From the NCBI GenBank assembly GCA_020437105.1, contig JAGQWR010000014.1, forward strand, positions 1 through 64,000: a DNA stretch of 64,000 nt, in the 5' to 3' direction. The position numbers were made by a program, and so were the translations under genes. This DNA is from Saprospiraceae bacterium (lineage in GTDB: Bacteria > Bacteroidota > Bacteroidia > Chitinophagales > Saprospiraceae). Under the pieces are notes generated by a model, which was not told the DNA's origin, did not search any database, and saw only the letters and a list, made by a program, of their open reading frames with translations. This document shows, piece by piece, positions 1 through 64,000 of this stretch. Position 1 is the first letter of the stretch. Every line of letters starts with the position of its first letter.

Positions 1-157
1 AATACTAAAAAAGCATTCGAGCAGCATTGGCAAAAACCACTTTCAAAAAGCTGGCATCGTCGATTTGTCTAATCCCGTATAATATCTACCCCGGTTCATA
101 GAATATTCGGAACTTCCGGGGCCGATTTTGTTTTATTTGTATAAACAAAATCACTTT

Positions 158-622
158 ATGCTAAAACGCGTAAAAAAATGGCTCGGCATCGAAGGGGTCA
201 AACTGGAATTGCTGTTACCAGAAGAAATTTCATCCAAAGAAGGACAGGTAGCTGGTACAATCCGGCTTCAATCACTTGAAGCACAGGAAGTACAGGCAAT
301 AAAAATTGTACTTATCGAACGCTACGCCCGTGGCAGAAGGAAAGATAAACTCGTTGACGAATATACCCTTGGTGAATCCAATATCCAAAAGACTATACAG
401 GTACCTGCAAACGGTACCGTAGAAATAAGCTTTACCCTCTCCTTTTCCCGAACTAATTCAAAAATGGATGATTGGGGATCCAAAAATATTTTAAACAGTG
501 GACTGGCGCAGGCGCTTAAGTGGGCCGAAGGCGTAAAATCAGATTACCGCATTGAAGCAGAAGCCCTGGTCAAGGGCGTAGCCCTCAACCCATTTGACAA
601 ACAACCTGTTCAAATCCGGTAG
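158..622 (+). CDS. Spo0M-like (SpoOM family) protein
   Basis: A 154-residue protein resembling the Spo0M family, which has an arrestin-like beta-sandwich and is not restricted to spore formers. The N-terminal helix (MLKRVKKWLGIEG) leads into alternating hydrophobic strands with the family-like pattern of a KLELLLPEE strand, a GQVAGTIRL strand and an IKIVLIERY strand. It is shorter than the roughly 250 residues usual for Spo0M, so only the first lobe may be present. I chose the ATG at 158; an in-frame TTG at 128 would add ten residues of poor quality. No signal peptide is visible, so it is probably cytoplasmic. It converges on the next gene with only four bases between them. Function in Bacteroidota is unknown. 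Confidence 0.65.
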   Translation: MLKRVKKWLGIEGVKLELLLPEEISSKEGQVAGTIRLQSLEAQEVQAIKIVLIERYARGRRKDKLVDEYTLGESNIQKTIQVPANGTVEISFTLSFSRTNSKMDDWGSKNILNSGLAQALKWAEGVKSDYRIEAEALVKGVALNPFDKQPVQIR

Positions 623-626
623 ATAA

Positions 627-1544
627 TTACTCTTTTTTCTCCCCTTCAAAGCCATTAATAATTTCCTCGTTGGACTTGTTCAGGTTTTGAAGCAGGAAGG
701 TAGCATCATCTGCAAACTCATCTTCAGGATAGCTTGCAATAAAGGCTTCGTAATAGCTTTTTGCTTTTTCCTTGTCCTGGAATTCCGGTTCATTGTCATA
801 AATGAAACCCATCATAAATAAAGCCTGTCCGGCTTTCGGATGCGTTGGATAATGCGTGTGAATCCAGTTATAGAGCTCCAGCGCACGACCATGCGCATTC
901 ACATACCCGGCTACTTTACCAGCCTCCGCTAACATATCCGCACTTTTTGGGTCATTTGGCATAGCCAGGGCATAAATCTCAGAAACATCGATAAACTGGT
1001 TGGCTCGTGTATAATCAATACGAGCATTTGCCTCATCATATAACTGGCGGCTCAATGTATCCAACTGTGCGGGAATTCCAGGGACACCTCTCAACAAGCT
1101 ATCCTGAATCAATTGCTTATCCATATTATCCGGAAAGGCTTGAACAAAGGCCCAATAGGCACAGTTCCCAAGCACCGGATTGTTTAATTTGTCCTTATAA
1201 ATCGTCGCCATAAACCGCACTTGAGCTGCAGCACGCTGCGGTACGTAATGGTCTCTTAAAGCCTGCTTCAAATAAGAAAGAGCACCGGTATATCGATTTT
1301 TCCCATATTGAAACTGGGCCATGGTCTGCAGGTGCTTACTATTAGAGTCGTGGTCATCCGGGTGGTTCTCCATATACTCCAGGTATTTGGCAGATAACTC
1401 CTCAACCTGCTCGTCGGTAGCCTCACCAGATTCAATGGCAGCTTCCAGCGCTTCAAGTTGCGCCAAATCATCATTTTTTTCTCCTTGACAGGAAAATAGG
1501 GCTATTGAAAAAATAAGCCCGAGAATTGTAAGAAGGGTTCGCAT
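627..1544 (-). CDS. Tetratricopeptide-like lipoprotein
   Basis: A 305-residue predicted lipoprotein. A hydrophobic signal sequence ends in the lipobox LFSC with the lipidated Cys at residue 19. The mature part is helical and rich in TPR-like pairs: a stretch around residues 65-100 (QFQYGKNRYTGALSYLKQAL) and a clear C-terminal set around 215-290 (ALELYNWIHTHYPTHPKAGQ and AKSYYEAFIASYPEDEFADD). This resembles the YbgF/BamD class of periplasmic scaffolds, but it has no diagnostic partner gene beside it. It is transcribed away from the YyaL-like gene in the same direction, 36 bases downstream, so the two may share an operon. Specific role unknown. Confidence 0.75.
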   Translation of the reverse strand: MRTLLTILGLIFSIALFSCQGEKNDDLAQLEALEAAIESGEATDEQVEELSAKYLEYMENHPDDHDSNSKHLQTMAQFQYGKNRYTGALSYLKQALRDHYVPQRAAAQVRFMATIYKDKLNNPVLGNCAYWAFVQAFPDNMDKQLIQDSLLRGVPGIPAQLDTLSRQLYDEANARIDYTRANQFIDVSEIYALAMPNDPKSADMLAEAGKVAGYVNAHGRALELYNWIHTHYPTHPKAGQALFMMGFIYDNEPEFQDKEKAKSYYEAFIASYPEDEFADDATFLLQNLNKSNEEIINGFEGEKKE

Positions 1545-1580
1545 GATTTAATTTTTTAATCCCGGCTAAATTAGTAGTTT

Positions 1581-3677
1581 TTAACGATTTTCAAGTAATG
1601 GAAGTGCAGCTGGCACATCCTGCACTGGAAGTTTACAAACTTTGTTCTGGCAAACATATATAAATGTCTCATCCTCAACGAGTTTATCCTTTAACAGCTC
1701 TAAACTACCTTCCGTTGTACCTCCAAGAAAATGTGCATTAGGAAGAAAATTTAACATCAGTTCATTTCGAAGGACAGCTGCATTTTCGCCTACAATAGCC
1801 ACTTCGTAGGGTGGAAAGACTTGATCCAGAAATAACTGTGCCCAATTAGACCAGGCATCCGCATAATCCGATTCCCGGGCATCAATCCAAATACTTAGCA
1901 GGTTTTTCTTACTCATCTCCATCCACTCAGCATCCGAAAAGAAATCTCCCAGTACATACAGGTTGCGCGCCATGGCAGAATTTGAAGCCGGAATCACATT
2001 ATCGTGCAAATCAACTTTTCGAGCAACCAATTCCGCATCCTGGTCGGAAGTAAAAAAGAATAACCCATTTTCGGAATTCTGGAAATGCGCCAATGCATAG
2101 GCCGTTAACCCCTTCGCATCATCCAGCCATTTTTGGTCAAAGGTTACTTCATACAAGGCTATAAAAGCCTGGGCCACAAAGGCATAATCATCCAGAAAAG
2201 CATTAATACTTGCTCCATGGTGCCGATCCAACCGAAAATCCTCGTGCATCATCTCTGTAGAAATAAAGTTGGCACTTTTCAGAGCCACCTCCAGGTATTC
2301 TGGCTTCCCGAAAGCCCGGTAGGCATCCACATAGCCCTTTAACATCAGACCATTCCAGGATGCCAGTATTTTATCGTCCAAGCGGGGATGCTCCCGCTCC
2401 TGACGCGCTGTATGCAGTTTCAAACGGGCATCCGCCAACAGGCTTTCTGCTTCCTGTACTTCCAGTCCCGCTGCTTTTGCAACATCCTCCATACCTTTTT
2501 TCCGAAACAGGATGTTTTCACCTTCCTCCCAATTGCCCCTGTCTCGAACTTCATAGTAATCTGCAAAAAGTTTGGATTGCTGCACATTCCCCAGTATCGA
2601 ATCAATATCGGATTTGGTCCAAACATAGTAGGCTCCTTCCCTGCCCTCGCTATCTGCGTCGAGCGATGAATAGAATCCGCTATTTGTTGCGGTCAGTTCG
2701 CGCTCAATAAACACCAAGGTCTCCTCAACGGCTTGCTTATACTCCGGCTTTTTCAGGAGTTGGTAGGCCTGACTATATAAACTGACCAGCTGCCCGTTGT
2801 CATAAAGCATTTTTTCAAAATGCGGTACCTTCCATTGATCGTCCGTCGAATAGCGGGCAAAACCACCGCCCAGGTGATCATAAATCCCGCCCATAGCAAT
2901 ATTGTCCAGGGTTACCTCTACTGCAGCGAGGGCTTTGGGGTCGCCTGTCAGGCCATGATACCGCAGTAAAAATTCATAGGTATTCGGAATCGGAAACTTG
3001 GGTTGTCCCTGCCGACCCCCACGCTGAAAATCAATTTTGGCCAGCATCTTATCTGCCTGCATTTTTAGGTCATCGGCGGCAAAGGCTAATTCGCCTGTAT
3101 GGACTTGAACCTGACTGCTCTCCTGCAAACCGACTGTTAATTGCTCCGCATATTTCCGGGCCTTTTCGGGTTCATCCTGATACAAATCTCGGAAGGTTTT
3201 TAGCACGTCCATCCAGTCCTCCTTAGGAAAATAACTGGCAGCCCAAATAGGTTGGCCATTAGGTAAGGCAAAGGCATTAAGTGGCCAGCCGCAGCTTCCC
3301 TGACCTGACATCTGACAGGCCGTCATATAGACATCGTCAATATCCGGACGCTCCTCCCGATCTACTTTAATCGCGACAAAATATTCATTCATCAGGTTGG
3401 CGACTGCTGTATCCGAGAAGGATTCATGCTCCATTACATGGCACCAATGACAAGCTGAATAGCCTATACTGATTATCAATAATTTATTTTCTGACTGGGC
3501 TTTAGCCAACGCTTCCGGGCCCCAGGGATACCAGTTGACCGGATTATGTGCATGTTGCAGCAGGTACGGACTCCGCTCGTTGGCTAATTTATTTGTATGA
3601 ACATCTTGTCCTCCACCCGGCACATTATGGCAGGAAAAAAAAGTACTGAAAATTAGAAACCCAAACAGAATTCGCAT
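1581..3677 (-). CDS. YyaL/SSP411-like DUF255 protein (thioredoxin-fold lipoprotein)
   Basis: A 698-residue protein of the YyaL/spermatogenesis-associated protein 20 family. The N-terminal thioredoxin-like domain carries the family hallmark NPVNWYPWG and the redox motif CHWC (residues 76-79). The remainder is an (alpha/alpha)6 barrel as in N-acylglucosamine epimerase-like enzymes, with conserved [28 protein letters not shown] and FEKMLYDN segments. The N-terminus is a signal with lipobox FFSC (Cys 16), so the protein is probably membrane-anchored on the periplasmic side. I chose the ATG at 3677 over the in-frame GTG at 3698 because a TAnnTTTG promoter box on the minus strand covers 3698-3705. 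The family's substrate is not established. Confidence 0.85.
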
Positions 3678-3697
3678 ACCAGTTTTTATATTTTTCA

Positions 3698-3705
3698 CAA
3701 AGGTA
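3698..3705 (-). promoter_or_regulatory. Bacteroidota-type -7 box (TACCTTTG)
   Basis: Reads TACCTTTG on the minus strand and matches the Bacteroidota housekeeping -7 consensus TAnnTTTG. It lies 20 bases before the chosen start of the YyaL-like gene and excludes the upstream GTG as a start. No convincing -33 TTTG element is visible. Confidence 0.5.
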
Positions 3706-3711
3706 GTTAAA

Positions 3712-3785
3712 TGAGTGGTCTGGTGGTCCTGTGATCCTGTGATCCTGTGGGTTAGTGGGTTAGTTTTTCAGTGAGTTAGTTCAAA
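3712..3785. repeat. Intergenic word-repeat mosaic, copy 1
   Basis: A stretch made of recurring 9-base words of the form GTGATCCTG, followed by GGTTAGTGGGTTAGT-type words. The same words recur near 7850, 43350, 48530 and 51760, always between transcription units. No open frame or hairpin of note is present. Confidence 0.7.
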
Positions 3786-3939
3786 ATTAGGAATTCGATA
3801 GTATGTGTTCCATTCAAAATTCAGAATTCTTAAAGCCTGCTTTTGCAAATTCTAATCATTTATACACTTAGCGTGCAACATCATTTGGGATTCAGGTATC
3901 TTATTAGCAAATTAGAGGGAGGAAGCCAAGCCACACTAC

Positions 3940-6900
3940 ATGAAGAAGCTCTTACTTTTACCATTGTTCTTGCTGTTTTTATCAGACCTCCACGCCACCC
4001 ATATTGTTGGAGGAGAGATGAATTACACCTGTCTGGGAGACGATATGTATGAGATTACCCTGACGATCTTCCGGGATTGTTACAACGGTAGTCCGAATGC
4101 CTATTTTGATGATCCGGCATCTATCGGAATATTTAGTGGAGCGACAAACGCCTTGTTGTTTGATGTACTTGTTCCATTTGACCCCATGATCAACGACACA
4201 CTTGATCCGGTTTTATCGAGTATCTGCCTGGTCGTGCCTCCCGATGTTTGTGTGCATACCACCACCTATACCACTGTCGTGGAACTTCCGCCTGTAATCG
4301 GCGGATATACCCTGGCCTACCAGCGCTGTTGTCGAAATATGACAATTAGTAATATCATTGGTCCGCTTGATACAGGAGCGACCTATGAAGTCTTTATTTC
4401 TGAAACTGCCCTGCTTGAATGTAATAGTAACCCCAAGTTTAACACCTGGCCTCCGGTTTATATATGTGTTAATGAACCCATCTATTTTGACCAGTCCGCT
4501 TTTGATGTGGACGGTGATTCTATTGTCTATAAGCTTTGTACACCGCTCAAAGGGGCAGATCCGGGAAATCCGATGCCACAGCCGCCCAATGCGCCTCCCT
4601 ACCAACCAATTGATTGGATCAATCCGCCCTATAATGTCGCCAATATGCTTAATGGAAGTCCGGGTGGCGTACCATTAACCATCGATCCGGAAACCGGACT
4701 ACTCGAAGGACTTCCAAATACGATCGGCCAATTTGTAGTAGGCATCTGTGTCGAAGAATATCGTGATGGTGTACTTATCTCCACTACCCGGAGGGACTTC
4801 CAATATAATGTCGGTGTCTGTGGAGAAACAACCTCTGCTTTTCTTGCGCCGGAGGTTCAGTGTGGGGACTATAATGTTAGCTTCATCAATGATAGTTTTA
4901 ACGCCGATGATTACCTCTGGGATTTTGGCGACCCCGCTAATCCCGGACCTAATTCTACCGCTATTAATCCATCTTATACTTATCCGGAACCCGGACTCTA
5001 TACCATTACCCTAATTGTAGAACCCAACACAATTTGTGCAGACACCTTTAGCACAGAGGTTTTGTTGAATGAAAACACCTTGGTTCCTGATTTTGAATAT
5101 GAATATACCGAATGCTCCGATAGTTTGGTGATCCAGCTAAATGACCTGTCCACAGACCCCGTCTCCACACCAGTGGCCTGGGAATGGGAACTCAGTACGG
5201 GTGCCTCTGGCACCGGAATGGATACTGTACTGGTTGTTTACAATAGCCAGGAAGTCATCATCACGCTGAATGTCTTAGCCGAAAATGGTTGTGAATCTAC
5301 CATTATGGATACGATTCAGGTTCAGTTGATCGAAGAGGAATTGCCTGTTGATACGCTCATAATTTGTCTGGGTGATTCGATTCCACTCAACCCGGTATTT
5401 GACCCGGCCTATACTTTTGAGTGGGGACCGGCTATCGGATTAAGCGATGTAAATGATCCGAATCCAACGGCCTATCCAAGCGAAACGACTACATATTCTG
5501 TTGCCATAAGCGATGGTACAGGCTGCCAGATATTTCGGGATATCACCGTTTTTGTTCCGCCGGTTTTAGAAGGGATTTTCCCCAATGATACCACCATCTG
5601 TAGCCCCGACTTCTTATTATTCGCGACAAGCGATTTGGCTACCGAATACTACTGGGCGTCTGATCCCGATTTTAACGATATTTTCGCTACAACCTCAGAA
5701 GTGTATGTCACGCCTTTTGGAGACACTACTTATTATGCGCTTTTGCGCGACCAGTATGGTTGTGCACTTTTTGATAGCGTCCATTTGGTTGGAAATGGAG
5801 TCAACGTAGCACTAGATTCTTTCAGCTATGTTTGTCTCGGGGATTCGCTTCAATTTACAGTTACCAATTTGGATTTGACCGATAACCTGACCTACGATTG
5901 GAGTCCGGATTCGATTATCCTTTCCGGTGATGGCACCAATAGCGTATGGGTGCAACCCACGGCGCCCGGAGATCAGTTTTTGTTGGTGGAGTTATCCAAT
6001 CAATTTGGCTGTACCTGGGCAGATAGCCTGCAAATGGCTGTTTTGGATACCCTGCACGATGCTGATTTTCTCTACTTTACCCAATGCAGTGGGTACTCTG
6101 TGAATTTTTTCAACGACAGCCCGGATTCAGAGTATTTCATCTGGCATTTTGGAGACCCGACAAATCCAACGGCTACGGCCACCGGAGATGCACCAACATA
6201 TATCTACCCGGCCGAGGGTCTGTACACGGTCATGCTGACGCTTTCGCCTGATATTCCTTGTCCGGATACCCTGTTGTTTGATATACTGGTAGAACCACCA
6301 TCTATTAATGTTGATTTTGGATTTGAATATGAAAGTTGTGCAGACACGGTTGTCATCCAATTTTATGATGAATCTGTTAATGCTCAAAGTAATGTGACCG
6401 GCATTTATTGGGAGTTTAGCAATGGCGACAATGCGACTATTTCTGATCCGAGTATCACCTTGTACAATAGTCAATTGCTGGAAGCTACCTTAATCCTTAG
6501 TTCGGACGATGGCTGTGTAGATACGCTGACCCAATCTATCCAGATAGATCTAATTGAGGTCGATATCGAAGACACGCTGCTGATTTGCAACCATATTCCA
6601 GTGCCCTTAAACCCGGGCTTTGACCCGATATATCAATATAATTGGGCACCTGGTACCGGACTGGACGATCCCGACAGTCCGAATCCGCTGGCTAATCCGG
6701 ATGAAACTACGACCTATACCGCTGAAGTCATGAGCATCAGTCCGGATACCTGTTTGATTACAGCTTCCGTCACAGTAGTCATTCCGCCCGACATTAGTTT
6801 TATGGCCAATGCAGATGGGGCGACCTGTGATGCAGAGTACCTCTTAGCAGCCAACAGTACCCAGGCGCTTGATTTTGCCTGGTCGCTGGATCCCGATTTT

Positions 6901-7800
6901 ACCAGCATTTTCAGCATGGATCCGGAGGTTTTAGTAGAGCCGCCTTACGGCGAAACAAGTTACTACCTGCAGGCAACTGACGAAAATGGATGTATGGTTT
7001 TTGATACGGTATTGGTGCAGCAATATGGCATCGCCCTGGATTATAATGACCAAACTACCATTTGCATTTTTGATACCATTTTATTGCCTGTGACCAATTT
7101 GCTGCCCGATCAGATCCTCGCCTTTCAGTGGGAGCCTGATCCGGAAATCCTGGAAGGCCAGGGAACCTCGGAAGTGCTTGTCGCCCCTCAGGTTACTTCC
7201 AGTTACGACTTTACCGTGACCAATCAGTATGGCTGTGAAGAATCCGGTACCATTGATGTGAACATTTTCAACTTTGTACCACCTCTGGATGTTTTTGCTG
7301 ATCCGGACACTATTGTAGCTGGTCAGGAAAGTCAGCTTATAGCTACAGAAGATCCCTTATATGTGTATCAATGGGTTCCCGTCGGGAGTTTATCTGATCC
7401 CAACATCTTTAATCCGATAGCTACCCCATCGACAACCACCACTTATAATCTAGTGATAACAAACGCAGATGGCTGCCGGAATTTTGCTGAGGTGCGTGTA
7501 GTGGTCATCGTACCTATTTGCGACCACCCCAACATTTTTGTGCCAACCGGATTTTCACCAAACAATGATGGGCATAATGATGTGTATCAGGTACGCGGCA
7601 ATTACATTGATGATTTCCACCTGCTCATTTATGATCGCTGGGGCGAAAAAGTCTTTGAGTCCTCTGACCCAAATATTGGTTGGGACGGCACATACAAAGG
7701 CAAAAAACTCGGCCCGGATGTGTTTGCCTATTACGTAGAATTAACTTGTTTGGGAGGAGATACGTTTATTGATAAGGGGAATTTGACACTGATTCGATGA
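3940..7800 (+). CDS. Large T9SS-secreted PKD-type protein with gliding-motility (type B) C-terminal domain
   Basis: A 1286-residue exported protein. A signal peptide (MKKLLLLPLFLLFLS) is followed by a Cys-rich N-terminal module starting THIVGGEMNYTC. Long tandem Ig/PKD-like modules follow, with WDFGDP near residue 324 and WHFGDP near residue 731. The last ~90 residues form a gliding-motility-associated C-terminal domain: NIFVPTGFSPNNDGHNDV, then LLIYDRWGEKVFES and GWDGTYKGK. That domain is the type B signal for secretion through the type IX system and attachment to the cell surface. The middle contains a ~400-residue internal duplication. The protein is probably a surface adhesin or matrix protein; the ligand is unknown. 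It appears to be monocistronic. Confidence 0.9.
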   Translation: MKKLLLLPLFLLFLSDLHATHIVGGEMNYTCLGDDMYEITLTIFRDCYNGSPNAYFDDPASIGIFSGATNALLFDVLVPFDPMINDTLDPVLSSICLVVPPDVCVHTTTYTTVVELPPVIGGYTLAYQRCCRNMTISNIIGPLDTGATYEVFISETALLECNSNPKFNTWPPVYICVNEPIYFDQSAFDVDGDSIVYKLCTPLKGADPGNPMPQPPNAPPYQPIDWINPPYNVANMLNGSPGGVPLTIDPETGLLEGLPNTIGQFVVGICVEEYRDGVLISTTRRDFQYNVGVCGETTSAFLAPEVQCGDYNVSFINDSFNADDYLWDFGDPANPGPNSTAINPSYTYPEPGLYTITLIVEPNTICADTFSTEVLLNENTLVPDFEYEYTECSDSLVIQLNDLSTDPVSTPVAWEWELSTGASGTGMDTVLVVYNSQEVIITLNVLAENGCESTIMDTIQVQLIEEELPVDTLIICLGDSIPLNPVFDPAYTFEWGPAIGLSDVNDPNPTAYPSETTTYSVAISDGTGCQIFRDITVFVPPVLEGIFPNDTTICSPDFLLFATSDLATEYYWASDPDFNDIFATTSEVYVTPFGDTTYYALLRDQYGCALFDSVHLVGNGVNVALDSFSYVCLGDSLQFTVTNLDLTDNLTYDWSPDSIILSGDGTNSVWVQPTAPGDQFLLVELSNQFGCTWADSLQMAVLDTLHDADFLYFTQCSGYSVNFFNDSPDSEYFIWHFGDPTNPTATATGDAPTYIYPAEGLYTVMLTLSPDIPCPDTLLFDILVEPPSINVDFGFEYESCADTVVIQFYDESVNAQSNVTGIYWEFSNGDNATISDPSITLYNSQLLEATLILSSDDGCVDTLTQSIQIDLIEVDIEDTLLICNHIPVPLNPGFDPIYQYNWAPGTGLDDPDSPNPLANPDETTTYTAEVMSISPDTCLITASVTVVIPPDISFMANADGATCDAEYLLAANSTQALDFAWSLDPDFTSIFSMDPEVLVEPPYGETSYYLQATDENGCMVFDTVLVQQYGIALDYNDQTTICIFDTILLPVTNLLPDQILAFQWEPDPEILEGQGTSEVLVAPQVTSSYDFTVTNQYGCEESGTIDVNIFNFVPPLDVFADPDTIVAGQESQLIATEDPLYVYQWVPVGSLSDPNIFNPIATPSTTTTYNLVITNADGCRNFAEVRVVVIVPICDHPNIFVPTGFSPNNDGHNDVYQVRGNYIDDFHLLIYDRWGEKVFESSDPNIGWDGTYKGKKLGPDVFAYYVELTCLGGDTFIDKGNLTLIR

Positions 7801-7915
7801 GCGTTTCACGCGTTTAATTCTTTTGAACCGTTTGATCCGTAGTTATTACCAAACTGGATCACAGAATCACTAACTCACTAACAAACTGGACAACCGGATC
7901 ACTGAACAACTAACT
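7801..7915. repeat. Intergenic word-repeat mosaic, copy 2
   Basis: Contains words shared with the other mosaics: a CGCGTTTAATTC...CCGTTTGATCCG segment, then GGATCACAGAATCACTAACT and ACCGGATCACTGAAC, which are reverse-complement variants of the GTGATCC and AGTTAGTG words. No coding signal. Confidence 0.6.
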
Positions 7916-7924
7916 TTCGATCAG

Positions 7925-7932
7925 TATATTTG
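7925..7932 (+). promoter_or_regulatory. Candidate -7 box (TATATTTG) of the 7981-11160 operon
   Basis: TATATTTG fits TAnnTTTG and lies 48 bases before the first gene of the operon. No clear -33 element is seen upstream, where the mosaic repeat begins. Confidence 0.5.
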
Positions 7933-7980
7933 CCAGAACAAAAAAGGCCGCTTACATCGTTCTGGCATCAAAACTGATTC

Positions 7981-9015
7981 ATGCATCTACAGATTAAGTC
8001 AAAAATAAATAAGGAGATCATCCACTTTGCTGAAGCAGATCGGGTGATCTCCTCTAAGTATAGGACCATTACTGATCAAAATGGAACTGCCTGTCGAAAA
8101 ATAAAACTCCCGGAATCCCTGATTTACAAGCCTTTCGGGTTATTAAGGCTGAGCCGAAGGATGCTTCGCCTTGACAAGTGTAATGTTTTTCCAGTTGGGG
8201 ATAATCTGGTTATCATCCGCCGCGGACTGGTTTATTTTTACGACAATGCAACAGACCAACTCAGGGTAACGCTTCAATTAAAAAACTGTCGAAACGTACT
8301 CCATCAATCGATAAACAGCACGCCGGAAGGGTATATCTATTTTGGCGAGTACGGTGCCAACACCGACAGAACAGAAGTGCCGGTATATTGCAGCAAAGAT
8401 GGAGGCAGATCCTGGATCAACATTTACACCTTCCCTGCCAAAAGTATCAAACACATTCACGGGTGTTATTATGATCGTTTTACCGATAAGATCTGGGTCT
8501 GTACCGGTGATTTTAAGGACGAAAACTGGTTGTTGGTAGCAGACAGGGAATTTAAGGAAGTTCACAAAATTGGCGATGGCCAACAAAAATTCAGAACCTG
8601 TAATATCATATTCACCGAAAAGGAAGTGCATTGGCTCATGGATAGCCAACTGGAGCCGAGCTACCATATTATCCTGGATCGAAAAACAGAACAAATTACA
8701 ACGGGGAAAAAATTCCTGGGGCCTGTCTGGTATATTAAAGAATTGACAGACGGATATTATTTATCAGCCACCACACAGGAAATTGGTGCCGGCGTTTTAG
8801 ATGATAAGGTTAATCTCTATATCTCTACCGACCTAAAGGAATGGAATATTTTACATGTCTTTGATCACGATGGATTTCCAAAACGTTACTTCAAATTTGG
8901 CGTTATCGGATTTGCAGATGGCAGGCAATCTTCCAAAGATTTTTATATGTTCTTTGAGGCCGTCAAAGGATTTGATGGCAAATCCGTTACATGCGCGCTC
9001 ACCTCTGGCAAATAA
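7981..9015 (+). CDS. Asp-box (BNR/sialidase-fold) beta-propeller protein
   Basis: A 344-residue protein without a signal peptide. It has a clear Asp-box, SKDGGRSW (near residue 140), and a degenerate one, STDLKEW (near 282), both followed by aromatic strands as in sialidase and BNR-repeat propellers. The sialidase catalytic Arg triad is not identifiable, so enzyme activity should not be assumed. It is the first gene of a tightly packed operon; the next gene starts 13 bases downstream. Cytoplasmic propellers of this type do occur near surface-glycan biosynthesis genes, which would agree with the formyltransferase two genes on, but this is inference. Confidence 0.65.
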   Translation: MHLQIKSKINKEIIHFAEADRVISSKYRTITDQNGTACRKIKLPESLIYKPFGLLRLSRRMLRLDKCNVFPVGDNLVIIRRGLVYFYDNATDQLRVTLQLKNCRNVLHQSINSTPEGYIYFGEYGANTDRTEVPVYCSKDGGRSWINIYTFPAKSIKHIHGCYYDRFTDKIWVCTGDFKDENWLLVADREFKEVHKIGDGQQKFRTCNIIFTEKEVHWLMDSQLEPSYHIILDRKTEQITTGKKFLGPVWYIKELTDGYYLSATTQEIGAGVLDDKVNLYISTDLKEWNILHVFDHDGFPKRYFKFGVIGFADGRQSSKDFYMFFEAVKGFDGKSVTCALTSGK

Positions 9016-9028
9016 AAGCTGAACCTGA

Positions 9029-9583
9029 ATGACTGTTGATATACCCGCAGATTTAATAAAATTGATCCAGGATAATTTTGCTGAATTAGAAAAAAGCAAG
9101 GAACTGCCGCTTTTAAGTCAAGAGCTATTTTTCGGACAGGCTATTCCAACTGCTACCAACATATTACCTGATGCCGGACAAAAATTAGCACCCTATAAAA
9201 ACTTCCAGCAGCTTCAACCAGCGCAAATAACTGTTTTACGATTTAAAATTGCCGAAAATCAGCATGACGAGGTTACTGATAATTGGTGTGAAAAATTATT
9301 GAGGTACAATGAAATTCGCTACAGCTCCTTAAAGAAAAGAGCCTTTGAGAATAACAGAAGTAGCGAAGAAGTTATTAAAACTTACACCCAAATCATTTCT
9401 CTTTTTATAGAATATTACTTTTCCAAAGGCGATTTAAGGTTTATCAATATAGCGTTAAAATTAATGGATCTAAGTTGGATAAAACCGTCATTCGGAAGCA
9501 CTAAATTCTGTGCAAGCGAAGTGCTTTACAAACGCAACTTGTTTTTAATTGACCGGGTTTTAAATCAACTGGAAAATGAATAA
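9029..9583 (+). CDS. Hypothetical protein in formyltransferase operon
   Basis: A 184-residue soluble protein that I do not recognise. It is mostly alpha-helical by eye, with charged helices such as NWCEKLLRYNEIRYSSLKK and a C-terminal helix ending in QLENE; there is no signal peptide or membrane segment. Its 3' end overlaps the formyltransferase start by eight bases, which suggests translational coupling and a shared pathway. The C-terminal half (a run of helices after ISLFIEYYFSKGDLRF) may be the conserved part. Confidence 0.6.
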   Translation: MTVDIPADLIKLIQDNFAELEKSKELPLLSQELFFGQAIPTATNILPDAGQKLAPYKNFQQLQPAQITVLRFKIAENQHDEVTDNWCEKLLRYNEIRYSSLKKRAFENNRSSEEVIKTYTQIISLFIEYYFSKGDLRFINIALKLMDLSWIKPSFGSTKFCASEVLYKRNLFLIDRVLNQLENE

Positions 9584-10364
9584 GTCCATCATAGTTTTCT
9601 GCCCGAATCCGTACAGCATATATACCAACAGTGTGTGCGAACTACTTCAACAAAAGGGCTATTCCATTGACACCATCATCGTTCGGAAATTCACATTAAA
9701 CCGGTTTTTCAATGAATTTAGTCGGGATGGTGTACGCCTATTAAAAAAGATCTGGACAAAGCTCTTTTTAAAAGAAAAGGCATATACAGTTAATGAAAAT
9801 AATGTCCTGGCATTTAGAAAGGACCATGGCTTAACCATCAAAAACATTAAAGCATTCCAGGCAGGCGGCACCAAATTGGTGTATTGCGGCAGTTTAAATG
9901 ATCAAATTGTAGAAGATACCCTCCGTCAAAAAAAAGAAAAACTCATTGTTTTTACTGGGGGCGGAATCGTTCGAAAAAACATTTTGGATTTGGCCGGCGA
10001 TGGTATAATTAATTGCCACATGGGTATCTTACCTAAATACAAAGGCATGGACCTCCCGGAATGGTGTATTTTAGAGGGTGAAATTGACCAATTGGGGATT
10101 ACACTGCATTTTATGGATACAGGAATTGATACAGGCGACATCCTGAAAACAATAAAAGTACCCATAGGCAACAATACCGATATCAAAACACTTAGAAGTA
10201 CATTCGAACCGGTCATGATAAATGCGATGGTCGAAACGGTTGAGGCATGTTTGGCAGGCACGGCAAAACCAAGTCCGCAACCGGCTTCCGAAAATCGGCA
10301 ATATTTTATCGTACATCCCCGATTGTACAGCCTTATTAATAAGAAGATCCAAAAGAGTAGTTAA
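9576..10364 (+). CDS. Formyltransferase-family protein (Fmt/ArnA-like fold)
   Basis: A 262-residue protein with the formyltransferase N-terminal fold. The catalytic Asn-His-Asp set is in place: INCHMGILPKYKG gives N146 and H148, and GIDTGD gives D185. These motifs match methionyl-tRNA formyltransferase and sugar N-formyltransferases that use N10-formyltetrahydrofolate. The first ~85 residues look divergent, and the C-terminal OB-fold typical of Fmt is missing, so it is unlikely to be the housekeeping Fmt. An amino-sugar or other small-molecule amine is the likelier acceptor (inference). Overlaps both neighbours (eight bases upstream; one base downstream in TAATG). Confidence 0.8.
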   Translation: MNKSIIVFCPNPYSIYTNSVCELLQQKGYSIDTIIVRKFTLNRFFNEFSRDGVRLLKKIWTKLFLKEKAYTVNENNVLAFRKDHGLTIKNIKAFQAGGTKLVYCGSLNDQIVEDTLRQKKEKLIVFTGGGIVRKNILDLAGDGIINCHMGILPKYKGMDLPEWCILEGEIDQLGITLHFMDTGIDTGDILKTIKVPIGNNTDIKTLRSTFEPVMINAMVETVEACLAGTAKPSPQPASENRQYFIVHPRLYSLINKKIQKSS

Positions 10365-10852
10365 TGTCCATGAATAATAATGACATCCTTCGGCGAATCC
10401 GATATACATTCGACCTCAGCGATTCAAAAATGATGGAAATCTTTGCCATGGGCGGCCAGGAAGCCAGCAGGGCAGAGATCAGCGACTGGCTTAAAAAGGA
10501 CGACCACGAAGACCAAAAAAGTTTGTATGACAAACAATTGGCTGTTTTCCTAAATGGATTTATCACGTTAAAACGTGGCAAAAAAGAGGGTCCGCCACTC
10601 AAGCCGGAAAAATCATTGAACAATAATATGATCCTCCGGAAACTAAAAATTGCACTAAATCTGAAGGACGAGGATATTCTGGAAATCTTTGACCTGGTCG
10701 GATTAATCGTTAGCAAACACGAACTCAGTGCGCTTTTTCGAAATCCAAATCAAAGTCAATACCGCATGTGCAAAGACCAGTTTCTCCGCAACTTTTTATA
10801 TGGACTGCAGGAGAAATACCGCCCTAACCCGGAAAAAACGGAAGATTCTTGA
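10364..10852 (+). CDS. DUF1456 (YehS-like) protein
   Basis: A 162-residue protein with the two DUF1456 repeats typical of YehS: NNNDILRRIRYTFDLSDSKM at the N-terminus and NNNMILRKLKIALNLKDEDI from about residue 86. Each is followed by a helical segment that includes FLNGFITLKRGKK or FLRNFLYGLQ. Function is unknown across the family. The start ATG overlaps the preceding stop (TAATG); a second ATG two codons on (10370) gives the family's usual MNNND start and is equally possible. Confidence 0.85.
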   Translation: MSMNNNDILRRIRYTFDLSDSKMMEIFAMGGQEASRAEISDWLKKDDHEDQKSLYDKQLAVFLNGFITLKRGKKEGPPLKPEKSLNNNMILRKLKIALNLKDEDILEIFDLVGLIVSKHELSALFRNPNQSQYRMCKDQFLRNFLYGLQEKYRPNPEKTEDS

Positions 10853-11160
10853 TTTTTCAAACGCTCGTACACTATAGCCTGCATTTACTGTTCCCGGGAT
10901 TAATAGCCTGGTTATTTTTTCGAAAAGAATGGAAAAAAGCCTGGCTCCTAATGCTGGCTACCATGCTCATTGACCTGGATCATCTGTTGGCAGATCCTGT
11001 TTTTGATCCCAACCGCTGTAGTATTGGCTTTCATCCACTACATTCATTTGTAGCCATCGGTTTTTACTTTATTTTGGCTTTTATTCCAAAAACGCGAATA
11101 GTGGCTGTTGGTTTACTTTTACACATGGCCACTGATTTCCAGGATTGTTTCTGGAAATAA
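10849..11160 (+). CDS. Small membrane protein, DUF6122-like
   Basis: A 103-residue membrane protein with three or four hydrophobic segments. It begins with the HYSLHLLFPGLIAW segment and contains acidic/His clusters LIDLDHLLADP and LHMATDFQDC, which resemble the metal-dependent hydrolase-like LexA-independent DUF6122 family of Bacteroidota. The chosen TTG start overlaps the preceding TGA (TTGA). Later ATG codons would remove the first membrane segment. It closes the operon starting at 7981. Confidence 0.65.
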   Translation: MIFQTLVHYSLHLLFPGLIAWLFFRKEWKKAWLLMLATMLIDLDHLLADPVFDPNRCSIGFHPLHSFVAIGFYFILAFIPKTRIVAVGLLLHMATDFQDCFWK

Positions 11161-11212
11161 TCTGCCCCCTACTCTATGTCCAAAAATGCCTATAGTACCG
11201 GTTATAGAACAG

Positions 11213-11712
11213 GGGGAGTTTTGCTCCCGCTAACGCGACTCGCAAGGGGATGAAAATTCCGCCGGCATTTTCGGGGAGTGGCCCTCCGCCTGAGGCGGAG
11301 AGCCTGGGGAGGAATGGTCGGTTTTGTGGATCATTTTTCTGTGAAGAATACGTTTCTCCCCAGGAGGGGCCATAGGCTCCAACACTCCCCAATTTTCACC
11401 GAAAGGTGGAAAGTCTCCCCAGCCGATTAAGCGGAGCGACAATCGGTGCTCCACTTATTACCGCAAAGGAAAATTGAACCAAGGGGAGTTTTGCTCCCGC
11501 TAACGCGCTTCACAAGGGGATGAAAATCCCGCCGGCATTTTCGGGGAGTGGCCCTCCGCCTGAGCCGGATCGCCTGGGGAGGAATGGTCGGTTTTATGGA
11601 TCATTTTCCTGTGAAGAATACGTTTCTCCCCAGGAGGGGCCATAGGCACCAACACTCCCCAATTTTCACCGAAAGGCGGAAAGTCTCCCCAGTCGATTCA
11701 GCGAAGCGCAAA
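11213..11712. repeat. Two tandem ~230-bp repeats, 270-bp period, palindrome-rich
   Basis: Copy 1 spans about 11213-11445 and copy 2 about 11483-11712; each begins GGGGAGTTTTGCTCCCGC and they are nearly identical. Each unit is full of inverted segments: TGGCCCTCC against GGAGGGGCC, and GGGGAGTGG against CACTCCCC. Copy 1 also has CTCCGCC-TGA-GGCGGAG. In copy 2 that last hairpin is broken by substitutions. Short open frames on the minus strand here are repetitive and not protein-like. The 594 bases between 11161 and 11754 hold nothing else recognisable. Confidence 0.85.
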
Positions 11713-11754
11713 TAGACCCTCCCCACCAACGATTCAGCCTGGCAATAGCCTCCT

Positions 11755-12735
11755 TTACTCCCAAGCCAACGACTTCTCCCCAGTTTTAATCACCTCCACC
11801 CCGCCAATTTTTTCCACCCACTCCCCCATTTCAGGTAAGGTCGAATAATAGGTTGCAGTTGGAGCATAGGACAGCTCTTGCTGAATTTTTGAAATATCCA
11901 GTACCATATCTTTGGTAAAAGATCGAACCAACAAAGGAGTAATGCCACCTATTTTAAACAGCGCCAAAATTTTTAAAAGGGCAATCGGAATTTGACGTTC
12001 TTTTAAAGGTTTACCATAGAGTTGGGTACACAAGGCTCGCATTATTTCGATAAGCAGATAAGCTTCTGAATCCGAAACATTATAAATATGAGTTCCTTTT
12101 TTGACGGATTGTCCGAAGCAACACTCAATAGCATGTGCCAAATTGCTGTAATGTGTCATGGAAGCCCTGACTTTCATTTTTCCCGGACGGTTTAAAATAT
12201 CCTTGTTGGTCAATTTTAGCATTCTGGGCAAAATGACCTTGTCGCCCACACCGTACAAGGCTCGAGGGCGAAGTACAAAACAGGCATCGTGCCGGGAAGT
12301 CTCAAGCAGCATTTCCTCAGATTGCAATTTAGAGCGGCCATAAGGAGATAAAAGGGCATTGTCTTGATGCCCAGCCATATCTTCTGTTAATAGGTTATCG
12401 TCTGGCAGATATACCGAGGAGGAGGATATATGCACAAAGAGCGGACAATTAGCTGTTGCCTCGGCGACCTTCTTTGTGCCCGTTACATTTGCCAGATACA
12501 GATCTTCCGGCCTCCCCTTGTCATCTGAAAGCGCAGCCGTATGGATACAAACATCCGCATCCGGAAAATCAACCGTTTTCGTAATATCTATCGGAAGGTA
12601 AGTTGCATAATCCAACAAGGCTCGAGGAGCTTCTTTGGAACGCCCACTCGCGATCACTTCATGCCCTTTTTGGGAAAAATACCGAGTAAGCCAGGCTCCT
12701 AAAGACCCGGTGGCACCTGTAATAATTATTCGCAT
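11755..12735 (-). CDS. NAD(P)-dependent epimerase/dehydratase (extended SDR)
   Basis: A 326-residue extended short-chain dehydrogenase/reductase. The Rossmann motif GATGSLG (residues 7-13) starts the protein. DVCIHTAAL is the family's H-A-A segment, the catalytic Ser lies in HISSSSVY, and the YxxxK pair is Y132/K136 (PYGRSK). The C-terminal half is a typical variable substrate-binding part. Members act on nucleotide sugars, sterols or similar; the substrate cannot be read from the sequence. It is divergent from the PEP-synthase-like gene with 39 bases between the starts, so shared control is likely. Confidence 0.85.
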   Translation of the reverse strand: MRIIITGATGSLGAWLTRYFSQKGHEVIASGRSKEAPRALLDYATYLPIDITKTVDFPDADVCIHTAALSDDKGRPEDLYLANVTGTKKVAEATANCPLFVHISSSSVYLPDDNLLTEDMAGHQDNALLSPYGRSKLQSEEMLLETSRHDACFVLRPRALYGVGDKVILPRMLKLTNKDILNRPGKMKVRASMTHYSNLAHAIECCFGQSVKKGTHIYNVSDSEAYLLIEIMRALCTQLYGKPLKERQIPIALLKILALFKIGGITPLLVRSFTKDMVLDISKIQQELSYAPTATYYSTLPEMGEWVEKIGGVEVIKTGEKSLAWE

Positions 12736-12774
12736 AAGGTTTTAATCTTGGCACAAAAAAACTAATTTACCCTA

Positions 12775-15243
12775 ATGCAAGGAATTATCCACTATGAATC
12801 TGTAAACAGCCTGGAAAACTTTGGCGGCAAGGCTGCCGGACTATTTTTTCTTCGGGATCAACAATTCGAAGTACCTGCATTCTACCTTCTGGGGTATGAA
12901 ACGGTGCAAGCCATTATTGAAAAAAAAGCGGGGCTCCCGGAATTGGTAGATGATTGGGTAGCACAACATAAAATAAACCCCGACTCACTATGGGCAGTCC
13001 GCTCCAGTGCACATATTGAAGATGGCAAAGAACAGTCCTTTGCCGGATTATTCTCCTCCGAAATCAACAAGAAGCCAAGCCAACTTCCCAACGCAATAGA
13101 AAACGTCATCACTGCATACCAGCACGTGCAGGAACTGAAATATAACACCTTCGGCCACTTTGATTTTGCCATCATCATCCAGGAGATGTTGAGACCGGAT
13201 TATGCCGGCGTGGTATTCTCGCATAACCCCTTAAATCCTGAAGAAGAACTATGTTATATTAACATTGTACCGGGATTGGGAGAAACACTGGTCAGCGGCA
13301 AAGCAGAGGCCTTTATGGTAACTCAACACCGAAAAAAAAGGAGCTTTTTAAATCCGAAAGAAACTTTTTTTGGAGAACAATTTGCAGGTGATCAAACGAT
13401 TGAAATTGAAGAAAGCGGAACCAGCATTCAGGCAGCAGTAAACAAACATTTAGATGCCCTATATCAGGGTGCCCAAAAACTGGCAAAAGTAAAAGGCTTT
13501 CCGGTAGATATTGAATTTGCCATTGCAGGAGACATCTTATACTGGCTACAGGTCAGACCGATAACCACACCGGAAAAAGAAATCGTTCATACCATCTGGG
13601 ACAATTCAAATATCAATGAAAATTATCCGGGTCTAAGCCTGCCATTAAGTATTTCTTATACCCAAAGGACCTACGGTAAAGGATATTCCGGTATGGCTCG
13701 GTTTTTAGGCATGACAGCAAAGAGCGTAGAACAAAACATGCCCCTGTTTCAAAATATGGTTGGCGGTATTTATGGATCCCTCTATTATAATGTCACCGCC
13801 TGGCAACAACTCCTGTATCAACTGCCTTTTGGAAAAAAAACAAGCTACTGGATCACCCGTATCTGGAATGCTGATGATGCACAATTTAGGCCACCCAAAT
13901 CCCGATCATCACTACTTGGGTATTTGCGATTGAATGGCAATCTCATTCGTTCCTTCCTCTTTTTCAAAAAGCATAAAATGCGTTTTGAAAAGGTGTACTA
14001 TGATGTTTTAACTAATTTCTCGCATGAGCAGCTTGAAAACAAAAGTCAGGAAGAGCTGGTCAGTTATTACTTCGATTTAGAAAAAAGGCTGGGCGACAAT
14101 TGGGTGGCCCCCCTGCTGAATGGATTTTATGCACTGATCCTTTTTTCTACATTAAAAAAAGTATTTCGGAATTCCCGATTATTTGAATCCTACCCAAATT
14201 TTATAAACGATATGCTCTATGCACAGGGAGATGTCGTTTCTGTCCAAATTGTAAAAGACTTTCAAAAGTTAATTGTTCAAATACAGGAAGACAGTTCTTT
14301 GAAATTACTTTTTCAGGCAGATGTTTCCGCCAAATTACTGGAATCTCTTCCGACAACACATCCGGAATTCTGGAAGGACGTTTCGACTTATCTCGATCAA
14401 TTTGGAGAACGGGCACCAGAGAGTGAACTAAAAATGGAAACCCGAAATTACCGGGATGATCCGGTCAAATTTATAGAGTTTCTAAAAACGAATGCTGGCA
14501 TGTCATTCGATCAGAATCGAAAATCATTTTCCTTTGATTATAAAGAAGTAATCCGGAAAGCTTATAAAAATAATCCGCTTAAGCGAATAGCCTTAATCCA
14601 ACTGATTCGGGTAAGTATTCCCCGGATTCGCGACCGGGAGAATTACCGCTTTTTGCGCACCAAATCCTTTCATATCGTTCGGCAGTTATTCCGGGCGATT
14701 GGAAACCAATTATACCTCAACGGCAAGTTGGAATCAGCTTCTGATTTTTTATATTTAAATTTTGAGGAATTAATTGATCCGGCAATAGGTGCGGCCCTTA
14801 GAGATCGAGTTTCCCAACGAAAATTGGAATATAAAAGCTTTGAAAACCAGGTGCATGCCCCACGTTATGCGCAAACAGAATCCGGCCTCCATCCGGTAGA
14901 AAAAAGCGCGGCGAAATTTGCAAAAGGTACACTCAGTGGTACCGGTTGTTGTAGTGGTATCATCACCGCAAAAACAGTAATTATTACCGGCTCAACAATG
15001 GATATCGATAATATCGCCGGAAAAATATTTATCGCAAATCACTTTGAACCGGGTTGGATAAATCTGTTCACCCAGGCAGCCGGCGTCATTTCGGAGCGCG
15101 GAAACCTGTTGAGCCATACCGCCATTTTATGCCGGGAAATGGGCATCCCTTCGATTGTTGGCGTAAAGGGATTAATGGACAGCGTTAAAGAAGGTGATGT
15201 CGTACAGATGAATGGAGGGACAGGGGAGGTAGTTTGGGTTTGA
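12775..15243 (+). CDS. PEP-synthase-family phosphotransferase, rifampin-phosphotransferase-like layout
   Basis: An 822-residue enzyme with three parts. Residues ~1-275 are the PPDK/PEP-synthase ATP-grasp domain (GGKAAGLFFL, the AVRSSAHIEDG loop, and the closing LQVRPITTP). Residues ~290-725 are a long unassigned domain where rifampin phosphotransferase places its acceptor-binding domain. Residues ~735-822 are the swivelling phosphohistidine domain, with the catalytic His at 781 in LLSHTAILCREMGIPSIVG. The PEP/pyruvate barrel of true PEP synthase is absent. It probably phosphorylates a small molecule using ATP via phospho-His; the acceptor is unknown and antibiotic inactivation is only one possibility. 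It is followed by a repeat-bearing gap and then the nucleotidyltransferase operon. Confidence 0.85.
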   Translation: MQGIIHYESVNSLENFGGKAAGLFFLRDQQFEVPAFYLLGYETVQAIIEKKAGLPELVDDWVAQHKINPDSLWAVRSSAHIEDGKEQSFAGLFSSEINKKPSQLPNAIENVITAYQHVQELKYNTFGHFDFAIIIQEMLRPDYAGVVFSHNPLNPEEELCYINIVPGLGETLVSGKAEAFMVTQHRKKRSFLNPKETFFGEQFAGDQTIEIEESGTSIQAAVNKHLDALYQGAQKLAKVKGFPVDIEFAIAGDILYWLQVRPITTPEKEIVHTIWDNSNINENYPGLSLPLSISYTQRTYGKGYSGMARFLGMTAKSVEQNMPLFQNMVGGIYGSLYYNVTAWQQLLYQLPFGKKTSYWITRIWNADDAQFRPPKSRSSLLGYLRLNGNLIRSFLFFKKHKMRFEKVYYDVLTNFSHEQLENKSQEELVSYYFDLEKRLGDNWVAPLLNGFYALILFSTLKKVFRNSRLFESYPNFINDMLYAQGDVVSVQIVKDFQKLIVQIQEDSSLKLLFQADVSAKLLESLPTTHPEFWKDVSTYLDQFGERAPESELKMETRNYRDDPVKFIEFLKTNAGMSFDQNRKSFSFDYKEVIRKAYKNNPLKRIALIQLIRVSIPRIRDRENYRFLRTKSFHIVRQLFRAIGNQLYLNGKLESASDFLYLNFEELIDPAIGAALRDRVSQRKLEYKSFENQVHAPRYAQTESGLHPVEKSAAKFAKGTLSGTGCCSGIITAKTVIITGSTMDIDNIAGKIFIANHFEPGWINLFTQAAGVISERGNLLSHTAILCREMGIPSIVGVKGLMDSVKEGDVVQMNGGTGEVVWV

Positions 15244-15345
15244 GTTTGAGTTTGAGTTTGGCCCGATATGCTATCGGGAGTTGGTTAGCACCGAATTAAA
15301 ACTTAAAAATCAAGAATTAAAAATTAAACTAAGCGTTTTTGGGCA
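15244..15345. repeat. Intergenic word-repeat mosaic, copy 3, with palindrome
   Basis: Begins with GAGTTT repeats, then the palindrome CCCGATATGCTATCGGG (15262-15278), a GTTGGTTAGC word, and AATTAAAACTTAAAAATC-type words. Palindromes of the same type (CCCCGATA...TATCGGGG) occur in the mosaics at 43376 and 48534. Confidence 0.65.
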
Positions 15346-15360
15346 CGTAGAGAAAAGAAC

Positions 15361-16737
15361 ATGAAAGTACCTAAATCAAATACCTTTTTTGAGCTGGCTT
15401 CAATGCTCAGTAAAATCTACCGGGATGAGGCTGACAACCAGGCCGCAGCCCAAACCATCAAAAACCTGAAACCTGATCAGCAGCAGGCATTTTTTGATTA
15501 TTGTAAAAAATGGAAGGTCGCTCCCATGCTTTATATCCAATTAAAAAAGGAGGATTTATTGCATCTTTTTGAGACTTCTGTGGCCACCCAATTTGAGGCC
15601 ATTTACAGCAAAGTGCAGCAGGAAAATGAACGGCGAAATACAGAGGCGGTTAAATTTCTGGCTGAATTTAATAAACAGGGAATTGAAGTAGCTATCCTTA
15701 AAGGAAATCTTTTCATCCATACAATACATCAAGACAGTGGGTATAAAAAAATGAATGACTTTGATATTCTCATTCATGCGAAAGACTGGCCAAAAGTGCA
15801 AGCCATTTATGACACCCTGGGTTATATTCCGCTCGGATTTGGATGGAGCGGTGAAAAACAAAAACCTGCAAAATTTAGCCATGTCGGCACCTCCTTTATT
15901 AGTGCCAACCACCATTGCATCATTGGGACGCAGTGGGGCTTAAAATCACCCTCCTCGCGCTATACGCTGAATATTGAGGAGGCCTGGACTGATAGCCTTC
16001 CATTTGATTTTCTGGGCGTACCTGTAAAACAATTATCTCCGGAATATAACCTCCTGCACCTGATCATGCACATGGGTATATACAAATGCGGAATACGGGA
16101 CTGCATGGATGTATATAATTTACTGCTTGCTGAAAAAAACTGGGACGAAGACAAACTGGTAGCCATATTCGAAAAAACCAATGCTCTGGAAAAAGCATAT
16201 TTCACGTTAATCCTTTCAAACATTTGCTCCGATGCAGTAGATCAAAGTCTGCTGAAAAGGCTTATCCCGAAGAAGAACAACTACTTAATTAAACGCCTGA
16301 AATCCAGACTGCGGCTTTACGAAAAAACAGGTGATTTTCAGGATGCCTACCATGATTATTTTCAAAAGATTGAAATAAACCTTTTTTACTTCAACATATT
16401 TCCGGAGTTCCATAAAAAAGCATTCTTCTACGGAAAAATATTGCGGTTAATCTTTTGGCCTAAAAAAGACATCGTACTCCGATTATCTGATCTGACACCG
16501 CAGCATTCCCGATGGGAAAAGTTATTGGCCTTAAAACGAGCACCTCGTTTAGTATTTTCGCTTATCGCCGAGGAGATTGGATGGACCTTCACCTTGCTCC
16601 TTTTTTTTAAACTATTCTTTGATCTTCTGCTATCCTTAAAAAACTACATTTTTAAACAAGAGTCCTATTTTGACTATCTGAAAGGTCGTGGGATCTCTCC
16701 ACAAGAGATTGAATCTGCGGTGCGCAATATTGAATAA
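15361..16737 (+). CDS. Nucleotidyltransferase-family protein (NTP_transf_5-like)
   Basis: A 458-residue protein of the uncharacterised nucleotidyltransferase class seen in many natural-product and surface-glycan loci. The core is visible as IEVAILKGN (Lys-Gly at 114-115) followed by YKKMNDFDILI, where D133 and D135 are the expected metal-binding pair. The later HLIMHMGIYKCGIRDCMDVYNLL helix matches the family's His-containing segment. A C-terminal hydrophobic segment (WTFTLLLFFKLFFDLLLSL) may associate with the membrane. It starts an operon with two kinases (one-base and three-base gaps). The substrate is unknown. Confidence 0.75.
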   Translation: MKVPKSNTFFELASMLSKIYRDEADNQAAAQTIKNLKPDQQQAFFDYCKKWKVAPMLYIQLKKEDLLHLFETSVATQFEAIYSKVQQENERRNTEAVKFLAEFNKQGIEVAILKGNLFIHTIHQDSGYKKMNDFDILIHAKDWPKVQAIYDTLGYIPLGFGWSGEKQKPAKFSHVGTSFISANHHCIIGTQWGLKSPSSRYTLNIEEAWTDSLPFDFLGVPVKQLSPEYNLLHLIMHMGIYKCGIRDCMDVYNLLLAEKNWDEDKLVAIFEKTNALEKAYFTLILSNICSDAVDQSLLKRLIPKKNNYLIKRLKSRLRLYEKTGDFQDAYHDYFQKIEINLFYFNIFPEFHKKAFFYGKILRLIFWPKKDIVLRLSDLTPQHSRWEKLLALKRAPRLVFSLIAEEIGWTFTLLLFFKLFFDLLLSLKNYIFKQESYFDYLKGRGISPQEIESAVRNIE

Positions 16738-16738
16738 A

Positions 16739-17350
16739 ATGAAAAAACTTATTTGTATAACCGGCATGGATGGTGTCGGGAAAAGCACACTGGTCGATGC
16801 CCTGGTCCAAAAGATTCCGGCTTCTAAAGCTGCCAATATTTGGGATTTACTCGACAGTCCGATCCAGAGCCTGCCGTTTAAGTCCAAACATCAAATTGAT
16901 GACTTCCTTTGTGCTTTAACACCTGATTCCCGACTGCTGTTCCTGTCGCATGCGTTGACCTATTCTGTGGACAAAGCACTTGAAGGAGAAGCGGAATGCA
17001 TCATTCTCAACAGCTATTATTATAAATATTTTGCAACCGAGTATGCACTTGGTGCCAATATAGAACTGGTAAAAGCCCTGTCAACCCTTTTTCCAGCCCC
17101 TGATCTTGTGATTAAATTAGAGCTTCCTGTCGCAGAGTCGCTGTTGCGAAAAAAAGTGTTGTCACGATACGAGTGTGGCCTGGTGTCCAAACCAGATTCA
17201 ATCAGTTTTTCTACTTTTCAAAATAAGGCAACAAATGCCTGGGATTTATTTGATCCAAGAGACTGGATTAAACTGGACGCCAGAAAAAGTCCTACGGAAT
17301 TGTTGAATGACTGTATCCAAACATTAAAAGACAGCTCTCTGATTCCCTAG
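16739..17350 (+). CDS. P-loop kinase, thymidylate-kinase-like (1)
   Basis: A 203-residue P-loop protein with Walker A GMDGVGKST (residues 9-17) and the overall length of thymidylate or dephospho-CoA-type kinases. Other kinase landmarks are weaker: IILNSYYYKYFATEYAL sits where dTMP kinase has its DRY-type loop, and LVIKLELPVAESLLRKK matches the strand and lid helix region. The ATG at 16739 follows the preceding stop by one base and is preferred over an upstream in-frame start. It is unlikely to be the housekeeping dTMP kinase because a second paralog-like kinase follows at once. Confidence 0.75.
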   Translation: MKKLICITGMDGVGKSTLVDALVQKIPASKAANIWDLLDSPIQSLPFKSKHQIDDFLCALTPDSRLLFLSHALTYSVDKALEGEAECIILNSYYYKYFATEYALGANIELVKALSTLFPAPDLVIKLELPVAESLLRKKVLSRYECGLVSKPDSISFSTFQNKATNAWDLFDPRDWIKLDARKSPTELLNDCIQTLKDSSLIP

Positions 17351-17353
17351 CTT

Positions 17354-18154
17354 ATGAAAACAATTTTAATTACCGGATTAGATGGTTCCGGAAAAAGTAC
17401 GCTGCTGTCAAAACTCGCCAAAGAGAAAGACGGAAGAGGGTACGACATCCTATTTGTCCCCCAAATTGAAGCGAGCGCACTGGATTTAGAACCGGAGTTA
17501 TTAAAAGTGGCCCATTTTATAAACACCCTGAATGTAGAAGGTGATTTAAAACAGCAGCCGCATCTAAAAGCCATAGCGCTATTTGCTTCCATGCTACTCT
17601 TCAAACAGCTGCATCAATTCTATCAGAACAATAAATTAAAGACGCTTTATTGCGAACGACATCCATTAATAGACACCGGTGTGTATGCCCGATTTTACGC
17701 CAGCAAATTAAATCCGGCTGCCATCGACTCTCAATTTTTCAGTGCGTTGGATGCGCGTTTTCCCATGGAACTGGATTCGCTGCTCCAGCTTTTACCAACT
17801 CCATATAGGACCCCAAATGTCCTTGGTAGATCTGCTACATTTCTTCAATTTATTTACGACTGGTTTTTTGTGGAAGGGAGATTCGGGGTTAAGGAATTAA
17901 TACAACTTTTTGACATCCCCCTACCCGATCAGATCTACTTTTTAAATGCCAGTCCGGACATACTTTATGCACGTATCGCCGACCGCGAACTAAAAGAAGC
18001 TCACGAATCTGTAGAAGTATTTACAAAATTAAAATCCGTTTACGAAGCACTATTTGACGGATTAAAAAACCACACCACCATTGAAGAAATTAACGCCAAC
18101 GAAATAGAATTACTCAACGGTTTATTTGACAAAATAAACAGGCAACATTTATGA
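17354..18154 (+). CDS. P-loop kinase, thymidylate-kinase-like (2)
   Basis: A 266-residue P-loop protein with Walker A GLDGSGKST (residues 8-16). The CERHPLIDTGVYARFYASKL segment corresponds to the substrate-binding loop of the nucleoside/nucleotide kinase fold, and QIYFLNASPDILYARIADR matches the conserved strand plus lid helix. It is longer than a standard dTMP kinase, with an insertion around residues 130-175. It is only distantly similar to the kinase before it, so the pair may act on different substrates or successive intermediates. It overlaps the next start by four bases (ATGA). Confidence 0.75.
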   Translation: MKTILITGLDGSGKSTLLSKLAKEKDGRGYDILFVPQIEASALDLEPELLKVAHFINTLNVEGDLKQQPHLKAIALFASMLLFKQLHQFYQNNKLKTLYCERHPLIDTGVYARFYASKLNPAAIDSQFFSALDARFPMELDSLLQLLPTPYRTPNVLGRSATFLQFIYDWFFVEGRFGVKELIQLFDIPLPDQIYFLNASPDILYARIADRELKEAHESVEVFTKLKSVYEALFDGLKNHTTIEEINANEIELLNGLFDKINRQHL

Positions 18155-18540
18155 GTCGACATATATCAAAGGGAAAAAAGGTTTTATACTTCTTTTTGGG
18201 AAGTGTAGCACTTGTAATGGCTTATGTAGGTGTAGCCTTGCCGGGTGTCCCCGGAATCCCCTTTATTTTATTGACCGCCTACTTTTATGTGCAGTGCTCC
18301 GACAAGATGTACAACTGGGTATTAAACCAGCGCTTATTCGGCAAAGTAATCCGGGAATTTCAGGCACATAAAACCATACCACTTAAATTCAAACTAATCG
18401 TTATTTCCCAGCTTTGGGTATCTATCACGGTAGCCGAAATCTGGTTTGTAAAGGATTTGACCTGGCGACTGATTATCATTGCTTCGGGTATTTTCTTTAG
18501 TGTGTTAATTGCCCGGTTGAAGGGGACAGAAAAGTTGTGA
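18151..18540 (+). CDS. DUF454 (YbaN-like) inner-membrane protein
   Basis: A 129-residue membrane protein with the DUF454 pattern: a first helix (FFLGSVALVMAYVGVALP), the conserved GVPGIPFILLTAYFYVQCSDK segment, and then two more hydrophobic helices. The family is widespread and of unknown function. It is translationally coupled to the second kinase by an ATGA overlap and ends the operon. Confidence 0.85.
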   Translation: MSRHISKGKKVLYFFLGSVALVMAYVGVALPGVPGIPFILLTAYFYVQCSDKMYNWVLNQRLFGKVIREFQAHKTIPLKFKLIVISQLWVSITVAEIWFVKDLTWRLIIIASGIFFSVLIARLKGTEKL

Positions 18541-18550
18541 TTGAGGTGCA

Positions 18551-18589
18551 AAAAAATACTGCCTACTAAAATTTATTTAGTAGGCAGTA
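18551..18589 (-). terminator. Intrinsic terminator of the beta-barrel protein gene
   Basis: A perfect 14-bp stem (18557-18570 with 18576-18589) and a five-base loop. On the minus strand the stem is followed by six T. On the plus strand it is followed by A, so it serves the minus-strand gene ending at 18627. Confidence 0.85.
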
Positions 18590-18626
18590 AAAAACTTGGT
18601 ATATAGCCATTCTACCCTAAATCCTA

Positions 18627-19307
18627 TCAGAATAAAATGGATAAGCCGATGTAACCTGAGTAGGTTTTGATATGTGTTCGGTCAAGCAGATAATACCCAT
18701 TTGTGGAATCAGTTTTACTATTATCACTAATATCAAACAGGCCATAAACACCACGGAAACCAAAGCCCAGTCGTGCATTACGAGATCTGTTGATACCAAA
18801 ATCCAGGCCAGCACCGTATGCAAAACCAAGATCGCCTTTCTTCACTGAAAGTATAGCTTCAGGAGTACTGCCATCATCCCCACTTGTTGTGCGAAGTTTG
18901 GTCCCAACGCTAATTCCAATCTGTGGACCAGCCACAACATTGAAATTGACCAAACTGGTTTTACTTGTATTTAGGGATAATAATAATGGAATATTAATAT
19001 AATTCAATGTGATTTTTCGTTCTACATCCTGTTCTTTATATTTCTGTGAAATCGAATTGTAAATAAATTCGCCCTGGATTCCCAAATGTTCAGAGAAATT
19101 AAACCCCAGAAATGCACCAAATCCGTAACCAAGCGTTCCCTCTCCTTTTATCGTACCACCAGAGGAAGTGTTGAGATTGAGTGAAGAAACGGTTGGCATG
19201 AACCGTATGCCGAATTCAGCTTTTTGTGCATTCACATTTATTGTAATAGAAAGTACCATTACGACTAATGCCGCATATAAAATGATTTTTTCCTTTAAAA
19301 GTCTCAT
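18627..19307 (-). CDS. Outer-membrane beta-barrel protein (porin-family, PF13568-like)
   Basis: A 226-residue outer-membrane protein. The signal peptide (MRLLKEKIILYAALVVMVLS) ends near NVNAQ. The mature protein alternates short amphipathic strands: EFGIRFMPTVSSLNL, YGFGAFLGFNFSEHLGIQGEFIYN, NYINIPLLLSLN, FNVVAGPQIGISVG, YGAGLDFGINRSRNARLGFGF, and a final YSGYIGLSILF, whose terminal aromatic suits BAM recognition. I chose the ATG at 19307 because a -7 box lies at 19340-19347 and the upstream extension is not protein-like. Probably a small eight-stranded barrel; no specific cargo is implied. Confidence 0.85.
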   Translation of the reverse strand: MRLLKEKIILYAALVVMVLSITINVNAQKAEFGIRFMPTVSSLNLNTSSGGTIKGEGTLGYGFGAFLGFNFSEHLGIQGEFIYNSISQKYKEQDVERKITLNYINIPLLLSLNTSKTSLVNFNVVAGPQIGISVGTKLRTTSGDDGSTPEAILSVKKGDLGFAYGAGLDFGINRSRNARLGFGFRGVYGLFDISDNSKTDSTNGYYLLDRTHIKTYSGYIGLSILF

Positions 19308-19339
19308 TGTTTTTTTTAATTTAGAAATGTTTCTTATTA

Positions 19340-19347
19340 CAAATGTA
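19340..19347 (-). promoter_or_regulatory. -7 box (TACATTTG) for the beta-barrel protein gene
   Basis: TACATTTG on the minus strand matches TAnnTTTG and lies 33 bases before the chosen start, which supports that start. Confidence 0.5.
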
Positions 19348-19408
19348 GTCCCCAATAATTTCATTCGTATTACATAACTAATAAAGAGAATTACACAATT
19401 CACACGTT

Positions 19409-19568
19409 GAAGTTGTTTAAGAATGCCTGCTGAGGTTCAGGGAATTGAATTTTCATTCCAATTGAGGCTTTTTTTGAGCCGCATAGCAGCGCTACGGGGC
19501 GATAAAAAAACGAAAAGTGGAGTGAAAAGGCTTTTCCGGAAACCAGTGAGGTATTTTTAAACAACTTC
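19409..19568 (+). mobile_element. 160-bp MITE-like palindromic element, copy A
   Basis: Bounded by imperfect 20-bp terminal inverted repeats, GAAGTTGTTTAAGAATGCCT at the left and its near complement (AGGTATTTTTAAACAACTTC) at the right. A second copy of the same length lies at 61707-61866 in opposite orientation. The centre has a conserved hairpin (GCCGCATAGC / GCTACGGGGC). GTT on both sides could be a three-base target duplication. There is no reading frame, so it would depend on a transposase elsewhere. Whether it is a MITE or a structured REP-like repeat is open. Confidence 0.75.
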
Positions 19569-19830
19569 GTTTTGTAAACGCCCTCTTATCACATACCCAA
19601 TCGAAAGTTATTTGGGAACTTTCAGTAATTTTTATTGGCCAGCAAGGCAAAAACCTGCTGGCAAGCCATAGAACTTGACTAAATTTGATATTGAATCCAA
19701 ATCAAAAAAATTTACCGGTTAAAGCTCACACAGTGATCAGTGGGGTATCGTTGTAGGACGCCAAAGAAAAAGATATATCAAGCTTAGAAGGTACTTGGGG
19801 TTGGGTATTGGATTTCATAAAAGAATACCA
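19569..19830. other. Noncoding spacer right of the MITE-like element
   Basis: Within the 523-base gene-free stretch 19308-19830, this part holds only a short hairpin (GCCAGC...GCTGGC at about 19637-19662) without a T-run. No open frame with protein character is visible. Confidence 0.5.
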
Positions 19831-20334
19831 ATGATATTTAACGTAACCGTTTCAACTGTTTACGAATGCAGCCTGGAGAGGGCATTCAAAACGCCTTTAT
19901 TGTGTGATGTTTCAAAGGTGCATACAGGTTTTGGAATTATGCCACGGGTTACTCACACTACGGATGATGAAAATTGGGGACAACCCGGCTCAAGTAAAAA
20001 AGTATATGTGGCAAAATCCCTGACTCAAAAAGGTGGATTTGCTTCCGTTGACAGCATAATCGAAAGAAAGGAAAACCAATACTGGAAATTTCAGGTTGAC
20101 CAATTCCAATCCTGGATGTTAGGATTTCACAAGTTTGTTGGAGAATGGACAACAACTGAACTGGAGCCAAATAAAATTTTGATAGAATACATCTATTCGT
20201 TGCATGCAAATTTCGTCCCGCTTTATCCCATAAATTGGCTGTTTGCAAATATTTTTTGGAAAATATATATGAAACGCGTATTAGAAAAGGTTAGAAAAAT
20301 GGCTTACGAAAACGAACCTTACATGTATAATTAA
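19831..20334 (+). CDS. SRPBCC/START-like domain protein
   Basis: A 167-residue protein that looks like the polyketide-cyclase/START-like (SRPBCC) class of hydrophobic-ligand-binding folds. It opens with a strand plus helix (NVTVSTVYECSLERAFKTPL). It then alternates strands, for example YWKFQVDQFQSWMLGF and NKILIEYIYSLHANF, and ends in a long amphipathic helix (WKIYMKRVLEKVRKMAYEN). The ATG at 19831 fits the fold; the open frame extends to a TTG at 19795. Ligand unknown. It stands alone between a MITE-like element and a two-component system. Confidence 0.65.
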   Translation: MIFNVTVSTVYECSLERAFKTPLLCDVSKVHTGFGIMPRVTHTTDDENWGQPGSSKKVYVAKSLTQKGGFASVDSIIERKENQYWKFQVDQFQSWMLGFHKFVGEWTTTELEPNKILIEYIYSLHANFVPLYPINWLFANIFWKIYMKRVLEKVRKMAYENEPYMYN

Positions 20335-20427
20335 CAGACTTGAACTGCGGAGAGCTTGTTTGGGATATGGATATACCCAAGCGCAGGTGGTTTAGGTGTT
20401 TTTTCCAAGGCCCTAAAACAGTATAAA

Positions 20428-20446
20428 TTCTAAATTTCTTCCAAAT
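20428..20446 (+). promoter_or_regulatory. Response-regulator box 1 (direct repeat, 11-bp period)
   Basis: TTCTAAAT-ttc-TTCCAAAT, two 8-bp half-sites one helical turn apart, ending 20 bases before the response-regulator start. The same layout recurs at 22428 and 23243. OmpR-family regulators commonly bind such direct repeats, so autoregulation is inferred. Confidence 0.65.
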
Positions 20447-20466
20447 CCGTCCAGTACTTCGCAGCA

Positions 20467-21141
20467 ATGAAAATTTTGATCATAGAAGACGAAACGGCAT
20501 TGGTTCAGGATATAATAAAATACCTCACCAGTGAGCAATACCTATGCGAATGGGCTTCTGATTACCAGACAGCCATGGAGAAGGTTTCTACCCATGAATA
20601 TGATTGCATCCTGTTGGATTTAATGCTTCCCGGCGGCGATGGTCTTTCCATCCTTAATCAACTAAAAAAGCAAAACAAGCAGGACGGGGTAATCATCCTA
20701 TCAGCTAAAAATTCAATCGAAGATAAAGTCAAAGGGTTGAAGCTAGGCGCAGATGACTATCTGGCCAAACCATTTCACCAGGCCGAGTTAGCCGCTCGTA
20801 TTGAATCCCTCATCAGAAGAAAACAATTTGATAGCAACAATATTATCACCCAAAACGAACTGTCGATAGACATTCATTCCAAGACTGTTACAGTAAATGA
20901 GCATCCGGTAAGTCTAACCAAAAAGGAATATGATCTTCTGCTATTTTTTATCGGAAACAAGAATCGAGTACTTTCAAAAGGCGCTTTGGCAGAGCATCTT
21001 TCCGGAGACTTTGCAGATATGTTTGACAACCATGATTTTGTATATGCGCACGTTAAAAACCTAAAACGAAAGCTAAAAGAAAGTGCGTATGGCGATTATA
21101 TAAAAACCATTTACGGAACCGGCTATAAATGGGAACAATGA
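20467..21141 (+). CDS. OmpR-family response regulator
   Basis: A 224-residue response regulator. The receiver domain (1-~118) has the acidic pair IIEDE, the phospho-acceptor D51 in CILLDLMLPGGDG, and the conserved Lys in DDYLAKPF. The C-terminal winged helix (from ~128) shows SLTKKEYDLLLFFIGNKNRVLSK and the terminal hairpin IKTIYGTGYKWE. It pairs with the histidine kinase whose start overlaps its stop by four bases (ATGA). A direct-repeat box just upstream suggests that it controls its own transcription. Confidence 0.95.
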   Translation: MKILIIEDETALVQDIIKYLTSEQYLCEWASDYQTAMEKVSTHEYDCILLDLMLPGGDGLSILNQLKKQNKQDGVIILSAKNSIEDKVKGLKLGADDYLAKPFHQAELAARIESLIRRKQFDSNNIITQNELSIDIHSKTVTVNEHPVSLTKKEYDLLLFFIGNKNRVLSKGALAEHLSGDFADMFDNHDFVYAHVKNLKRKLKESAYGDYIKTIYGTGYKWEQ

Positions 21142-22424
21142 CCAAACTGCTCAACAGACCCCTCAAAGCCTTTGCGTTTTATGCCTTGGTCATCTTGTTG
21201 ATTAGTGTTCCCGTTTATGTGCTTGTGGTAGATCATATCTGGATTAGTGAACTGGATGAAAACAATTGGTTAACCCTGCAACATACCAAAGAAAGGCTCG
21301 AAACCGGGGTGTTCACCAGAGAAGACTTGGAGCAGATAAACCACATTTGGGGAGAATTGCTTCCTGGGGTTTCAATTACAAAAACGAATGAAGCGGCTAT
21401 TCGTCCAGATAGTGTCTATGAAATCCTTAGACCCCATGAATATGATACGGATGACGGTGCAGGCAGGTTTCGAGGATTAGTTTCTTATCTTAATATCAAC
21501 GAACAGCCTTATCAAATTACCATTGAGACGAATGTAGAAGAAGCTGATGAAACGCTATTGGCAATTGCAATAGTTACGTTCTTCTTTTTTATTCTATTAA
21601 TTGTTGGGTTCATTCTACTTAACCGCAGAATTTCTGCACGTAGCTGGAGGCCTTTTTATCAAACGCTTCATTCGCTGCAATCATTTGACCTGAACAAAGA
21701 TGATAACCTCCACTTGCCTCCTACCGACATCCAAGAATTTCAGGAATTGAACCAATCACTGCACCTGTTAGTCAAAAACAATATTGCTGCCTATCAACAG
21801 CAAAAAACCTTCACAGAAAATGCGTCACACGAGTTGCAAACTCCTATTGCCCTGCTCAAATCAAAACTGGATCTGCTCCTGCAGGAAAAAGAAATAACCC
21901 CCGAAATAGCTGAAATATTAAGTGGGATTGAGGCTCCACTATCCCGGCTTTCCAGAATCAACAAAAACCTGCTCTTATTAGCGAAGGTGGAGAATCAACA
22001 GTATAGTGATAAAGAACAACTGGATATCAAAGAATATGTAGGGGCTGCACTGATCCTTTTTGAAGATTACTTAAATAATAAAAATCTTTTTGTCAGAAAC
22101 TGTATTCAGGACAGCATTTTGATCAATACCAATTCATTTCTGCTTGAAACCCTGCTGCATAATTTACTCTCAAACGCGATCAGGCACACATCGGATGGTG
22201 GACAGATTCGGATCGAATTGCAAAACAGGACGATTTTTATTGCTAACTCCGGGAAGCAGGCTTTGGACGAAAAGCATTTGTTTGACCGATTTTCAAGCAC
22301 CTCAAAAGATAAAATAAGCAGTGGGTTGGGTCTGGCCATCATCAAAGAAATTGTCCTAAAAAACAACTGGCAAGTGAGATATCACTTTGACAATGGCTTC
22401 CACACTTTTGCTGTATCCTTCTAA
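21138..22424 (+). CDS. Sensor histidine kinase
   Basis: A 428-residue membrane sensor kinase. Two transmembrane segments (about residues 11-32 and 141-162) flank a ~110-residue periplasmic sensor. Next come a short linker where no HAMP domain is obvious, the dimerisation/phosphoacceptor segment with the catalytic His at 231 (NASHELQTPIALLKSK), and the ATPase domain with N-box NLLSNAIRH and G-box GLGLAIIKE. The ATG at 21138 overlaps the regulator's stop and is preferred over one at 21129. The stimulus is unknown. Confidence 0.9.
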   Translation: MTKLLNRPLKAFAFYALVILLISVPVYVLVVDHIWISELDENNWLTLQHTKERLETGVFTREDLEQINHIWGELLPGVSITKTNEAAIRPDSVYEILRPHEYDTDDGAGRFRGLVSYLNINEQPYQITIETNVEEADETLLAIAIVTFFFFILLIVGFILLNRRISARSWRPFYQTLHSLQSFDLNKDDNLHLPPTDIQEFQELNQSLHLLVKNNIAAYQQQKTFTENASHELQTPIALLKSKLDLLLQEKEITPEIAEILSGIEAPLSRLSRINKNLLLLAKVENQQYSDKEQLDIKEYVGAALILFEDYLNNKNLFVRNCIQDSILINTNSFLLETLLHNLLSNAIRHTSDGGQIRIELQNRTIFIANSGKQALDEKHLFDRFSSTSKDKISSGLGLAIIKEIVLKNNWQVRYHFDNGFHTFAVSF

Positions 22425-22427
22425 AAA

Positions 22428-22446
22428 TTCTAAATGTCTTCTAAAT
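22428..22446 (+). promoter_or_regulatory. Response-regulator box 2 (perfect direct repeat)
   Basis: TTCTAAAT-gtc-TTCTAAAT is a perfect 8-bp direct repeat at 11-bp spacing. It starts four bases after the kinase stop and ends 30 bases before the next gene. It is the cleanest of the three boxes. Confidence 0.7.
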
Positions 22447-22476
22447 CGATAAATAGTTTTGAGCAAAAATGTACAA

Positions 22477-23232
22477 ATGGCAAAACTAAACAAGGTAGCT
22501 CAGATCACTCTGCTTTTCTGGCTGATGAAAATCATCGCCACCACCTTGGGCGAAACATTTGGCGATTATTTATCCATGACGCTGGATTATGGATATGGAT
22601 TCAGCCTGGGGATTACAGCGGCAGCATTCCTGTCTGTTTTAGCTATCCAGCTATTTTCCAACAAATACATCCCGTTTATTTATTGGCTGGTAATCATTGC
22701 AACGACCACATTGGGAACAGAAATTTCCGATTTTATTGACCGAAGCCTGCATTTGGGCTATACCGCTGGCAGTATTTTATTATTTGTCTGTTTGGCGGGC
22801 ACGCTATTTTTATGGTTCAGAAAGTTTAAGAATCTAACTGTCTTCCCAATTGTGGACAGGCAAAAAGAAATGTACTATTGGATCGCCATTCTGTTTTCAA
22901 ACAGCCTGGGAACTGCGTTTGGAGACTACCTGAGTGATATTGCAGGACTCAGCTATCTGCAAGGCGCTCTGGTTACCTCCGGGGTGATTATAGCGGTTAT
23001 TTTACTGCACTATACCACCAAAATCAATGAAATCTTTCTGTTTTGGCTCGCCTTTATTTTCACCCGGCCTTTCGGAGCAACATTTGGAGATTTCCTGACC
23101 AAACCACTCGCGAGTGGTGGATTAGATCTGGGTACCCTGGCTGCCTCTGTGGTTTCCCTTGGGCTGCTGGTCCTGCTTATTATTATTGCCCATTTTCAAC
23201 TTCCTAAACAAGGGGCTCTCGCAGAAAAATAA
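22477..23232 (+). CDS. COG4705-like multi-pass membrane protein
   Basis: A 251-residue integral membrane protein with about eight hydrophobic helices, similar to the COG4705 family of uncharacterised membrane proteins. A motif of the form LGxxxGDxL appears four times: TLGETFGDYL (23-32), TLGTEISDFI (78-87), SLGTAFGDYL (143-152) and PFGATFGDFL (198-207). The spacing 55/65/55 points to an internally duplicated fold with conserved acidic residues in the membrane, as in small transporters or channels. The start is ATG 22477. It lies directly behind the two-component genes and has a regulator box upstream. Substrate unknown. Confidence 0.8.
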   Translation: MAKLNKVAQITLLFWLMKIIATTLGETFGDYLSMTLDYGYGFSLGITAAAFLSVLAIQLFSNKYIPFIYWLVIIATTTLGTEISDFIDRSLHLGYTAGSILLFVCLAGTLFLWFRKFKNLTVFPIVDRQKEMYYWIAILFSNSLGTAFGDYLSDIAGLSYLQGALVTSGVIIAVILLHYTTKINEIFLFWLAFIFTRPFGATFGDFLTKPLASGGLDLGTLAASVVSLGLLVLLIIIAHFQLPKQGALAEK

Positions 23233-23242
23233 GACAACAACC

Positions 23243-23261
23243 CTTAAAATTTCTTCCAATT
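23243..23261 (+). promoter_or_regulatory. Response-regulator box 3 (degenerate direct repeat)
   Basis: CTTAAAAT-ttc-TTCCAATT keeps the 11-bp period and the TTC spacer of box 1 but is less exact. It ends 42 bases before the PepSY-like lipoprotein gene. Confidence 0.5.
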
Positions 23262-23303
23262 CATATTGGATGTTTGTAAACAAACTTTAAAAGACAATTA
23301 AAA

Positions 23304-23762
23304 ATGGAAAACTTAATGATTCTTGCAGTATTTTCGGTGGTATTTTCTATGCAATCATGTACTCAGAATTCAGACGATAAAGATGTTCCTGAAAAGGTAT
23401 TAACTACATTTAATGCCAAATTTCCGGATGCCCGAAAAGAGGAATGGGAAATGGAAGACGAAACAACATGGGAAGCTGAGTTTAAGCTGAATGGTAAAGC
23501 GTATTCAGCAAATTTCAAAACCAATGGAGATTGGTTGGAAACAGAATATGAAATTAAAAAATCAGATATCCCTGCTAATATCCTTTCCATACTTAACCAA
23601 AATTTCACTGATTATGAGATTGATGAAGCAGAAATTGCCGAGTCCCCTCTGGGTAAATCCTATGAAATGGAGATTGAGGTCGGCGAAGAAGAATTTGAAA
23701 TTGTTATTGACGCTCAGGGAAAATTAACAAAGCAAGTTGAACATGAAGATGATAAGGATTAA
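23304..23762 (+). CDS. PepSY-like periplasmic lipoprotein
   Basis: A 152-residue exported protein with a lipobox-like FSMQSC (Cys 19). It has two PepSY-like halves: VLTTFNAKFPDARKEEWEME...WEAEFKLNGKAYSANFKTNGD and ILSILNQNFTDYEIDEAEI...YEMEIEVGEEEFEIVIDAQG. This is the PF11396-like family of small Bacteroidota periplasmic proteins. It is strongly acidic. It often accompanies two-component systems, and the shared upstream box supports regulation by the system at 20.5 kb. Role unknown. Confidence 0.85.
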   Translation: MENLMILAVFSVVFSMQSCTQNSDDKDVPEKVLTTFNAKFPDARKEEWEMEDETTWEAEFKLNGKAYSANFKTNGDWLETEYEIKKSDIPANILSILNQNFTDYEIDEAEIAESPLGKSYEMEIEVGEEEFEIVIDAQGKLTKQVEHEDDKD

Positions 23763-23888
23763 AAGAGCTTTTTTTTCATGGATGATGCTACTTCCTAATG
23801 GACTTGTACACTACTGCATCCAAAAGCAATTCCCTAACACATTCTTATTTACCCAAACTAAATTGGTCTGGGCATAAAATTTATAAAC

Positions 23889-24431
23889 ATGGATAAAGCA
23901 CTTCAAAAAATGATTGATAATATGCCTGAAAAGACAGGCAAATCATTAGAGGAATGGACGAACATCCTACAAAAAAAGTCCTTTTCCAAACATTCAGAGG
24001 CAGTGAATTTCCTAAAATCAGAACACCAGGTCACCCATGGTTTTGCGAATACCATTGTTGCGCTTTCTAAAAAGTCGGATACGCCAAGCGAAGACCTCGT
24101 CTCTGCTCAATACAAGGGCAAAGAAACGCTGTTACCGATATACGACCAATTAATATCTTATGTAAAAACCTTAGGACCGGATATAACAATAACTCCCAAA
24201 AAAGGCAGCGTAAGTATTATTCGAAAAAGACAGTTTGTTTTGATCAAGCCTGCAACTAAAACCCGAATTGATCTGGGATTTAAACTGACTGACACCCCTA
24301 CCACAGACAGACTCGAGCATTCTGGTCCGTTTGGCACCATGTGTACGCACAGAGTACAAATAACAAGTTTAAATGACATTGACAATGAGTTAAAAGAATG
24401 GATTAGAGAGGCTTACTCCAAATCAATCTAA
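23889..24431 (+). CDS. DUF4287 + DUF5655 protein
   Basis: A 180-residue cytoplasmic protein. Residues 1-62 match DUF4287 (MPEKTGKSLEEWTNIL ... VTHGFANTIVAL), a small helical domain. Residues ~74-178 match DUF5655 (LPIYDQLISYVKTLGPDITI ... RQFVLIKPATKTRIDLGFK), which often ends in a conserved hydrophobic helix. The two domains occur together widely as a stand-alone protein without known function. It begins a small plus-strand group of three genes. Confidence 0.85.
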   Translation: MDKALQKMIDNMPEKTGKSLEEWTNILQKKSFSKHSEAVNFLKSEHQVTHGFANTIVALSKKSDTPSEDLVSAQYKGKETLLPIYDQLISYVKTLGPDITITPKKGSVSIIRKRQFVLIKPATKTRIDLGFKLTDTPTTDRLEHSGPFGTMCTHRVQITSLNDIDNELKEWIREAYSKSI

Positions 24432-24444
24432 CTCAACCGGAAAA

Positions 24445-24735
24445 ATGAAGACGATTATAACAGTTGCACTGATACTGGTTGTCAGTGTATATATTTTCTT
24501 TCGCTCATGGGACTACCTTATAAAGTACAAAAACAGACAGGCAGGCAAAAAATATTGTCGGGAAAAAAATTTGAAATTCCTGAACGTTAAAAGTTATGAA
24601 TTGCATTCGCGTTTATACTTTGAAAAAGATGGAGTAGAAGGTTGGGCAAACTATAAAACAGACCGGGATTTTAATATTATCTGGAAAAAAGAAACGCCTG
24701 TTGAAAAATTAGAGCTAATGAAAAACATCAAATGA
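24445..24735 (+). CDS. Small single-pass membrane protein, hypothetical
   Basis: A 96-residue protein with an N-terminal transmembrane helix (ITVALILVVSVYIFFRSWDYL) and a basic cytoplasmic-type tail. I do not recognise it. It starts 13 bases after the DUF4287 gene and overlaps the next start by four bases (ATGA), so it is part of the same operon. Confidence 0.6.
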   Translation: MKTIITVALILVVSVYIFFRSWDYLIKYKNRQAGKKYCREKNLKFLNVKSYELHSRLYFEKDGVEGWANYKTDRDFNIIWKKETPVEKLELMKNIK

Positions 24736-25379
24736 GTGTACTTAAAAACATAAAGGAGGTAGCTCCATTTTTAGCAGATCATTTTATTGATTTGGAGAAA
24801 CCATTGTTGGACATAGAAAGCTATTCCACGTTCCTTAATCATCGGGAAGCCCACCTGGGTGTCTTTAAAAAATATTTAATCTGTAAACTTCATGACAGTT
24901 GGATATTAGGAACTGAAAGGACCCATTCAACCTTCAAATTGAAACTCAATGATTTCACTACGCATGTTTTTGCCGATGCACTCATAAAACGAAAAAATCT
25001 CCAAATTGAACATGATCAGTTAGTATTTCCATTAGAGTTAACTTTTCATGGCATTCAGCAAATTGAATGTTTTGAGGTAGATGAAAATGGAACCTTAACC
25101 TCTGTTGAATACACCGATGCAGGGGTATATTTACATGAACAAGTAACCCAAATAAACCAGAATCAAATTGATATTGTACTTAATTTATGGAAATATGGGT
25201 CAACAAAAAAAGAACGAAATAAAAATGTGATTGTAAAAATAAGCGCTGACAAACTCCTACTATCTGAACAACAAGATAAAGCCTGGAATCATTTATTTAG
25301 TGCTAAATATGACAACTATTATGACTACTTCAAAGCTCAATTTGATACAGGAAGATACATTTCAGATTACACCCAATGA
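24732..25379 (+). CDS. Hypothetical cytoplasmic protein
   Basis: A 215-residue soluble protein without signal peptide or membrane segment. Strand-rich segments (GVFKKYLICKLHDSWILG, FPLELTFHGIQQIECFEV) and a C-terminal helical part rich in Tyr (YDNYYDYFKAQFDTGRY) are visible. I recognise no family. It is coupled to the preceding small membrane protein by ATGA and ends 50 bases before the convergent HMG-CoA reductase fusion gene. Confidence 0.6.
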   Translation: MSVLKNIKEVAPFLADHFIDLEKPLLDIESYSTFLNHREAHLGVFKKYLICKLHDSWILGTERTHSTFKLKLNDFTTHVFADALIKRKNLQIEHDQLVFPLELTFHGIQQIECFEVDENGTLTSVEYTDAGVYLHEQVTQINQNQIDIVLNLWKYGSTKKERNKNVIVKISADKLLLSEQQDKAWNHLFSAKYDNYYDYFKAQFDTGRYISDYTQ

Positions 25380-25429
25380 TTAAAACTGGTGGACGAAGTG
25401 GATGGAAAGTCATCCTAAGTTACAAACTC

Positions 25430-27760
25430 TTAAACTCGGGCGTTTAACATTTCCAACATCCGAAACGCATTATTCATTATCCGTTCAGAAAAGGCATATC
25501 GATCTAAAATACCAGCTACTTCATAAAACGATACCCGGGTAATTAAATAAACTTTTAAAGAATAAACATAGGCAGCACACCACTCTTCCCAGCCAGGTTT
25601 TAAGGCAGGGTACAACCCATGGTGAAAGTTCAACCAGAAAAAAAACTGCTCCTCGGTAAACCCTTCTTCTAATACAAAACTCAACAGTTCTACAATATCT
25701 CTATGCGGAATATCCATAACCGCTAATTCCCAATCATAAATACAAGGCCTTCCATCTTTTCGGATAGCAATATTTCTGGAATTAAAATCATTGTGAATAA
25801 TCGTGGACCCGACCTTTAGGTTTGAACGATCAAATTCTAATTGACCAATATAAATTAATAAAGACTGGATACGATCTTTACTTAAATCATCAGCTGCCTC
25901 TTTAAGCATGATGGATACCAACTTCTCATAGAGGGGCAGAGCATTCCAGGGTTCAAAAATTTGAACTTCTTTAATTTTATTCCTTTGAGTTGCATCCTCA
26001 AAATGTTGATGCACCTTCGTAATAGCCTTGATCGTATCCCCGATTTGTTTCTCTGTCCACCACGATGGTTTCTTTTGGGAATTAATATGTTCAAGTGCAT
26101 GATCTTCCAAAAACTCTTCTGCAAAAAGATAAATCTCTCTTTTTTGGTTAATTGCTTTTCCGAAATATCCGGGCATACAATCAAACCCTGCCTGGTCCAG
26201 GTGCTCATAAAGTTTTATTTCCTTAATATGGCAGTTAGAATATTCCAGATGTTGCCGATAGCGATTTAACAGATCAGATAGTTTAGTATCAATAGATGCT
26301 GCCATTAAATGCAAACCCTTTACGACTTCGAGATCGAGGGCTTTCGATTTCAATATGACTTTTTTGACTCCAACTCCTCCCCCACTATGGTACTTAATCT
26401 CTACCGGAATAAATCCGATTAATTTTTTACTTACCCGATTCGTCAAATTTGTAATGACGCCATTATCGACGATTCCTCCCGACAAAATAGTTATCGAATC
26501 TATCTCCCCTATATCCATTTTTTGCTTGAAAATAGCTTCCAGGAATTCTGTCGTAATTTCCGAACGGGTCAGCCAGTTTACCGGTTTATTGCGGCCCAAT
26601 TTCTCATGCGCTTTCGCGAATTCTCCGCTAACAATCGCAGCATAAGTAGAAACTTCCAATGCAAGTGCAAAACCAGCAATCAATTCAGCAAAACGCTTAA
26701 TTTTCCCGGAGCCTTTACAACCCATTAATTCAAGGGCTTCAGTCTGGCGTGCCAGATTGGTCCCTCCGCCTACTGTACCTATAACCAGCGAAGGCAGGGT
26801 TAGCGACAAGCTTAGCCCTGCCTCTGTTTTTTCGACATGAAAAATTCCAACAGCTGATTCGTGAACCGAAGCCATATCCTGTCCGGTGGCCATAAAAATA
26901 GCAGCGATTGCATTAGCTACATTGATATTATATCCCACCATCCCGTCTTCCTTACTAAGTAAGACGGAAGGTTTAAAACAACGAAAAATCGCCTCCGAGG
27001 TGGAGCGCAACACTTTTTGAATCGTTTCCTCTTTTAGAAAAGCATGGGCCGTTACATGGATGCCGCGTCCTTCCGTAATCGAATAATTAGATATCTTTTT
27101 ATCTGAAGAACCATTTCCTTCAATAATATAATAAGGAATTTCTATTCCGGTTTCCTGCTGAAAATGATCCACGATCCACAACATTGCGTGCCAGGTGCAG
27201 GTGGTCGTCATATTCTGACCAGCTGCATCGCCCGTTTGAAAAACAAATCGCAGGTGCACCGTATTTTCAACCTTAAAGGGTTGCAGGCTTTTCAGGGAAG
27301 CGTGGTTGGAGTGCTCTTCTGCCACCTGTTTAATCTTCTGGAATTCATGTGGCACCCATTTTTCAAATAGGGCCGCATCTGCCAGACTGGTAAAAAGAAA
27401 CATCGGGGCCCGGATCATTTTTTGCTGCTTCACTTCAGCCCAAAAACCTCCACTTTGGCTCAGGGCTTTTGCTCCCCTGTTCATACTGGCAACCAGGGCA
27501 CCTTCCAGTGTCCCGGCCACGGTATATGCTAATTCCTGCTGCCCGGCACTGGTATTGTAGAGTATCGGACCAACAACTCCAAGCGGTATCTCTATAGATC
27601 CAACAAATGACTCAATATTTGTCCGGATATGTTCCGGTTCCAGCGTCGTATTGCTTATGCTTTTTAGGGGATGGCCGAGCTCTTTTAAAAAGTCTTGGCG
27701 GGCTTTAATTCCAGAGTGCGAATTAAGGCCTCGGCCCGGAATGATCGGAATATCGGACAT
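25430..27760 (-). CDS. HMG-CoA reductase fused to APH-like kinase domain
   Basis: A 776-residue two-domain protein. Residues ~1-400 are HMG-CoA reductase of the class I type: GTLEGALVASMNRG (catalytic Glu 86), SDKKISNYSITEGRG (DKK at 220-222), GQDMASVHES (Asp 295), GTVGGGTNLARQ, and AKAHEKLGRNKP (His 385). Residues ~425-776 are an aminoglycoside/choline-kinase-like fold: a VILKSK strand (Lys 471), IIHNDFNSRN (H656, D658, N663) and CIYDWELA (D676). HMG-CoA reductase makes mevalonate for isoprenoids. All key residues of both halves appear intact and the frame is uninterrupted, so this is a real fusion. Phosphorylation of mevalonate by the kinase half is an attractive but untested idea. No other mevalonate genes are nearby. 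Confidence 0.9.
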   Translation of the reverse strand: MSDIPIIPGRGLNSHSGIKARQDFLKELGHPLKSISNTTLEPEHIRTNIESFVGSIEIPLGVVGPILYNTSAGQQELAYTVAGTLEGALVASMNRGAKALSQSGGFWAEVKQQKMIRAPMFLFTSLADAALFEKWVPHEFQKIKQVAEEHSNHASLKSLQPFKVENTVHLRFVFQTGDAAGQNMTTTCTWHAMLWIVDHFQQETGIEIPYYIIEGNGSSDKKISNYSITEGRGIHVTAHAFLKEETIQKVLRSTSEAIFRCFKPSVLLSKEDGMVGYNINVANAIAAIFMATGQDMASVHESAVGIFHVEKTEAGLSLSLTLPSLVIGTVGGGTNLARQTEALELMGCKGSGKIKRFAELIAGFALALEVSTYAAIVSGEFAKAHEKLGRNKPVNWLTRSEITTEFLEAIFKQKMDIGEIDSITILSGGIVDNGVITNLTNRVSKKLIGFIPVEIKYHSGGGVGVKKVILKSKALDLEVVKGLHLMAASIDTKLSDLLNRYRQHLEYSNCHIKEIKLYEHLDQAGFDCMPGYFGKAINQKREIYLFAEEFLEDHALEHINSQKKPSWWTEKQIGDTIKAITKVHQHFEDATQRNKIKEVQIFEPWNALPLYEKLVSIMLKEAADDLSKDRIQSLLIYIGQLEFDRSNLKVGSTIIHNDFNSRNIAIRKDGRPCIYDWELAVMDIPHRDIVELLSFVLEEGFTEEQFFFWLNFHHGLYPALKPGWEEWCAAYVYSLKVYLITRVSFYEVAGILDRYAFSERIMNNAFRMLEMLNARV

Positions 27761-27838
27761 TGGTTTTTAATTGTTGTCACTTATCATATTCCCAAACGAG
27801 CGGGGTTTGGGCTATTTATCTAATTTCAAACTAAGGCT

Positions 27839-28345
27839 TTACATCTTACCCCGTAAACCAAGTTCGATCACCTCTAAATCTTTGACCTGGCCAGCCTCTA
27901 TACCAAAACGTATTGCTGTCCGCATATGGTGAAAACCGTGTATGCCGCAAGCACCGGGATTAATATGCAACAGGCTATATTTTTTGTCGAACATCACCTT
28001 CAGAATATGAGAGTGGCCACATATGAACAAACCGGGGGGATTCGTATTTAAAACCTCCCGAACTCTGGCCTGATAGCGCCCCGGATAACCTCCAATATGT
28101 GTTATCCAAACATCCAGTCCTTCCAACACAAAGCGATTATCGAGCGGCAATTCACTCCGGAGTTTAGCTCCGTCAATATTGCCATATACTGCCCGAATTG
28201 TTTTACCGGTTGCTTCCAGCGATTCGAGTACTTCCATATTCCCAATATCGCCCGCATGCCAAATTTCAGAACAAGATTCAAAATGGGGCAGCAAATCCGG
28301 ATCGAGCCAGGAATGAGTATCTGAAAGCAAACCAATTTTGACCAT
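27839..28345 (-). CDS. YfcE/MJ0936-family metallophosphoesterase
   Basis: A 168-residue calcineurin-like phosphodiesterase. Metal-binding motifs are complete: LLSDTHS (D9, H11), HAGDIGN (D33), VYGNID (N56), ITHIGG and ICGHSH. Family members hydrolyse phosphodiesters such as cyclic nucleotides or model substrates; the physiological target is unknown. It lies 78 bases upstream of the HMGR fusion on the same strand, so co-transcription is possible. Confidence 0.9.
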   Translation of the reverse strand: MVKIGLLSDTHSWLDPDLLPHFESCSEIWHAGDIGNMEVLESLEATGKTIRAVYGNIDGAKLRSELPLDNRFVLEGLDVWITHIGGYPGRYQARVREVLNTNPPGLFICGHSHILKVMFDKKYSLLHINPGACGIHGFHHMRTAIRFGIEAGQVKDLEVIELGLRGKM

Positions 28346-28715
28346 GGTACATCAAAAGATTAATAGTCTGATAATGATTTCAGACTTCCCCTAAAAGTAA
28401 CAAAAGTAACAGGATCACAGCCCTGCCAGTGAAGCTTTCCCGGGCCGGTTGAAAACAGATACAAAAGCAAAAGAAAATTATGAAATGTCTATGAAAGGGG
28501 CATCTGGTCTAACAAAAAAGCCCAAATAATCTAAGATTATCTGGGCGTAAGTATCTCAATTAAATAAACCTAAAGCCAAATCAGGGAGGGTTTAAGAGGC
28601 GTAAATGACGCCAAATGAATCAAATAATTGATAAAAACCCTTAATGCTAAAGATGATAAAAAATTACTTATAAACCAAAATGATATTACTTATATTTACA
28701 TAAATAAAATCTATA
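28346..28715. other. 370-bp gene-free region before oxyR
   Basis: This region is the divergent spacer between the metallophosphoesterase and oxyR genes. It holds an orphan minus-strand terminator (28514-28546), a GGCGTAAATGACGCC palindrome near 28600, and a TATATTTA box at 28691-28698 that may be the oxyR -7 element. No open frame looks coding. Confidence 0.5.
28514..28546 (-). terminator. Orphan minus-strand terminator-like hairpin
   Basis: GCCCAAATAATCT pairs with AGATTATCTGGGC (one mismatch) at 28520-28546. On the minus strand a run of six T follows. No minus-strand gene lies upstream of it, since oxyR runs the other way. It may end a short antisense transcript from the oxyR promoter region. 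Confidence 0.6.
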
Positions 28716-29651
28716 ATGAATTTACACCAGCTGGAATACTTGTTGGCAATTGATACCCACAGACACTTTGAGCGCGCAGCAAAGGATTGCCATGTAACGC
28801 AACCGACCCTCAGCATGATGATTCGGAAGCTGGAACAGGAGTTAGATGTCGTACTTTTCGATCGAAGCAAACATCCTACAATTCCCACTCCTATTGGTGT
28901 AAAGTTAATAAATCAGGCTCGAGTAATTTTAGAAGAGGTGACAAAATTTCGAGAAATCGGACTGGAAGCTAAAAATGTGCTATCCGGAGAGTTAAACCTG
29001 GGCGTCATCCCAACCCTTGCCCCTTATCTCATACCCCGGTTTTTAAAGCCATTTTTGGATGCCTACCCGAATATTTTCCTGCGCATTTATGAAAATACGA
29101 CTACAAATCTGATTGATCTGCTAAAAAAAGGGCAAATTGATGCTGCCTTGCTTGTCACACCACTAAATGATAAAAGCATCATCGAGCACCCCTTGTTTTA
29201 TGAGGAATTTTTTGTTTACAGTACCTCCTCATTTAATAAACGTTATTTGTTTCCGAAAGACATAAACCCTGAAGAACTATGGCTCCTGGAGGAAGGCCAT
29301 TGCTTTCGATCACAGATACTTAACTTGTGCGAATTACAAAAAGCTTCTAATGCACGTATGGAATACTATGCCGGTAGCCTGGAAACACTTATTCAGATCG
29401 TACGACAACACAAAGGCACGACCATCCTACCGGAGTTGTCCACCTATAATCTCCTTCCGGAGGACCTTAAGAAATTGGTCCGCTTTGCGCCACCTGCCCC
29501 CATACGGGAAGTGAGCATGGTACAACACCGCAATCAGTTGAAAAAGCGGCTAATTGACCCCTTACTAAAAATACTTCTCCAGAATATTCCGGAGGAATTA
29601 AAACTTGGAGTGGCAGATCGTCAGATTATTTCTATCCAGGAGCCGCGGTAG
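28716..29651 (+). CDS. oxyR: Hydrogen-peroxide sensor/activator OxyR (LysR family)
   Basis: A 311-residue LysR-type regulator. The N-terminal helix-turn-helix (HRHFERAAKDCHVTQPTLSMMIRKLE) is followed by a periplasmic-binding-like sensor domain. In that domain the OxyR redox pair is conserved: GHCFRSQILNLC gives C196 and C205, with the same nine-residue spacing as the peroxide-sensing disulfide in E. coli OxyR. This separates it from generic LysR proteins. It probably activates peroxide defence genes. No catalase or peroxiredoxin gene is adjacent in this window. Confidence 0.92.
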   Translation: MNLHQLEYLLAIDTHRHFERAAKDCHVTQPTLSMMIRKLEQELDVVLFDRSKHPTIPTPIGVKLINQARVILEEVTKFREIGLEAKNVLSGELNLGVIPTLAPYLIPRFLKPFLDAYPNIFLRIYENTTTNLIDLLKKGQIDAALLVTPLNDKSIIEHPLFYEEFFVYSTSSFNKRYLFPKDINPEELWLLEEGHCFRSQILNLCELQKASNARMEYYAGSLETLIQIVRQHKGTTILPELSTYNLLPEDLKKLVRFAPPAPIREVSMVQHRNQLKKRLIDPLLKILLQNIPEELKLGVADRQIISIQEPR

Positions 29652-29705
29652 TTGAATTCCTGTATTACTTAATTGCTAATAAATGCCCCTCAGGAGATTG
29701 CTGCC

Positions 29706-29734
29706 TTTGCTAAAACAGCTAATCCTTATATTTG
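29706..29734 (+). promoter_or_regulatory. Full Bacteroidota promoter for the mscS gene
   Basis: A TTTG at 29706-29709 and TATATTTG at 29727-29734 are separated by 17 bases, a good match to the -33 TTTG / -7 TAnnTTTG promoter. The gene starts 75 bases downstream. Confidence 0.65.
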
Positions 29735-29809
29735 CAAAATATTAATGTGACAAATTTCAAAAGCACTGGTCTAACTATCAATCCTTAAAACACGCAATAA
29801 TTAGAAAAA

Positions 29810-30610
29810 ATGGATTTTAATTTAGAAGACTTAATGGCAATGGCCATTGATTATGCACCAAAAGTTTTAGGTGCCATTTTGATGCTTATCATCGGATTTT
29901 GGTTGGCAGGTTGGGTAACCAACATGCTAAAAAAGATGATGGCAAAACGCAAGCTGGATAATTCTGTTCGGCCTTTTTTAGCCTCCCTGGTGAATACCGG
30001 TTTAAAGGTACTGGTATTACTGAGCGTAGCGCAAATGTTTGGCTTTGAAACGACCTCTTTTGTCGCAATTCTCGGCGCATTGGTTTTTGCCATTGGAATG
30101 GCTCTTCAGGGCAGCCTTGGGCATTTTGCCAGTGGTATCATGTTATTGACCTTCAAGCCTTACCTGGTTGGAGACCTGGTAAATCTGGCAGGCAATATTG
30201 GAGTGGTCGAAGAAATTGGAGTATTCAATACCGTTTTGCGAACACCAGACAACAAAAAGGTTATCATCCCGAATGGCGTTGTAACCAGTGGCGTAATCAT
30301 TAATATTTCGGGGCAGGGTGAAATACGGGTTGACATGACCTATGGCATTGGTTATACAGATAATATAGATAAAGCCAGAGAGACCATCCAGCAGGTGGCC
30401 GATAGCTGCCCGAATATTTTACGCGAAAAACCAGTGGATATCTTTGTTTCAGAATTAGCGGATAGTTCTGTCAACTTTGTGGTACGTCCCTGGTGTAAAA
30501 GTGAAAACTATTGGGATGTTTTCTTTTTCATGCATGAGAATATCAAAAAGGCATTCGACAAAGAAGGTGTTAGCATTCCGTTTCCACAACTGGATGTACA
30601 CCAGAAATAG
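29810..30610 (+). CDS. Small-conductance mechanosensitive channel (MscS family)
   Basis: A 266-residue MscS-type channel close to the E. coli MscS length. Three membrane segments come first (LGAILMLIIGFWLAGWV, a second around VNTGLKVLVLLSVAQMF, and the pore helix FVAILGALVFAIGMALQGSL). The family's gly-rich pore and following beta domain (FKPYLVGDLVNLAGNIGVVEEIGVF and RTPDNKKVIIPNG) are next, then the cytoplasmic alpha/beta domain. It protects cells on osmotic downshift by releasing solutes. It is monocistronic, with its own promoter and terminator. Confidence 0.92.
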   Translation: MDFNLEDLMAMAIDYAPKVLGAILMLIIGFWLAGWVTNMLKKMMAKRKLDNSVRPFLASLVNTGLKVLVLLSVAQMFGFETTSFVAILGALVFAIGMALQGSLGHFASGIMLLTFKPYLVGDLVNLAGNIGVVEEIGVFNTVLRTPDNKKVIIPNGVVTSGVIINISGQGEIRVDMTYGIGYTDNIDKARETIQQVADSCPNILREKPVDIFVSELADSSVNFVVRPWCKSENYWDVFFFMHENIKKAFDKEGVSIPFPQLDVHQK

Positions 30611-30632
30611 CAACACACTTAGTGCATTCCTG

Positions 30633-30660
30633 AGTCCCGGCATCTGCCGGGACTTTTTTT
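30633..30660 (+). terminator. Intrinsic terminator of the mscS gene
   Basis: AGTCCCGGC-ATCT-GCCGGGACT forms a perfect 9-bp GC-rich stem followed by seven T on the plus strand. Confidence 0.92.
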
Positions 30661-30687
30661 GTTTCCGGGAACACCTCACTGCATAAA

Positions 30688-30695
30688 TATGTTTG
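30688..30695 (+). promoter_or_regulatory. -7 box (TATGTTTG) for the Nudix gene
   Basis: TATGTTTG matches TAnnTTTG and is 39 bases before the chosen ATG at 30735, which argues against the upstream in-frame start at 30693. Confidence 0.45.
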
Positions 30696-30734
30696 TACCT
30701 TTTTAGAACCCAACAAAGGATAGAAAAAATTAAT

Positions 30735-31199
30735 ATGGGCAAGGTCCGCGTTTCCGCGAAAGCAATAATCATCCGGGATGGAAAAGTACTGCTTACCAAA
30801 AACCAGGATTCAGAAGGCATTTATTATATGCTTCCTGGTGGTGGCCAGGAAAATGGCGAACGAATTGACCAGGCACTACAACGAGAATGCCTGGAGGAGA
30901 TTGGGGCACATATCCAGGTAAAGGAGCTGGGATTTGTGCGAGACTATATCGCCCGGAATCATCAAAAAACTACCGAGATCCCCGATCAATTTCATCAAAT
31001 TGAACTAATTTTCTATGCCGAATTGTTACCAAACGAGGAACCCAGGCCGGGAACATCTATGGACAATTCGCAAATTGGTTCTGCCTGGCTGGACCTAGAT
31101 AAAACCAACGAGGTACGCATATATCCAAAAGAATTATTCTCTTATATTTGTTCCGATTCAATAAAGCCTTTGCCTGTTTACCTGGGCGATATCAACTAA
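30735..31199 (+). CDS. Nudix hydrolase
   Basis: A 154-residue Nudix protein. The full Nudix box is present: G36, E42 and REclEEiG (residues 50-57) follow GIYYMLPGGGQENGE, so metal and pyrophosphate binding should work. Family members hydrolyse nucleoside diphosphate derivatives such as oxidised nucleotides or ADP-ribose; the substrate cannot be read here. It is followed after five bases by a VOC protein, with which it probably forms an operon. Confidence 0.9.
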   Translation: MGKVRVSAKAIIIRDGKVLLTKNQDSEGIYYMLPGGGQENGERIDQALQRECLEEIGAHIQVKELGFVRDYIARNHQKTTEIPDQFHQIELIFYAELLPNEEPRPGTSMDNSQIGSAWLDLDKTNEVRIYPKELFSYICSDSIKPLPVYLGDIN

Positions 31200-31204
31200 T
31201 TTGA

Positions 31205-31585
31205 ATGTCTGAAAAAGCAAAACTGCTGGCTTTACATCCCGTTTTACCGGCTCAGGATGTTCGGCACTCTCTCGAATTTTATGTGGATGATCTTGGCTTC
31301 GAACTTGCCTTTCTGGATAACCCGCAAAATCCAACTTATGCCGGTATTCGGCGTGGCATGGTAGAAATCCATCTCCAATTAATGCCTACAGAAGACCTGT
31401 CTCCCGTCCAGCCGCCAATAGTTCGGGTTTATGTAAAGGAAGTAGATAAACTATTTGATGAATATGTTGACCTGGATATTTTCCCGGATGATCCCGGGCA
31501 GTTAGATACGGAAATGGGAACCCGGGAATTTTCTCTATTAGACCCGGATGGCAATATGCTCACCTTTTATCAGGACGAAGAATAG
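31205..31585 (+). CDS. VOC-superfamily (glyoxalase/bleomycin-resistance) protein
   Basis: A 126-residue single VOC module pair. HPVLPAQDVRHSLEFYVDDLGF is the first betaalphabetabetabeta unit, and MGTREFSLLDPDGNMLTFYQDEE is the typical end of the second. The family binds metals or small electrophilic substrates; the ligand is unknown. It is placed five bases after the Nudix gene. Confidence 0.88.
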   Translation: MSEKAKLLALHPVLPAQDVRHSLEFYVDDLGFELAFLDNPQNPTYAGIRRGMVEIHLQLMPTEDLSPVQPPIVRVYVKEVDKLFDEYVDLDIFPDDPGQLDTEMGTREFSLLDPDGNMLTFYQDEE

Positions 31586-31592
31586 GCAAACT

Positions 31593-31630
31593 AAAAAAGC
31601 TTCTCCGGACAGGAACGCCAGAGAAGCTTT
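31593..31630 (-). terminator. Terminator between VOC and PPC-like genes
   Basis: AAAGCTTCTC (31596-31605) pairs with GAGAAGCTTT (31621-31630) around a 15-base loop. T-runs follow on the minus strand, so it mainly serves the gene ending at 31651 and may also stop read-through from the VOC gene. Confidence 0.7.
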
Positions 31631-31650
31631 GCAGATGGGATGGAATAAAT

Positions 31651-32070
31651 CTATTTTCCGAATACCGCTATGCCAAAGCGGCAAGGATTAATATTACAAT
31701 CATACATTTTTACCCAAAGTTCGTATTCACCAGTCCATTTGGGAATGATACTTACTATTGGTGTATCATCGGATTCAGCATCTGAATCAATTAAATTTCC
31801 GTTTTCATCATAGATTTTTAAATCCATATCCCCACAATCAGCATCACAAACAGCCACGATTTTATAATCATATCCCTTTCGCAGGGTTATCGAATAATAA
31901 TCAGACTGGCCATCATTTAAGCTGGCATACTCCAGATCATGGGTCAAACTATACCCATCGTATTTTAAAATTTCAGCGACCCGATCTAACTGGGCATTAA
32001 TTACGCTTTGGGCATCAGACACAACAAACATAATCAAGAGCAAACAACTGGTCATAAATGTGCGAATCAT
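31651..32070 (-). CDS. Secreted pre-peptidase-C-terminal-like domain protein
   Basis: A 139-residue exported protein. A signal peptide (MIRTFMTSCLLLIMFVVSDA) is followed by one beta-sandwich. It resembles bacterial pre-peptidase C-terminal (PPC) domains, with YSITLRKGYDYKIVAVCDADC, MDLKIYDENGNLIDSD and WTGEYELWVKMYD. Four Cys suggest disulfides in the periplasm. It has no catalytic domain, so it may be a stand-alone binding or chaperone-like domain. Confidence 0.75.
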   Translation of the reverse strand: MIRTFMTSCLLLIMFVVSDAQSVINAQLDRVAEILKYDGYSLTHDLEYASLNDGQSDYYSITLRKGYDYKIVAVCDADCGDMDLKIYDENGNLIDSDAESDDTPIVSIIPKWTGEYELWVKMYDCNINPCRFGIAVFGK

Positions 32071-32225
32071 AAAATGGGTTTTAGTATTAAAAAATAATCA
32101 ATACAAATCAATCCCCTATACCTACCGCACATATTACATTCAATAACCTTTTTTAGGTAATTTGAGGCGCTTTACAAATATAAAAAACCCTTTTCTTACA
32201 TACAACAAAAAAAATTAGCAACACC

Positions 32226-33416
32226 ATGATCAAAGCTGGTACACCCTATTTTCTAATTGCTCTCTTCCTCATAAGCTTTTTGAATAGTTGTCAAAATATC
32301 GAGCCCGGGGTATCAGGAGACACAATTGCCATGTGGTATATGCTGGCAGGTACTTATACCAAAAAAGAAGGTCATGTTGATGGGAAAGGAGCTGGCATTT
32401 ATATCCTGTCTGTTCATCCGGAAACTGGCGCCCTAACCCTTCTGGGACAATCACCTCCACTCGTGAGTCCGTCGTATTTTGATTTCCACCCGAAGAAACC
32501 GCTGGTGTATTGTGTCAATGAACACGGAGAAGGCGAAACCGCTCAATTAACAGCCTTATCCCTTGACCTGGCCAATGCCGGCATGCGCATCCTAAACAGT
32601 GTACCTTCTCAAGGTCACTACCCCTGTTATATAGAAGTAGATCCAAGTGGTTCCAGTATTATGGCGAGCAACTATGTTGGTGGAAGTCTGATAAGCTATG
32701 CTTTAAAAGACGATGGGCAGATTGGAGATTTGGGGTCATTTGTAGTACATAGCGGTACCGGACCAAATGAGGCAAGGCAGGAAGCACCGCATGCGCACAT
32801 GGTAAGAGTTGGGAAAGATGGTACTAGTGTTTACGCCGCTGACCTGGGATGTGACCAAATTTTCCATTATACCCTGAACCCTGCCAGTGGTGCACTACAG
32901 CCGTCTGGTTTTACGCGGAGCTCGGAGCCGGGATCCGGTCCGCGGCACCTGGAGTTTCACCCGACCCTCTACACAGTTTATTTGCTCAACGAATTAAACG
33001 GCATAATTGACGTATATTCTGAAAACCCCAGAGATGGTGTACTTATAGCAATTCAAAGTATATCAATAGTAGATTCCCCTAAGGAAGGACTGGTTAGCGG
33101 TGCCGATATTCATGTGCATCCAAATGGCAAATACCTCTATGCCAGTAACAGGGGAGTTTATAACGAAATAAGTCAATTTCAAATCGATCCGAAAACTGGT
33201 ACCCTTACCCTGATTGGTGTTATCTCCAGTGGCGGATTAACACCCCGTAATTTTGTCATTAGTCCGGATGGCGCCTTTTTATTTGCTGCAAATCAGGATT
33301 CCAGCACGATCCAGTGTTTTAAAATAAACCCGGAAACTGGTACCCTGACGCCCCTTGGCGCGCCCTTTGATTTGCCTTCACCTGTGTGCTTAAAATTTGT
33401 TCCCGAATATTTGTAA
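32226..33416 (+). CDS. Lactonase-family (6-phosphogluconolactonase-like) beta-propeller lipoprotein
   Basis: A 396-residue seven-bladed propeller protein of the lactonase/YbhE family (PF10282). Repeated blade motifs appear as GAGIYILSVHPETGALTLLG, FHYTLNPASGALQPSGF, ISQFQIDPKTGTLTLIG and IQCFKINPETGTLTPLG. A lipobox LNSC (Cys 22) indicates export and lipidation, so it is not a cytosolic pentose-phosphate enzyme. The true substrate may be a periplasmic lactone or sugar acid. The next gene follows 25 bases on. Confidence 0.88.
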   Translation: MIKAGTPYFLIALFLISFLNSCQNIEPGVSGDTIAMWYMLAGTYTKKEGHVDGKGAGIYILSVHPETGALTLLGQSPPLVSPSYFDFHPKKPLVYCVNEHGEGETAQLTALSLDLANAGMRILNSVPSQGHYPCYIEVDPSGSSIMASNYVGGSLISYALKDDGQIGDLGSFVVHSGTGPNEARQEAPHAHMVRVGKDGTSVYAADLGCDQIFHYTLNPASGALQPSGFTRSSEPGSGPRHLEFHPTLYTVYLLNELNGIIDVYSENPRDGVLIAIQSISIVDSPKEGLVSGADIHVHPNGKYLYASNRGVYNEISQFQIDPKTGTLTLIGVISSGGLTPRNFVISPDGAFLFAANQDSSTIQCFKINPETGTLTPLGAPFDLPSPVCLKFVPEYL

Positions 33417-33441
33417 ATTATCACGGCAAAACCACCTCATC

Positions 33442-34047
33442 ATGAATACCAGGTATTTAGTAATCTTGTTTTTTCCAGTAGTGTTGTCATTGGGTAGTTG
33501 TTCGAATAACGCCGGACAAGAATCGGAGACGATGGAAGAAACGCCGCCCCATGCAGCAATGGAAGCAGTTGATGTGCCGCCCGGCTTTGTGCCGTTTGTT
33601 GATGAATCAGACGGTTTTGGATTGGCACTGCCTGCAAATTGGGAAATTGCGGAAAATTATAGTGGAACCCGCTTTTTAGCAAAATCTCCACGTACCAGTC
33701 AAAATGATCTATTCCAGGAAAACGTAAATTTGATCGTGCAGCCGCTGGCCGGTTCCGGGGTATCCACTCTGGAAGAATATGTGGCCTTATCTAAAGTTCA
33801 GTTAAAAAACTTCATTACTGATTTCGAACTATTGGAGTCTCGCAATACTACCTGGGCAGGTTACCCGGCACATGAGTTTATCTATACCGGAACTCAGGGA
33901 GCGTACAATCTTAAATGGCAGCAATTACTTTATTTAGATGGTTCTACAGCCTATGTTTTTTCTTATACCGCATTACCAGACACCTATAACCAATTTGTGG
34001 CTATCATCGAAATGATTTCAAATTCTTTCAAATTTGCAGGTTCCTAG
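33442..34047 (+). CDS. PsbP-like lipoprotein
   Basis: A 201-residue lipoprotein with lipobox LGSC (Cys 20) and a Glu/Pro-rich linker. The domain is PsbP/Mog1-like: GFGLALPANWEIAENYSGTRFLAKSP, then NVNLIVQPLAGSGVSTLEEYVALSKVQLKNF, and a final strand-helix YVFSYTALPDTYNQFVAIIEMISNSFKF. These small domains are common in Bacteroidota and lack known activity. The ATG at 33442 gives the signal peptide. Its stop overlaps that of the convergent small gene: the tetramer CTAG serves both. Confidence 0.82.
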   Translation: MNTRYLVILFFPVVLSLGSCSNNAGQESETMEETPPHAAMEAVDVPPGFVPFVDESDGFGLALPANWEIAENYSGTRFLAKSPRTSQNDLFQENVNLIVQPLAGSGVSTLEEYVALSKVQLKNFITDFELLESRNTTWAGYPAHEFIYTGTQGAYNLKWQQLLYLDGSTAYVFSYTALPDTYNQFVAIIEMISNSFKFAGS

Positions 34048-34217
34048 ACGTTGGAGCGTAAGGCCTCTATTTTTTGTAGAATCTCCTCCGATTTACTCAT
34101 CAGTCGTGCATACTCCTTAATATCGCCCGAGCGTTGAGTATCTCTGGCTTTAACCAGGATTTCTTCGTATTCCTTTTCCAACAACTTGATTGGATCCTTT
34201 TTGAAAAATTTAAACAT
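34044..34217 (-). CDS. Small Lacal_2735-type protein (57 residues)
   Basis: A 57-residue gene easily missed by length cut-offs. The protein starts MFKFFKKDPIKLLEKEYEEI and continues with a charged helical hairpin ending in EEILQKIEALRSN. This matches the small Bacteroidota Lacal_2735/DUF6435-type family: an N-terminal FxxFKK-P-K-LxKxYExL segment and a second helix with KxxExIxxQIExL. The frame is intact, starts with ATG, and overlaps the convergent PsbP-like gene by four bases, sharing CTAG. Function unknown. Confidence 0.85.
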   Translation of the reverse strand: MFKFFKKDPIKLLEKEYEEILVKARDTQRSGDIKEYARLMSKSEEILQKIEALRSNV

Positions 34218-34233
34218 CGTATTTTTTTTGACC

Positions 34234-34396
34234 TATACCCGAAGCGAAATGATTTGAGTCGTTTTCACTTGCCACTGCGGCTGTCCATTTTGTTGCAAAG
34301 CCTCGCCGACGCTAAGGCGTCGCCTACGTTTTGCGCCTCATTGACAACCACATTGGCTTCGCGCTAACTTTCCCAAACCACTTCGTTTCGGGTATA
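34234..34396. mobile_element. 163-bp MITE-like palindromic element (second family)
   Basis: Terminal inverted repeats of ~23 bp differ at three positions: TATACCCGAAGCGAAATG at the left and the complement of CACTTCGTTTCGGGTATA at the right. The interior is an imperfect long palindrome with a perfect core hairpin CGACGC-TAAG-GCGTCG. The outermost TA on each side would suit a TA target duplication, as with IS630/Tc1-type elements (inference). It contains no gene. It differs from the element at 19409. Confidence 0.7.
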
Positions 34397-34438
34397 ACAA
34401 TCCGGAAGACAATAGGTTTTTAAACAAATTATAAAATT

Positions 34439-34948
34439 ATGATTAGCCGATTCCAAGCCATACTGTTTATACTAGCTATATCCGCAACAGGCTTCTCCCA
34501 GAGTAGCAACTTTCGGGAAGATTTGCTGCTAAAATGGGATAATACGCGTGCCTATTCAATAGAGATCGCCCAAGCCATGCCTTCCGGCGAATATGATTAT
34601 AAACCGACAGAGGATGTTCGTAGCTTTCAGGAGCAGGTCATTCATATGGCAGACAATGTGACCTGGCTTTGTAGTGCGTTCCTGGGAGGCACTCCTTTTG
34701 AACGGGAATCGCCCGTGGGCAAGGAGGCTTGTCTGGATTACCTCAAAAGAGCATTAGACTATGCCTACACAACGCTGGAGACACTGGATTTAAGTACCCT
34801 GGACGATGAAGTTGATTTTTTTGCAGGTCCTATGCGACGGCAACGCATTCTGTTTTTGTTGAATGACCACCTGACACATCACAGAGGGCAACTGATAATG
34901 TATCTCAGATTAAAGGGCATCACACCGGCAAAATATCGGGGTTGGTAA
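34439..34948 (+). CDS. Exported DinB-family protein
   Basis: A 169-residue DinB/YfiT-like four-helix protein with an N-terminal signal peptide (ISRFQAILFILAISATGFS). The His triad expected for metal binding can be matched to HMAD after QEQVI and to NDHLTHHRGQLIMYLRLKG near the C-terminus. The DinB superfamily includes thiol transferases; the role of exported versions is unknown. It lies right after a MITE-like element. The gene is monocistronic. Confidence 0.85.
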   Translation: MISRFQAILFILAISATGFSQSSNFREDLLLKWDNTRAYSIEIAQAMPSGEYDYKPTEDVRSFQEQVIHMADNVTWLCSAFLGGTPFERESPVGKEACLDYLKRALDYAYTTLETLDLSTLDDEVDFFAGPMRRQRILFLLNDHLTHHRGQLIMYLRLKGITPAKYRGW

Positions 34949-35251
34949 ATCGGTTTTGGGCAAATTGGGGCAAAAACCAGCTTCAAACTGTTAAAATCAG
35001 GGTACTTCAGCCTCCTGATGCCTAAATCAGGCTTTCTTAAAGGGAGTCATATAATTCAAGGCCTCCGGGCCAAAAGCCCCAACTCCAAGGGAATCAATAA
35101 GTTATAATTCTCTTAAGTTAATGCTTTTTTTGAATAAATTTTAAGCATCAATCAATAATATGAATTATCTTTGTACCGGTTGATCAGGCTTGTCAGCGAA
35201 GTTAAGTGAATAATCAACCTTAAGTGATTTTTTTATTTTAGTCTTTTTATA
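34949..35251 (+). other. Spacer and leader before the first RRM gene
   Basis: A 303-base region. A weak hairpin CCTGAT-GCCTAA-ATCAGG (35014-35031) before CTTTCTT may terminate the DinB gene. ATGCTT/AAGCAT form a second inverted pair around 35121-35148. A -7 box (35166-35173) starts an ~75-base leader. Confidence 0.5.
35166..35173 (+). promoter_or_regulatory. -7 box (TATCTTTG) of RRM gene 1
   Basis: TATCTTTG matches the consensus and would give a 5' leader of about 75 bases. No -33 box is evident. The leader ends TTTATTTTAGTCTTTTTATA, nearly the same as the leader end of RRM gene 2. Confidence 0.55.
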
Positions 35252-35608
35252 ATGAATATTTTCGTAGCAAAATTGAATTTCAAAACTGAAGATGCTGATC
35301 TTCAGCAGTTATTCGAACAGTATGGTAGTGTTGACTCTGCCAAAGTAATTATGGATCGGGATACTGGCCGGTCTAAAGGTTTTGGCTTTGTTGAAATGCC
35401 AAATGATGATGAAGCGTATGCTGCAATCGAAGCTCTGAATGAAACAGATTTCGACGAGCGTACAATCGTAGTGAAAAAAGCACGTCCACGCGAAGAGCGC
35501 GGCGGCGGCGGTGGCGGTTACAACCGTGGCGGTGGAGGCGGAGGCTTCAACCGTGGCGGCGGTGGCGGCTACGGTGGTGGCGGCGGTCGTGACCGTGGCG
35601 GCTGGTAA
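35252..35608 (+). CDS. RRM RNA-binding protein with Gly-rich tail (1)
   Basis: A 118-residue protein. Residues 1-80 form one RNA recognition motif with RNP2 IFVAKL at the N-terminus and RNP1 KGFGFVEM (42-49). Residues ~83-118 are a disordered Gly/Arg-rich tail with repeated YNRGGGG and FNRGGGG words. Such proteins resemble cyanobacterial and plant cold-induced RRM proteins and probably act as RNA chaperones. It has its own promoter and terminator. A near-identical paralog lies 172 bases downstream. Confidence 0.95.
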   Translation: MNIFVAKLNFKTEDADLQQLFEQYGSVDSAKVIMDRDTGRSKGFGFVEMPNDDEAYAAIEALNETDFDERTIVVKKARPREERGGGGGGYNRGGGGGGFNRGGGGGYGGGGGRDRGGW

Positions 35609-35614
35609 AATATC

Positions 35615-35648
35615 AAGGCGAAGTCATCCGACTTCGCCTTTTCTTTTT
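35615..35648 (+). terminator. Terminator of RRM gene 1
   Basis: AAGGCGAAGTC-ATCC-GACTTCGCCTT, an 11-bp perfect stem followed by TTCTTTTT. Confidence 0.92.
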
Positions 35649-35699
35649 CCCTAATTTTGGCCAAAAAATTATTTATCGCTGATTACCAATAATTAGGAC

Positions 35700-35707
35700 T
35701 ACCTTTG
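35700..35707 (+). promoter_or_regulatory. -7 box (TACCTTTG) of RRM gene 2
   Basis: TACCTTTG matches TAnnTTTG; it gives a leader of about 70 bases before the start at 35781. The separate promoter shows that the paralogs are independent transcription units. Confidence 0.55.
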
Positions 35708-35780
35708 CATCAGTTGTTCAGACCTTTTATTCTTGAAAAGGCTTAGCAACTATTGTATTTTTTTTATTTAGCTTTTTATA

Positions 35781-36098
35781 ATGAATATTTTCGTAGCAAA
35801 ATTGAATTTCAAAACTGAAGATGCTGATCTTCAGGAATTATTTGAAAGATTTGGTAGTGTTGACTCTGCTAAAGTTGTAATGGACCGGGACACCGGCCGA
35901 TCTAAAGGTTTTGGCTTTGTTGAAATGCCAAATGACGATGAAGCGAATGAGGCTATCAATGCTCTGAATGAAACAGACTTTGATGACCGCACAATCGTGG
36001 TGAAAAAAGCACGTCCACGCGAAGAGCGCGGCGGTGGCGGCGGCGGCGGTTACAACCGTGGCGGCGGCGGCGGCGGACGCGATCGCGGCGGCTGGTAA
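35781..36098 (+). CDS. RRM RNA-binding protein with Gly-rich tail (2)
   Basis: A 105-residue paralog of the preceding gene with the same RNP2 (IFVAKL) and RNP1 (KGFGFVEM) motifs and a shorter Gly/Arg tail. Differences cluster in helix 1 (QQLFEQY to QELFERF) and helix 2 (AYAAIEAL to ANEAINAL). The DNA stays similar through the coding region and the last ~25 leader bases, which shows a recent tandem duplication that included the translation-initiation region but not the promoter. Confidence 0.95.
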   Translation: MNIFVAKLNFKTEDADLQELFERFGSVDSAKVVMDRDTGRSKGFGFVEMPNDDEANEAINALNETDFDDRTIVVKKARPREERGGGGGGGYNRGGGGGGRDRGGW

Positions 36099-36101
36099 AA
36101 T

Positions 36102-36135
36102 AATAAAGGCGGAGTCATTGACTCCGCCTTTTCTT
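36102..36135 (+). terminator. Terminator of RRM gene 2
   Basis: AAAGGCGGAGTC-ATT-GACTCCGCCTTT, a 12-bp stem followed by TCTTTTT. Confidence 0.92.
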
Positions 36136-36203
36136 TTTGTTTTAAATAGTAAGCTCCCCTAAAAGTCCCTATTTTTAAGGTCTATAACCCATCCTACTGT
36201 TAT

Positions 36204-38411
36204 ATGACCAGAATGCGGCACCTGATTATTCTCCTCCTTATTTTAAGGAGCCAATCACTCATGCAGGCCCAATCCGACCAGGATGGTGTGAGTTTTGAAT
36301 TTACGCTACAGTCCTGCACAGAAACAATACAGATCGACGGCTTGCTTGAGGAAGCCGTATGGCAAAAACCTCCTCAAGTCAATAACTTCTGGACAAACTT
36401 CCCGACAGACAAGAAACAGGCAACCAATCAAACCAAAGTATGGATCACACATGATGACCAACAGCTCTATGTTGCCGCCATCTGTTATGATGATCCAGAC
36501 TATATTGTGTCAACCCTCAAACGGGATCTGTCCTTTGATGGCAGCGATGTATTTGCCATATTTATTGACCCGCTAAATCAAAAAACCAATGGATTTGGTT
36601 TTGGGGTAACCGTTATGGGAAGCCAGTCTGATGCGTTGTTTAGTAATGATGATGCGGATGATAACTGGGATGCAAAATGGTACTCGGCAGTCAGTAAAAC
36701 AAGCGAGGGCTGGGTAGTCGAAATAGCTATTCCCTTTAAATCGCTCCGCTATGAAGAAGGCCAGTTAAATTGGGGCGTTAACTTCTTTCGGGGAGACCCT
36801 GGCACCAATGAAAACAGTTTATGGGCCAAAGTACCCCAGCAATTCCCCTTTTTTGACCTGGGTTATTATGGCAATATGCAGTGGGAGAAGAGTCCGCCCA
36901 AACCTGGCGCCAACATGGCACTTATTCCTTATGTTACAGCCGGTGTGAACGAAGATTATGGTTCGGGAAGCGATATCAATTACCCGCTAAATGCCGGACT
37001 TGATTTTAAGCTCGGACTTGGATCCTCTTTGAATCTGGATGTTACCGTAAACCCGGATTTTTCCCAAGTGGAAGTTGACCAGCAGGTAACAAACCTCTCC
37101 CGCTTTAGTATCTTTTTCCCGGAACGCCGTTTCTTCTTCCTGGAAAATGCGGATATTTTTGCGGCATACGGTATTCCTCCTGTTCGACCATTTTTCTCCA
37201 GGAAAATCGGACTGGACGAAAACGGTAAGCCGATTCCTATCTGGTTAGGCCTGCGCTTAACAGGCAATTTGGATCCTAAAACCCGAATTGGATTAATGAG
37301 CATTCAAACCGGCGACAATCAGCAAGACGATGCCAGTCAAAATTATAGTGTCTTGTCTGTGCAGCGCCAGCTTTTTCAGCGATCTGTTGTAAAAGGTTAC
37401 TTCCATAACCGACAAGGGTTTCATGGGGGTGCATTCGAACAACAAGACTTTGGAAGGAATACCGGTTTAGAGTTTCTGTTTAGTGATGCGGCTGGAAGTA
37501 AAGGGGCCTGGGGCTCTGCAAACTATGGATTTACACCTGAAGATTATTCAAAAAACCATTTCTATAATTGGGGGGCTTTTTTTGCCAATGAAAACTGGAA
37601 TGGCTTTGCAGATTTTGCCATTGTAGGCGAAAACTACCTCACAGATTTTGGATTTGTTGAACGGTTGGATAACTACGACTCTGTCAGGGATACCGTAATC
37701 AGGCTGGGTTATAGTCAGGTCTATGCGGAATTAAACTACAACCTCTACCCTGCTCTTGGCGACCGAATTAACTTTCACAACTTTCATCTGGAAACCTTCC
37801 TCGCACTAAACGACGATCTTTCGTTCAACGAGCGAAGTACCCGTTTTGCGTATAGCCTCAATTTTCAGAATACATCTTCCCTGCAATTGGTCCTGCGGAA
37901 TTTTGAAGTAGCGCTCCCCTTCCCGATCAGTTTTACCGATGCTACACCTCTTCCTGCCGATAAATACCTGTACAATAATTTTAGTTTGGGTTACTTCGGG
38001 GATCAACGAAAGGTTTTTTCGTATAATGCAGAGTTAGAATACGGCGGCTTCTTTAATGGATGGGCAGCAAGATATAGCCTCGGATTCTTACTTCGCACAC
38101 AACCCTGGGGGAATTTCGGATTGGATTTTAACCTGAACCAGGTAGAATTTCCGGCCAACTATGGCTCAGCAAAACTATTCCTGGTTGGGCCCAGAATTGA
38201 GATTAATTTTTCCAATAATATCTTCTGGACCACCTTTTTACAGTACAATACCCAGGCGAATAACCTGAATATTAATAGTCGCTTCCAGTGGAGATATGCC
38301 CCAATGTCTGACATATATCTGGTTTACACCGAAAATTATACTGTGGAAGGTATTTTCGGACCCAAAAACAGGGCCTTAGTATTAAAGGTCAATTACTGGT
38401 TGAATTTATAG
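36204..38411 (+). CDS. CBM9-like / DUF5916 outer-membrane protein
   Basis: A 735-residue exported protein. After the signal peptide, residues ~30-230 form a family-9 carbohydrate-binding-like module (IDGLLEEAVWQKPPQVNNFW and TKVWITHDDQQLYVAAICYDD). The remainder is DUF5916, a large beta-barrel-like C-terminal domain (NPDFSQVEVDQQVTNLSRFSI ... FFPERRFFFLENADIF). It ends in strand-rich sequence with an aromatic C-terminus (VNYWLNL). It probably sits in the outer membrane; the role is unknown. The arylsulfotransferase gene follows nine bases later, implying an operon. Confidence 0.85.
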   Translation: MTRMRHLIILLLILRSQSLMQAQSDQDGVSFEFTLQSCTETIQIDGLLEEAVWQKPPQVNNFWTNFPTDKKQATNQTKVWITHDDQQLYVAAICYDDPDYIVSTLKRDLSFDGSDVFAIFIDPLNQKTNGFGFGVTVMGSQSDALFSNDDADDNWDAKWYSAVSKTSEGWVVEIAIPFKSLRYEEGQLNWGVNFFRGDPGTNENSLWAKVPQQFPFFDLGYYGNMQWEKSPPKPGANMALIPYVTAGVNEDYGSGSDINYPLNAGLDFKLGLGSSLNLDVTVNPDFSQVEVDQQVTNLSRFSIFFPERRFFFLENADIFAAYGIPPVRPFFSRKIGLDENGKPIPIWLGLRLTGNLDPKTRIGLMSIQTGDNQQDDASQNYSVLSVQRQLFQRSVVKGYFHNRQGFHGGAFEQQDFGRNTGLEFLFSDAAGSKGAWGSANYGFTPEDYSKNHFYNWGAFFANENWNGFADFAIVGENYLTDFGFVERLDNYDSVRDTVIRLGYSQVYAELNYNLYPALGDRINFHNFHLETFLALNDDLSFNERSTRFAYSLNFQNTSSLQLVLRNFEVALPFPISFTDATPLPADKYLYNNFSLGYFGDQRKVFSYNAELEYGGFFNGWAARYSLGFLLRTQPWGNFGLDFNLNQVEFPANYGSAKLFLVGPRIEINFSNNIFWTTFLQYNTQANNLNINSRFQWRYAPMSDIYLVYTENYTVEGIFGPKNRALVLKVNYWLNL

Positions 38412-38420
38412 TGCCTTAGT

Positions 38421-40055
38421 ATGTTTCATCCGTTAAAATGCTTTCGAATCCATCATTTCCGTCCATTGATGGCATGGTATGTATTTGCTTTATTATCTGG
38501 ATCTATTGTGCCCGTATCAGCTCAGCAAACCATTGGGTTGTTTATCAACGATTCGTTGGCAACTGAAGGGTATGTACTTTTTGGAAATGCAAAACAAACC
38601 TACCTAATCGATGCATGTGGAGCCATTGTAAACAGCTGGGAAAGTGATTATGACCCTGGCCTGAGTATGTACCTGCTAGAGGATGGAACACTTCTACGTA
38701 CTGCCAAAGAAAGCGGTAGTTTTTCCGGTGGAGGGATCGGTGGAAGGATAGAACGATTTAGCTGGGAAGGCGAGCTGCTCTGGACAGGCTCCTTTGCGAA
38801 TGAGGATTATCATGCCCATCATGATATCGCCCCACTGCCAAACGGCCATATACTCGTTCTTGTTTGGGAAAAGCGCAGTGAAACAGAAGCACAAAACGCC
38901 GGATGGAAATTCGGGGGATCCCTTTATTCAGAACGCATTCTGGAAATAGAAATGCCAGGCGAAAATGAGATGAACATTATTTGGGAATGGAGATTATGGG
39001 ACCATCTGGTTCAGGATCAGGATGCCGGGCTGCCCAATTATGGTAATATCGGAGCAAATCCAATGAAAATTGACATAAACTTTCCCGGTCCGCCTACAGG
39101 CGAACCATTTGCCTTAGCCCATCTTAATGCAGTCAGTTATCATGCTGAACTGGACCAAATTGCCGTGAGCAGCAGAAACTACAATGAGGTCTGGTTGATC
39201 GATCATAATACAACAAGTGCAGAAGCCGCTACATCTCAGGGTGATCTGTTATATCGCTATGGAAATCCGCAAGTCTATCAGAGAGGAAGTGCAGCAGAGC
39301 AGGTACTTTTTCAACAACATGATGTTCGGTGGACAGCCGAAGGGAATCTGATGGTTTTCAATAACAACCGGGAGCCAACAGCATCAAGCATCAGCATGTG
39401 GAATCCGGAACCAAAACCGGATGGAACTTATGAATTGAATCCTGGTCAGGCATTCGGCCCACCTATACCGGAAGAAATATACCAGGCCCCGGGATTTTAT
39501 TCAGAGATCATGTCTGGCGCACACCCAATAGGCTCAAACTATTTTATCTGCGAGGGTAATAGCGGCAGGATGTTTGAAATTGATGCAGACCAACAGATAG
39601 TTTGGGAATATGTAAACCCGGTAAATAAATATAGCGGTCCGATGGCTCAGGGAGCTACGGCGCGCTATAACGAATTATTTCGGGCAACTAAATACCCTGC
39701 CAACTATCCCGCTTTTTCAGGAAAAGATATGAGTGGAGGTCTGCCCGTGGAAATTAATCCAACTGAAATGGATTGTGAGACACTGTATATTCAGAATCAG
39801 GCCTATTACGATGCATCCGACATTCGGATTCTTGGAAATCCGGTTTCCGACATATTGCTTATTGAATCCGATATCCCCGACCAAATCATCCATTTTAGCT
39901 TGTATGATCTTCGGGGTAGAAGCGTACAGGAATATTGGTTGCAGAAAGGGATCAATCAGATCCAATTAGCTCCCGGATTGTCGGGCATGTTTATCATGGA
40001 ATTTACAGACAACAAGTGGCTGTACTTCATAGAAAAGTTGGTGGTACTTCCATAA
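38421..40055 (+). CDS. Arylsulfotransferase (ASST-like) with T9SS type A sorting tail
   Basis: A 544-residue exported protein. It resembles the arylsulfotransferase propeller family: YLIDACGAIVNSWES, then NEDYHAHHDIAPLPNGHILVL, MNIIWEWRLWDHL, LDQIAVSSRNYNEVWLIDH, and SNYFICEGNSGRMFEID. The last ~80 residues are a Por-type C-terminal sorting domain (ILGNPVSDILLIESDI ... LYDLRGRSVQEY ... GMFIMEF), so the enzyme is probably secreted by the type IX system. The family transfers sulfate between aromatic compounds. No sulfatase gene is adjacent. Confidence 0.85.
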   Translation: MFHPLKCFRIHHFRPLMAWYVFALLSGSIVPVSAQQTIGLFINDSLATEGYVLFGNAKQTYLIDACGAIVNSWESDYDPGLSMYLLEDGTLLRTAKESGSFSGGGIGGRIERFSWEGELLWTGSFANEDYHAHHDIAPLPNGHILVLVWEKRSETEAQNAGWKFGGSLYSERILEIEMPGENEMNIIWEWRLWDHLVQDQDAGLPNYGNIGANPMKIDINFPGPPTGEPFALAHLNAVSYHAELDQIAVSSRNYNEVWLIDHNTTSAEAATSQGDLLYRYGNPQVYQRGSAAEQVLFQQHDVRWTAEGNLMVFNNNREPTASSISMWNPEPKPDGTYELNPGQAFGPPIPEEIYQAPGFYSEIMSGAHPIGSNYFICEGNSGRMFEIDADQQIVWEYVNPVNKYSGPMAQGATARYNELFRATKYPANYPAFSGKDMSGGLPVEINPTEMDCETLYIQNQAYYDASDIRILGNPVSDILLIESDIPDQIIHFSLYDLRGRSVQEYWLQKGINQIQLAPGLSGMFIMEFTDNKWLYFIEKLVVLP

Positions 40056-40093
40056 GCCGATTTGCAAATTTGCTTTTGCAGCGGATAAAGAAA

Positions 40094-40127
40094 ATCCCGA
40101 ATTTTGGAGTGATCCAAAATTCGGGAT
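40094..40127. terminator. Bidirectional terminator
   Basis: A 15-bp perfect stem (40094-40108 with 40113-40127) with a four-base loop between two convergent genes. T-rich sequence follows on both strands, and a Watson-Crick stem of this length is very stable. Confidence 0.88.
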
Positions 40128-40151
40128 AATTTATTTCAATCCAGCTTTTGT

Positions 40152-42842
40152 TTAGAACTGGAATCCAATTCTACCAAAGTAGTAAGCACCATCGGAGCCC
40201 ATTTGCACAGAATCATTGAATCCGCCTTGGTCTGTCCAGCCATCAAATTGCGGCGTTGGATAGGTGTTAAGCAGGTTATTTGCACCAATAGTTAGTCGGA
40301 TACTGTTAGTGATTAACAGACTCAAACTCAGGTCCAGTGTCATTGCAGCCTCATAGGTATCGGTAGCAACCAATAGTAATGCATCTGCTTCTGCCTGAGT
40401 AACAGGCGGTGTGTCAACCCATTGGAAATCTTGCAAAATCACTTCGCTAAACTGTGTGAGCGTAGCCAGGAAATTAAATCGCTGACTGGAATACCCCAGA
40501 TTTAAGCCGACCTTATACTTTGGTGCAGCTGCTTCCAGATAAGCCTGGGAGAATGGCCCAAAGAAGGTGAATACATTGTTGTCTCCATTGTGGATTTTCT
40601 CAATTTCCAGTGAATTCAGATTTCCAGCCAGGCCTACATTGATATTACTATTTCCGGTACCCAGGTATGCTTTGTAGGTCAAAACCACATCCAATCCCTG
40701 GGTTTTAGTATCGACCCCATTTGCAAAAAACTGCGCAGCATCTACTCCAATACCCAGTGCGGAAGCATCAAAATTATCGGTGAGAATAATCCGATCTGCA
40801 ACGGAGATGGAATACGCATCAATGGTCGCTGTAAAATTGCCTGCTTTTAAGGTAAAGCCCAGACTTCCATTTATTGCAGTCTCTTCTTTTAGCGGTCCGA
40901 ATCCGTATAATTTATTGATTGGACTGGTGTTTGGAATCAACAAGGTACGTACAGATCTGCCTGCTACGATGTTATTGAAAACCAGGTTGTAATGGATTTG
41001 TGCAAGAGAAGGCGCTCTAAATCCGGAAGAGAAAGAACCACGAACAGTAAAATTATCTCCGATTTTATAGCGACTGGCCAGTTTATAATTAAACGTTTCA
41101 CCAAAGTCACTGTAGGTTTCATAGCGGACAGCGCCGCCGACCAGCCAATTATCCGTAACATTCAATTCTGCATCCAGGTAAACACCTAAATTCGTACGAC
41201 CGCGATCGACAACATTGGCGGGGCTATACCCAGGGAAACCCTGAGAACCACCTGGCAGCGGCTCGCCATCCGGATCCATAGCAGGAACTTGTACGGCTGG
41301 ATTAGTTAGTACAACCCCTAGCGTATCATAAATAGCATAGGAAGATTCCTGGCCGGAGAAAATCGTAAAGTTCTCCGTACGGTACTCCAATCCAAAAGCA
41401 ATATTTAATCCGGACGCTACATCCTCGCAATATTTACTGAGGTCTAACCCGGTAGTATTTTGACTTAAGCTATGTCCGCCAGCATCAAAATCTGTTGGAG
41501 AAGCAGCACCCAGGGAAGCATTGTTGGAGCCTTTTGTGTAGTAATGGAAATAATTACGGCCATACGTGTTGTTGAAGTCTATAACCCAACCATTTTCCAT
41601 CTTATGTCGAATTCCGGCGGAAGCCGATACATCTGTAATATTTGAAGTAATACGTGGGGTAAAGCCATTTGGATATAAACTCGGAACAGTTCGGTAATCA
41701 CCATCGGCAAAACTTCCACGAGAGAAAGCATAAGCATCAGTGTCCCGGAAACTTCTTCCTCCAAAGGCATAAAGTTCTGTGTTTTCACCAAGTGGAACAG
41801 CGGAATTGATCATAAAGCTAAATCCATCGACAGCTGCTGATCCATATCCTTGTCTCCAGGCAAAACCGGGGCGAAGCGTACGTTGTTTTGTAAGGTATTC
41901 GGTAGTAAAATTGACAAATCCACCTTTCTCGCCGATGGCAACACCGTAATTCAAATCGAGTTTTAAGGTGTTCCCATCAAAACTGCGGTCTTCGCCATCA
42001 ATACGCTGTGTTCCTTCAATATTATAAAGTGCATCTCCGTATTCTTCCTCATAACCTGCTCCAACGGCCGTGCTGTAAGCTCCATAGGTCAGTCCACCGG
42101 TAACACCATCGGTTTGGTCATTTAGAACGATGTTTATGACTCCGGCAATCGCATCCGAACCATACTGGGCAGAGGCACCATCCCGAAGTATTTCGATCCG
42201 TTTGATTGCAGAAGCGGGGATGGCATTCAGGTCAGTACCTGTATTTCCCCGTCCGCGTGTACCAAATACATTTACCAGTGATGACTGGTGTCGTCTTTTA
42301 CCATTAATAAGAACCAGCGTCTGATCCGGACCCAGGCCGCGCAAGGAAGCCGGATCAATGTGATCCGCTCCATCCGAACCGGATTGTTTGGTGGCATTAA
42401 AAGAAGGTGCTGAATATTGCAGGATTTGATTCAGTTCCGCTTTCCCCGTAAGGGAAGCAATTTCAGACACATCAATAATGTCGATTGCGACAGGGGAATC
42501 GGTGGCTGATCTGTTATAACTTCTGGATCCAACCACTAATATTTCGCCTAAGGCAACTCCTTCGGCCAAACTGATATTCAATTGGGTGCGGCCTGCTAAC
42601 TCCACTTCCTGAGAAGAATACCCCACATAGCCAAAGACTAATGTGGCATTACCTGAACTGACATTGATGGTATAGGAGCCATCTAATCCCGTAACAGTGC
42701 CCGTGCTCGTTGCCTTTTCGAAAACATTGACACCGATTAGGGGTTCATTGGCCTCATCTGTCACAACACCTTTTACAGTATGCTGAGCGGAAGCAAAGGC
42801 CCATGAACATAACATTACAAATAAGAGTACACTTTTTTTCAT
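40152..42842 (-). CDS. TonB-dependent receptor with carboxypeptidase-like N-domain (1)
   Basis: An 896-residue outer-membrane receptor. A signal peptide ending ASAQ leads into a carboxypeptidase-regulatory-like beta-sandwich (GVVTDEANEPLIGVNVFEKAT). The plug domain follows (LVLINGKRRHQSSLVNV, IKRIEILRDGASAQYGSDAIAGVINIVL) and then a 22-strand barrel ending YYFGRIGFQF. It has no SusD-like partner, so a siderophore, vitamin or other small substrate is more likely than a glycan. It is monocistronic, with a shared bidirectional terminator at its 3' end. Confidence 0.93.
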   Translation of the reverse strand: MKKSVLLFVMLCSWAFASAQHTVKGVVTDEANEPLIGVNVFEKATSTGTVTGLDGSYTINVSSGNATLVFGYVGYSSQEVELAGRTQLNISLAEGVALGEILVVGSRSYNRSATDSPVAIDIIDVSEIASLTGKAELNQILQYSAPSFNATKQSGSDGADHIDPASLRGLGPDQTLVLINGKRRHQSSLVNVFGTRGRGNTGTDLNAIPASAIKRIEILRDGASAQYGSDAIAGVINIVLNDQTDGVTGGLTYGAYSTAVGAGYEEEYGDALYNIEGTQRIDGEDRSFDGNTLKLDLNYGVAIGEKGGFVNFTTEYLTKQRTLRPGFAWRQGYGSAAVDGFSFMINSAVPLGENTELYAFGGRSFRDTDAYAFSRGSFADGDYRTVPSLYPNGFTPRITSNITDVSASAGIRHKMENGWVIDFNNTYGRNYFHYYTKGSNNASLGAASPTDFDAGGHSLSQNTTGLDLSKYCEDVASGLNIAFGLEYRTENFTIFSGQESSYAIYDTLGVVLTNPAVQVPAMDPDGEPLPGGSQGFPGYSPANVVDRGRTNLGVYLDAELNVTDNWLVGGAVRYETYSDFGETFNYKLASRYKIGDNFTVRGSFSSGFRAPSLAQIHYNLVFNNIVAGRSVRTLLIPNTSPINKLYGFGPLKEETAINGSLGFTLKAGNFTATIDAYSISVADRIILTDNFDASALGIGVDAAQFFANGVDTKTQGLDVVLTYKAYLGTGNSNINVGLAGNLNSLEIEKIHNGDNNVFTFFGPFSQAYLEAAAPKYKVGLNLGYSSQRFNFLATLTQFSEVILQDFQWVDTPPVTQAEADALLLVATDTYEAAMTLDLSLSLLITNSIRLTIGANNLLNTYPTPQFDGWTDQGGFNDSVQMGSDGAYYFGRIGFQF

Positions 42843-43403
42843 AATCCTTAGGTTGAATGGTAAGTGAAAAAGGTTTGAATTGTCGCTAGCTTGTTGCCAT
42901 GGGATAAGAAGTATATTGGCTTTATGCGAAGAAGTACCGTTGCGCTTTTGTGAATTTACATTTAAATCCCCAAAACACCTTGATTAAGGGATAAGCTGCA
43001 AATTTTTATTATCCTGTTTTTTGGAGAAGGGGGTTTATCCGTTTGAACCGTAACACGGGCTACCGAATTTTGAATGCTGAATTTTGAATTTTGAATGAGA
43101 TCACTAACCCAATAACTGTCGAATTTTGAATGCTGAATTTTGAATTTTGAATGAGATCACTAACCCAATAACTGTCGAATTCTTAAGTCTTAATTTAGCG
43201 TTCGCTTCGCTCCTGTTTAACGCGTTTGAATCGTTTACAACGTTTAAACCGTAAACTTACCCTAGACCGGGCGAAGCCCCTAGACCGCAAAGCCGTAGGC
43301 AAGCTAGACCAGGCCAAAGGCCCTAGACCTAAATTTTGAAAGAAGGCCCACTAACCCACAGGACCACTGGATCACCCCCGATAGCTATCGGGGCACAGGA
43401 TCA
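42843..43403. repeat. Intergenic word-repeat mosaic, copy 4, with 56-bp tandem repeat
   Basis: The 561 gene-free bases between the TonB receptor and the oxidoreductase. 43064-43175 is two exact copies of a 56-bp unit (period marks CGAATTTTGAATGCTG), with a partial third. To its right are CGCGTTTGAATCGTTT words, a CTAGACC word array (43262-43330), and the palindrome CCCCGATAGCTATCGGGG at 43376-43393 framed by GGATCAC words. The left 200 bases hold the receptor's upstream region without a clear promoter box. Confidence 0.8.
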
Positions 43404-44372
43404 CTAATCAACTCCAGCTAGCACAAGCTTACCAAACTGCAGGCCTTCTTCCATTCGGGCGAAAGCGCGTTGGCCATCTGCTAAGTCGAAAGTGCTATCA
43501 ACGATGGGCACAATTTTTCGTTCCCGGACAAAGCTGAGCATATTCGCAAATTCTCTGGGAGATCCCATACTGGTACCGAGAATGGAAAGCTGGCGCCAGA
43601 AAATCAACTGCGGACTGATATCCGGCACGACACCTTTGGAACCACCATATGTCACCACTTTGGCACCTGGTCGGGTGAGATAAAGTAATTGAGAGAAACC
43701 GGATCCACCGGCGCTGTCAATGATCAGATTGAAGCCACCGGCCATTTCTTTGAGCTGTTTGGACCAGTCCGGATCCCGGTAGTTTACGGCACCGGCAGCG
43801 CCCATTTCTGTAGCTTGTGCCAGTTTTTCGGGTGAACCGGAGGTTACAAAAACGGTGGCACCCATGGCTAGAGCAAACTGAAAAGCCATCAACGCTACGC
43901 CGCCGCCTATCCCTGTAATTAAGACCTTGTCTTCTGCCTGAATCTTGCCTTTTGTAAACATGGCCCGATATGCTGTAACTCCTGCCAGGGGCAGTGCAGC
44001 AGCCTGTTCAAAAGACAGATGTTGGGGTTTGTCAAATACCTGATCGGAATGGATAATGACTTCTTCTGCAAAGCCGCCATAGCTTGGCATGCCCAGGATA
44101 TGAAAGTCTTTATGTGGGAAACTGGTCTCCGTACCCCAGCCAATTCCCGGATTCAGGATAACTTCCCGATCGTCGAGCAGCCCGGCGACATCAGAACCTA
44201 AAATGGTCGGGTATTGAATTTTGGAATATTGCCCTTTTGTAATCCAGACATCCCGATGATTGAGTGCAGCAGCTTTAACCTGAATACGAACCTCTCCATT
44301 GCCCGGCTTAGGCAATTCGAAATCTTCATAACTCAATTCACTTTCCGGGGATTTGAGGACCAGGGCTTTCAT
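43404..44372 (-). CDS. Zinc-type alcohol dehydrogenase / quinone oxidoreductase (MDR)
   Basis: A 322-residue medium-chain dehydrogenase/reductase. The GroES-like N-domain (VKAAALNHRDVWITKGQY, YPTILGSDVAG) and the Rossmann motif (ITGIGGGVALMAFQFALAMGA) are clear. The structural Cys cluster and catalytic zinc ligands are mostly lacking, so it is of the zinc-independent quinone-oxidoreductase type. It probably reduces activated alkenes or quinones with NADPH. It sits at the end of a minus-strand group with msrA (76-base gap), possibly read from the same transcript. Confidence 0.88.
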   Translation of the reverse strand: MKALVLKSPESELSYEDFELPKPGNGEVRIQVKAAALNHRDVWITKGQYSKIQYPTILGSDVAGLLDDREVILNPGIGWGTETSFPHKDFHILGMPSYGGFAEEVIIHSDQVFDKPQHLSFEQAAALPLAGVTAYRAMFTKGKIQAEDKVLITGIGGGVALMAFQFALAMGATVFVTSGSPEKLAQATEMGAAGAVNYRDPDWSKQLKEMAGGFNLIIDSAGGSGFSQLLYLTRPGAKVVTYGGSKGVVPDISPQLIFWRQLSILGTSMGSPREFANMLSFVRERKIVPIVDSTFDLADGQRAFARMEEGLQFGKLVLAGVD

Positions 44373-44448
44373 GTAAGGTATCTCGCATTTGTGGAGCTAA
44401 AAGATACTAAAGAGATTTGGAAAAGCGCTTATAATTAAATTTCAATCA

Positions 44449-44985
44449 TCAAGAATCCTTCAATTTGGATGCAAATCGTTTTCTGAACTTGGAGAGTTTC
44501 GGGGTAATGATAAATGAGCAATAGGGATTGCGACCACCTACTTTGTTGTAGTAATTATCGTGCTCAGATTCTGCAGGATAAAACGCCTCGAACGGGCTGA
44601 TTTCCGTAACAATTGGGTTTTCCCAAAGTGCAGGAGCAAGTTGTGACTTAGATTTTTCGGCCTGGGCTTTTTGTTCCTCTGAATGGTAAAATATGACAGA
44701 CCGGTATTGAGGTCCGCTGTCATTGCCCTGTCTGTTTAGCGTTGTTGGGTCATGCGTAGCCCAGAACACCTCCAGCAATTCATCAAAGGAAATTACTTCC
44801 GGATCAAATGTTACCTGAATAACCTCTGCATGTCTGGTGGTGCCGCTGCAAACCATCGAATAATTTGCGGTTTCCGGACGACCTCCGGAGTAACCGGATT
44901 GAACAGAAACTACCCCTTTCAACTGTTGAAAAACAGCTTCTGTACACCAAAAACACCCTCCTCCCAGCGTAGCATGTTGCAACAT
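44449..44985 (-). CDS. msrA: Peptide methionine-S-sulfoxide reductase MsrA
   Basis: A 178-residue MsrA. The N-terminus carries the catalytic motif GGGCFWCTEAVFQQ (nucleophile C11, with C14 beside it). The conserved GYSGG and a YNKVGGRNPYCSFI segment near the C-terminus follow, with a C-terminal Lys/Phe-rich helix. It repairs oxidised methionine and free methionine sulfoxide. The start lies 16 bases after the mqnA stop, so it is probably co-transcribed with the menaquinone genes. Confidence 0.95.
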   Translation of the reverse strand: MLQHATLGGGCFWCTEAVFQQLKGVVSVQSGYSGGRPETANYSMVCSGTTRHAEVIQVTFDPEVISFDELLEVFWATHDPTTLNRQGNDSGPQYRSVIFYHSEEQKAQAEKSKSQLAPALWENPIVTEISPFEAFYPAESEHDNYYNKVGGRNPYCSFIITPKLSKFRKRFASKLKDS

Positions 44986-45001
44986 TCTTATGAAATTTAA
45001 T

Positions 45002-45793
45002 TTATTGTGTTTCTTCGTAAGCCAGGCTTTGTGCCAGACTTGTCTGCAAATTCGGAGAAAGGTGGTTTAAAAAAACGCCCAATCCCTTTCTCTTAGAAAC
45101 ATCCAGGTCGTAACTAATGTTTTGCGTAAAATAAGTCTCCAAATCAAAACCCGGATGGGGAGTAGGCAATAACATCAACAGGTTGGGGATTTCATCCAGG
45201 CCGTCCCGTAAGGCTGCATTAAATCGGCTTACCCAGTCTGGCGGGAGTGGTTTTGTACTTACCCAGGCTGCAAACACAAACGGAAGATTGGCAAAATCCC
45301 ACCAGGCTTGTCCCAGATCATAGTTATATGCAAAGCGGGTTTCCAGTTCTATTACGCGATCGCCAATTACCAGGCCACCTACCTTGCCTCCTATCAGTTG
45401 CTCGAATCCGGGAGAAGCCGGCAACAAGATCGGACTAAGATGCCAGTGTTTTTTCAACAAAACCTGCAAGAGCTCAACCGATGTACGAGACTGATAATCA
45501 AGGTATATATGTGTCATTTCTTCAAGTGGTACATCACCAAGCACAGAAACAGTACGCACAGCCCCTACTGCACCGATACAATAATCAGAAATCAATGTAG
45601 GATTTGGGAGTTTAGGCAGAATGGCTACAGGTACCAGTCCGACATCTGCCTCCCCGGATGCCAATTTAGAAGCACAGAGGCTTGGCATATCGAGTTGTAA
45701 GTCTATTTCTGACTTCAGGTCACTGCGCAGCAAGCCATACAAGAGTGGCTTTGTATTGAGATAACTAACAGCCGTAATTCTAATTTTAGACAT
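45002..45793 (-). CDS. mqnA: Menaquinone biosynthesis protein MqnA (chorismate dehydratase)
   Basis: A 263-residue MqnA-family protein. It starts IRITAVSYLNTKPLLYGL, with the usual DLQLDMPSLCASKLASGEADVGLVPVA segment and the middle HIYLDYQSRTSVELLQVLL. The periplasmic-binding-like fold binds chorismate. MqnA makes 3-[(1-carboxyvinyl)oxy]benzoate, which the neighbouring MqnE uses. It starts 27 bases after the mqnE stop in the same direction, so the two genes form one operon. Confidence 0.93.
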   Translation of the reverse strand: MSKIRITAVSYLNTKPLLYGLLRSDLKSEIDLQLDMPSLCASKLASGEADVGLVPVAILPKLPNPTLISDYCIGAVGAVRTVSVLGDVPLEEMTHIYLDYQSRTSVELLQVLLKKHWHLSPILLPASPGFEQLIGGKVGGLVIGDRVIELETRFAYNYDLGQAWWDFANLPFVFAAWVSTKPLPPDWVSRFNAALRDGLDEIPNLLMLLPTPHPGFDLETYFTQNISYDLDVSKRKGLGVFLNHLSPNLQTSLAQSLAYEETQ

Positions 45794-45820
45794 GGTGGGC
45801 TCTTACTTTATTAATCCGTT

Positions 45821-47017
45821 TTAATTTACAACCGGCAGCGAAACATACCCTTTGAAGTGTTTATCATCCTCAAATTCATGATCCGTATAGTCGGTAACTA
45901 CATTATACAGCGTATCTCGTTCGATTGGCTTACGGCCAACGCGGCGAATCAGATTGACCAGGTCTTTGGTACTCAAAGCCGGGTTTTGCTCCTCTGAGCC
46001 GGCCATCGAATAAATCTTAGTGGTATCATCGATTGTACCGTCAATATCATCCACCCCAAAGGCCAGGGAGAGTTGTGCGGTGTCCCGTCCGATCATTGGC
46101 CAATAGGCTTTGATATGATCAAAATTATCCAGGTAGATCCGGCTGATCGCGTAGTTCTTCAAGTCATCAATCACGGTTTTTTCTTCCAGGTGCGACATTT
46201 GGTTATCCTTATTCCGAAACTTTAGGGGGATGAAAGTCTGAAAGCCACCCGTTTTATCCTGTAAGGCGCGCAGCTGATCCAAATGGTCGATCCGGTGAAA
46301 AAAGGACTCGATATGACCATACAGCATAGTAGCGTTTGACCGTTTACCCAGTTTATGCCATTCTTCGTGGATGGACAGCCATTCATCACCGGAGCATTTA
46401 CCGCCCGCAATTTCATTGCGGATCTCCGGATGGAAAATCTCGGCGCCTCCTCCTGGCATACTATCCAATCCGGCTTCCAGCATCAGCTTCATGCCTTCGG
46501 CGTAGCTCACCTTGGCTTTTTTGAAGATATAGTGGTATTCTACCGGGGTTAAGGCCTTAATATGCAGGTCCGGACGATGGGCTTTTATTTGTTTGTACAA
46601 TTCGGTATAAAAGGCCAGATCATATTGGGGAAGCACCCCTCCTACTATATGGACTTCTGTAACGGGTTGCTCATCGTATTTACGTACGATATCCATGATG
46701 TCTTCCAGGCTGTATTCCCAGCCTTCTTCCCGCTTTTTGATCAGGCGGGAATAAGAGCAAAACGTACAGGTATATAAACAAATATTTGTAGGTTCGATAT
46801 GGAAATTGCGATTGAAGTACGTATTATCACCATGTTTTTGTTCGCGTACACGATTTGCCAGCGCTCCCAAATAAGCCAGCGGAGCATGCTCATACAAATA
46901 AACGCCTTCGGCTGAATTCAGCCGGGTTCCTGCGATTGATTTTTCGGCTATCTCCCGGAGTTTGGGATCCAGTTTGGCATCGTTAAGAATTAAATCCAGA
47001 TTGCTGGTGCTTTGCAT
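45821..47017 (-). CDS. mqnE: Aminofutalosine synthase MqnE (radical SAM)
   Basis: A 398-residue radical SAM enzyme. The cluster motif CLYTCTFC gives C80, C84 and C87 for the 4Fe-4S cluster. Downstream GGVLPQYDLAFYTELYKQIK, MPGGGAEIFHPEIRNEI and TFIPLKFRNKDNQM agree with the MqnE/MqnC class. The adjacent mqnA, whose product is the MqnE substrate, favours MqnE over the related MqnC. I chose the ATG at 47017 because the 45 extra residues of a longer frame are atypical and would cross the promoter box at 47095. Confidence 0.9.
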   Translation of the reverse strand: MQSTSNLDLILNDAKLDPKLREIAEKSIAGTRLNSAEGVYLYEHAPLAYLGALANRVREQKHGDNTYFNRNFHIEPTNICLYTCTFCSYSRLIKKREEGWEYSLEDIMDIVRKYDEQPVTEVHIVGGVLPQYDLAFYTELYKQIKAHRPDLHIKALTPVEYHYIFKKAKVSYAEGMKLMLEAGLDSMPGGGAEIFHPEIRNEIAGGKCSGDEWLSIHEEWHKLGKRSNATMLYGHIESFFHRIDHLDQLRALQDKTGGFQTFIPLKFRNKDNQMSHLEEKTVIDDLKNYAISRIYLDNFDHIKAYWPMIGRDTAQLSLAFGVDDIDGTIDDTTKIYSMAGSEEQNPALSTKDLVNLIRRVGRKPIERDTLYNVVTDYTDHEFEDDKHFKGYVSLPVVN

Positions 47018-47094
47018 GGTGAATCGTTTTATCCAATATATAACAACTTTCGAATCTTTCAGTTCTATTTGAAAGTCGTTTTTTTTCTTAAACT

Positions 47095-47102
47095 CAAAGG
47101 TA
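47095..47102 (-). promoter_or_regulatory. -7 box (TACCTTTG) of the mqnE-mqnA operon
   Basis: On the minus strand it matches TAnnTTTG and lies 78 bases before the mqnE start. It abuts the start codon of the divergent glycosyltransferase (47107), so the two genes have closely packed control regions. Confidence 0.5.
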
Positions 47103-47106
47103 CCCA

Positions 47107-47997
47107 ATGCTTTCCATATTGATACCGGTTTACCGATTTCGGGTTTACCCACTATTAGCCGGGCTTTTAGAGCAGGGAAATCAATTGGGGATACCTATTG
47201 AGATACTTTTGTATGACGATGCCTCCGGATTTGAGTATTCGGAAGAACGTAAACTTTCAGAGTCTGATAGTCGGTTACGGATTGTGTTTTTAGAAAAAAA
47301 TCTGGGCCGATCCCGGATTAGAAACAAGTTAGCGGCAGATGCAGCCTATCCCTGGTTATTATTCATGGATGCAGATTCGGCGCTTGTATCACCAACTTAC
47401 CTGAATACTTACTGGAATAATCGCTCAGAGGAGGTTTTGTTGAACGGAGGGACATCATACGCATCAGAGCCACCGAAGGACAAGCAGTTATATTTTCGAT
47501 GGTATTATGGCAGAAACCGGGAACAGCGTGCAGCCAGCGTGCGGCAGGCTGCTCCGTTTGAGGGCTTCAGCACGCACCATTTTTTTTGCCACAAGGATGT
47601 ATTTAAGAAAGTCTGTTTTCCGGATGAGCTGAAGGGATACGGGCATGAGGACACCCTTTTCGGTTTTCGGCTACGGGTAGCGGGATTCAGTATCAGGCAT
47701 CTCGATAATCCGTTGGAGCATATAGGATTAGAGGATACGACCAGCTACATAAAAAAGACAAAAGAAGCCCTGGATAATTTGCATACACTCCGAACGAATT
47801 ACCCTGAAGTTTCTACAAGGCTCAGTAAAACCTATGATAAACTCAGGCGCTGGCGGTTGATTTGGGTTCCCGCATTATTTTATCGAATATTTGGCCGACG
47901 CCTGGAGAAGCACTTCCAATCAGGCAATCCCAATCTGTTGTTGTTTGATTTATTCCGGTTAGGATACTATGCAAACAGGTCAAAAAGACAGAACTAA
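47107..47997 (+). CDS. Family-2 glycosyltransferase
   Basis: A 296-residue inverting glycosyltransferase of the GT-A fold. The N-terminal SILIPVYRF strand, LLYDDAS (D37, D38) for nucleotide binding, NLGRSRIRNKLA, and the metal-binding DAD (D88, D90) in FMDADSALV are all present. The later GYGHEDTLFGFRLRVAGF segment contains the usual catalytic acidic pair (ED). It has no transmembrane segment, so it acts at the inner face of the membrane. Acceptor unknown. It stands alone on the plus strand. Confidence 0.9.
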   Translation: MLSILIPVYRFRVYPLLAGLLEQGNQLGIPIEILLYDDASGFEYSEERKLSESDSRLRIVFLEKNLGRSRIRNKLAADAAYPWLLFMDADSALVSPTYLNTYWNNRSEEVLLNGGTSYASEPPKDKQLYFRWYYGRNREQRAASVRQAAPFEGFSTHHFFCHKDVFKKVCFPDELKGYGHEDTLFGFRLRVAGFSIRHLDNPLEHIGLEDTTSYIKKTKEALDNLHTLRTNYPEVSTRLSKTYDKLRRWRLIWVPALFYRIFGRRLEKHFQSGNPNLLLFDLFRLGYYANRSKRQN

Positions 47998-48190
47998 TTT
48001 TCATGGTTTTGTAAAAATTCATTCGATCCTATGAATTGCCCAACAATATTCATTATTTAGTGTGAATGCTTTTTTTATTATTTGAAATTATTTAACTTTC
48101 AAGTACTTTTCGTTCATCCAGAGTTTGGTCAAGACAGCACGCGCAAAAGGTCGAAGAACCTCCTTGAGCAAGCTCCAAAATCTAAACGAT

Positions 48191-48442
48191 ATGAATATTA
48201 GCTTCAATGAATTACGGGACATCAAACACAAATTACCAACCGGCAGTGTGAGCCGCATTGCCCAGCAGTTAAACATTTCAGAACAGACTGTTCGTAATTA
48301 TTTTGGTGCCAACAAATTTGAAGAAGGCGAGTTTACCGGCAAACATGTGCAATCGGGTCCGGATGGTGGTATTGTCCATTTAGAGGATACAACTATTCTC
48401 GATACTGCCCGAATGATTTTAGAAGAAAGAAAGGTTTCTTAA
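48191..48442 (+). CDS. Small HTH DNA-binding protein (Bacteroidota-type)
   Basis: An 83-residue protein with an AraC/LuxR-like helix-turn-helix at residues 19-38 (SVSRIAQQLNISEQTVRNYF). A short C-terminal strand-turn follows, with GPDGGIVHLEDTTILDTARMILEE. This exact layout recurs widely in Bacteroidota as a single-domain protein. The start at 48191 (MNISFNELRDIKHKLP) is the family's usual beginning. The target is unknown. Confidence 0.85.
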   Translation: MNISFNELRDIKHKLPTGSVSRIAQQLNISEQTVRNYFGANKFEEGEFTGKHVQSGPDGGIVHLEDTTILDTARMILEERKVS

Positions 48443-48466
48443 TGCTTTAACCAAGTTTAAAAAATA

Positions 48467-48499
48467 AACCCGGCCCGGAAAAATTTCAGGCCGGGTTTT
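48467..48499 (+). terminator. Terminator of the HTH gene
   Basis: AACCCGGCC pairs with GGCCGGGTT (48467-48475 with 48489-48497) around a 13-base loop, and TTTT continues to 48499. Confidence 0.85.
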
Positions 48500-48504
48500 G
48501 TATT

Positions 48505-48606
48505 GGGGCCCCGGTGGGGGCAGTGGTCCTGTGCCCCGATAACTATCGGGGGTGGTCCTGTGGTTAGTGGACTTCATTCAAAATTAAAAATTAAGACTTA
48601 AAAATT
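48505..48606. repeat. Intergenic word-repeat mosaic, copy 5
   Basis: Contains CAGTGGTCCTGTG, the palindrome CCCCGATAACTATCGGGG (48534-48551), GGTGGTCCTGTGGTTAGTGG, and CATTCAAAATTAAAAATTAA-type words. These are the same modules as in the mosaics at 43350 and 51760. Confidence 0.75.
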
Positions 48607-48608
48607 AG

Positions 48609-49325
48609 TTAGAGGAATAGGTAGAATGGTTTGACCAGATTCCGATACTCCTCCGTATAATCATTTGGGGTGTTGCTTCTCAGGATCGTCAACTCTGAGA
48701 CCTGGCAGGGTTGTTCTCCCTTTTGAAATTCCATCAGATGTCTGCGCACTTCCTTGTTTTCGTGTGTTTTTACCTGGCATAATTTACTACAATACAAACC
48801 CTGCCTTTCGGCGAAAGCCCTAAAATGGATAGCTTCTGCAACAGGGAGTATTACATTTAATTTGCCCTGCTCACTTAACAAGCTGGCAGCATGTTGGATT
48901 AGCAAGGGGTGGGTCAGCTGATTGGTTTGTCGCGCGTTGCTTACCGGGTTTATCGAATTAAACGGACTTGGCTCAAAATAAGGCGGATTGGAAATTATCA
49001 AGTCATAGCCAGCCTTCCGATCTGCACTGGTAAAATTCTGGAGGGTCTGTTGATGCAGCTCCAAGCGATCAAACCAAGGGGATTTGCCAAAATTTTCCAG
49101 GGCATCAGCGAAACTGCCTGGATCCGGTTCGATAGCGTCGATTTGGAGGTTTGTATAGCGTTGGGCCAGCATTAAACTTAAGATTCCGGTGCCGGTACCG
49201 ATATCCAGCCCCTTACCTACATTTTCAGTTTGTACCCAGGCTCCAAGAATCGTGGAATCAGTACCCACCTTCATGGCAGCCCTATCTTGTCGCAATCGGA
49301 ATTCTTTAAATTGGAAATGCTTCAT
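48609..49325 (-). CDS. tRNA1(Val) A37 N6-methyltransferase TrmN6-like
   Basis: A 238-residue SAM-dependent methyltransferase. The SAM motif GLDIGTGTGILSLMLAQR and the amino-methyltransferase motif SNPPYF are clear. The N-terminus FKEFRLRQDRAAMKVGTDSTILGAW matches the TrmN6/YfiC family, which makes m6A at tRNA position 37. The gene stands alone on the minus strand, divergent from a TPR protein. A related 16S or 23S enzyme is possible but less likely. Confidence 0.88.
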   Translation of the reverse strand: MKHFQFKEFRLRQDRAAMKVGTDSTILGAWVQTENVGKGLDIGTGTGILSLMLAQRYTNLQIDAIEPDPGSFADALENFGKSPWFDRLELHQQTLQNFTSADRKAGYDLIISNPPYFEPSPFNSINPVSNARQTNQLTHPLLIQHAASLLSEQGKLNVILPVAEAIHFRAFAERQGLYCSKLCQVKTHENKEVRRHLMEFQKGEQPCQVSELTILRSNTPNDYTEEYRNLVKPFYLFL

Positions 49326-49397
49326 CCAAATATTTGTCTTTCCCAGGCTTCACAAATATCCTGATTTCCCGGCAAAGGAAGTTATTGAAAAATCTGC

Positions 49398-49405
49398 TAG
49401 TTTTG
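49398..49405 (+). promoter_or_regulatory. Candidate -7 box (TAGTTTTG) of the TPR protein gene
   Basis: TAGTTTTG matches TAnnTTTG and precedes the start at 49440 by 34 bases. No -33 element is apparent. Confidence 0.4.
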
Positions 49406-49439
49406 CCAGTAACAATTAACCATAAAAGAAGCAATTAAT

Positions 49440-51758
49440 ATGAGTGATGATAAGCAGCTAAATTGGCTGGAAGATCTTCAGGACAGACGATTTTTCCGGT
49501 TTGTCATTTCATACTTAATTGGTAGTTGGGGATTGATTCAATTTATGGACTGGCTGGTTAAGCGCTATGCCTTGTCCTCCTCCCTGGTTGATCTACTTAT
49601 TGTATTATTACTTTCATTGCTCCCGAGTGTCATCCTGTTTACCTATTACCATGGTCGGCCGGGGAAAGATAAATGGAGTAAGGTGGAACGGATATTCATT
49701 CCCACGAATATCGTATTTGCGGGCGCTTTGCTCTTTTTCCTCTTTTCGGGCAACAAATTGCAAGCGACCTCCGAAAAAGTGATTCTGCAGGACGAACGGG
49801 GGGAAACCATCGAACGCTTTGTCCCCAAGAGTGAGTTTATGAGTCGCATCAGCATTTTCCCGATAGAACTGGATGCTTCGCTTGGGGACGAAAATTGGTT
49901 GCGTCACGGGGTCACGCAATTGCTCAATTACGATTTACAACAAGACAATTACATTTACGCACCGACTCCTTCTTATTTAAAAACCTTGTATGAAATTCGC
50001 AATGTGGACTTTGAGGAGGATATTCCATTTTCGCTTAAGCGGAAAATTGCGGAGGACTCCTTTTCTGATCAGTTTACCACAGGCACTTTGCGAAAAGAAG
50101 GTAATGAATACGTATTAGATATTTCGCTATACACCTGCAAGGATGGCAAGCTGGTTACGAGCAGCAGTCAACGTTCAAACGATTTAATGACACTTGTAGA
50201 TAAGACGACGAGTGCCTTGTTAGAACATTTATCGCTCACCGAAACAAATGGTCAAACAGGTCTTGAAATTGATTTACCTGTCGCCAGTATTTTTAGTGCT
50301 AATTATGAAGCCTTAGAGGCTTTTTCCATCGGTTACGAGCAGGTTTTCCTGGGTAATCAACTGGAAGAGGGGCTAAAATCGCTCAAAAAGGCCGTAAAGC
50401 TTGATCCGGATTTCACACTGGTATATCTGTATCTGTCGCAAGCCTATCTGCGCAACAACCTCGAAGCTGATGCCAAAACTGCGATTAATAAGGGTATGGA
50501 TGGTATTGAAAGCCTCCCGGAACGTGTCCAATTTGAGATCCGCTACAGGTACTATCGAATAAACAAACAAAATGACAAAGCACTGGCGTTACTGGAAATG
50601 TGGATCCAGCTCTACCCAAGCAATTATTTTCCATACTCTGCGGCAATGAATACGTACGTTGAGCAGAGCAAATTTGAAGAGGCAAAAAAAATCGGATTAA
50701 TAGCACTCGAAAAAGGGCATGGAGCAGAAATATTAGTAAGCCTGGCCAGTATATCCTCTTTACAGGGGAATTTGGAGGAGGCCATCTCCTATTATGAAAC
50801 ATTTGCTTCCCGATATCCCGAACGGGCCTCTGAAACATCCTATTTGGGTACGATCTATTTAAGAAAGGGGGAGGTAGAAAAAGCCGAGGCACACTTTCAA
50901 AAGTTAGCGTTGCTTAAACCGAATGATTATCAGATAATTGGCCGATTAGCAGAGTTGGAAGCATTCCGTGCCAATTATGAAAAGGTAGAGCAATATTATT
51001 CAGAGGCATTCCAGAAAGCAACTTCTGCCAGCGATTCTGCGGAAATATACCTTTGGCAATATACTTTTTATGCATCAACAGGTGAATGCACAAAAGCCAT
51101 AGATGCTATTGAAGAAAGGTGGAAGATACTGGCCCCTATCAAATCGCCTGTAGAACTAGGTACTGAAAAATTAAGCTTTAACTTTATTATGACGTACCTG
51201 GATGGTGGGTTTAAAGACCGATACCTGGCTATTCAGGAAAAATTCTTTAATACGGTACCCGACCAGGGGGGTACTTTCAAATGTATGAGCGATCTAAATT
51301 TTTCGATTGCTACCCGGGATTCTGCTGCAGTAAATGCAGCGATGCGCAGTTGCGAAGCACATTACCTGCCCATTATCGGTCAGAATGGCATCAGTATGCT
51401 TCGGGGTTATCAGGAAGATATCAATGGGAATTACGAGAAATCTCTTGAATTTTTTGAATCCTATTTGGAAGGTTTGAATTTGGAGGACGAATGGATCCGG
51501 GTCTCAATTGTGGGTGAAATTTACCTGCGCGCCGGCCGATTCCAGGAAGCTATTGATATGTATTCTAAAGCACTGCTAACCAAACCTCAGAATCCGATTT
51601 TCCATTTATCGCTGGCGAAGGCCTATTATGCCGAAAACGAAATAGATAAGGCAAAAGAATCCTTAGAAAAGACACTGGATCTTTGGCGGAACGCAGACCC
51701 GCAATATGTTTATTACCAGGAGGCTAAAGCACTGGAGGCGGAATGGGGATCTCGGTGA
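49440..51758 (+). CDS. Membrane-anchored TPR protein with FlgO-like domain
   Basis: A 772-residue protein. An N-terminal helix and two or three membrane segments (WGLIQFMDWLV, LVDLLIVLLLSLLPSVILF, NIVFAGALLFFLF) place the rest outside or inside the inner membrane. The next part (~110-260) resembles FlgO-type domains or those at the end of adenylate-cyclase-like proteins (SIFPIELDASLGDENWLRHGVTQL). From ~280 onward come about ten TPR units, for example AFSIGYEQVFLGNQLEEGLKSLKKAVKLDP. This layout occurs in Bacteroidota signalling proteins whose N-terminal output domain has been lost. Function unknown. Confidence 0.75.
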   Translation: MSDDKQLNWLEDLQDRRFFRFVISYLIGSWGLIQFMDWLVKRYALSSSLVDLLIVLLLSLLPSVILFTYYHGRPGKDKWSKVERIFIPTNIVFAGALLFFLFSGNKLQATSEKVILQDERGETIERFVPKSEFMSRISIFPIELDASLGDENWLRHGVTQLLNYDLQQDNYIYAPTPSYLKTLYEIRNVDFEEDIPFSLKRKIAEDSFSDQFTTGTLRKEGNEYVLDISLYTCKDGKLVTSSSQRSNDLMTLVDKTTSALLEHLSLTETNGQTGLEIDLPVASIFSANYEALEAFSIGYEQVFLGNQLEEGLKSLKKAVKLDPDFTLVYLYLSQAYLRNNLEADAKTAINKGMDGIESLPERVQFEIRYRYYRINKQNDKALALLEMWIQLYPSNYFPYSAAMNTYVEQSKFEEAKKIGLIALEKGHGAEILVSLASISSLQGNLEEAISYYETFASRYPERASETSYLGTIYLRKGEVEKAEAHFQKLALLKPNDYQIIGRLAELEAFRANYEKVEQYYSEAFQKATSASDSAEIYLWQYTFYASTGECTKAIDAIEERWKILAPIKSPVELGTEKLSFNFIMTYLDGGFKDRYLAIQEKFFNTVPDQGGTFKCMSDLNFSIATRDSAAVNAAMRSCEAHYLPIIGQNGISMLRGYQEDINGNYEKSLEFFESYLEGLNLEDEWIRVSIVGEIYLRAGRFQEAIDMYSKALLTKPQNPIFHLSLAKAYYAENEIDKAKESLEKTLDLWRNADPQYVYYQEAKALEAEWGSR

Positions 51759-52080
51759 TCCTGTGGTCCAGTGATCCGGTGATCCTGTGATCCAGTGGTT
51801 CCGTGATCCCAATAAAAATTAAGAATTAAGACTTAAGAATTCGACAGTTAGTGGTCCAGTGATCCGGTGATCCTGTGGTTCTGTGATCCGGTGATCCTGT
51901 GATCCTGTGATCCAGTGATCCTGTGGTATCAATAAAAATTAAGACTTAAGACTTAAGAATTCGACAGTTAGTCCGTTAGTATCGAATTCAAAATTCAGCA
52001 TTCAAAATTCGACAGTTAGTGGTCCTGTGGTCTCAATAAAAATTAAAAATTAAGACTTAAGACTTAAGAATTATTCAGGC
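51759..52080. repeat. Intergenic word-repeat mosaic, copy 6 (longest)
   Basis: A higher-order array. Runs of a 9-bp word GTGATCCNG (N = T, G or A) are followed by AATAAAAATTAAGACTTAAGAATT-type words and CGACAGTTAGTGG. The whole block repeats about three times. Near 51990 it contains AATTCAAAATTCAGCATTCA, the complement of the 43064 unit. No reading frame is protein-like. Confidence 0.85.
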
Positions 52081-52152
52081 CCGGTCCAGGGTCAATAGGT
52101 TCCCGGTATAAACGTTTTAGGCGATTTAAACAGGAGTGCAGCGACCGCTAAG

Positions 52153-52189
52153 AAGATGCTGCGCATCCAAATTGAATGCGCAGCATCTT
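52153..52189. terminator. Hairpin at the 3' end of the DUF5689 gene
   Basis: AAGATGCTGCGCAT pairs exactly with ATGCGCAGCATCTT around a nine-base loop, 12 bases beyond the stop of the gene ending at 52201. No T-run follows on either strand, so Rho-independent termination is unsure, but it could stabilise the mRNA end. Confidence 0.55.
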
Positions 52190-52200
52190 AACAAAGTCTA

Positions 52201-53472
52201 TTATTTATCCTCAACAACTACATCATCAATGATATAGGAAGTAGTGCCATCTGTTGGATTACCGATATGTTTAAATCCAATGTAGGCTGTTCCGGAATAA
52301 GCAGAAAGGTCGATAAGACCGGAGTCAACATAGTCATAGTTGGCATCAGACTGACCAGCCACGGTACAATTCAACTCTGTCCAGGTTGCGCTGGCAAAAT
52401 TAAACCCGGTAAAATCTGTTGATATCCAGACACTTAGACCATCATGGGTCCAGAAAGCTAGTGCACTTTGAAAATTCAGTGTTTTTTCAACACTCAGATC
52501 CAGCGCAGGGGTAATCAACCAGGTTTCCATTTCCGGGCTGGTATCATTATAGGCGGTTGCCTGTGCGTAGATATTTCCGGAGAATTCTTTACCACGCCAT
52601 AAACGGGTACCTTTAACAGCGATATTTGACCAACCTTCCAGGGCTATATCTTCATTATCTGCACCAGATTGGAAGTCCTCGTTTAGAGAAGTCAACCCGG
52701 TTCCGCCGGTGCCATCACAACGATCCATTTCCATATCCACGTCATTCAGGTCGCGGATATACAATTGTTGGTCGCTCCCAAAAACACTATAAATAGCAAC
52801 AATAGAGCCACTACCTACAGGTGTTTTCGCGGAAGCAAAAGTGGCAAAACCACTTGAACGCACCAGCATCTCATTTTCGGTACCACATTCTTCCAGAACA
52901 TGGTTAACGGAGTATAAATTAACAGCATCAGCATAGTTTACCCCAGCTGATCCACCTGCAAATTCTACGCCTTCCAGTTTTATCAGGCGGCTGATATAAG
53001 AAGCATCCAATTGATCCATGGTTACCGTAATTGGCTCCACAACAAGTCCTTGCTCGCCTTTACAAATACGGGTGCTAATCATTGCTTCCTGAATTTCACC
53101 AACCTGGGTAACACCATTATAATCGGATAATATCAAGCTATCACAGGTAATGGTTAATCTACGGCCAACAGGAAATTCATTGTACAAGTCTGTAACATTA
53201 AAGCGAATCTCGATACCAGCCGTTTCGTCTTGCAGGATAATATTCCGGTAGAAGTTGCCAGAAGCATCATCTGCGGCAACTACCCCGGTGATAACAGTTC
53301 CTGCAGCAATGAGTTCTTCCTGACCCAAGCTGTGCGAAGCTTTTAAATCGGCAATACTGATTGTAGCTGATTTGGTACAGCTCTCACTTACCGGAGGTGC
53401 ATCAAATTCGGTTTTTACACAGGCCTGCAGGCCAAAAAGTAAAACCAGGCAGAATAGAGAAAAATATTTCAT
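52201..53472 (-). CDS. DUF5689 lipoprotein with choice-of-anchor J-like C-terminus
   Basis: A 423-residue lipoprotein. The lipobox LQAC (Cys 18) is followed by DUF5689: ISIADLKASH, TVITGVVAADDASGNFYRNIILQD, then GIEIRFNVTDLYNEFPVGRRL, with an OB-fold-like pattern. The C-terminal part is a lectin-like beta-sandwich (WSNIAVKGTRLWRGKEF, SPEMETWLITPALDLS, SGTAYIGFKHIGNP, TSYIIDDVVVE). It is translated 21 bases behind the TonB receptor in the same direction and probably serves that receptor at the cell surface. The substrate is unknown. Confidence 0.85.
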   Translation of the reverse strand: MKYFSLFCLVLLFGLQACVKTEFDAPPVSESCTKSATISIADLKASHSLGQEELIAAGTVITGVVAADDASGNFYRNIILQDETAGIEIRFNVTDLYNEFPVGRRLTITCDSLILSDYNGVTQVGEIQEAMISTRICKGEQGLVVEPITVTMDQLDASYISRLIKLEGVEFAGGSAGVNYADAVNLYSVNHVLEECGTENEMLVRSSGFATFASAKTPVGSGSIVAIYSVFGSDQQLYIRDLNDVDMEMDRCDGTGGTGLTSLNEDFQSGADNEDIALEGWSNIAVKGTRLWRGKEFSGNIYAQATAYNDTSPEMETWLITPALDLSVEKTLNFQSALAFWTHDGLSVWISTDFTGFNFASATWTELNCTVAGQSDANYDYVDSGLIDLSAYSGTAYIGFKHIGNPTDGTTSYIIDDVVVEDK

Positions 53473-53493
53473 GAATAGGACGTTTTTTGAAGT

Positions 53494-56298
53494 TTAGAGG
53501 CGGAAAGAAAGGCTAATGAAGTAGTTCCTTCCGTAGTAATAATAATAGCGTGCCGGATAAGTTGTTGGATCCTGGTTTGCAAAATCAAAACGTAGCTGCT
53601 CGTAGCCTCCTGTTTTGATTGTTTGATTGTTGAAGATGTTATTGACACCAACAGTCAGGTACAACCCAATATCATTAAATCGAAAGGACTTGGTTCCGAA
53701 GAAATCGGCGGTAAAGCCGGCATCTCCCCTTTCCTGATCAATAATAGAGGCAAACTGCGGACTTTCCGGACTCAGTGAAGCCACGGCCTCCTCAGTACGG
53801 CGATTCGGATTAAAGTCGATATAGATATCATCAAAATAATTTGCATTCAGATTGACTGACCAGTACCCTTTGCCTTCATAGCGTATCCCTGCAGAATAAG
53901 CACTTTGTGGGGTACCCGGAATAAAGAAGTTTTGCTGGTAAACCGTTTTCTTTACCGGATCAAAAAGCCCCGGATCGGATTCATTAATAATGACCGATGT
54001 TGGTCGGGAAGTATATTGGTAACGGCCAACAGCTGCAACTCCGCGCAGGCTCAATCCGGCAGCTACTGTCCAATCGAAAGCCAGCTCCACGCCCTGGTGT
54101 TTGGAGTCAATATCCGTCAGTGCATAATTTACAAACCCGGCGGTTACACCGAAGGATTCTTCTACATTATTTACAATCTGAGTAATGGTTAATTCTTCAT
54201 CATTGAAGAAGCTCATCACTTCAGAAGCATCCTGAAAAACGGTCCAATAGGCCGTTGCACGAGCCCGAATCGTTGCACCGCGCAGAATATACCCACCTTC
54301 AACAGATTGGATTTTCGTACTGGTCAACCCATCCACTACTTCGTCACGTACCCGTGGGGAAAGGTAGCTGTTACGGAAATAGGGCGCTCTGGTCAGATAT
54401 CCGCCATTAACGTATAGGAAGTTTCGGCTATTTATTTTATAGGTGACCCCGCCTTTTACACCATAGTTTAGAAACTCCTGTTTTTCGGAATTTCCAAAAC
54501 TGCTTTCCGGGTACAACCCGTTTTGCACCTTGCCTTCCCGCCAAAAAGTCGTTTGAGAAACTTCTCCGGCCAGGAAAACATCCAGGAAGCGGAAATTGAA
54601 TACGCCCTGGGCCCAGGCATTCCCTTTACGAATATGAGAAGCATAATCGTATCCAAAACGATCACCTTCATACAATATACGATTGGGGTTATTAAGGTCA
54701 TTTTGCCATTTTGCCGGATCGTCCGGAAAATCGCGCTGCACAAAGCGATTAATATCCATGTAAAATTCGCCACCCAGTAAATCATCGACCAATTTGTAAT
54801 TATCCCCTTCATACACCTGATAGCTCAGGCCGGCATTCAGGGTCAGGTGATCGCCAATCGGGTTGGAATAGATACTGCTCCAATTAAGTTCTTTGCTATC
54901 GTAGCGGCGATCTTCAACAATATATTTAGACCGCAGTCCGGTTACGATATTACCCGAAATACCGTCCACATCGTAAACTGTTTCCAGGCTGTTATAATTG
55001 ACATTGTACATATAGTCCCAGTCAATTTGTCGGGCGGCTTCATCATTTGCCAGGATATTGGCTACTTCATCTGCAAATTCAGGTTCTGTACCACTTGGGA
55101 GATACCGGTAATAATCTGGCCGCGGATCTCTGGCACCATACCAATCCAATGCCGTACCGCCATTACTGCCAAATTGATAGGATACAGTATTTGTCAGGGT
55201 GGCCTTCTCACCGATATTCCAATCATGGCGCAACATAAGCACGGGCTGGTGGCTGTGGCCTACCCGTGAATTTCGTTTTTCTCCGTTTTGGAATCCCCAG
55301 TAGGGATTATAATAATTTGTACCAGCCAGATCATTTAATTCCTGTACGGCGGCACCATCCTTACCCCGCTTATTTGGCGTACCGAAAGCTGTAAAATTCA
55401 GCGAATGATTGTCGTTAAATTTTTTGTCCACAGAAGCAAAATAACTCCAGGCATCGTAAAACGTACCGGGAGCATATCCTTCCTGTGCCCATCGTCTGGA
55501 ACCAGAGAAAGAGAAGGCCCATCCGGAAGGCTTCAATCCGGTGCTATAGGTTGCCATAAGGCGATTGCGGTAGGTGCGGTTAGAGATGGCATAGGAAACA
55601 GAAAACTGTTTCCGCTGGTTTGAAGCGCGGGTGTCAATATTGGTTGCCCCTCCGATTCCGCCAAAAGTATATTCAATGGCTCCCAGTCCGAAGTCTGTTT
55701 CCTGATTACGGGTCACATCATTTAACCCTCCCCAGGTGGACCAATATGGGCGGCCATTTTCCAATTCGTTCATCGGGATGCCATTCATTAAAATGGTGGT
55801 ATTTTCCGAATCATAGCCACGAACCCTAAAACGAAGGGCACCGAAGGTATAAGATGAAGTGGAAATAAACACATCGCGTGAGGAAGCCAGAATACCCGAA
55901 ATATCCTCATTTCGGTTATCCGAATCTTCCAGATCCTCGCTGGATAAAACCAGGGTAGGAATTTGCTGATTGCCTGAACTTACAGCATTTGGGTCTGCGC
56001 TGAGTGAGATAACACCAAGGCTTTTAACATCCGAATTGGTAATCGTCACTTCCATGCTGTATGGAAGGTATGCGTCTGCTGTGATAACCAGGTCGATTTT
56101 AGTGACATCGGCAGCGAGTTCCATTTCAAAGGAACCGGCAGCATCTGTAACAGCTGTTGCGATTGTTGTTGAAACCAGTGCCCCAACAATTGGTTGATTC
56201 GTTTCAGCATCGAGCACCTGTCCTTCGACCAGCAGCAATTGAGCATTTGCCAAAATGGGAAGAAACAGGAGAAGTAAAAGGGAATAGAATTTATTCAT
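53494..56298 (-). CDS. TonB-dependent receptor with carboxypeptidase-like N-domain (2)
   Basis: A 934-residue outer-membrane receptor. The signal peptide (MNKFYSLLLLLFLPILANA) is followed by a carboxypeptidase-like domain (VEGQVLDAETNQPIVGALV). The plug (RFRVRGYDSENTTILMNGIPMNELENGRP, YTFGGIGGATNIDTRA) and a barrel ending in FISLSFRL follow. I chose the ATG at 56298: a -7 box at 56326-56333 excludes the longer start. It forms a two-gene operon with the DUF5689 lipoprotein. With the secreted EEP nuclease gene beyond the divergent spacer, the locus may serve uptake of a phosphorus- or nucleic-acid-related nutrient (inference). Confidence 0.93.
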   Translation of the reverse strand: MNKFYSLLLLLFLPILANAQLLLVEGQVLDAETNQPIVGALVSTTIATAVTDAAGSFEMELAADVTKIDLVITADAYLPYSMEVTITNSDVKSLGVISLSADPNAVSSGNQQIPTLVLSSEDLEDSDNRNEDISGILASSRDVFISTSSYTFGALRFRVRGYDSENTTILMNGIPMNELENGRPYWSTWGGLNDVTRNQETDFGLGAIEYTFGGIGGATNIDTRASNQRKQFSVSYAISNRTYRNRLMATYSTGLKPSGWAFSFSGSRRWAQEGYAPGTFYDAWSYFASVDKKFNDNHSLNFTAFGTPNKRGKDGAAVQELNDLAGTNYYNPYWGFQNGEKRNSRVGHSHQPVLMLRHDWNIGEKATLTNTVSYQFGSNGGTALDWYGARDPRPDYYRYLPSGTEPEFADEVANILANDEAARQIDWDYMYNVNYNSLETVYDVDGISGNIVTGLRSKYIVEDRRYDSKELNWSSIYSNPIGDHLTLNAGLSYQVYEGDNYKLVDDLLGGEFYMDINRFVQRDFPDDPAKWQNDLNNPNRILYEGDRFGYDYASHIRKGNAWAQGVFNFRFLDVFLAGEVSQTTFWREGKVQNGLYPESSFGNSEKQEFLNYGVKGGVTYKINSRNFLYVNGGYLTRAPYFRNSYLSPRVRDEVVDGLTSTKIQSVEGGYILRGATIRARATAYWTVFQDASEVMSFFNDEELTITQIVNNVEESFGVTAGFVNYALTDIDSKHQGVELAFDWTVAAGLSLRGVAAVGRYQYTSRPTSVIINESDPGLFDPVKKTVYQQNFFIPGTPQSAYSAGIRYEGKGYWSVNLNANYFDDIYIDFNPNRRTEEAVASLSPESPQFASIIDQERGDAGFTADFFGTKSFRFNDIGLYLTVGVNNIFNNQTIKTGGYEQLRFDFANQDPTTYPARYYYYYGRNYFISLSFRL

Positions 56299-56325
56299 TG
56301 GTTTGTTTTGGACAAAAAATCTGCG

Positions 56326-56333
56326 CAAAATTA
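56326..56333 (-). promoter_or_regulatory. -7 box (TAATTTTG) for the TonB receptor operon
   Basis: TAATTTTG on the minus strand matches TAnnTTTG, 28 bases before the chosen receptor start. Confidence 0.5.
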
Positions 56334-57098
56334 GAAGAATATAGGCATCATTCCTGCAAATGACAGGGAAAATCTATGTTAAATAAAGGCTTATATCTTG
56401 CTGGACGACGGAATAGGTAGATTTTGCTCCGCTTTTGAGGTCTTCCGTATTTAATTACACCCTGCCTCCGAGGGCATGTTCGCTTCGCGAAGGTTTGAAT
56501 CGTGAGGACTCGGCCCTTGTTTTTAAGACATGCTTACTAAAGAAGCTAAGGCCGGAATTATTCAATAGGATTTAAGATTTCCGGCATTTGTGGATGAGGC
56601 GATCCGCAGGAAAAAAGTAGGAGACTGAAGCGTCAGCGGCAGCAACTGTTTGAGCCTGCATGCTTGGTAATCAAAGCCAGATGATCAGGTATCGATTTTG
56701 GTCCTTAAAGAATTGAAGAAAAGGGCGAGTTTTGCTGGTGCAGCGGAAGACTTGTACTTTTTAGCCGAAGCCGCGCAAGCCGGCGGTTTTGCTCCACTTT
56801 TGACGCCAAAAGTGGAAAAATGGTAACTGCCTTCTACGACTCATAACTTTTCACCCAGCATTTGGGGATTAGGTTATGTTCACTGTTTAAAACGTGAGGA
56901 CTCGGCCCTTCGACACAAGGCACAACCCTAAACTATAAACTATAACCTCTAATCTATAACCTCTAATCTATAAACTAAAACCTAAACCATTGCCTTTGTA
57001 AGTTTAAATTTCCGGCAGTTGAGGAGGAGACGGGCAAGGAAACGGATAAACTTTAGGTTAAGGATATCAGATAAGCCGCAAATTCGACTCCGGGAGTC
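56334..57098. other. Long noncoding divergent spacer with repeat remnants
   Basis: The core of the gene-free stretch 56299-57144. Two copies of CGTGAGGACTCGGCCCTT lie at about 56502 and 56891. A GCTCCACTTTTGACGCCAAAAGTGG palindromic phrase lies near 56795. Tandem ATAACCTCTAATCTATA words lie at 56935-56995; those are the complement of the words at 63650-63715. No gene-like frame is visible. The region looks like decayed repeats or a mobile-element remnant. Confidence 0.5.
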
Positions 57099-57106
57099 TA
57101 TCTTTG
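57099..57106 (+). promoter_or_regulatory. -7 box (TATCTTTG) of the EEP gene
   Basis: TATCTTTG matches TAnnTTTG and is 38 bases before the ATG at 57145. Confidence 0.5.
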
Positions 57107-57144
57107 TGTTTTTTTGAATAAGCAAGCTCAAGAAATTGAAATTT

Positions 57145-58185
57145 ATGCGATCATTTATTCTTTTCTGCCTTCTGTTGAGTGTTGGAATCACCAGCCTGCA
57201 AGCTCAGGAACAAACGTATCGGGTGGGCCTCATTGGGTTTTATAACTTTGAAAACCTTTTTGATACACTTGACACACCGGATGTACGCGATACCGAATTT
57301 TCGCCGACAGGCTCCAAACTTTATGGAACCCGTATTTATCGGGAGAAGTTAGGGAACCTGGCACAGGTAATCTCTGAAATGGGTACCGATTTAAGTACAG
57401 ACGGACTCGCACTACTTGGTGTTGCCGAAGTCGAAAACCGCTCTGTATTGGAGGATTTTGTCAAGGAACCTGCTATTGCAGAACGGAATTATCAGATCGT
57501 CCATTATGACAGTCCGGATAAGCGTGGGATAGATGTCGGCTTGCTCTACAATCCTAAATACTTTCAGGTAGAGTCGAGTCGGGCTGTGCCGTTGGAAATT
57601 TTCACGCCAGCCGGTGAGCGGAAATATACCCGGGACATTTTATTTGTTTCGGGCAAATTTGATGGCGAGCAGGTTTATGTAATGGTCAATCACTGGCCTT
57701 CCAGAAGTGGCGGCGAAAAAAACACCCAGGAATACCGAAATGCCGCAGCGTTTATCTGCAAATCTATCGTTGACTCACTTTATCAGGTTGATCCGATGGC
57801 CAAGGTTATCATTATGGGCGACCTCAACGACGATCCGATTAGTCCAAGTATTAAAAAGGTGCTTCACGCGAAAGGTAAAGCAGCACAAACCGGGAAAAAG
57901 GATATTTTCAATCCGATGTATGAGCCTTTTAAAAGCGGTAACGGCACACTAACCTGGAACGGTGCCTGGAACCTTTTTGACCAGATACTTATTACCTCCC
58001 CCTGGTTGGATAAAAAACAGGATGGTTATTTCTATCAGCAGGTAGAAATTTATAAGAAGCCCTATTTACTCCAACGCACCGGAAAATATAAGGGTAGCCC
58101 ACATCGAACCTTCTCCGGTGACTTGTATATAGGTGGGTATAGTGATCACCTGCCGGTATATATTGTACTCCTGAAGCGAATGTAG
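57145..58185 (+). CDS. Secreted endonuclease/exonuclease/phosphatase-family protein
   Basis: A 346-residue exported EEP-fold enzyme. A signal peptide (RSFILFCLLLSVGITSLQA) is followed by all family motifs: YNFENLFD, the metal-binding Glu in GVAEVEN, the NHWPSRSGG His, MGDLNDDP, and the final SDHLPVY. It probably hydrolyses phosphodiesters of nucleic acids or phospholipids outside the cytoplasm. The ATG at 57145 is chosen; a TTG nine bases earlier is possible. It abuts the convergent UbiA gene. The TonB/DUF5689 operon lies divergently beyond the spacer. Confidence 0.88.
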   Translation: MRSFILFCLLLSVGITSLQAQEQTYRVGLIGFYNFENLFDTLDTPDVRDTEFSPTGSKLYGTRIYREKLGNLAQVISEMGTDLSTDGLALLGVAEVENRSVLEDFVKEPAIAERNYQIVHYDSPDKRGIDVGLLYNPKYFQVESSRAVPLEIFTPAGERKYTRDILFVSGKFDGEQVYVMVNHWPSRSGGEKNTQEYRNAAAFICKSIVDSLYQVDPMAKVIIMGDLNDDPISPSIKKVLHAKGKAAQTGKKDIFNPMYEPFKSGNGTLTWNGAWNLFDQILITSPWLDKKQDGYFYQQVEIYKKPYLLQRTGKYKGSPHRTFSGDLYIGGYSDHLPVYIVLLKRM

Positions 58186-59046
58186 TCAGACCAATACATC
58201 CAGGATAAACAAACTGCCAAAGATCACGCTGGCAATACCGTTGGTGGTAAAAAAGGCGAGATTTACCCGACTCAAATCATTGGGTCTGACCAGGCTGTGT
58301 TGGTAAATCAGCAGGGCAGAAAAAATGCCGGCTGCCAGGTAAATAATCCATCCGAACTCGCTAAAGTTTGCCAATAAGGCTCTGACCGCAAAAAACAACA
58401 GAACGATACAGATAAGATGCAGACCCTCGGAAACCCGTAGGGCACTCTTTTTGCCGATGGTAGCCGGTACAGAGTACAATGCGTTGGATTTATCGAATTC
58501 TTCATCCTGCAGGGCATAAATTATATCAAAACCGGAAACCCAAACAAAGACCAGCGCAGAAAACAGAATTGGAATCAGATCAAAGCCGCCACCCATTGCC
58601 AGATAGGCTCCGATTGGTGCGAGGGAGAGCCCGAGGCCAAGCACAAAGTGGCATAAAAAGGTAAAGCGTTTGGTAAAACTATAGCCTAAAACGACAATCA
58701 AGGAAACAGGTGAAAGGTAAAAACACAGCAAATTGATAAACCAGGTTGTAGCAATAAACAAGAGGCAATTGATGATTACAAAAAGTAATGCGTTTTTTGG
58801 ACTAATCACACCTGCCGGAATTTCGCGATTGGCTGTACGTGGATTTGCCTGATCAATATTTCTGTCCAGATAACGGTTAAAAGCCATGGCTGCGCTCCTT
58901 GCAAAGATCATGCATAATAAAACCAGGAGCAGCACTTGTCCGTTAAAGCTTCCTGTTTTTAAAACGCCCAGGGTAAAACCAACCAGCGCAAAGGGCAGGG
59001 CAAACACCGTATGGCTAAATTTTATAAGGGATAGGTAGGATTTCAA
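58186..59046 (-). CDS. UbiA-family prenyltransferase, probably menaquinone MqnP
   Basis: A 286-residue integral membrane prenyltransferase. The first Asp-rich motif is NRYLDRNID (N57, D61, D65) and the second lies around DEEFDKSNALYSVP. About eight or nine helices are visible. The start is a TTG at 59046; it alone gives the usual YLSLIKFSHTVFALPFALVGF beginning. MqnE and MqnA in the same window suggest that this enzyme prenylates the futalosine-route naphthoate intermediate (MqnP role), though a UbiA or heme/archaeal-lipid type relative cannot be excluded. Confidence 0.82.
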   Translation of the reverse strand: MKSYLSLIKFSHTVFALPFALVGFTLGVLKTGSFNGQVLLLVLLCMIFARSAAMAFNRYLDRNIDQANPRTANREIPAGVISPKNALLFVIINCLLFIATTWFINLLCFYLSPVSLIVVLGYSFTKRFTFLCHFVLGLGLSLAPIGAYLAMGGGFDLIPILFSALVFVWVSGFDIIYALQDEEFDKSNALYSVPATIGKKSALRVSEGLHLICIVLLFFAVRALLANFSEFGWIIYLAAGIFSALLIYQHSLVRPNDLSRVNLAFFTTNGIASVIFGSLFILDVLV

Positions 59047-59089
59047 TTTGTGTATTTCGTGATAAGATGGATAGATAATAGCAATAAAT

Positions 59090-59097
59090 CAAAGGTA
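59090..59097 (-). promoter_or_regulatory. -7 box (TACCTTTG) of the UbiA-family gene
   Basis: TACCTTTG on the minus strand lies 44 bases before the TTG start and fits TAnnTTTG. Confidence 0.5.
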
Positions 59098-59112
59098 CTA
59101 TCCAACAAACAT

Positions 59113-59150
59113 AAAAAAAGCCCCTGTGTTTCCACAGAGGCTTTTTTTTT
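59113..59150 (-). terminator. Terminator of the DUF1573 gene, bidirectional shape
   Basis: AGCCCCTGTG pairs with CACAGAGGCT (one mismatch) around TTTC. Runs of A to the left and T to the right let it work on both strands. It ends the minus-strand gene that stops at 59163. Confidence 0.88.
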
Positions 59151-59162
59151 CAGTATCTAAAA

Positions 59163-59702
59163 TTACTGTCCTTGAACAGAAATTGCAGGCTCAGTACCTT
59201 CAGCTCCTTCTGGTGCATTTACATTACCTTTCAGGTAGATAAATGACTGTGCAGGATTAGTGTTAGCAGTGATAGTAACTTTTTTGTTTTGGTTACCTTT
59301 TTTGCCTTTAGAGTTAAATTCAACCAACATTTCACCTGTTTCACCTGGTGCGATTGGGTCTTTAGGCCATTTAGGAATAGTACAACCACAGCTACCTTTT
59401 GCGTTGCTAATGATTAATGGCTCTGTTCCTGTATTGGTAAACATATAGGTGTGAGAAACAACATCACCCTGATCAATCATACCAAAGTCATATTCCGTTT
59501 CAGGGAAGTCAATAGTAGTAGTCGGACCAACAGGAGCCTCTGCTACAACCTCAGAAGGATCAGCAACAGCACCTGCATCACCAGCAGGATCAACAGCAAC
59601 AGCTGCATCAGCACCTTCGGTACCCTCAGCATCTTGATTACAAGCTACCATGAAGCTACCCATGGCGAAAACGAACATCAGAAGTTTGAATTGTTTAAGC
59701 AT
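59163..59702 (-). CDS. DUF1573 lipoprotein
   Basis: A 179-residue lipoprotein with the lipobox-like MVAC (Cys 21) and a low-complexity Ala/Asp/Val/Pro linker. The Ig-like DUF1573 domain (FPETEYDFGMIDQGDVVSHT, the KGSCGCTIPKWPK Cys pair, and APGETGEMLVEFNSKGKKGNQ) is intact. The codons are uniformly of the common type, and the gene has a strong terminator, which suggests high expression. The family is abundant in Bacteroidota envelopes; its role is unknown. Confidence 0.9.
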   Translation of the reverse strand: MLKQFKLLMFVFAMGSFMVACNQDAEGTEGADAAVAVDPAGDAGAVADPSEVVAEAPVGPTTTIDFPETEYDFGMIDQGDVVSHTYMFTNTGTEPLIISNAKGSCGCTIPKWPKDPIAPGETGEMLVEFNSKGKKGNQNKKVTITANTNPAQSFIYLKGNVNAPEGAEGTEPAISVQGQ

Positions 59703-59804
59703 TTTGATAAATTTTCAGTTATTATTTACGATTTTGGATATCAAGTCCAGCTACTTATTAATCTCATGAATGAGCAAAATGTTCACTGGTTATTGATTAC
59801 GAAA

Positions 59805-59812
59805 CAAAAATA
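59805..59812 (-). promoter_or_regulatory. -7 box (TATTTTTG) of the DUF1573 gene
   Basis: TATTTTTG on the minus strand fits TAnnTTTG and would give a leader of about 95 bases. Confidence 0.4.
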
Positions 59813-59898
59813 GGTCGCCTACTTCATCTCTCTTGTTAATGAGGGTTCAATAATTGTTAACGAGTTGTTAAGAAACTCCAAACCGCCCGAAATTAGTA

Positions 59899-61545
59899 CT
59901 ATTTCCGAAGTCTTTCCAGAAATTGTTCGGCTGAAGTTGCATTCAGACAAGCCTCCCTGTTAAGCCCGCCCTTACGCGCAGAAAGGACACCAAAGTGGAT
60001 ATCCCGGATTCCTGCTGTACTATGTGCATCCGGATTAATCGAAATCCAAACGCCTTTTTCCATAGCGTAGGGAATCCAGGTCCAATCCAGGTCCAGACGA
60101 TAAGGATTTGCGTTAAGTTCGATCGCTACGCCATTCGCCGCACAGGCGTCTATTACTTTTTTATGATCTATCGGATAACCTTCCCGACTTAATAAGAGGC
60201 GCCCTGTGGGATGCCCTAATATATTAGTATAAGGGTTTTCAACGGCGGTGATTAATCGTTGAGTGGCTTTCTCTTCATCCATTCGCAAGTTGGAATGCAC
60301 GGAAGCGATAATAAAATCAAATCGTTCCAGAATATCCGTTTCATAATCCAGCGACCCGTCATTGAGTATATCACTTTCAATACTTTTAAGAATCCGGAAG
60401 GGTGCCAGCTCCACATTCAACTGATCGATCTCTTCCATCTGAGCGAGCACCCGCTCGGGTTGCAGTCCGTTGGCATAAAAAGCAGACTTCGAGTGATCGC
60501 TGATTCCGAGGTATTCATAACCGGCATCCCGGGCACTTTCGGCCATTTCCCGTAAGGTATTAACCCCGTCACTATAGGTAGAGTGCGAATGGATTACGCC
60601 TTTAATATCTGTTTCTTCCAGCAGATCCGGTGTCGCCTTCAAATCGAGTGCCCAGTCCTGTTCGCGCAGCTCCGGCTGAATAAAAGGGAGTCCGGTTTTA
60701 TCAAAAATCTGCTCTTCTGTTTGCAGGCCGGAAAAATCCTGGTTGGGAAACTTCTTCAGAAAAGCATCCATAAAATCTTTTGAAGCCGAGTAGCGAAACC
60801 ATTTGGATCCAAACTCCTTTTCCTGACAGGAATAAAACTGGACTGCGGTTTCTTTCGGACTTTTAGCGGAAAGCGAATTAGCCGATTCGTTGATTATAGA
60901 AAAGCCATTTGTTTGTAGCCAGTTGGGCAGACCTTCTATTTCTGTAGTAAGAAATTCGAGTCGATCCAGGATATTCGACTTTCGTCGAAGGGCACCTGCC
61001 CATTCAAAGCGTGCATTGGGAAAGGCCTTTAAAAAGGCTTGGCTAATCTCATTGGCCTCCGCTTCAAGTGCTGCAAAATGATATTTATTTTGGGATCGTT
61101 GGAAATATTCCAGCTTTCCGCGAAGGTCTTCCTGGGTTTTAGCCCCAAAGCCGTTTAGTTCGATCAGGCGATTTTCATTTACGGCATAAAGCAACTCGCC
61201 TACTGATTCAACACCCAGTTCTTTCCAGACCATTCGGACCTTCTTTGGGCCAAAGCCTTTTACCTGTAGCAGTTCGCGGATACCTGCGGGTGTTTGTTGC
61301 CGGTATTTCTCCAGCGTTTCCATCTTTCCGTTTTCGAGTAATTCCGTGATTTTCCCGGCGATGGCCTTCCCTACCCCTTTGATCTCTGCCAGATCACCAA
61401 CCGGCACCTCTGAAAGTGCTTGCGGCAATTTTCGCAGATTGATGTAGGCGGTTTGGTAAGAGCGGATTTTGAACGGATTCTCCTGATGTAGTTCCATCAG
61501 GTTTCCCAATTCCTGGAAGGCGTTGGCAATTTCTTTATTTGTCAT
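59899..61545 (-). CDS. PolX-family protein with degenerate polymerase centre and intact PHP domain
   Basis: A 548-residue PolX-type protein. The N-terminus has the DNA-binding helix-hairpin-helix pair (EIKGVGKAIAGKI and QVKGFGPKKVRMVWKEL). The palm region is visible as EWAGALRRKSNILDRLEFL, where canonical PolX has a GS motif and two catalytic Asp (DxD). Here they read GA and RxE, so DNA synthesis is unlikely. The C-terminal PHP domain is intact: HSHSTYSDG (H319, H321, D326), ISDHS, SVHSNLR, LGHPTGR, NPDAHS. A 3'-5' exonuclease or AP-site/phosphoesterase role is the natural reading. Start ATG 61545. Confidence 0.85.
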   Translation of the reverse strand: MTNKEIANAFQELGNLMELHQENPFKIRSYQTAYINLRKLPQALSEVPVGDLAEIKGVGKAIAGKITELLENGKMETLEKYRQQTPAGIRELLQVKGFGPKKVRMVWKELGVESVGELLYAVNENRLIELNGFGAKTQEDLRGKLEYFQRSQNKYHFAALEAEANEISQAFLKAFPNARFEWAGALRRKSNILDRLEFLTTEIEGLPNWLQTNGFSIINESANSLSAKSPKETAVQFYSCQEKEFGSKWFRYSASKDFMDAFLKKFPNQDFSGLQTEEQIFDKTGLPFIQPELREQDWALDLKATPDLLEETDIKGVIHSHSTYSDGVNTLREMAESARDAGYEYLGISDHSKSAFYANGLQPERVLAQMEEIDQLNVELAPFRILKSIESDILNDGSLDYETDILERFDFIIASVHSNLRMDEEKATQRLITAVENPYTNILGHPTGRLLLSREGYPIDHKKVIDACAANGVAIELNANPYRLDLDWTWIPYAMEKGVWISINPDAHSTAGIRDIHFGVLSARKGGLNREACLNATSAEQFLERLRK

Positions 61546-61549
61546 AGGG

Positions 61550-61557
61550 CAAAAATA
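61550..61557 (-). promoter_or_regulatory. -7 box (TATTTTTG) beside the PolX/PHP start
   Basis: TATTTTTG on the minus strand ends five bases before the start codon at 61545, so the mRNA would be nearly leaderless if this box is used. Confidence 0.4.
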
Positions 61558-61706
61558 AGGGAGATCTTTGAATGTTGGATTTTGAAATTTGAATCCCTGC
61601 TGCCTGAAAGTGAAAAACACTACTAAAACTGTTGGATATCGAAAAAGAGCAAATTATTTTTGGGGGAAGCCCAAATTAAGCAGGGAATATTTTTACTTTT
61701 AGCCCA

Positions 61707-61866
61707 GAAGTTGTTTAAAAATACCTCACTGGTTTCCGGAAAAGCCTTTTCAACCCACTTTTCGTTTTTTTATCGCCACGTAGCACTACTATGCGGCTCA
61801 AAAAAAGCCTCCATTGGAATGAAAATTCAATTCCCGAAATTTCAGCAGGCATTCTTAAACAATTTC
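61707..61866 (-). mobile_element. 160-bp MITE-like palindromic element, copy B
   Basis: Same length and nearly the same sequence as 19409-19568, in reverse orientation. It has GAAGTTGTTTAAAAATACCT at its left end and the complement of GAAATTGTTTAAGAATGCCT at its right end. The central hairpin persists with substitutions that partly preserve pairing (GCCGCATAGT / GCTACGTGGC). It lies 33 bases before the symporter gene, so it may carry or disturb that gene's promoter. No target duplication is obvious. Confidence 0.75.
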
Positions 61867-61899
61867 ATATTGTAATTTTTACACCAAGACCATTAAACT

Positions 61900-63591
61900 A
61901 TGCTTAGTAGCCTGAGTGTTCTCGATTTATCCATTGTTGCCGGTTATTTCGTTATTGTTTTCATGCTTGCCTGGTATGTCACCATGCAGGAAAGGCGCAG
62001 TAAAAAGGGGGAATATGGTTCCTCTGATTATTTTCTGGGCGGAAAAAACGTAGGCTGGTTTGTCATTGGAGCCTCTTTATTTGCCTCTAATATCGGGTCT
62101 GAGCACCTCGTTGGTCTGGCTGGATCCGGGGCGCGTGGGGACATGGTCGCCGGTCAATTTGAAGTATTGGCGGCCTTAATTTTGATTATTCTGGGTTGGG
62201 TTTTTGTTCCGTTTTATATCAAGAGCGGTGTATTCACGATGCCGGAATTTTTGGAGCGTCGCTATGATTCGAAAGCACGAAACTACCTATCGGTTGTCTC
62301 CATTCTGGCCTATATTCTGACCAAGATATCCATCACCATTTTCGCGGGTGCGCTGGTATTTGAGGTGATGGGTGTAGAATTTTGGACAGGTGCCGTTATC
62401 GTTGTTTTAGCCACCGGTGTTTACACCGTTTTTGGCGGACTGCGCGCTGTTATTTATACGGATATGCTCCAGATGTTTATTCTGGTGGGCGGCTCATTGG
62501 CCATCACGATATTTGGGTTGGAGGCTCTTGGAGGTTGGGGCGGCATGGTTGATACCGTTCAGGAAGCAGCCGTTGCGTCCAACATTGACGGCAGTCATTT
62601 TTTCAACTTATGGCGTCCGGCCAGTGATCCTGATTTTCCCTGGACCGGCATTCTGTTTGGTGCACCGATCTTAGGGATTTGGTATTGGTGTACTGATCAG
62701 TTTATCGTACAACGGGTGCTATCTGCCCGGGATATTTCCAATGCCCGCAAGGGTACCATTTTCGGAGGCTTCCTCAAGTTGACGCCGATTTTCATTTTCA
62801 TCATTCCCGGGATCATTGCTTTTGCATTGGCACATAAAGGACTGCTTGATTTGGGTGGTGATCCGGATAAGGCCTTACCGGCTATTATCACCGGCTTTTT
62901 GCCGAATGGACTAAAGGGACTTATTCTGGCGGGTTTGTTGGCTGCTTTGATGAGTTCGCTCTCATCGGTATTTAACTCCGCCTCTACCCTATTCACTATA
63001 GATTTTTACAAGCGGATGCGTCCGAACACTTCCGAGCGAAGTCTCGTGAACGTTGGTCAGGTGGCCACAGTTGTACTAGTAGTAATTAGTCTTGCCTGGA
63101 TTCCGTTTATGAAATCCATGATGGAAGGCAGTAGTTTCTACAAATACCTGCAAAGTATCCAGGCCTATATTTCGCCGCCGATTGCTGCGGCCTTCCTGTT
63201 TGGTTTGTTTTTCAAACGAATCAATGCCAAAGGCGCTATCTGGTCTTTATGGGCCGGGTTTATTTTAGGCATGGCCAGATTGGCGATGGAGTTCCTTACC
63301 GGAGAAGGTACCGTAACACTCAAACCTGGAGGCTTCCTGGATTATATGGTTACGATGAACTTCCTACACTACGCTATATTCCTGTTTGTAGTTTGTTCGT
63401 TGGTACTAATCCTGGTGAGTTTGAGTGCACCGCAGCAATCAGCGGCGCAACTGGAGAATGTAACTTACGAGCCAAACAAAGAAGCGGGTGCCGGCTTTAA
63501 TCCGGCTAATCAGGATTTCTGGTTGACCCTGGTTTTGATTATTGCGGTAATCGGACTGTGGTTGCTGTTTAGTCCGTTTGGATTAGCATAA
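61900..63591 (+). CDS. Sodium:solute symporter (SSS family, SGLT-like)
   Basis: A 563-residue membrane transporter with about fourteen hydrophobic helices. Family features include YFLGGKNVGWFVIGASLFASNIGSEHLVGLAGSG near the N-terminus (unwound first repeat helix), TMPEFLERRYDSKARNYLS, the Na+-site segment GAPILGIWYWCTDQFIVQRVLSA, and LLAALMSSLSSVFNSASTLFTIDFYK. It resembles the glucose/inositol-type (SGLT) branch, so a sugar or polyol substrate is likely (inference). It is transcribed alone, from a region that contains a MITE-like element. Confidence 0.93.
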   Translation: MLSSLSVLDLSIVAGYFVIVFMLAWYVTMQERRSKKGEYGSSDYFLGGKNVGWFVIGASLFASNIGSEHLVGLAGSGARGDMVAGQFEVLAALILIILGWVFVPFYIKSGVFTMPEFLERRYDSKARNYLSVVSILAYILTKISITIFAGALVFEVMGVEFWTGAVIVVLATGVYTVFGGLRAVIYTDMLQMFILVGGSLAITIFGLEALGGWGGMVDTVQEAAVASNIDGSHFFNLWRPASDPDFPWTGILFGAPILGIWYWCTDQFIVQRVLSARDISNARKGTIFGGFLKLTPIFIFIIPGIIAFALAHKGLLDLGGDPDKALPAIITGFLPNGLKGLILAGLLAALMSSLSSVFNSASTLFTIDFYKRMRPNTSERSLVNVGQVATVVLVVISLAWIPFMKSMMEGSSFYKYLQSIQAYISPPIAAAFLFGLFFKRINAKGAIWSLWAGFILGMARLAMEFLTGEGTVTLKPGGFLDYMVTMNFLHYAIFLFVVCSLVLILVSLSAPQQSAAQLENVTYEPNKEAGAGFNPANQDFWLTLVLIIAVIGLWLLFSPFGLA

Positions 63592-63606
63592 GCTAAGAGT
63601 TGGTAC

Positions 63607-63646
63607 AAAAAATCCCGGGCAGCGTTTAGTTGTTCGGGATTTTTTG
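63607..63646 (+). terminator. Intrinsic terminator of the symporter gene
   Basis: AAAAAATCCCG pairs with CGGGATTTTTT across a 17-base loop, so the stem extends through the T-run; it is bidirectional in shape. Confidence 0.85.
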
Positions 63647-63715
63647 GTTTTAGTTTATAGATTTTAGTTTATAGATTATAGGTTATAGTTGAGAGGTTAT
63701 AGTTGAGAGGTAGTC
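63647..63715. repeat. AT-rich tandem words (TTTATAGATT/GGTTATAG)
   Basis: Consists of repeated TTTAGTTTATAGATT and GGTTATAGTTGAGA words. The complementary words occur at 56935-56995, so this is a dispersed simple-repeat family. Confidence 0.7.
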
Positions 63716-63756
63716 TCATAAATAGGGTTGACAGGTTACCTTTTTTAACGGGTGTC

Positions 63757-63988
63757 GCTCCTACGGAGCTGGAGTTTGTTTCCGATTTTTTGCTACAAAG
63801 ATTTATCTCCTACGGAGATCGGGTTTGTGTTTATTTGTATGGAGTTGATTGTAAATTATATCATATCATGTATCTCCTCCTTTTTTACCCATAAATACTA
63901 TGCGGAGGTTAAAATCTCATTCTTGCTCCAGCGGAGCAATATCTTTGTAGCAATTTCAATTCCAGATTTTTCAAAGCTCCGTAGGAGC
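63757..63988. repeat. Array of four REP-like small palindromes
   Basis: Four hairpins of the form CTCC-N3-GGAG: GCTCCTACGGAGC (63757), ATCTCCTACGGAGAT (63805), TTGCTCCAGCGGAGCAA (63923) and GCTCCGTAGGAGC (63976). TGCTACAAAGAT (63791) and its exact complement ATCTTTGTAGCA (63941) flank the middle, making the array itself inverted. The 409 bases from 63592 to the window end contain no gene-like frame. Confidence 0.85.
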
Positions 63989-64000
63989 GGTATTTTGTTT

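Follow-up and report, generated by a model that had tools for sequence, protein, structure and literature searches.

The DNA analyzed here, termed the window, is a stretch of 64,000 nucleotides from a Saprospiraceae bacterium (contig JAGQWR010000014.1). It contains a module of four genes, all on the + strand, which encode, in this order, a response regulator (RR), a histidine kinase (HK), a DUF347 membrane protein and a PepSY-like, probable lipoprotein. The genes, the three direct-repeat boxes and the -7-like elements that follow the boxes are:

20428..20446, +, box 1, TTCTAAATTTCTTCCAAAT, exact match to the box pattern, predicted RR operator for autoregulation
20454..20461, +, weak -7-like element GTACTTCG after box 1, positioned as in orthologues
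20467..21141, +, RR of the OmpR/PhoB type with Response_reg and Trans_reg_C domains (domain search)
21129..22424, +, sensor HK of the NCBIfam PorY family NF052314 (413.7 bits, cutoff 350)
22428..22446, +, box 2, TTCTAAATGTCTTCTAAAT, perfect 8-bp direct repeat with 11-bp period, between the HK stop and DUF347
22454..22461, +, -7 element TAGTTTTG after box 2, consensus TAnnTTTG
22477..23232, +, DUF347 (PF03988) membrane protein, four repeats, eight predicted transmembrane helices
23243..23261, +, box 3, CTTAAAATTTCTTCCAATT, left half degenerate, right half good
23269..23276, +, -7-like element GATGTTTG after box 3
23304..23762, +, PepSY-like (PF11396) periplasmic protein, probable lipoprotein (domain search; lipobox by eye)

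The RR matches PF00072 (100.8 bits) and the winged-helix family PF00486 (60.9 bits). It reached no equivalog cutoff among the NCBIfam models listed, and since it scores 172.4 bits with its second-best model, PmrA, against a cutoff of 330, it is not a PmrA. The RR and HK genes share an overlap of 13 bp. When the periplasmic domain of the HK was checked for the ExxE metal motif of the PmrAB/ColRS type, we noted an ExDE sequence (ELDE) just after the first transmembrane helix, which is present in the window and in close relatives, varies elsewhere and lies at a position where acidic residues are common. The third protein, called COG4705-like in an earlier interpretation of the DNA alone (the sequence-only reading), belongs to DUF347 (PF03988, 192 bits over four stretches, above the gathering score). 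Its start is placed at ATG 22477 by orthology; the open reading frame itself opens at TTG 22459. The PepSY-like identity proposed for the fourth protein agrees with a PF11396 match of 49.5 bits (gathering score 28.3), and FSMQSC near its N-terminus was read by eye as a lipobox.

The sequence-only reading had also proposed that the RR, DUF347 and PepSY-like genes are each preceded by the pattern TTCTAAAT-N3-TTCYAAWT with an 11-bp period. The period is correct, and the boxes at 20428 and 22428 match exactly, the latter being a perfect repeat with 0 mismatches also to the combined box and -7 pattern. For the box at 23243, however, the proposal holds for the right half only: the left half, CTTAAAAT, carries all three mismatches, so box 3 is not the motif as stated. 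Taken alone it is within chance, with nine matches in the window at ≤3 mismatches compared to 6.6 expected, and it scores 9.1-12.7 bits in weight models. It is rescued by its -7 context, boxes 1-3 sharing one spacing to a -7-like TTTG or TTCG, and by strong boxes at the equivalent place in orthologous PepSY genes. The element GTACTTCG after box 1 fits TAnnTTTG poorly; the end of box 1 lies 20 nt from the RR start codon, a distance that is equal in orthologues.

Genome-wide scans, which were pattern searches rather than weight-matrix scans, covered the 5.27 Mb and 229 contigs of the source genome. Exact matches to the box pattern occur only at 20428 and 22428, with 0.056 expected under an order-2 Markov model of the window; random occurrence throughout the genome, which had been named beforehand as an argument against a regulon, was not what we found. 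The combined box and -7 pattern at ≤3 mismatches recovers the three promoter sites of the window and one match inside an unrelated gene, and gives zero matches in the reversed control. This combined pattern was composed after the three sites had been seen, so it gauges exclusivity and not discovery. The same scan found no lipid-modifying gene with a box elsewhere in the source genome. Matches to the box with 1-2 mismatches were rejected as regulon candidates, as they are mostly intragenic. As judged by these scans, the regulon in the source genome appears to consist of three promoters at one locus. Separately, a stretch close to a palindrome, 'actactgcatccaaaagcaattcc', is common to the window (about 23805-23845) and to L012:1450-1560, and some of the 2-mismatch box matches (L012, perhaps C227:22089) may sit in such repeats and not be operators.

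DUF347 genes of other genomes were fetched with an alignment query; a query with a single DUF347 sequence retrieved no relatives. A homologous RR-HK pair lies within about 6 kb of DUF347 in 32 of 97 loci, which are spread over the Bacteroidota and come from Marivirga, Cyclobacteriaceae, Algoriphagus, Chryseobacterium, Edaphocola, Maribacter, Nonlabens, Flavobacterium and others. The closest are L091 of Marivirga atlantica (RR 83%, HK 60%, DUF347 79% and PepSY 67% identity) and L092 (RR 84%, HK 68%). All 32 DUF347 loci with a two-component system (TCS) carry at least one box of matching geometry, that is, two half-sites 11 bp apart, 6-8 bp before TAnnTTTG. Inspection of orthologous loci in other genera, the second point on which the regulon was to be judged, revealed boxes upstream of the RR, DUF347 and PepSY genes, such as TTCTAAATTTCTTCCAATT before the DUF347 gene of L092 and again TTCTAAATGTCTTCTAAAT before the PepSY gene of L108. 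Moreover, de novo expectation maximization on 81 RR, DUF347 and PepSY upstream regions yielded A.TTCAAAATTTCTTCAAAATT, with a log-likelihood of 380 compared to 85 for control upstream regions. When the window and the five loci nearest to it were left out and the model was estimated anew, albeit starting from the full model, which is a small leak, box 2 ranked first and box 1 second of all positions in the 64 kb, and box 3 came seventh with 9.1 bits, which is within noise alone. An independent test used the original pattern, which derives from the window only, on the other loci at ≤2 mismatches: it gave 27 matches in 21.3 kb of RR, DUF347 and PepSY promoters and 39 in 2,169 kb elsewhere, a 70-fold difference in which the kinship of loci is ignored. 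Conservation of the boxes and their lack of scatter thus support the regulon reading. In three loci a second DUF347 paralogue, about 33% identical, follows the first in tandem (L113:6740-7459, L158:6740-7468 and L167:6729-7454).

Across loci, TAnnTT[T/G] starts 6-7 nt past a 22-bp box in 47 of 77 sites. This spacing means that the box covers the -33 region, where an OmpR-type dimer would contact the polymerase. In the group to which the window belongs (L070, L091, L092, L137 and L163; window 20447-20467), the RR start codon lies 17-19 nt past the 22-bp box. An RR mRNA with almost no leader is accordingly predicted, as a conserved trait across genera. Flavobacteriaceae have a related box dialect, CTTTAAGAATTTCTTTAGAATC, and there the recognition helix of the RR reads FDFIYVHINNLR instead of HDFVYAHVKNLK. 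Such a co-change is as expected if the RR reads the box, and both changes may go back to a single ancestral event. Direct binding of the box by the local RR, a prediction from sequence, is supported by both the -7 position and the helix co-change. In the window's own family, PorY-type TCSs without a link to DUF347 have a box of similar kind 40-44 bp upstream of the RR gene, so this type of operator appears to be a feature of a wider kinase-regulator family, and autoregulation is apparently general in PorY-type TCSs. A third box dialect, CTTCAAATTTnCCTCAAAATC, was seen upstream of a paralogous PorY-type RR in L037, L039, L040, L041 and L042.

The neighbours in the TCS loci include PAP2 phosphatases, DAGK, GT2, LAB_N, an 800-aa OMP_b-brl_3 barrel, sulfatase-fold transferases, for which phosphoglycerol transferase and LtaS are the best named models, and PMT_2, for which it is lipid IV(A) aminoarabinosyltransferase, the scores in both cases staying below cutoff; one Chryseobacterium-type locus carries an efflux set. 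Using a box model trained only on RR, DUF347 and PepSY promoters, we found a box before 31 of 82 envelope genes in the TCS loci compared to 5 of 110 other genes (p 4e-9, ignoring the kinship of loci). In these related loci it precedes 10 of 11 EptA/LtaS-like sulfatases and 8 of 23 PAP2 phosphatases, and elsewhere also glycosyltransferases (GT2/ArnT-like) and outer-membrane proteins. Genes for lipid or undecaprenyl-phosphate metabolism are present in 28 of the 32 TCS loci. Furthermore, in Acinetobacter an unrelated RR, whose best model is PmrA, and an HK precede DUF347 and a PAP2 phosphatase, which shows that DUF347 joined envelope regulators more than once. The module in the source genome is a minimal accessory version from which these lipid-modifying partners are absent, and with no boxed partners here a role in lipid A would be assigned by association only.

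The box, its geometry, its exclusivity, its conservation and its association with certain genes are established computationally. Conservation, exclusivity, the -7 position and the helix co-change all favour the earlier proposal that the RR controls itself and both envelope proteins as one module. In our view this is quite probably a compact, self-contained and autoregulated two-component module of the PmrAB/ColRS kind for envelope stress, in which the RR would activate the RR-HK, DUF347 and PepSY promoters. The PorY-family kinase would sense an envelope signal and phosphorylate the adjacent OmpR-type regulator, a dimer of which would bind head-to-tail to two TTCTAAAT half-sites one helical turn apart. 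As the box lies over the -33 region, the RR would substitute for the -33 element and, presumably as an activator, drive transcription from TAnnTTTG 6-8 bp downstream. Such activation would feed back on RR-HK and induce DUF347 and the PepSY-like lipoprotein, for which we infer envelope functions. The stimulus, which the sequence-only reading had left as unknown, is narrowed by association to envelope or lipid A stress, and by analogy it is likely to be stress from metal or cationic peptides. With boxes before sulfatases, PAP2 phosphatases, transferases and a barrel elsewhere, action of the PmrAB or ColRS type is most likely: the module would sense excess metal or cationic agents that attack the envelope, and in response would alter lipid A or envelope phosphates.

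Four other explanations were weighed against activation by the local RR. The boxes could be real operators from which the RR represses, as they overlap the -33 region and the core promoter immediately before the -7 element. We consider this unlikely, because the near-constant spacing to -7 suits an activator that replaces the -33 element and boxes also lie upstream of many dispersed genes for lipid modification. PhoB/PmrA-type regulators at such a position usually activate. It is very unlikely that the operators belong to a different, paralogous regulator which the local RR merely adjoins: PorY-type TCS paralogues do have boxes of this sort upstream of their own RR genes, so the motif is common to the regulator family, but the source genome has one HK match only at E below 1e-40, its boxes are confined to the module locus, and box dialect and RR recognition helix (HDFVYAHVKNLK or FDFIYVHINNLR) co-vary. 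A real regulon whose purpose is control of type IX secretion (T9SS), as the PorY family name implies, would fit the HK score above the family cutoff and the control of T9SS by PorXY in Porphyromonas gingivalis (PMC4800418). This, too, is highly improbable: PorX has no DNA-binding domain, its gene lies away from that of PorY, and it acts via SigP (PMC4800418), whereas here an adjacent OmpR-type RR with Trans_reg_C is combined with direct-repeat boxes before envelope genes, and no T9SS gene was noticed among those genes with boxes in the TCS loci that were listed or scanned with Pfam. Finally, we give hardly any credence to a chance similarity of AT-rich promoters without a regulatory role, which box 3 alone and the general likeness of such promoters would allow, since genome-wide exclusivity, the weak control motif and cross-genus conservation at a fixed distance to -7 speak against it, the last of these, at the level of sequence comparison, already contradicting it.

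The preferred reading, activation by the local RR, places the module next to several known systems. ColRS of Pseudomonas putida likewise combines an OmpR-type RR and an HK that adjoin membrane genes with an operator of two direct repeats. According to the accessible parts of the sources, ColR controls PAP2 and DgkA genes via imperfect direct repeats (PMC2689224), its regulon extends to lipid A modification, and the system senses metal excess, with Zn, Fe, Mn and Cd as its signals (PMC4074579). The same parts show a different operator, TTTTTCAC, and promoter type, note no DUF347 or PepSY-like member, and predict a broad regulon of over 40 genes, in contrast to the three promoters at one locus found here. 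PmrAB (BasSR) of enterobacteria and Acinetobacter resembles the module in that PmrA is among the best models for the window RR and for the DUF347-linked Acinetobacter RR, and effectors like its EptA, ArnT and PAP2-type enzymes recur in the related Bacteroidota loci; the window HK, however, is of another subfamily. With PorXY-SigP the module shares the PorY family of its HK.

A literature search, which extended to sources other than subscription papers, found no description of such a regulon, and a coevolution study of Flavobacterium showed no link to the module. An autoregulated OmpR-type regulon is of a known kind; its use lies in tying DUF347 and PF11396, both families of unknown function, to a defined envelope-stress regulon. 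For kinases of a family whose known role is otherwise T9SS control in one pathogen, the boxes also supply an operator code that can be tested, and the system could be the Bacteroidota equivalent of the lipid A remodelling of Proteobacteria under metal or cationic-peptide stress.

The AlphaFold model of the DUF347 protein (pLDDT 89) has eight helices, and its four repeats carry the conserved acidic motifs GETxGD, GTEISD, GTAFGD and GATFGD. A Foldseek search with this model gave no significant match (best E 0.35), and VIA-align reached a Z of at most 7.0, with 133 of 251 residues aligned on half of MFS transporters. As no solved fold matches convincingly, no function is deduced from the fold. 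In Frankia and Bacillus, where DUF347 likewise adjoins a PAP2/undecaprenyl phosphatase, metal export in concert with UppP has been suggested as its part in lead resistance (PMC4531530); in the accessible part of that source the function is likewise given as a proposal, and a two-component box is not described. The published text gave no support for XAC1347, a ColRS-regulated Xanthomonas protein, as a DUF347 protein. A tentative and rather doubtful proposal is that PorY-family kinases mostly act with adjacent DNA-binding regulators and constitute, throughout the Bacteroidota, a counterpart of PmrAB/ColRS that has an operator code of its own. In this proposal DUF347 would be the conserved effector and would move either a divalent metal or a carrier of the lipid-phosphate type, for instance undecaprenyl phosphate. 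If true, such transport would explain the recurrent pairing with PAP2 phosphatases across phyla.

Regarding the origin of the module, its four genes have no DNA match in the single congeneric genome searched, and the best HK match among 36 genomes sampled from the same genus and family is 37% identical. In a tree of HK sequences the kinase of the window falls among those of Marivirga and Cyclobacteriaceae (SH-aLRT 98), apart from the kinases of its own family. The simplest reading is that the module and its operators were apparently acquired horizontally from relatives among the Cytophagales. In the closest loci an 805-aa outer-membrane barrel follows PepSY; an orthologue in the source genome is not claimed, as the search of that genome gave only 32%-identical paralogues. 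The window also contains dispersed repeats. A palindromic element of about 160 bp (19401-19575 and 61707-61867), which is MITE/REP-like and folds into one long hairpin (z -5.9), is present in about 15 near-full copies at 80-98% in the source genome, while the congeneric genome has about 12; one of the window copies lies just upstream of the module. A second short repeat (about 15217-15327) occurs in many places in the congeneric genome. Finally, positions 25430-27760 on the - strand encode an HMG-CoA reductase that carries, as a C-terminal fusion, an APH/choline-kinase-like phosphotransferase domain.
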